Part shown: piece after piece, positions 1 to 10,732 of the stretch
Position numbering within the stretch: position 1 is the first letter of the stretch
Layout: each line of letters opens with the position of its first letter
DNA from: Desulfobacteraceae bacterium
GTDB taxonomy: Bacteria; Desulfobacterota; Desulfobacteria; Desulfobacterales; Desulfobacteraceae
NCBI GenBank assembly: GCA_023140455.1
Contig: JAGLLQ010000353.1
Coordinates: 1 to 10,732 of the forward strand
Reading direction: 5' to 3'
Length of the DNA stretch: 10,732 bases
The notes under the pieces: model-generated
Told to the model about the DNA's origin: nothing
The model's input: the letters and a program-made list of their open reading frames with translations, nothing else
Database searches by the model: none
Program-made: the position numbers and the translations under genes

Positions 1-3000
1 ATTTCCCAGCTGGCTTTATTACGGTCCGGGGGCACTGCTAATAATAATGATTGGGGAGGTTGAGTGTTGGGAGCATCATAATGGAATGCCACGCTGGTAT
101 CAATGGTTTCATTTGGTATTGTCTCAAGCCAGGCATCAATTTTAAGTCCGGATACACTCTTATCTGAATCAAGCCAGGTTTCTGTAAATATTTTTTCTCC
201 ACAGAAACCTGCTACTATAGAAATGTTGCTCAGAGCTCTGGATTTTAAAATAACAAGTATTCTGTTCTTCTGAACTTTCAAAGCATATTCAGAATCTCCA
301 TCAATAATTCTCCATTCTTTTGTTGCGTGAGTATAGACCGTTGCTGCATCAGACAATGGCATGTCTGACCCATTGAACTCATTAGAGATTGCATCGGGGA
401 TCTCGCCGCTATTTAACGTGTGAGTATGCCAGTTCCCAACATTAAATAGCACTCGTTCATCCTCAGACAGGCCTAACCAGCGATTCCCTTTTATGTAAGG
501 AAGTTGGCTCGCCTTCCAGTGAAAATGTGGATGGTCAGGAGTTGTTTGCAACAAAGCATTAGTCAGAAGCATGGTATTTTCCAGTTCATTCACAGCGCTT
601 TGTGCCAATGCCGCCTGTTGCAACCAAAGAGTTATCCTGTCAGAGTCCAATCCCCCAAGTATTTCATCTTGGTTAAATATGTTGCACAGAAGATTCGGGT
701 CTTTGGTTATAAATTCAGGAAGAACAATGAAATCATTTCCCAGTAATGATTTTATGCCATTCACTATTTCCGGCAGAGCCATGCTGTCTTTATACTTATT
801 ATATTTTGTGATCTTTTTATTAATTGCCTGAATTGTCATGACAACTCTTTTCAGTAGGTCTTCCTGATTTGAACCGGTTGGTATAGCAACAGGAATACCA
901 TACAAGCTTGCTTTCATAAGTTCATGGATTATTGATTGTGGATTCTGATTTTCTATATCAGTTAACAGGGCAGCTAAAATTTCTGATATTGTGTTTAGGT
1001 TATTAAAACTCTGGGTTTCAATATTTGATAATAATTGTATATCCTCATTGCTATAGGAGTTTTGATTGCCTTCATCGGGAAGCATAAACTCGTTGGGGCG
1101 GAGAGGGGAGGCCTTGCCTAACAGTTTTATAATTTGCTGTGACATCTGTACAAACTCCAGATATGAGACATCAGCATTATTTTTTTTATCAAATTGTAAT
1201 TGAATAATATCTTTATCATATAAGTGATGTTCCTGGCGGATCCAGTATTTTAATCGTTTTTCTATCTCAGTTTCACCGCCTCCGGGTGTGATACAAGCTA
1301 TGTAAAGGAAATCAATGGGTTGAAGTTGTATTTCTTTGGATAGTTCACTCCCAAATGAATCTGTGTGAAGATCGGAAAGGCTCAATTCATGTTTGTCGCC
1401 CGTAGTGCAGAATCTTCTGAATTTATTGCACTCAAGCTTATTGATACCTTCAACTCTGATAGTTTCTCCTATGCGGGTGAATTGTCCTTCATTATTTCTG
1501 CTGTTCATTATTTTTTCAACAGTTACTGAACCTATCCCGGGTAATTTCTCCAGGAGTTCAGCAGTGGCAGTATTTATATTTATCAGGTTTATGAATGGTT
1601 CATCACTCAAGTCTTTTCCCAGATATATCCATCGGTCAAGTTCCTTGACCAGGCGGTCTCCTATCCCATCTATATTCTTGAGTTCATTTAAATCTTTAAT
1701 GGTTCTTCCCTGCTTGAATTCAAGGATGGTTTCTGCCAAAGTATTTGATATCCCAGGGATATTTTGCAGGTCTTCTATGTAGCCTGCTCTATTATCATCA
1801 AAAATTTCCTGATTTATGTTAATTTTAAAACTTTGATATGAATATGAGAATTGAATATTTTCAAATGGTTTGAAAAGTGTGGTTATCCACTTTGTTAATC
1901 TTGGGCCGGCTATAGATTTTGGTGAAATATAAGTTGCCAACTCAGATTCATCAGGTTTTGGGAAAAAGAGACATACTTTATTTTCAAACGAATTGCCCAG
2001 GAGCGGAGTTTTCATTGATTCAATTTCAGGGATGGCGTTTTTTCCTGCCATTGCATCCATAAAAGCAGCAGCCCGGTCATAGTTCCCCTGTACAGTATGA
2101 TAAACACTTTCGTAAAGCAGCAGATCATTAACAGCATCAAAAGATGATTTTAGGTTTTTAATGGCAATATTTACATTTCCTGAGTCTGTTCCATTAATTA
2201 TTTGTTCTATTTTTTCAACTTCTTCTTTCAAACCCATATTGATATCTTTGCGGGTGTTGTCTTCATCCCAGCGTATAAGACTCAACCCATTTACAACATT
2301 CCGGGCAGTAATAGAAGCACTGGACCTTTCTTCTTCAGTATCCTCATATTCAATAGTCTCATCTGGTTCAGGGGTATCTGTTTTACTTACAGATATTGGG
2401 AAAGCTGCCCTGAACTCATCAATATATTTATCAAGTTTTACTTTGTTCAGTTCACGTTCAAAAATATATCCCAACAGAGCTCCTAAAGGTTGACCCTGTC
2501 TTATCCCATCAATAATCTGTATAGCTTTTCGTACCCTGTAAGATTCAAGATTGATTTTATATGGACTATTACCATTTTCTCTATGTGTCAGGAAAGCATT
2601 ATATAGTACGGCGCCTGTAGCAGCCTGTCCTCTGGACGGGGCATGGATATATCCTTCATTGTCATGTAAGTTATAGTCTGGTTTCAGGTTTTCAACCCAG
2701 CCATAAGCTCCAAGATAGATACCCTTTTTCTTTGCCTCTCTCATTGATTCAAGTCTTTTATATGCAAGAGAGGATATCCAAGCATCAACACGGTGAGAAA
2801 ACAGATCCAGTGTTGAATTAAATAGCAGATCAATATTCTGTGTCTCAGTTTTTATCACAAATGAATTAAGGATATCATGAACAGTGTCATCACCAATACC
2901 ATTAATAGCATATAGCTGATCTATCCCAGTGAACTTTTTATTCGAAATCTTATCCCGTGCATCAATGATTTTTTCTGCTTGTGATAAAGAAACACCACGT

Positions 3001-5315
3001 GTTTTTGCGCCTGCCCGAATGTATGCCGGATCATCCTTGATTCGTTTTACAATTTCCCGCGGAGATGAAACCGTATTGAAGAATTTAAGTAAAATCGGTA
3101 TATCAATATTTTTAAATGAAAAAATAATATCATGTAAAGTATCATGGCCGAGTCCTTCTATGGAAAGGAGTTCGATAATAGTTTCCAGTTGTTTTTTCTC
3201 TTTGCAGTTACGGAATTCAAGTATTTTTTCAGCAATTTTTTCACGGATGCCATAAGCTTTGGGTGCTTTTTTCCTGAAATATGGATCATCAACAATTCTT
3301 TTTACTATTGCCTTGGGGTCGTTTTCAGCATTCAGGAATTCCATTGCTGAAATGTTTTTAAGAAAATTAATAGCACGCTTAATCTTGCCCTGTTCTTCAG
3401 GTTGATCATGGGTCAATAATAAAGAAAGCCGGGAAAAATAGTCAAAGTCTATATCAATTTCATCTGCTTTATTCCATGCAAATAATCTAAATAATTTTGA
3501 AGAGCGGATTTGTCCCTGGTTCAGTCCTGTTAATTCTGAAAAATATTCAGCAATAGCGTCCTTTGTGCTTTGAGAAGTATTGTACCATTGCCCGGCCCAG
3601 AATTCTGGATCATTCATACCTTCAAAAGCAGTCCCCTCTCCAAAATAATAGTCTCTAAATGCACCAATAATCCAGCTTTGAAATTTATCAGATAAAATTG
3701 GTCTGGCATTGATCTTATATGATACCGGCTCCATTGATAGTATAGAGATGAGAGATTGATCAGGATCAGAAGAGTGAGCCATTCTGGGTATTCTGTTTTG
3801 GTTATTGCTCAGGTTTTTCCATAATTCAAAAAAGTTCATTAAAATTGCATGCAATCCGGTATCAAAAGATTCCCAGTTTTTATTTTTGATGATATCTTTG
3901 CTTGAATGTTTCCAGCCATACATATTGTCAGGAGAATTAGGCAAAATACTGGTAACTGGCAATATACCATAAGGCTGTGTATCAATCCTGAGACTTGGGA
4001 AATGCCCCAGAGCTCTTACAAATTGGTTGAAGTGATCTTCAATGTCATTAATTGTGCTTTCTTCAGTAGTATTATTGAGCAGATCAGTCAGAAAGAATTT
4101 ACCAGTTCCCGGCCAGATACAGGTATTCATCTGCCGCGCATAGTCAAGGGTTTTATCCCCTGAATTCTGTAAATATCGGAAAATGTTAAGGTCGTCATCA
4201 AAACCTAATGCTTTGCCTAACAGATTTGCATTATGTCTATGCAGAGCATTAGGATTATTAAAATCGTCCGGACCTTTTATCTCAATATCATAAGTTTCTT
4301 CATAATCGTCATAGGATTCAGAATGACCGGATTTAAGATCTCCGGTATTATTGGTAGGAGTATATAGCTCACAAAATGAGATACCAGAGGAATAATGATG
4401 GTTGTTTATCAAATTGCGGAGTGTTTCTTCTTCGCTGTCAGGATCTGGTCCCCGAATCCCGACTACAATGATTTTTTCAAACCCCTGGGATCTGTCTTCA
4501 TGGGTAAGGTTTTCAATACAGATGGCCATTCCATTTTTTTCAGCTTCTTCTTTATTGATAATCCAATGTGTTGATGAGGTGAACAGATCTTCATTTTCAC
4601 TGTTCCCTTTAATAACATCCAGATCTGCAGGAATGATATTGCCCAGTTTCTTATAAATCAGCTCACCTTCCCTGAAAGTGTAGACAATGAAACGCCTTGG
4701 TATTGCCTGCAGATTGGTTTCAGTAATAAAATCATTTTTATCAACATGGAACTCATCAGGCTTGCCATTATACTTAATGTAGGAGAGTACATAGGAAGCT
4801 CTTTCTGAACCAAGAGCTGATGCGCATTCCCGCCAGGCATTTTTCATTCCGGTTTCTTTCTCTTCAGGTTCTATATCATCATTTTCTTCCAATGCACGTT
4901 TGTCATCACTAAATTTTATTCCGGCATTGTATTCGTTTTCCGTAATGCCAGGAATATGTGTGTTTAAGAATATCTGATCCGGATATATTCTGATCCAAAG
5001 CTTATTATCAATAAATCGTGTTTCAAGTTTCAGAGGGAGCAGTAAAAAAGGATAATCCACAGAATGAATTTTATTATCATCAATTAATTGTTCGATATTA
5101 TTTTTAAACTGATTAGGAATATTATCTATATTAAGAATATCGCTAAGCATTTTTATCCTGTTTCCAGCAAGACTATTGCGATACTCAATGATTTGATCCG
5201 CAAAAGCAGTAGATATCTCGAAATTCTCAATATGAGAAAACATACCAATTAACTCGTCAGAGTTTTTGACGTTATTAAGGAGTAATAAAATTTCAGATAC
5301 GTTTGATTTGTCCAT
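1..5315 (-). CDS. Giant uncharacterised protein with inserted helix-hairpin-helix modules (C-terminus cut by window edge)
   Basis: The minus-strand frame stays open from ATG at 5315 to the left edge: 1771 full codons, so the protein exceeds about 200 kDa. I see no signal peptide or membrane segment. Motifs I recognise from a family of large unnamed bacterial proteins are LPLKLETRF (about 93-101), RIYPDQI (109-115), QPYGILPVT (447-455), LDLFSHRVDAW (836-846), YGWVE (871-875), RQGQPLGALLGY (939-950) and FHYDAP...LLLAVPPD (about 1744-1764). I know no function for the family. HhH-like modules occur at about 33-78, 669-819 (tandem duplicate) and 1179-1303. An acidic, low-complexity stretch follows about residue 970. 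The start is uncertain: an in-frame TAG lies five codons upstream, ATG 5315 is the first ATG, a TTG four codons earlier is possible, and neither has a good Shine-Dalgarno. The real stop lies outside the window. That the gene is real is near certain; its role is unknown. Confidence 0.9.
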   Translation of the reverse strand, partial: MDKSNVSEILLLLNNVKNSDELIGMFSHIENFEISTAFADQIIEYRNSLAGNRIKMLSDILNIDNIPNQFKNNIEQLIDDNKIHSVDYPFLLLPLKLETRFIDNKLWIRIYPDQIFLNTHIPGITENEYNAGIKFSDDKRALEENDDIEPEEKETGMKNAWRECASALGSERASYVLSYIKYNGKPDEFHVDKNDFITETNLQAIPRRFIVYTFREGELIYKKLGNIIPADLDVIKGNSENEDLFTSSTHWIINKEEAEKNGMAICIENLTHEDRSQGFEKIIVVGIRGPDPDSEEETLRNLINNHHYSSGISFCELYTPTNNTGDLKSGHSESYDDYEETYDIEIKGPDDFNNPNALHRHNANLLGKALGFDDDLNIFRYLQNSGDKTLDYARQMNTCIWPGTGKFFLTDLLNNTTEESTINDIEDHFNQFVRALGHFPSLRIDTQPYGILPVTSILPNSPDNMYGWKHSSKDIIKNKNWESFDTGLHAILMNFFELWKNLSNNQNRIPRMAHSSDPDQSLISILSMEPVSYKINARPILSDKFQSWIIGAFRDYYFGEGTAFEGMNDPEFWAGQWYNTSQSTKDAIAEYFSELTGLNQGQIRSSKLFRLFAWNKADEIDIDFDYFSRLSLLLTHDQPEEQGKIKRAINFLKNISAMEFLNAENDPKAIVKRIVDDPYFRKKAPKAYGIREKIAEKILEFRNCKEKKQLETIIELLSIEGLGHDTLHDIIFSFKNIDIPILLKFFNTVSSPREIVKRIKDDPAYIRAGAKTRGVSLSQAEKIIDARDKISNKKFTGIDQLYAINGIGDDTVHDILNSFVIKTETQNIDLLFNSTLDLFSHRVDAWISSLAYKRLESMREAKKKGIYLGAYGWVENLKPDYNLHDNEGYIHAPSRGQAATGAVLYNAFLTHRENGNSPYKINLESYRVRKAIQIIDGIRQGQPLGALLGYIFERELNKVKLDKYIDEFRAAFPISVSKTDTPEPDETIEYEDTEEERSSASITARNVVNGLSLIRWDEDNTRKDINMGLKEEVEKIEQIINGTDSGNVNIAIKNLKSSFDAVNDLLLYESVYHTVQGNYDRAAAFMDAMAGKNAIPEIESMKTPLLGNSFENKVCLFFPKPDESELATYISPKSIAGPRLTKWITTLFKPFENIQFSYSYQSFKININQEIFDDNRAGYIEDLQNIPGISNTLAETILEFKQGRTIKDLNELKNIDGIGDRLVKELDRWIYLGKDLSDEPFINLININTATAELLEKLPGIGSVTVEKIMNSRNNEGQFTRIGETIRVEGINKLECNKFRRFCTTGDKHELSLSDLHTDSFGSELSKEIQLQPIDFLYIACITPGGGETEIEKRLKYWIRQEHHLYDKDIIQLQFDKKNNADVSYLEFVQMSQQIIKLLGKASPLRPNEFMLPDEGNQNSYSNEDIQLLSNIETQSFNNLNTISEILAALLTDIENQNPQSIIHELMKASLYGIPVAIPTGSNQEDLLKRVVMTIQAINKKITKYNKYKDSMALPEIVNGIKSLLGNDFIVLPEFITKDPNLLCNIFNQDEILGGLDSDRITLWLQQAALAQSAVNELENTMLLTNALLQTTPDHPHFHWKASQLPYIKGNRWLGLSEDERVLFNVGNWHTHTLNSGEIPDAISNEFNGSDMPLSDAATVYTHATKEWRIIDGDSEYALKVQKNRILVILKSRALSNISIVAGFCGEKIFTETWLDSDKSVSGLKIDAWLETIPNETIDTSVAFHYDAPNTQPPQSLLLAVPPDRNKASWE
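1407..1781 (-). other. ComEA/GspK-like double helix-hairpin-helix region in the giant protein
   Basis: Residues 1179-1303 contain four successive hairpin-like turns: IPGIS, IDGIG, LPGIG and VEGIN. The second half begins LININTATAELLEKLPGIG, which closely matches the INxAxxxxLxxLPGIG signature of the helix-hairpin-helix units of ComEA (DNA uptake) and GspK/T2SK (type II secretion minor pseudopilin). In ComEA the unit binds DNA. Here it is embedded in a very large, otherwise unrelated protein, so DNA binding cannot be assumed; a structural or oligomerisation role is equally open. Confidence 0.8.
2859..3311 (-). repeat. Tandem duplication inside the giant gene (two 66-residue copies, 85-residue period)
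   Basis: Copy 1 is residues 669-734 (3114-3311) and copy 2 is residues 754-819 (2859-3056). They align without gaps; I count 28 identities in 66. Shared landmarks are IVKRI..DDP at the start, a central AEKI helix, and a closing I.GLG/I.GIG turn followed by DT.HDI..SF. The G-hydrophobic-G turn between two short helices is typical of helix-hairpin-helix modules. A 19-residue linker separates the copies. The block lies just before the conserved LDLFSHRVDAW core motif, so it looks like an insertion into the family core. DNA similarity is modest, so the duplication is old. Confidence 0.75.
5082..5219 (-). other. N-terminal HhH-like module of the giant protein
   Basis: Residues about 33-78 follow the same pattern as the clearer modules further on: a helix with ADQIIEYRN, then a second helix pair ending in a DILNIDNI turn and a closing helix. 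In the modules at 774-819 and 1185-1230 the equivalent positions read AEKIIDARD and AETILEFKQ. The hairpin glycines of a classical GIG turn are replaced by N and P here, so this is a degenerate copy. Calling it HhH rests on the resemblance to the other modules. Confidence 0.45.
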
Positions 5316-5360
5316 AATAATTAGCAACTATAATTATGTAATATTTAAGTATCTATAATT

Positions 5361-5390
5361 ATTCTATATCACAAACAAAATAAGAATCAA
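5361..5390 (-). promoter_or_regulatory. Possible sigma70-like promoter of the giant gene
   Basis: Read on the minus strand, TTGATT (5385-5390) is followed after 18 bases by TAGAAT (5361-5366), about 46 bases upstream of the ATG at 5315. The region is very A+T rich, so such matches arise easily. It is the best candidate in the gap between the giant gene and its upstream neighbour. Confidence 0.3.
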
Positions 5391-5397
5391 CAAGTTT

Positions 5398-5437
5398 ATT
5401 TATTTTTAATAAAATGGGCTGGGTCCCAAAAATAAAT
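5398..5437. terminator. Inverted repeat between the membrane-protein gene and the giant gene; possible terminator
   Basis: Perfect 10-bp arms ATTTATTTTT (5398-5407) and AAAAATAAAT (5428-5437) flank a 20-base loop holding GGG (5416-5418) and CCC (5425-5427), which can pair as an inner stem. It lies 54 bases past the stop of the minus-strand gene at 5492-6028. The A/T arms with a small G/C core resemble a factor-independent terminator, but the G/C stem is short. If it works, the giant gene is transcribed separately, in line with the weak promoter seen next to it. Confidence 0.35.
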
Positions 5438-5491
5438 TACATTAAGCAGAGTATAAATCGTGTGGTGTGATCTCATCACGCGGTTGCGAAA

Positions 5492-6028
5492 TCAACTTGT
5501 TTTTTCTCTATCCTTTTTCCCGATTGAGGTTTGAATGTAGAATATAATGGAAAATGAAGCAATGACTATGATCCAACCCAACTTATCTCCAAACCAAAGT
5601 GATGTAATCACAGCAATAATGAAACTATTGACAACAGCAACAGTGTCTGTCAAACCCCCTCGAAAAAGTTTGGTTTCCTTTTCCCGGAAAGGTATTTTAT
5701 ATTCAGAGAGAGTTATAGATCGTTCTTTCAGTTGTTCGCGCAAGTATTTAATGATATCTTTGTATTCATCAGTAACTCTGTTCCGTTTTAGTATTCTGAA
5801 AAAAGTAACAAGACCAAAGAGAAAGAGACCGGAAAGTGCAACTGAAACTATTTGGCGGATTTCTAAGTCAGTGCAATGATCATTAGTGCTCAACGCAATT
5901 AATCCGGCTATGACTGCTGTAGTCAGTGTGATAAAGAAATTTACCCGCTTTTCGCCCACTTCTTCATTTTTCCAGAATGAAGCTGAGAAATGTTCATACT
6001 CAGCCAGCAAAAGTTTTTCATCTTCCAT
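5492..6028 (-). CDS. Predicted four-helix membrane protein of unknown function
   Basis: The product has 178 residues with four hydrophobic segments at about 30-47, 58-80, 126-146 and 150-168. Basic residues before segment 1 (EKR), after segment 2 (KRNR), before segment 3 and after segment 4 (KKDR) predict that both ends and the 45-residue charged, helical middle loop (81-125) face the cytoplasm. The N-terminal stretch FWKNEEVGEKRVNFF is a pattern I have seen in unnamed bacterial membrane proteins, but I cannot give a family name. The layout of two helices, a cytoplasmic coil and two helices vaguely recalls small membrane effectors such as SLATT-type proteins; I do not see enough to assign it. 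The start is supported by AGAGG seven bases upstream of the ATG. It reads in the same direction as the giant gene, 176 bp upstream of it. Confidence 0.85.
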   Translation of the reverse strand: MEDEKLLLAEYEHFSASFWKNEEVGEKRVNFFITLTTAVIAGLIALSTNDHCTDLEIRQIVSVALSGLFLFGLVTFFRILKRNRVTDEYKDIIKYLREQLKERSITLSEYKIPFREKETKLFRGGLTDTVAVVNSFIIAVITSLWFGDKLGWIIVIASFSIIFYIQTSIGKKDREKTS

Positions 6029-6117
6029 ATTTTTGCCTCTTTTATCAGTATTAAGCGAATCTGTCTGCTTGCTAATAGGTAGTTTAATATTATTTAAAAG
6101 TCAATTGGTTTTATCTG

Positions 6118-6147
6118 TTGACAAGGCTTTGTTTTTTATAGTATATA
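6118..6147 (+). promoter_or_regulatory. Sigma70-like promoter of the methyltransferase gene
   Basis: A consensus -35 TTGACA (6118-6123) is followed after 18 bases by TATATA (6142-6147). The first ATG of the plus-strand gene is about 50 bases beyond. The -10 box runs into the left arm of the inverted repeat at 6143-6170, so a protein bound there would block this promoter. A second TTGACT (6099-6104) on the minus strand may be the -35 of the divergent membrane-protein gene, but its -10 is poor. Confidence 0.6.
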
Positions 6148-6170
6148 AACATATTAATATATGTTTATAT
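6143..6170. promoter_or_regulatory. Perfect 12-bp-arm inverted repeat over the promoter; probable operator
   Basis: Arms ATATAAACATAT (6143-6154) and ATATGTTTATAT (6159-6170) are exact reverse complements around the 4-base spacer TAAT. The site overlaps the -10 box and the likely transcription start of the methyltransferase gene. The symmetry suits a dimeric winged-helix repressor. Methionine genes of anaerobic Proteobacteria are known targets of ArsR-type regulators such as SahR, but I cannot match this site to a known consensus. An A+T-rich mRNA hairpin is the alternative. Confidence 0.5.
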
Positions 6171-6178
6171 GTTATTAG

Positions 6179-6186
6179 AAAAAGGA
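6179..6186 (+). promoter_or_regulatory. Ribosome binding site that fixes the methyltransferase start
   Basis: AAAAAGGA ends 10 bases before ATG 6197. The in-frame TTG at 6188 would lie only one base after it, too close to be used. The protein therefore should start MKNFKPNSLP, three residues later than the longest reading frame. Confidence 0.6.
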
Positions 6187-6196
6187 TTTGCAAGAT

Positions 6197-7282
6197 ATGA
6201 AAAATTTTAAACCAAATTCTCTTCCGGTTCTTATTGGCAGTTTGCCTATGGATAATCATAAGGAAGCAACTGAACTTATTTTTGAATATACTCCTGAAAT
6301 ACCCCTTTGGCCGCAGCTTCCCATGTATAAAGAAGAAGGTATGATGGAACAGTTTCTGACTGGAATGCCAGGATTAGTCCAAGAAGATGGGAAGTCTTAT
6401 CTGGATACAGAAAAACAAGGGTTTGATGAGGAATACCTTGCATTTTTTGAAGAGTATCTTGCTGTGAGCGCAGATGAAGCAGATATTGAATCATCGATTT
6501 TTTCTTTCACCCCTGAAACAGGTAAAGGTTTTAAAGAATTTTTACGCCAGATAGATGAGCTGTCGGCTGGGAAAGGACTTTCATGTGCTGCACTTAAAGG
6601 CCAGGTCACAGGACCTGTAACTTTTGGTACTGCTGTAAAAGATCAGAATGACAGATCGATTTTTTATAATGACCAATTAAGAGAGGCTTTTGTCAAAAAA
6701 CTTGCCATGAATGCAAAATGGCAGGCAAAAGAATATAGAAAAAGAGGGGTTGTCCCGATTATTTTTATTGATGAGCCAAGCCTTGCAGGCTTTGGAACTT
6801 CTGCCTATATCACAATTACAAAAGAAGATGTGACAGAGACTATAGAAGAGATAGTTGATGCTGTGCATAGTGAACAAGGGCTTTCAGGAGTTCATGTTTG
6901 TGCAAACACTCAATGGGATGTGCTTCTTGAATCAAAAATTGATATTATAAGCTTTGATGCATATTCATATTTTGACAATTTTATCTTATTTCCGGATTAT
7001 ATAAAAAAATATCTTGAAAGAGGTTCTTCCCTGGCATGGGGGATAGTTCCTACCCATAAAGAAGATATAATAGAAAAAGAAAGTGTTGAGACATTGTTTT
7101 CAAAGTTTGAAGCACAACTTAAACATGCTCAGGAAATAGGGATAGACAAACAAATGCTTTTAGAACAAATTTTTGTTACTCCAAGCTGCGGCACAGGCTC
7201 TATAAGTTTTAAAGCAGCAAAAAAAGTTCTTGAATTAACTAAAGGTTTGTCTGAGAGGGTCAGGCAGGAGTATTTTTCTTAA
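6197..7282 (+). CDS. MetE-core (UROD/MetE-like) methyltransferase, probable folate-independent methionine synthase
   Basis: The 361-residue product is about half the length of classical MetE and corresponds to its catalytic C-terminal domain. Visible signatures are an N-terminal IGSLP and IPLWPQLP, IDEPSL (D192-E193-P194, the MetE DEPA motif), HVC (H233, C235) and TPSCG (C331). By comparison with MetE, H233, C235 and C331 are zinc ligands that activate the homocysteine thiol. The position of the MetE glutamate ligand appears to be D254 (SFDAYSY). Short MetE-core enzymes in anaerobes (the Mes families) take methyl groups from corrinoid proteins rather than from folate; that role is inferred here. 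The alternative is a related corrinoid methyltransferase with another thiol acceptor. It is a single-gene unit with its own promoter and probable operator. Its 3' end overlaps the convergent MFS gene. Confidence 0.85.
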   Translation: MKNFKPNSLPVLIGSLPMDNHKEATELIFEYTPEIPLWPQLPMYKEEGMMEQFLTGMPGLVQEDGKSYLDTEKQGFDEEYLAFFEEYLAVSADEADIESSIFSFTPETGKGFKEFLRQIDELSAGKGLSCAALKGQVTGPVTFGTAVKDQNDRSIFYNDQLREAFVKKLAMNAKWQAKEYRKRGVVPIIFIDEPSLAGFGTSAYITITKEDVTETIEEIVDAVHSEQGLSGVHVCANTQWDVLLESKIDIISFDAYSYFDNFILFPDYIKKYLERGSSLAWGIVPTHKEDIIEKESVETLFSKFEAQLKHAQEIGIDKQMLLEQIFVTPSCGTGSISFKAAKKVLELTKGLSERVRQEYFS

Positions 7283-8459
7283 TTGATGTTAATATTATAA
7301 AGGCAAGTACACCTGCTGCCATTAATATAAGCCCGCAAGGGAATACATGACTCAGGCTTGAAATATCCATAATAATACCGGCAGCTACTGAGCCAATAAG
7401 CATTCCAAGACTGTGACCAACTGTTATCAGCGAAATAACAGATGCCATGGCATTGGCTTGCTCCCCTTTAATAACTGCCAGAGCCATTAAAGCCGGATTG
7501 GCAATACCTCCACCAAAGCCAAATACAGCTACGCTTATTACAAGATCATAGTATGAAACAGATATTGTAAGAAGATACATTGCAAAGGAGCACATTATCC
7601 CACCAATAATAACCATAAGGTTTTTATTGGTTCTATCGGCAATATAACCCATTGGTAGATTTAAAATACCGCTTATAAAAATACCAATCATGAGAAGAAA
7701 ACCTGTTTCAGTGCTTGAGAGTGAGAATGCTTTATCTGCAAAAAGAGGGACAAAACACCAGATAACTCCTATGCATGCTGTATAGGCGAGTCTCACTAAA
7801 ATCAATGCCATAATATCAAGATTTTTTGTAAGCAATAAGAGTGACAGGGGCGATTGTACCCTTGCAGAAACATTTTCTTTATTTACAGGAGGAAGAAAAA
7901 AAATACTTGCAAAAAGTCCCATTGCAGAGAAAGCGCCCATACATCCAAAGGCAAAATCCATGGAAAAAGCGTCTTTTAATGCCCCGCCTATTAATGGCCC
8001 AAGACTTAAACTTGCAAACATGGACATATTAAAAAGCCCCATGGAATATCCTTCACTGCCTTTATCAGTTATTTCACCGACATATGCTTGAACAACAGGC
8101 ATGATCATGGCAGAAGCAATTCCTTGAAAAAATCGAACTATAATAAGGGATTCAACACTGGTAGTAAAGATAAATGCCAAAGAAGTAATGGCGTAGCCTA
8201 AAAGCCCTGCAAGTATAAAGGGTTTTCTTCCTTTTTTATCAGAAAGCCCTCCAAAAATCGGTAAAAGAATAGTCCTTGAAAGAGAAAATGAACCAAATAT
8301 TAAGCCAATATAGAGTCCTGAGGCTCCAAGTTCATGTGCAAATATAGGAAGAAGAGGGACTACAATTCCGACTCCGGTTACTGTGATAAAAATTGTGAAA
8401 GATAGAGTTATAAATATTTTTTTTTGAGAGGAAGGAATAAAATCTTTTTTAAAAAACAT
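7260..8459 (-). CDS. Major facilitator superfamily transporter (DHA1-like, 12 helices)
   Basis: A 399-residue inner-membrane protein of usual MFS length. Motif A, GGLSDKKGRKP (70-80), lies in the loop between helices 2 and 3, and its C-half echo GYIADRTNKN is at 271-280. RFFQG (109-113) in helix 4 carries the motif-B arginine, and GPLIGG (154-159) in helix 5 resembles the antiporter motif C. Together they point to a proton-driven exporter of the drug:H+ antiporter type; the substrate cannot be told. The start ATG is the first after an in-frame TAA two codons upstream, and no clear Shine-Dalgarno precedes it. The 38-bp gap from the beta-helix gene and the shared strand suggest it is the last gene of the operon. 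Its last 23 bases overlap the convergent methyltransferase gene. Confidence 0.92.
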   Translation of the reverse strand: MFFKKDFIPSSQKKIFITLSFTIFITVTGVGIVVPLLPIFAHELGASGLYIGLIFGSFSLSRTILLPIFGGLSDKKGRKPFILAGLLGYAITSLAFIFTTSVESLIIVRFFQGIASAMIMPVVQAYVGEITDKGSEGYSMGLFNMSMFASLSLGPLIGGALKDAFSMDFAFGCMGAFSAMGLFASIFFLPPVNKENVSARVQSPLSLLLLTKNLDIMALILVRLAYTACIGVIWCFVPLFADKAFSLSSTETGFLLMIGIFISGILNLPMGYIADRTNKNLMVIIGGIMCSFAMYLLTISVSYYDLVISVAVFGFGGGIANPALMALAVIKGEQANAMASVISLITVGHSLGMLIGSVAAGIIMDISSLSHVFPCGLILMAAGVLAFIILTSIKKNTPA

Positions 8460-8497
8460 ATTTTATAATTCTATAAGGGTTCTGTCCTTTTTTAAAG

Positions 8498-9910
8498 TTA
8501 TGGATTAATTCTTATTGAAGGGTATAAGCCTTTACGCTCTCCTGTCCTGTAAGGTTGAATTGTATTAAAAGAAATATTTTGATCATCCTGCGCATGTCCG
8601 CGGTTTTCCTCATCTTTAAACAGGGCGCCATTTGCAAGCAGAATCTGACCAATTCTTCTTTTAAATGCATCAATAAAAACAGATCCTTTTCCATTAAAAA
8701 CCATTTTCCCTATTTTCAGTTGATCCCGTACCTCAGCAAGATCATCAAGGGCAATAGTATGGTCCTTTATATCGTCTTGAGAACCAATAAACCCCCATAT
8801 CAAGTGCTCATCAGGTATTATTATCGCTACAGAAGGATCGATGATTGTGTGAGGCATGACAACACAGCCTTCACCAATTGTAATTCTAGCCTCGGGTTTC
8901 CCATTTAAAAATGAATTAAAGCCAACAAAGGAGTCAAGTCCGATATTAGAGTGTATAATTTTTCCGCCATGGGCGGTAATACAGTTACCTTCAAGTGTTG
9001 AATTAATAATATAGGTGTTTTCCTGGGCATTTGATCCATCTCCCATAACAGCATTGTCTAAAAATGCTCTTTGTGATACAAGAACGTTTTCTCCGATCTG
9101 TATTTTACCCTTAACCACAGCATATCTGTTTACAGCAGAGCTATCCGGGACTTTTATAGGCTCAAGGTTCACTACGTCAAAGAGTTTTTCATAATCACTA
9201 TCAAGTTTGCTAACAAAATCATAGATAACTCCACGAGGTTGATGTGCAGAATTTACTCCAACGTAATTAGCCAGAATTTCTTTTTTAAATTTATATTTAA
9301 ATTCAAAATTAGGACTCCGTATCCAGATAGTACCGGGATTAATTTTTCTATGGAAAAGCTCTCCAGCCTGGACATATGAAAATTCACCTACAATACAGGA
9401 ATGAAGATTCATAAGATCAACTGTTGCAAAAGGACCTAGGAAACAGCCTTCAAGTGTTGATCCATGAATATTTACATAATGGGCAGAGATTGTATTCTTG
9501 ATTCCAAATTCCTCGGGGCTTTCAAGATTATGTGAGTTACTGTGGACAAGAGTTTTGTATAGAAGGCTGTCTTTTATTGTGATTACTTCGTCTTCAACAA
9601 GAGGAACGTTTTTTACATATCGGACATTATCGCCTTTTCTTTTTAATTCATCTCCTCTAATATCACTTTTATAAATAGCAGATCTGCTGGCATGGCATTT
9701 CCCAAGAAAATAACTGCCTGCAATATTAGAATTTCTAAAGTGAAAATAGATAGGGTGCTGTGAAGTGATACCATAGAATGCATAAAACTTCAGCATTTTA
9801 TCATAATCAAGGGCATTTGTTACAAAATCTTCAGTATTAAAATCAAATTCACTTAAATTAACATTAACACGGCGGATAATTCTTTCATTTAGCTGTTTCA
9901 GTTGGTCCAT
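8498..9910 (-). CDS. Left-handed beta-helix (hexapeptide-repeat) protein, transferase-like
   Basis: The 470-residue product shows two blocks of imperfect hexapeptide repeats, at about 140-195 (STLEGCFLGPFATV, SCIVGEFSYVQAG) and about 265-375 (KIQIGENVLVSQRAFL, NCITAHGGKIIHSNIGL, ITIGEGCVVMPHTII). This is the left-handed beta-helix fold of acyl- and nucleotidyl-transferases. About 110 residues precede the first block and a charged tail follows the second. I see no nucleotidyltransferase domain, and no catalytic histidine can be assigned with confidence. It may be an acyltransferase, or a structural helix like the gamma carbonic anhydrase-like subunits of some complex I enzymes. The start is well supported by AAGGAG (9918-9923) seven bases before the ATG. 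It begins 16 bp after the small-subunit gene ends, so the two are almost certainly co-transcribed. Confidence 0.85.
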   Translation of the reverse strand: MDQLKQLNERIIRRVNVNLSEFDFNTEDFVTNALDYDKMLKFYAFYGITSQHPIYFHFRNSNIAGSYFLGKCHASRSAIYKSDIRGDELKRKGDNVRYVKNVPLVEDEVITIKDSLLYKTLVHSNSHNLESPEEFGIKNTISAHYVNIHGSTLEGCFLGPFATVDLMNLHSCIVGEFSYVQAGELFHRKINPGTIWIRSPNFEFKYKFKKEILANYVGVNSAHQPRGVIYDFVSKLDSDYEKLFDVVNLEPIKVPDSSAVNRYAVVKGKIQIGENVLVSQRAFLDNAVMGDGSNAQENTYIINSTLEGNCITAHGGKIIHSNIGLDSFVGFNSFLNGKPEARITIGEGCVVMPHTIIDPSVAIIIPDEHLIWGFIGSQDDIKDHTIALDDLAEVRDQLKIGKMVFNGKGSVFIDAFKRRIGQILLANGALFKDEENRGHAQDDQNISFNTIQPYRTGERKGLYPSIRINP

Positions 9911-9917
9911 AGCTACA

Positions 9918-9923
9918 CTCCTT
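9918..9923 (-). promoter_or_regulatory. Strong ribosome binding site of the beta-helix gene
   Basis: AAGGAG on the minus strand, seven bases before ATG 9910 and inside the 16-bp gap after the small-subunit stop codon. It confirms the start of the beta-helix protein and tight operon spacing. Confidence 0.75.
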
Positions 9924-9926
9924 CGT

Positions 9927-10670
9927 TTATTTAAAAAATGTCAAAAACGCATGAAGGTTAGTGAGAGGATGTGGGGGGCAGCCCGGTATGAATAAATCAA
10001 CAGGCAAGATAGTATCAAGACCTTCAGTTATTTCAGGGCTTCCCAAAAAAGGACCGCCGGAGATTGTACAGCTTCCTACAGCAATAACGACTTTTGGATC
10101 AGGTGTTGCTTCATATGTCTGCAATAATGCAGTTTTCATATTCCTGGAGACTGGACCTGTTACGACAATAGCATCTGAGTGACGCGGCGATGCAACAAAG
10201 TTTATACCGAAACGGGCAAGGTCAAAAAATGGTGTTGCAAGTACGTTTAAATCTGCTTCACAGGCATTACAGCCTGCTGCTGATACCTGCCTAAGCTGTA
10301 AAGATCTGCCAAATAGTTTTTTGAAATGTTGTTTTGAATGTTCAGCAAGAGCAGGTAGGTCACCATCTGTAATCAAGTCAGTTCTTTGAGAGGTTGAAAT
10401 TTCAAAATCCCCTGTAAAAGTGACAAATTTTCCGTCAGAAATACGTTCACATGTTCCACAAAAGACACATCTGCCCATATCAATTTTTTTCAAATCAACA
10501 TTTATAGCATCCTGAGGACAAGCCTCTGCACACATTTTCAGTGCCTCAGCTGACACATCTTTTTTGATCTCAGGTCTTCCACGGTAACGTGAAAATACAG
10601 CAGGTTTCTCTTTAGGATAGTTATTTGTTTTGCAACCTTGTTCAAATCTATTTTTCAGTATATTGAGCAT
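9927..10670 (-). CDS. Ferredoxin / NuoB-like small subunit fusion of a group 4 hydrogenase-like or complex I-like enzyme
   Basis: The 247-residue product has two parts. Residues about 40-80 are a ferredoxin segment with CAEACP (C47, C51) and CVFCGTC (C68, C71, C74), enough for one [4Fe-4S] cluster. Residues about 120-247 match the NuoB/HycG/EchC family: GCNACE (C134, C137), VGSC (C201) and IPGCPPHP (C231), the four ligands of the cluster next to the catalytic site or quinone. CNACE resembles hydrogenase small subunits (CNGCE) more than NuoB (CC). The protein would pass electrons within a membrane-bound Ech/Hyf- or Ehr-type complex on the cytoplasmic face. Whether the complex has a NiFe site depends on the large subunit, outside the window. 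AAAGAGAG (10677-10684), six bases before the ATG, supports the start. It lies directly upstream of the beta-helix gene. Confidence 0.9.
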   Translation of the reverse strand: MLNILKNRFEQGCKTNNYPKEKPAVFSRYRGRPEIKKDVSAEALKMCAEACPQDAINVDLKKIDMGRCVFCGTCERISDGKFVTFTGDFEISTSQRTDLITDGDLPALAEHSKQHFKKLFGRSLQLRQVSAAGCNACEADLNVLATPFFDLARFGINFVASPRHSDAIVVTGPVSRNMKTALLQTYEATPDPKVVIAVGSCTISGGPFLGSPEITEGLDTILPVDLFIPGCPPHPLTNLHAFLTFFK

Positions 10671-10705
10671 GTATAACTCTCTTTATATTTTGTTATTCTT
10701 TAATA

Positions 10706-10732
10706 TTAAAGATCAAATCCACAATAAGAAAG
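10706..10732 (-). CDS. Possible C-terminal tail of the upstream operon gene (cut by window edge)
   Basis: In one minus-strand frame the right edge reads LSYCGFDL and then TAA at 10706-10708, 35 bases before the start of the small-subunit gene. In this kind of operon a large subunit or membrane subunit would be expected here. Eight residues are too few to identify it, and other frames also end in stops nearby. Confidence 0.35.
   Translation of the reverse strand, partial: LSYCGFDL

Follow-up and report, generated by a model that had tools for sequence, protein, structure and literature searches.

The giant gene and its surroundings

The window (the whole stretch of DNA analyzed here, 10,732 nucleotides of contig JAGLLQ010000353.1 from a Desulfobacteraceae bacterium) holds at its left a gene that we call the giant (3..5315, minus strand), with 1,771 codons from an ATG at 5315 and a C terminus that lies past the window's left end; an alternative TTG start at 5327 would give the frame 3..5327 (minus strand, open at the left edge). 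An earlier note on this DNA had described a single very long open frame with the motifs of a large family of undescribed function. The frame was confirmed, all of the motifs are present in it, and the family proved real: six core blocks could be delimited, each found in 183 to 196 of 196 giants, and the window's giant, which has all six, is a member of an unnamed family of its own. The blocks, all on the minus strand, are c1 (LETRF and RIYPD; 4632..5063; in 194 of the 196 giants), c2 (QPYGILPVT; 3678..4592; 196 of 196), c3 (SHRVDAW, YGWVE and RQGQPLGALLGY; 1848..2834; 196 of 196), c4 (1053..1337; 183 of 196), c5 (453..779; 191 of 196) and c6 (FHYDAP...LLAVPPD; 3..164; 190 of 196). The insertion between c5 and c6 (165..452, minus strand) is common to the closest relatives, being 96-100 residues long in P0001 and P0003-P0006 and 62 in P0118 (the median over 189 giants is 30), and matched no Pfam family or recognized domain.

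Directly upstream of the giant is a gene for a small membrane protein (5492-6028, minus strand) that matches 8xMP below threshold (PF24838; E 5.2e-6, 26.8 bits, cut-off 30). Further to the right are a methionine-synthase-like protein (PF01717; 6188-7282, plus strand; residues 131-349 of 364 matched) that scores far under the NCBIfam equivalog cut-offs, an MFS transporter, a hexapeptide-repeat protein, and a ferredoxin/NuoB fusion gene (9927-10670, minus strand) in which a NuoB-like small subunit is joined to a ferredoxin part of NuoI/HycF type. Scanning for promoters next to the giant gave 8 sites (5.0 expected) and no terminator.

HhH modules

HhH-like units occur at three places between the conserved blocks: at the N terminus (residues 31-88; 5064..5237, minus strand), where a seeded profile and the helix pattern in the model indicate one; before SHRVDAW (residues 696-832; 2832..3242, minus strand); and as an inserted, ComEA-like module recognized by Pfam HHH_3 (residues 1175-1310; 1398..1805, minus strand). 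HHH_3 (PF12836) matches the giant over four stretches (E 6.5e-31, 106.7 bits against a curated cut-off of 27). The slot between c3 and c4, which the third module occupies (residues 1175-1310 here), has a median length of 22 residues over all 183 giants measured; 25 of the 183 carry a long insert there, and the insert is HhH in 25 of 25. Pooled N-terminal and mid slots gave no match to the HhH insert in HMM-HMM comparison, because most members hold other sequence there. Seeding from the window's own protein, unlike the pooled slots, did recover HhH slots in relatives: a profile built on the N-terminal unit (5064..5237) matches their slots between the N terminus and c1, between c2 and c3, and between c3 and c4.

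The placement of HhH given in the earlier note is thus upheld, and it is lineage-specific, most relatives having no HhH. The contrary possibility, that these segments are core helices present in every member, fails, as HhH is not in the core of all giants; a view of HhH as the key to function finds no support either, most relatives lacking it. We infer that the HhH modules are an add-on in one part of the giant family and dispensable for the rest of the machinery, and that they probably serve contact with nucleic acid or another ligand.

A cassette of large genes

Our locus set (n = 86, with our own longest-ORF calls) consists of six plasmid loci and the best 80 of at least 504 genome loci; because only the best-scoring ones were retained, the latter lean to the closest relatives. 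Listing the genes beside homologs, as the earlier note had proposed, revealed a row made up of DUF6603, two genes called B and D, and the cargo, a gene that is exchangeable and often resembles a hydrolase; the usual order is cargo, DUF6603, B, giant, D. Of the 86 loci, many of whose contigs end inside the cassette, 84 have the giant/D cluster, 65 have B and 62 have DUF6603 (PF20248); the two DUF6603 genes beside giants that were tested match the PF20248 model at E 6e-97 and 3.9e-139. Gaps of 30 nt or less, overlaps included, separate DUF6603 from B in 47 of 54 pairs, B from the giant in 48 of 61 and the giant from D in 51 of 62, and the gene preceding DUF6603 lies within 30 nt of it in 45 of 57 pairs; this spacing, measured from longest-ORF starts, is operon-like. 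Six loci (L045, L061-L063, L067 and L081) carry a fusion of the giant with D. Neighbor families present in more than 8 of the 86 loci are solely the core families and one cargo group, and no immunity-like small gene is recurrent in the neighbor clusters of these loci (ORFs of at least 90 aa).

None of the genes to the right of the giant in the window is a cassette partner (DUF6603, B, D or cargo). In five loci (L007, L008, L010, L021 and L025; D was not found in L007, and the L010 row was checked as far as B) the giant comes first and is followed by cargo and DUF6603. One side of a 45-row tree consists of six loci, these five among them, and a 114-row tree puts the window's giant on that same side. 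As the giant leads in all but one of the six genome loci closest to the window's branch, the window's partners are expected beyond the contig's left end; by this comparison of gene orders, the window's own D, cargo, DUF6603 and B would all lie past the left edge.

Two side observations concern the large proteins themselves. In L003, a Rhizobium lusitanum plasmid, B and the giant are each split into two reading frames, and the split frames may mark where the chassis (the four large proteins) could tolerate a break. A strongly hydrophobic stretch is present in 15 of 66 B proteins (for example, L080, L020 and L016), at about residues 550-715 in full-length proteins and not N-terminally.

Distribution of the family

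One search returned 139 relatives of the giant, and a scan of one genome per species matched at least 591 stretches, of which at least 504 were confirmed as loci and the best 80 used. Among the matches listed, the giant spans roughly 15 phyla of bacteria and three lineages of archaea (haloarchaea, methanogens and one Asgard archaeon). Thirteen plasmid records matched it, and in all six that were inspected the row of large genes included DUF6603. The cassette is nonetheless rare, with matches over several core blocks in 1 of 237 and 2 of 251 genomes of two phyla (centers included); raw tallies of 99 of 237 and 86 of 251 genomes were rejected, nearly all being single short matches, mostly to the HhH part. 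PF20248 had no match in 14 well-known control genomes. Two cassettes or giants occur within single genomes or bins (L022 and L041; G005; G008), and Nitrospira sp. LK70 has one cassette with PhoD-type cargo and another with PLD-type cargo.

A phage origin of the giant found no support, none of 69 pattern matches in viral_contigs being confirmed. The sole matching phage record, MT835531 (L087), is marked UNVERIFIED, has 75% GC and carries the giant and D; our guess is that it is a bacterial fragment rather than a phage. Solved structures searched by sequence held no relative of the chassis core, a literature search for DUF6603 or PF20248 returned no paper naming either, and the titles and abstract openings that broader searches brought up held nothing on this cassette.

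The cargo gene and its exchange

We defined cargo as a co-directional frame of at least 150 aa, at most 120 nt upstream of DUF6603. By this rule 47 of the 62 DUF6603 loci have one and 15 do not, the latter wrongly including L028, whose PhoD-related gene the rule skipped. Using Pfam, or similarity to members with Pfam hits, we could name 34 of the 47; three more are WD40-like and ten fall in no group. The named cargoes comprise 14 PhoD-related proteins, five PLD, five M64, four that share the N terminus of the M23 cargo (the M23 domain itself is found only in L010), three serine proteases, and single cases of Het-C (not a known hydrolase), an Rv2525c-like and a beta-lactamase-like protein. Similarity, not a Pfam scan of the protein itself, is the basis for calling L061-L063 WD40-like and for most of the PhoD assignments. 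Thirty proteins were scanned singly, of which two (both from L012) lie outside the cargo position; of the other 28 proteins, 14 reach the cut-off of a hydrolase family (PhoD in L002 and L022; M23 in L010; M64 in L056, L060 and L074; PLD in L016, L020, L044 and L084; Rv2525c-like in L030; beta-lactamase-like in L031; subtilase in L040; trypsin in L078), two match one below its cut-off (L025, M64; L077, trypsin-like), one is Het-C (L029), one is peptidoglycan-binding (L008) and ten have no family.

The HExxH motif is present in the M64-type cargoes of L032, L056, L060 and L074 and absent from that of L025, and all five PLD cargoes have one or two copies of HxKxxxxD. Different cargoes also have non-catalytic stretches in common: the M23, the peptidoglycan-binding and two ungrouped cargoes share an N-terminal stretch (about 220 to 390 residues, depending on the pair), and a C-terminal stretch (about 90 residues; E 4e-7 to 1e-6) is common to the subtilase and trypsin-like cargoes. 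As a control we scanned 98 of 118 candidate genes downstream of cassettes (the 20 omitted were mostly very long frames); no Pfam family occurred in more than two of them, judged on the 25 most frequent of 172 families.

Cargo labels were then mapped on the tree of 45 giants, with 13 rows of other or ungrouped cargo standing outside the counts. The five cargo groups require 13 changes (minimum 4), as against a mean of 15.7 for shuffled labels, with a value as low in 1 of 200 shuffles. The total falls under the shuffled mean because PhoD is clustered (6 changes versus 11.0 shuffled); M64 and PLD, each with 5 rows and 5 changes, are both as scattered as shuffled labels. Sister giants with support of at least 100/97 carry different cargo in four pairs: L060 (M64) and L084 (PLD), L074 (M64) and L044 (PLD), L083 (M23-type) and L077 (trypsin-like), and L007 (PhoD) and L025 (M64). 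Cargo is partly inherited with the giant and often replaced. On the simplest reading, which gives the strongest hint to function, the chassis keeps its form while loads are swapped, and we hold a constant chassis with swappable cargo to be very probable. The cassette has apparently been passed between lineages.

DUF6603: predicted fold and second architecture

The structural model of DUF6603, of moderate confidence (pLDDT 77, pTM 0.50), predicts a very large amphipathic beta structure with a long succession of strands; the strand alternation is 2.92, compared with 1.16 in shuffled sequence (0 of 1000 as high). Foldseek with this model returned nine chains at E 1e-5 to 9e-4, including the outer-membrane barrels and ushers SlpA, LptD and FimD, with ApoB100 appearing solely above E 0.001. 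The predicted fold may resemble outer-membrane barrels, with poor superposition on the barrel matches (rmsd of about 10 Å or more). A BFVD search with the same model was set aside; its four matches at E ≤ 0.001, one named as a putative tail fiber, had TM of at most 0.10. By a crude hydropathy test, none of 65 DUF6603 frames has a 19-residue window above 1.9 in its first 60 residues (three have one above 1.6, and two have a 12-residue window above 2.2), nor does any chassis or grouped cargo frame, and no export signal or secretion route was found for the cassette proteins.

DUF6603 is not confined to the cassette. It occurs in 9 of 299 genomes sampled within the phylum to which G005 belongs (Pseudomonadota, judging by the L021 record), at ten places; both places in G005 belong to the cassette, and the other eight (L106-L113) have a second architecture, in which DUF6603 is about 1,500-3,390 aa long and the giant has no match. 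A B-like gene is found in five of these eight loci (three by profile and two by similarity to those three; pooled HH-suite probability 97.9, E 6.6e-13). The second architecture suggests a broader superfamily. A large gene of about 1,270 aa further along these loci was rejected as a relative of the giant, no link being found in the six loci, out of eight, that were compared; the gene upstream in L107 has a weak match to the metallo-beta-lactamase fold, under the cut-off.

Proposed function

Conservation, gene order, tight spacing, cargo exchange and slot structure are shown by the comparisons above. We propose that the giant serves as the scaffold subunit in a cassette-encoded, undescribed apparatus that delivers or presents an enzyme outward, a reading to which we give a probability of about 0.5. 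The four large proteins would form a complex, the constant chassis, to which DUF6603 would supply a very large amphipathic beta-barrel or beta-sheet; the giant would hold the parts together and display variable surface slots, filled with HhH here and with carboxypeptidase-regulatory-like, BGTF or other modules elsewhere. The single enzyme of each cassette, a hydrolase in most assigned cases and swapped among lineages, would be the active load, which the assembly, once exported, may present or deliver to a target beyond the producing cell, be it a membrane, a cell wall or another macromolecule. A bolder version, which we regard as possible and rather doubtful, is a new class of machine in which a single-chain giant DUF6603 barrel and three partners export one interchangeable hydrolase across or onto a foreign membrane, with no sheath, needle, signal peptide or dedicated immunity gene, in Bacteria, haloarchaea, methanogens and an Asgard archaeon.

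Other explanations use the same observations. Several cargo types (M64, M23, PhoD, PLD and subtilase) are exoenzyme-like, annotation gives BGTF surface and lamin-tail domains to two haloarchaeal giants as well as to their D proteins, and immunity genes did not recur among ORFs of at least 90 aa. All of this would suit a cellulosome-like scaffold that displays one exoenzyme outside the cell or on its surface to break down nutrients and transfers nothing into a target cell. The giant, however, has no dockerin, cohesin or anchoring family, chassis and grouped cargo gave no N-terminal 19-residue window above 1.9 in the crude test above, and display would not need a huge amphipathic beta structure; we consider this account unlikely. 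If DUF6603 were a beta sheet that carries lipid instead of a channel for protein, and the enzymes acted on lipids or the envelope, the cassette would be a lipid-binding or membrane-remodeling apparatus. Such a role is very unlikely in our estimation: the strong strand alternation (2.92, shuffled 1.16), the Foldseek matches to LptD and, solely above E 0.001, to ApoB100, and the PLD and PhoD cargo agree with it, whereas protease and peptidase cargo (M64, M23, trypsin-like and subtilase) is unfit for lipid work, and strand alternation by itself fits any amphipathic sheet.

Conflict systems typically pair a constant core with interchangeable effectors. An intracellular system of this kind, in which the giant senses nucleic acid through HhH and the enzyme, once activated, harms host or invader, would explain the exchange of effectors on a constant core, the nucleic-acid-type HhH domains, the WD40-like genes in cargo position in three loci and the lack of an export signal by hydropathy. 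Most giants nevertheless have no HhH, M23 and peptidoglycan-binding cargo suggest outward action, a chassis of about 4,500 residues would be unusual for a sensor, and PADLOC returned 0 families for the giant and the partners tested (one B, two D, one DUF6603, one cargo and the second half of the split Rhizobium giant), so that we judge this explanation improbable.

The giant is the largest piece of an undescribed cassette and no one-genome curiosity. Should the products of the cassette make up a single apparatus, this would be a nameless system with a widely scattered distribution.

Comparison with known systems

The outward delivery or presentation that we favor invites comparison with known machines. 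The earlier note had seen in the giant a possible scaffold of an undescribed complex or of an injection- or defense-type apparatus; the former idea stands insofar as the giant is part of a conserved multi-gene row, and the latter is not supported, there being no phage-tail family at E ≤ 0.001 and no defense family on the proteins tested. Extracellular contractile injection systems are multi-gene, occur in Bacteria and Archaea and have an exchangeable load. The cassette is like them in all three respects and differs in that its tested proteins match no phage-tail PHROG at that threshold, and sheath, tube and baseplate genes were not found by the PHROGs search of cassette proteins or among neighbor families in more than 8 of 86 loci. 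Tc (ABC) toxin complexes combine very large subunits with a separate enzymatic part; the cassette has both as well, and Pfam models of Tc toxin domains match neither the giant nor those DUF6603, B and D proteins that were tested.

The strand succession of the DUF6603 model is predicted to resemble that of outer-membrane barrels and ushers such as SlpA, LptD and FimD. Those barrels have a signal peptide and an outer membrane to sit in; DUF6603 frames have no signal by hydropathy, superpose poorly and belong to hosts that include Actinomycetota, Bacillota and archaea (Streptomyces, Paenibacillus and Halobaculum). ComEA-type HhH proteins are similar to the giant in the HhH units at residues 1175-1310, which form only a module of it; the conserved core blocks have no ComEA match. 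The DUF6603 (PF20248) model itself has no assigned function, and the cassette, exchangeable cargo and second architecture described here are not part of it.

Polymorphic toxin systems (PMC3482391) differ in that the enzyme of the cassette is a whole separate gene, usually the first, and no immunity gene recurred beside it among ORFs of at least 90 aa. What the cassette has in common with them is a constant carrier with an exchangeable enzymatic part, as seen in the 13 changes among five cargo groups.
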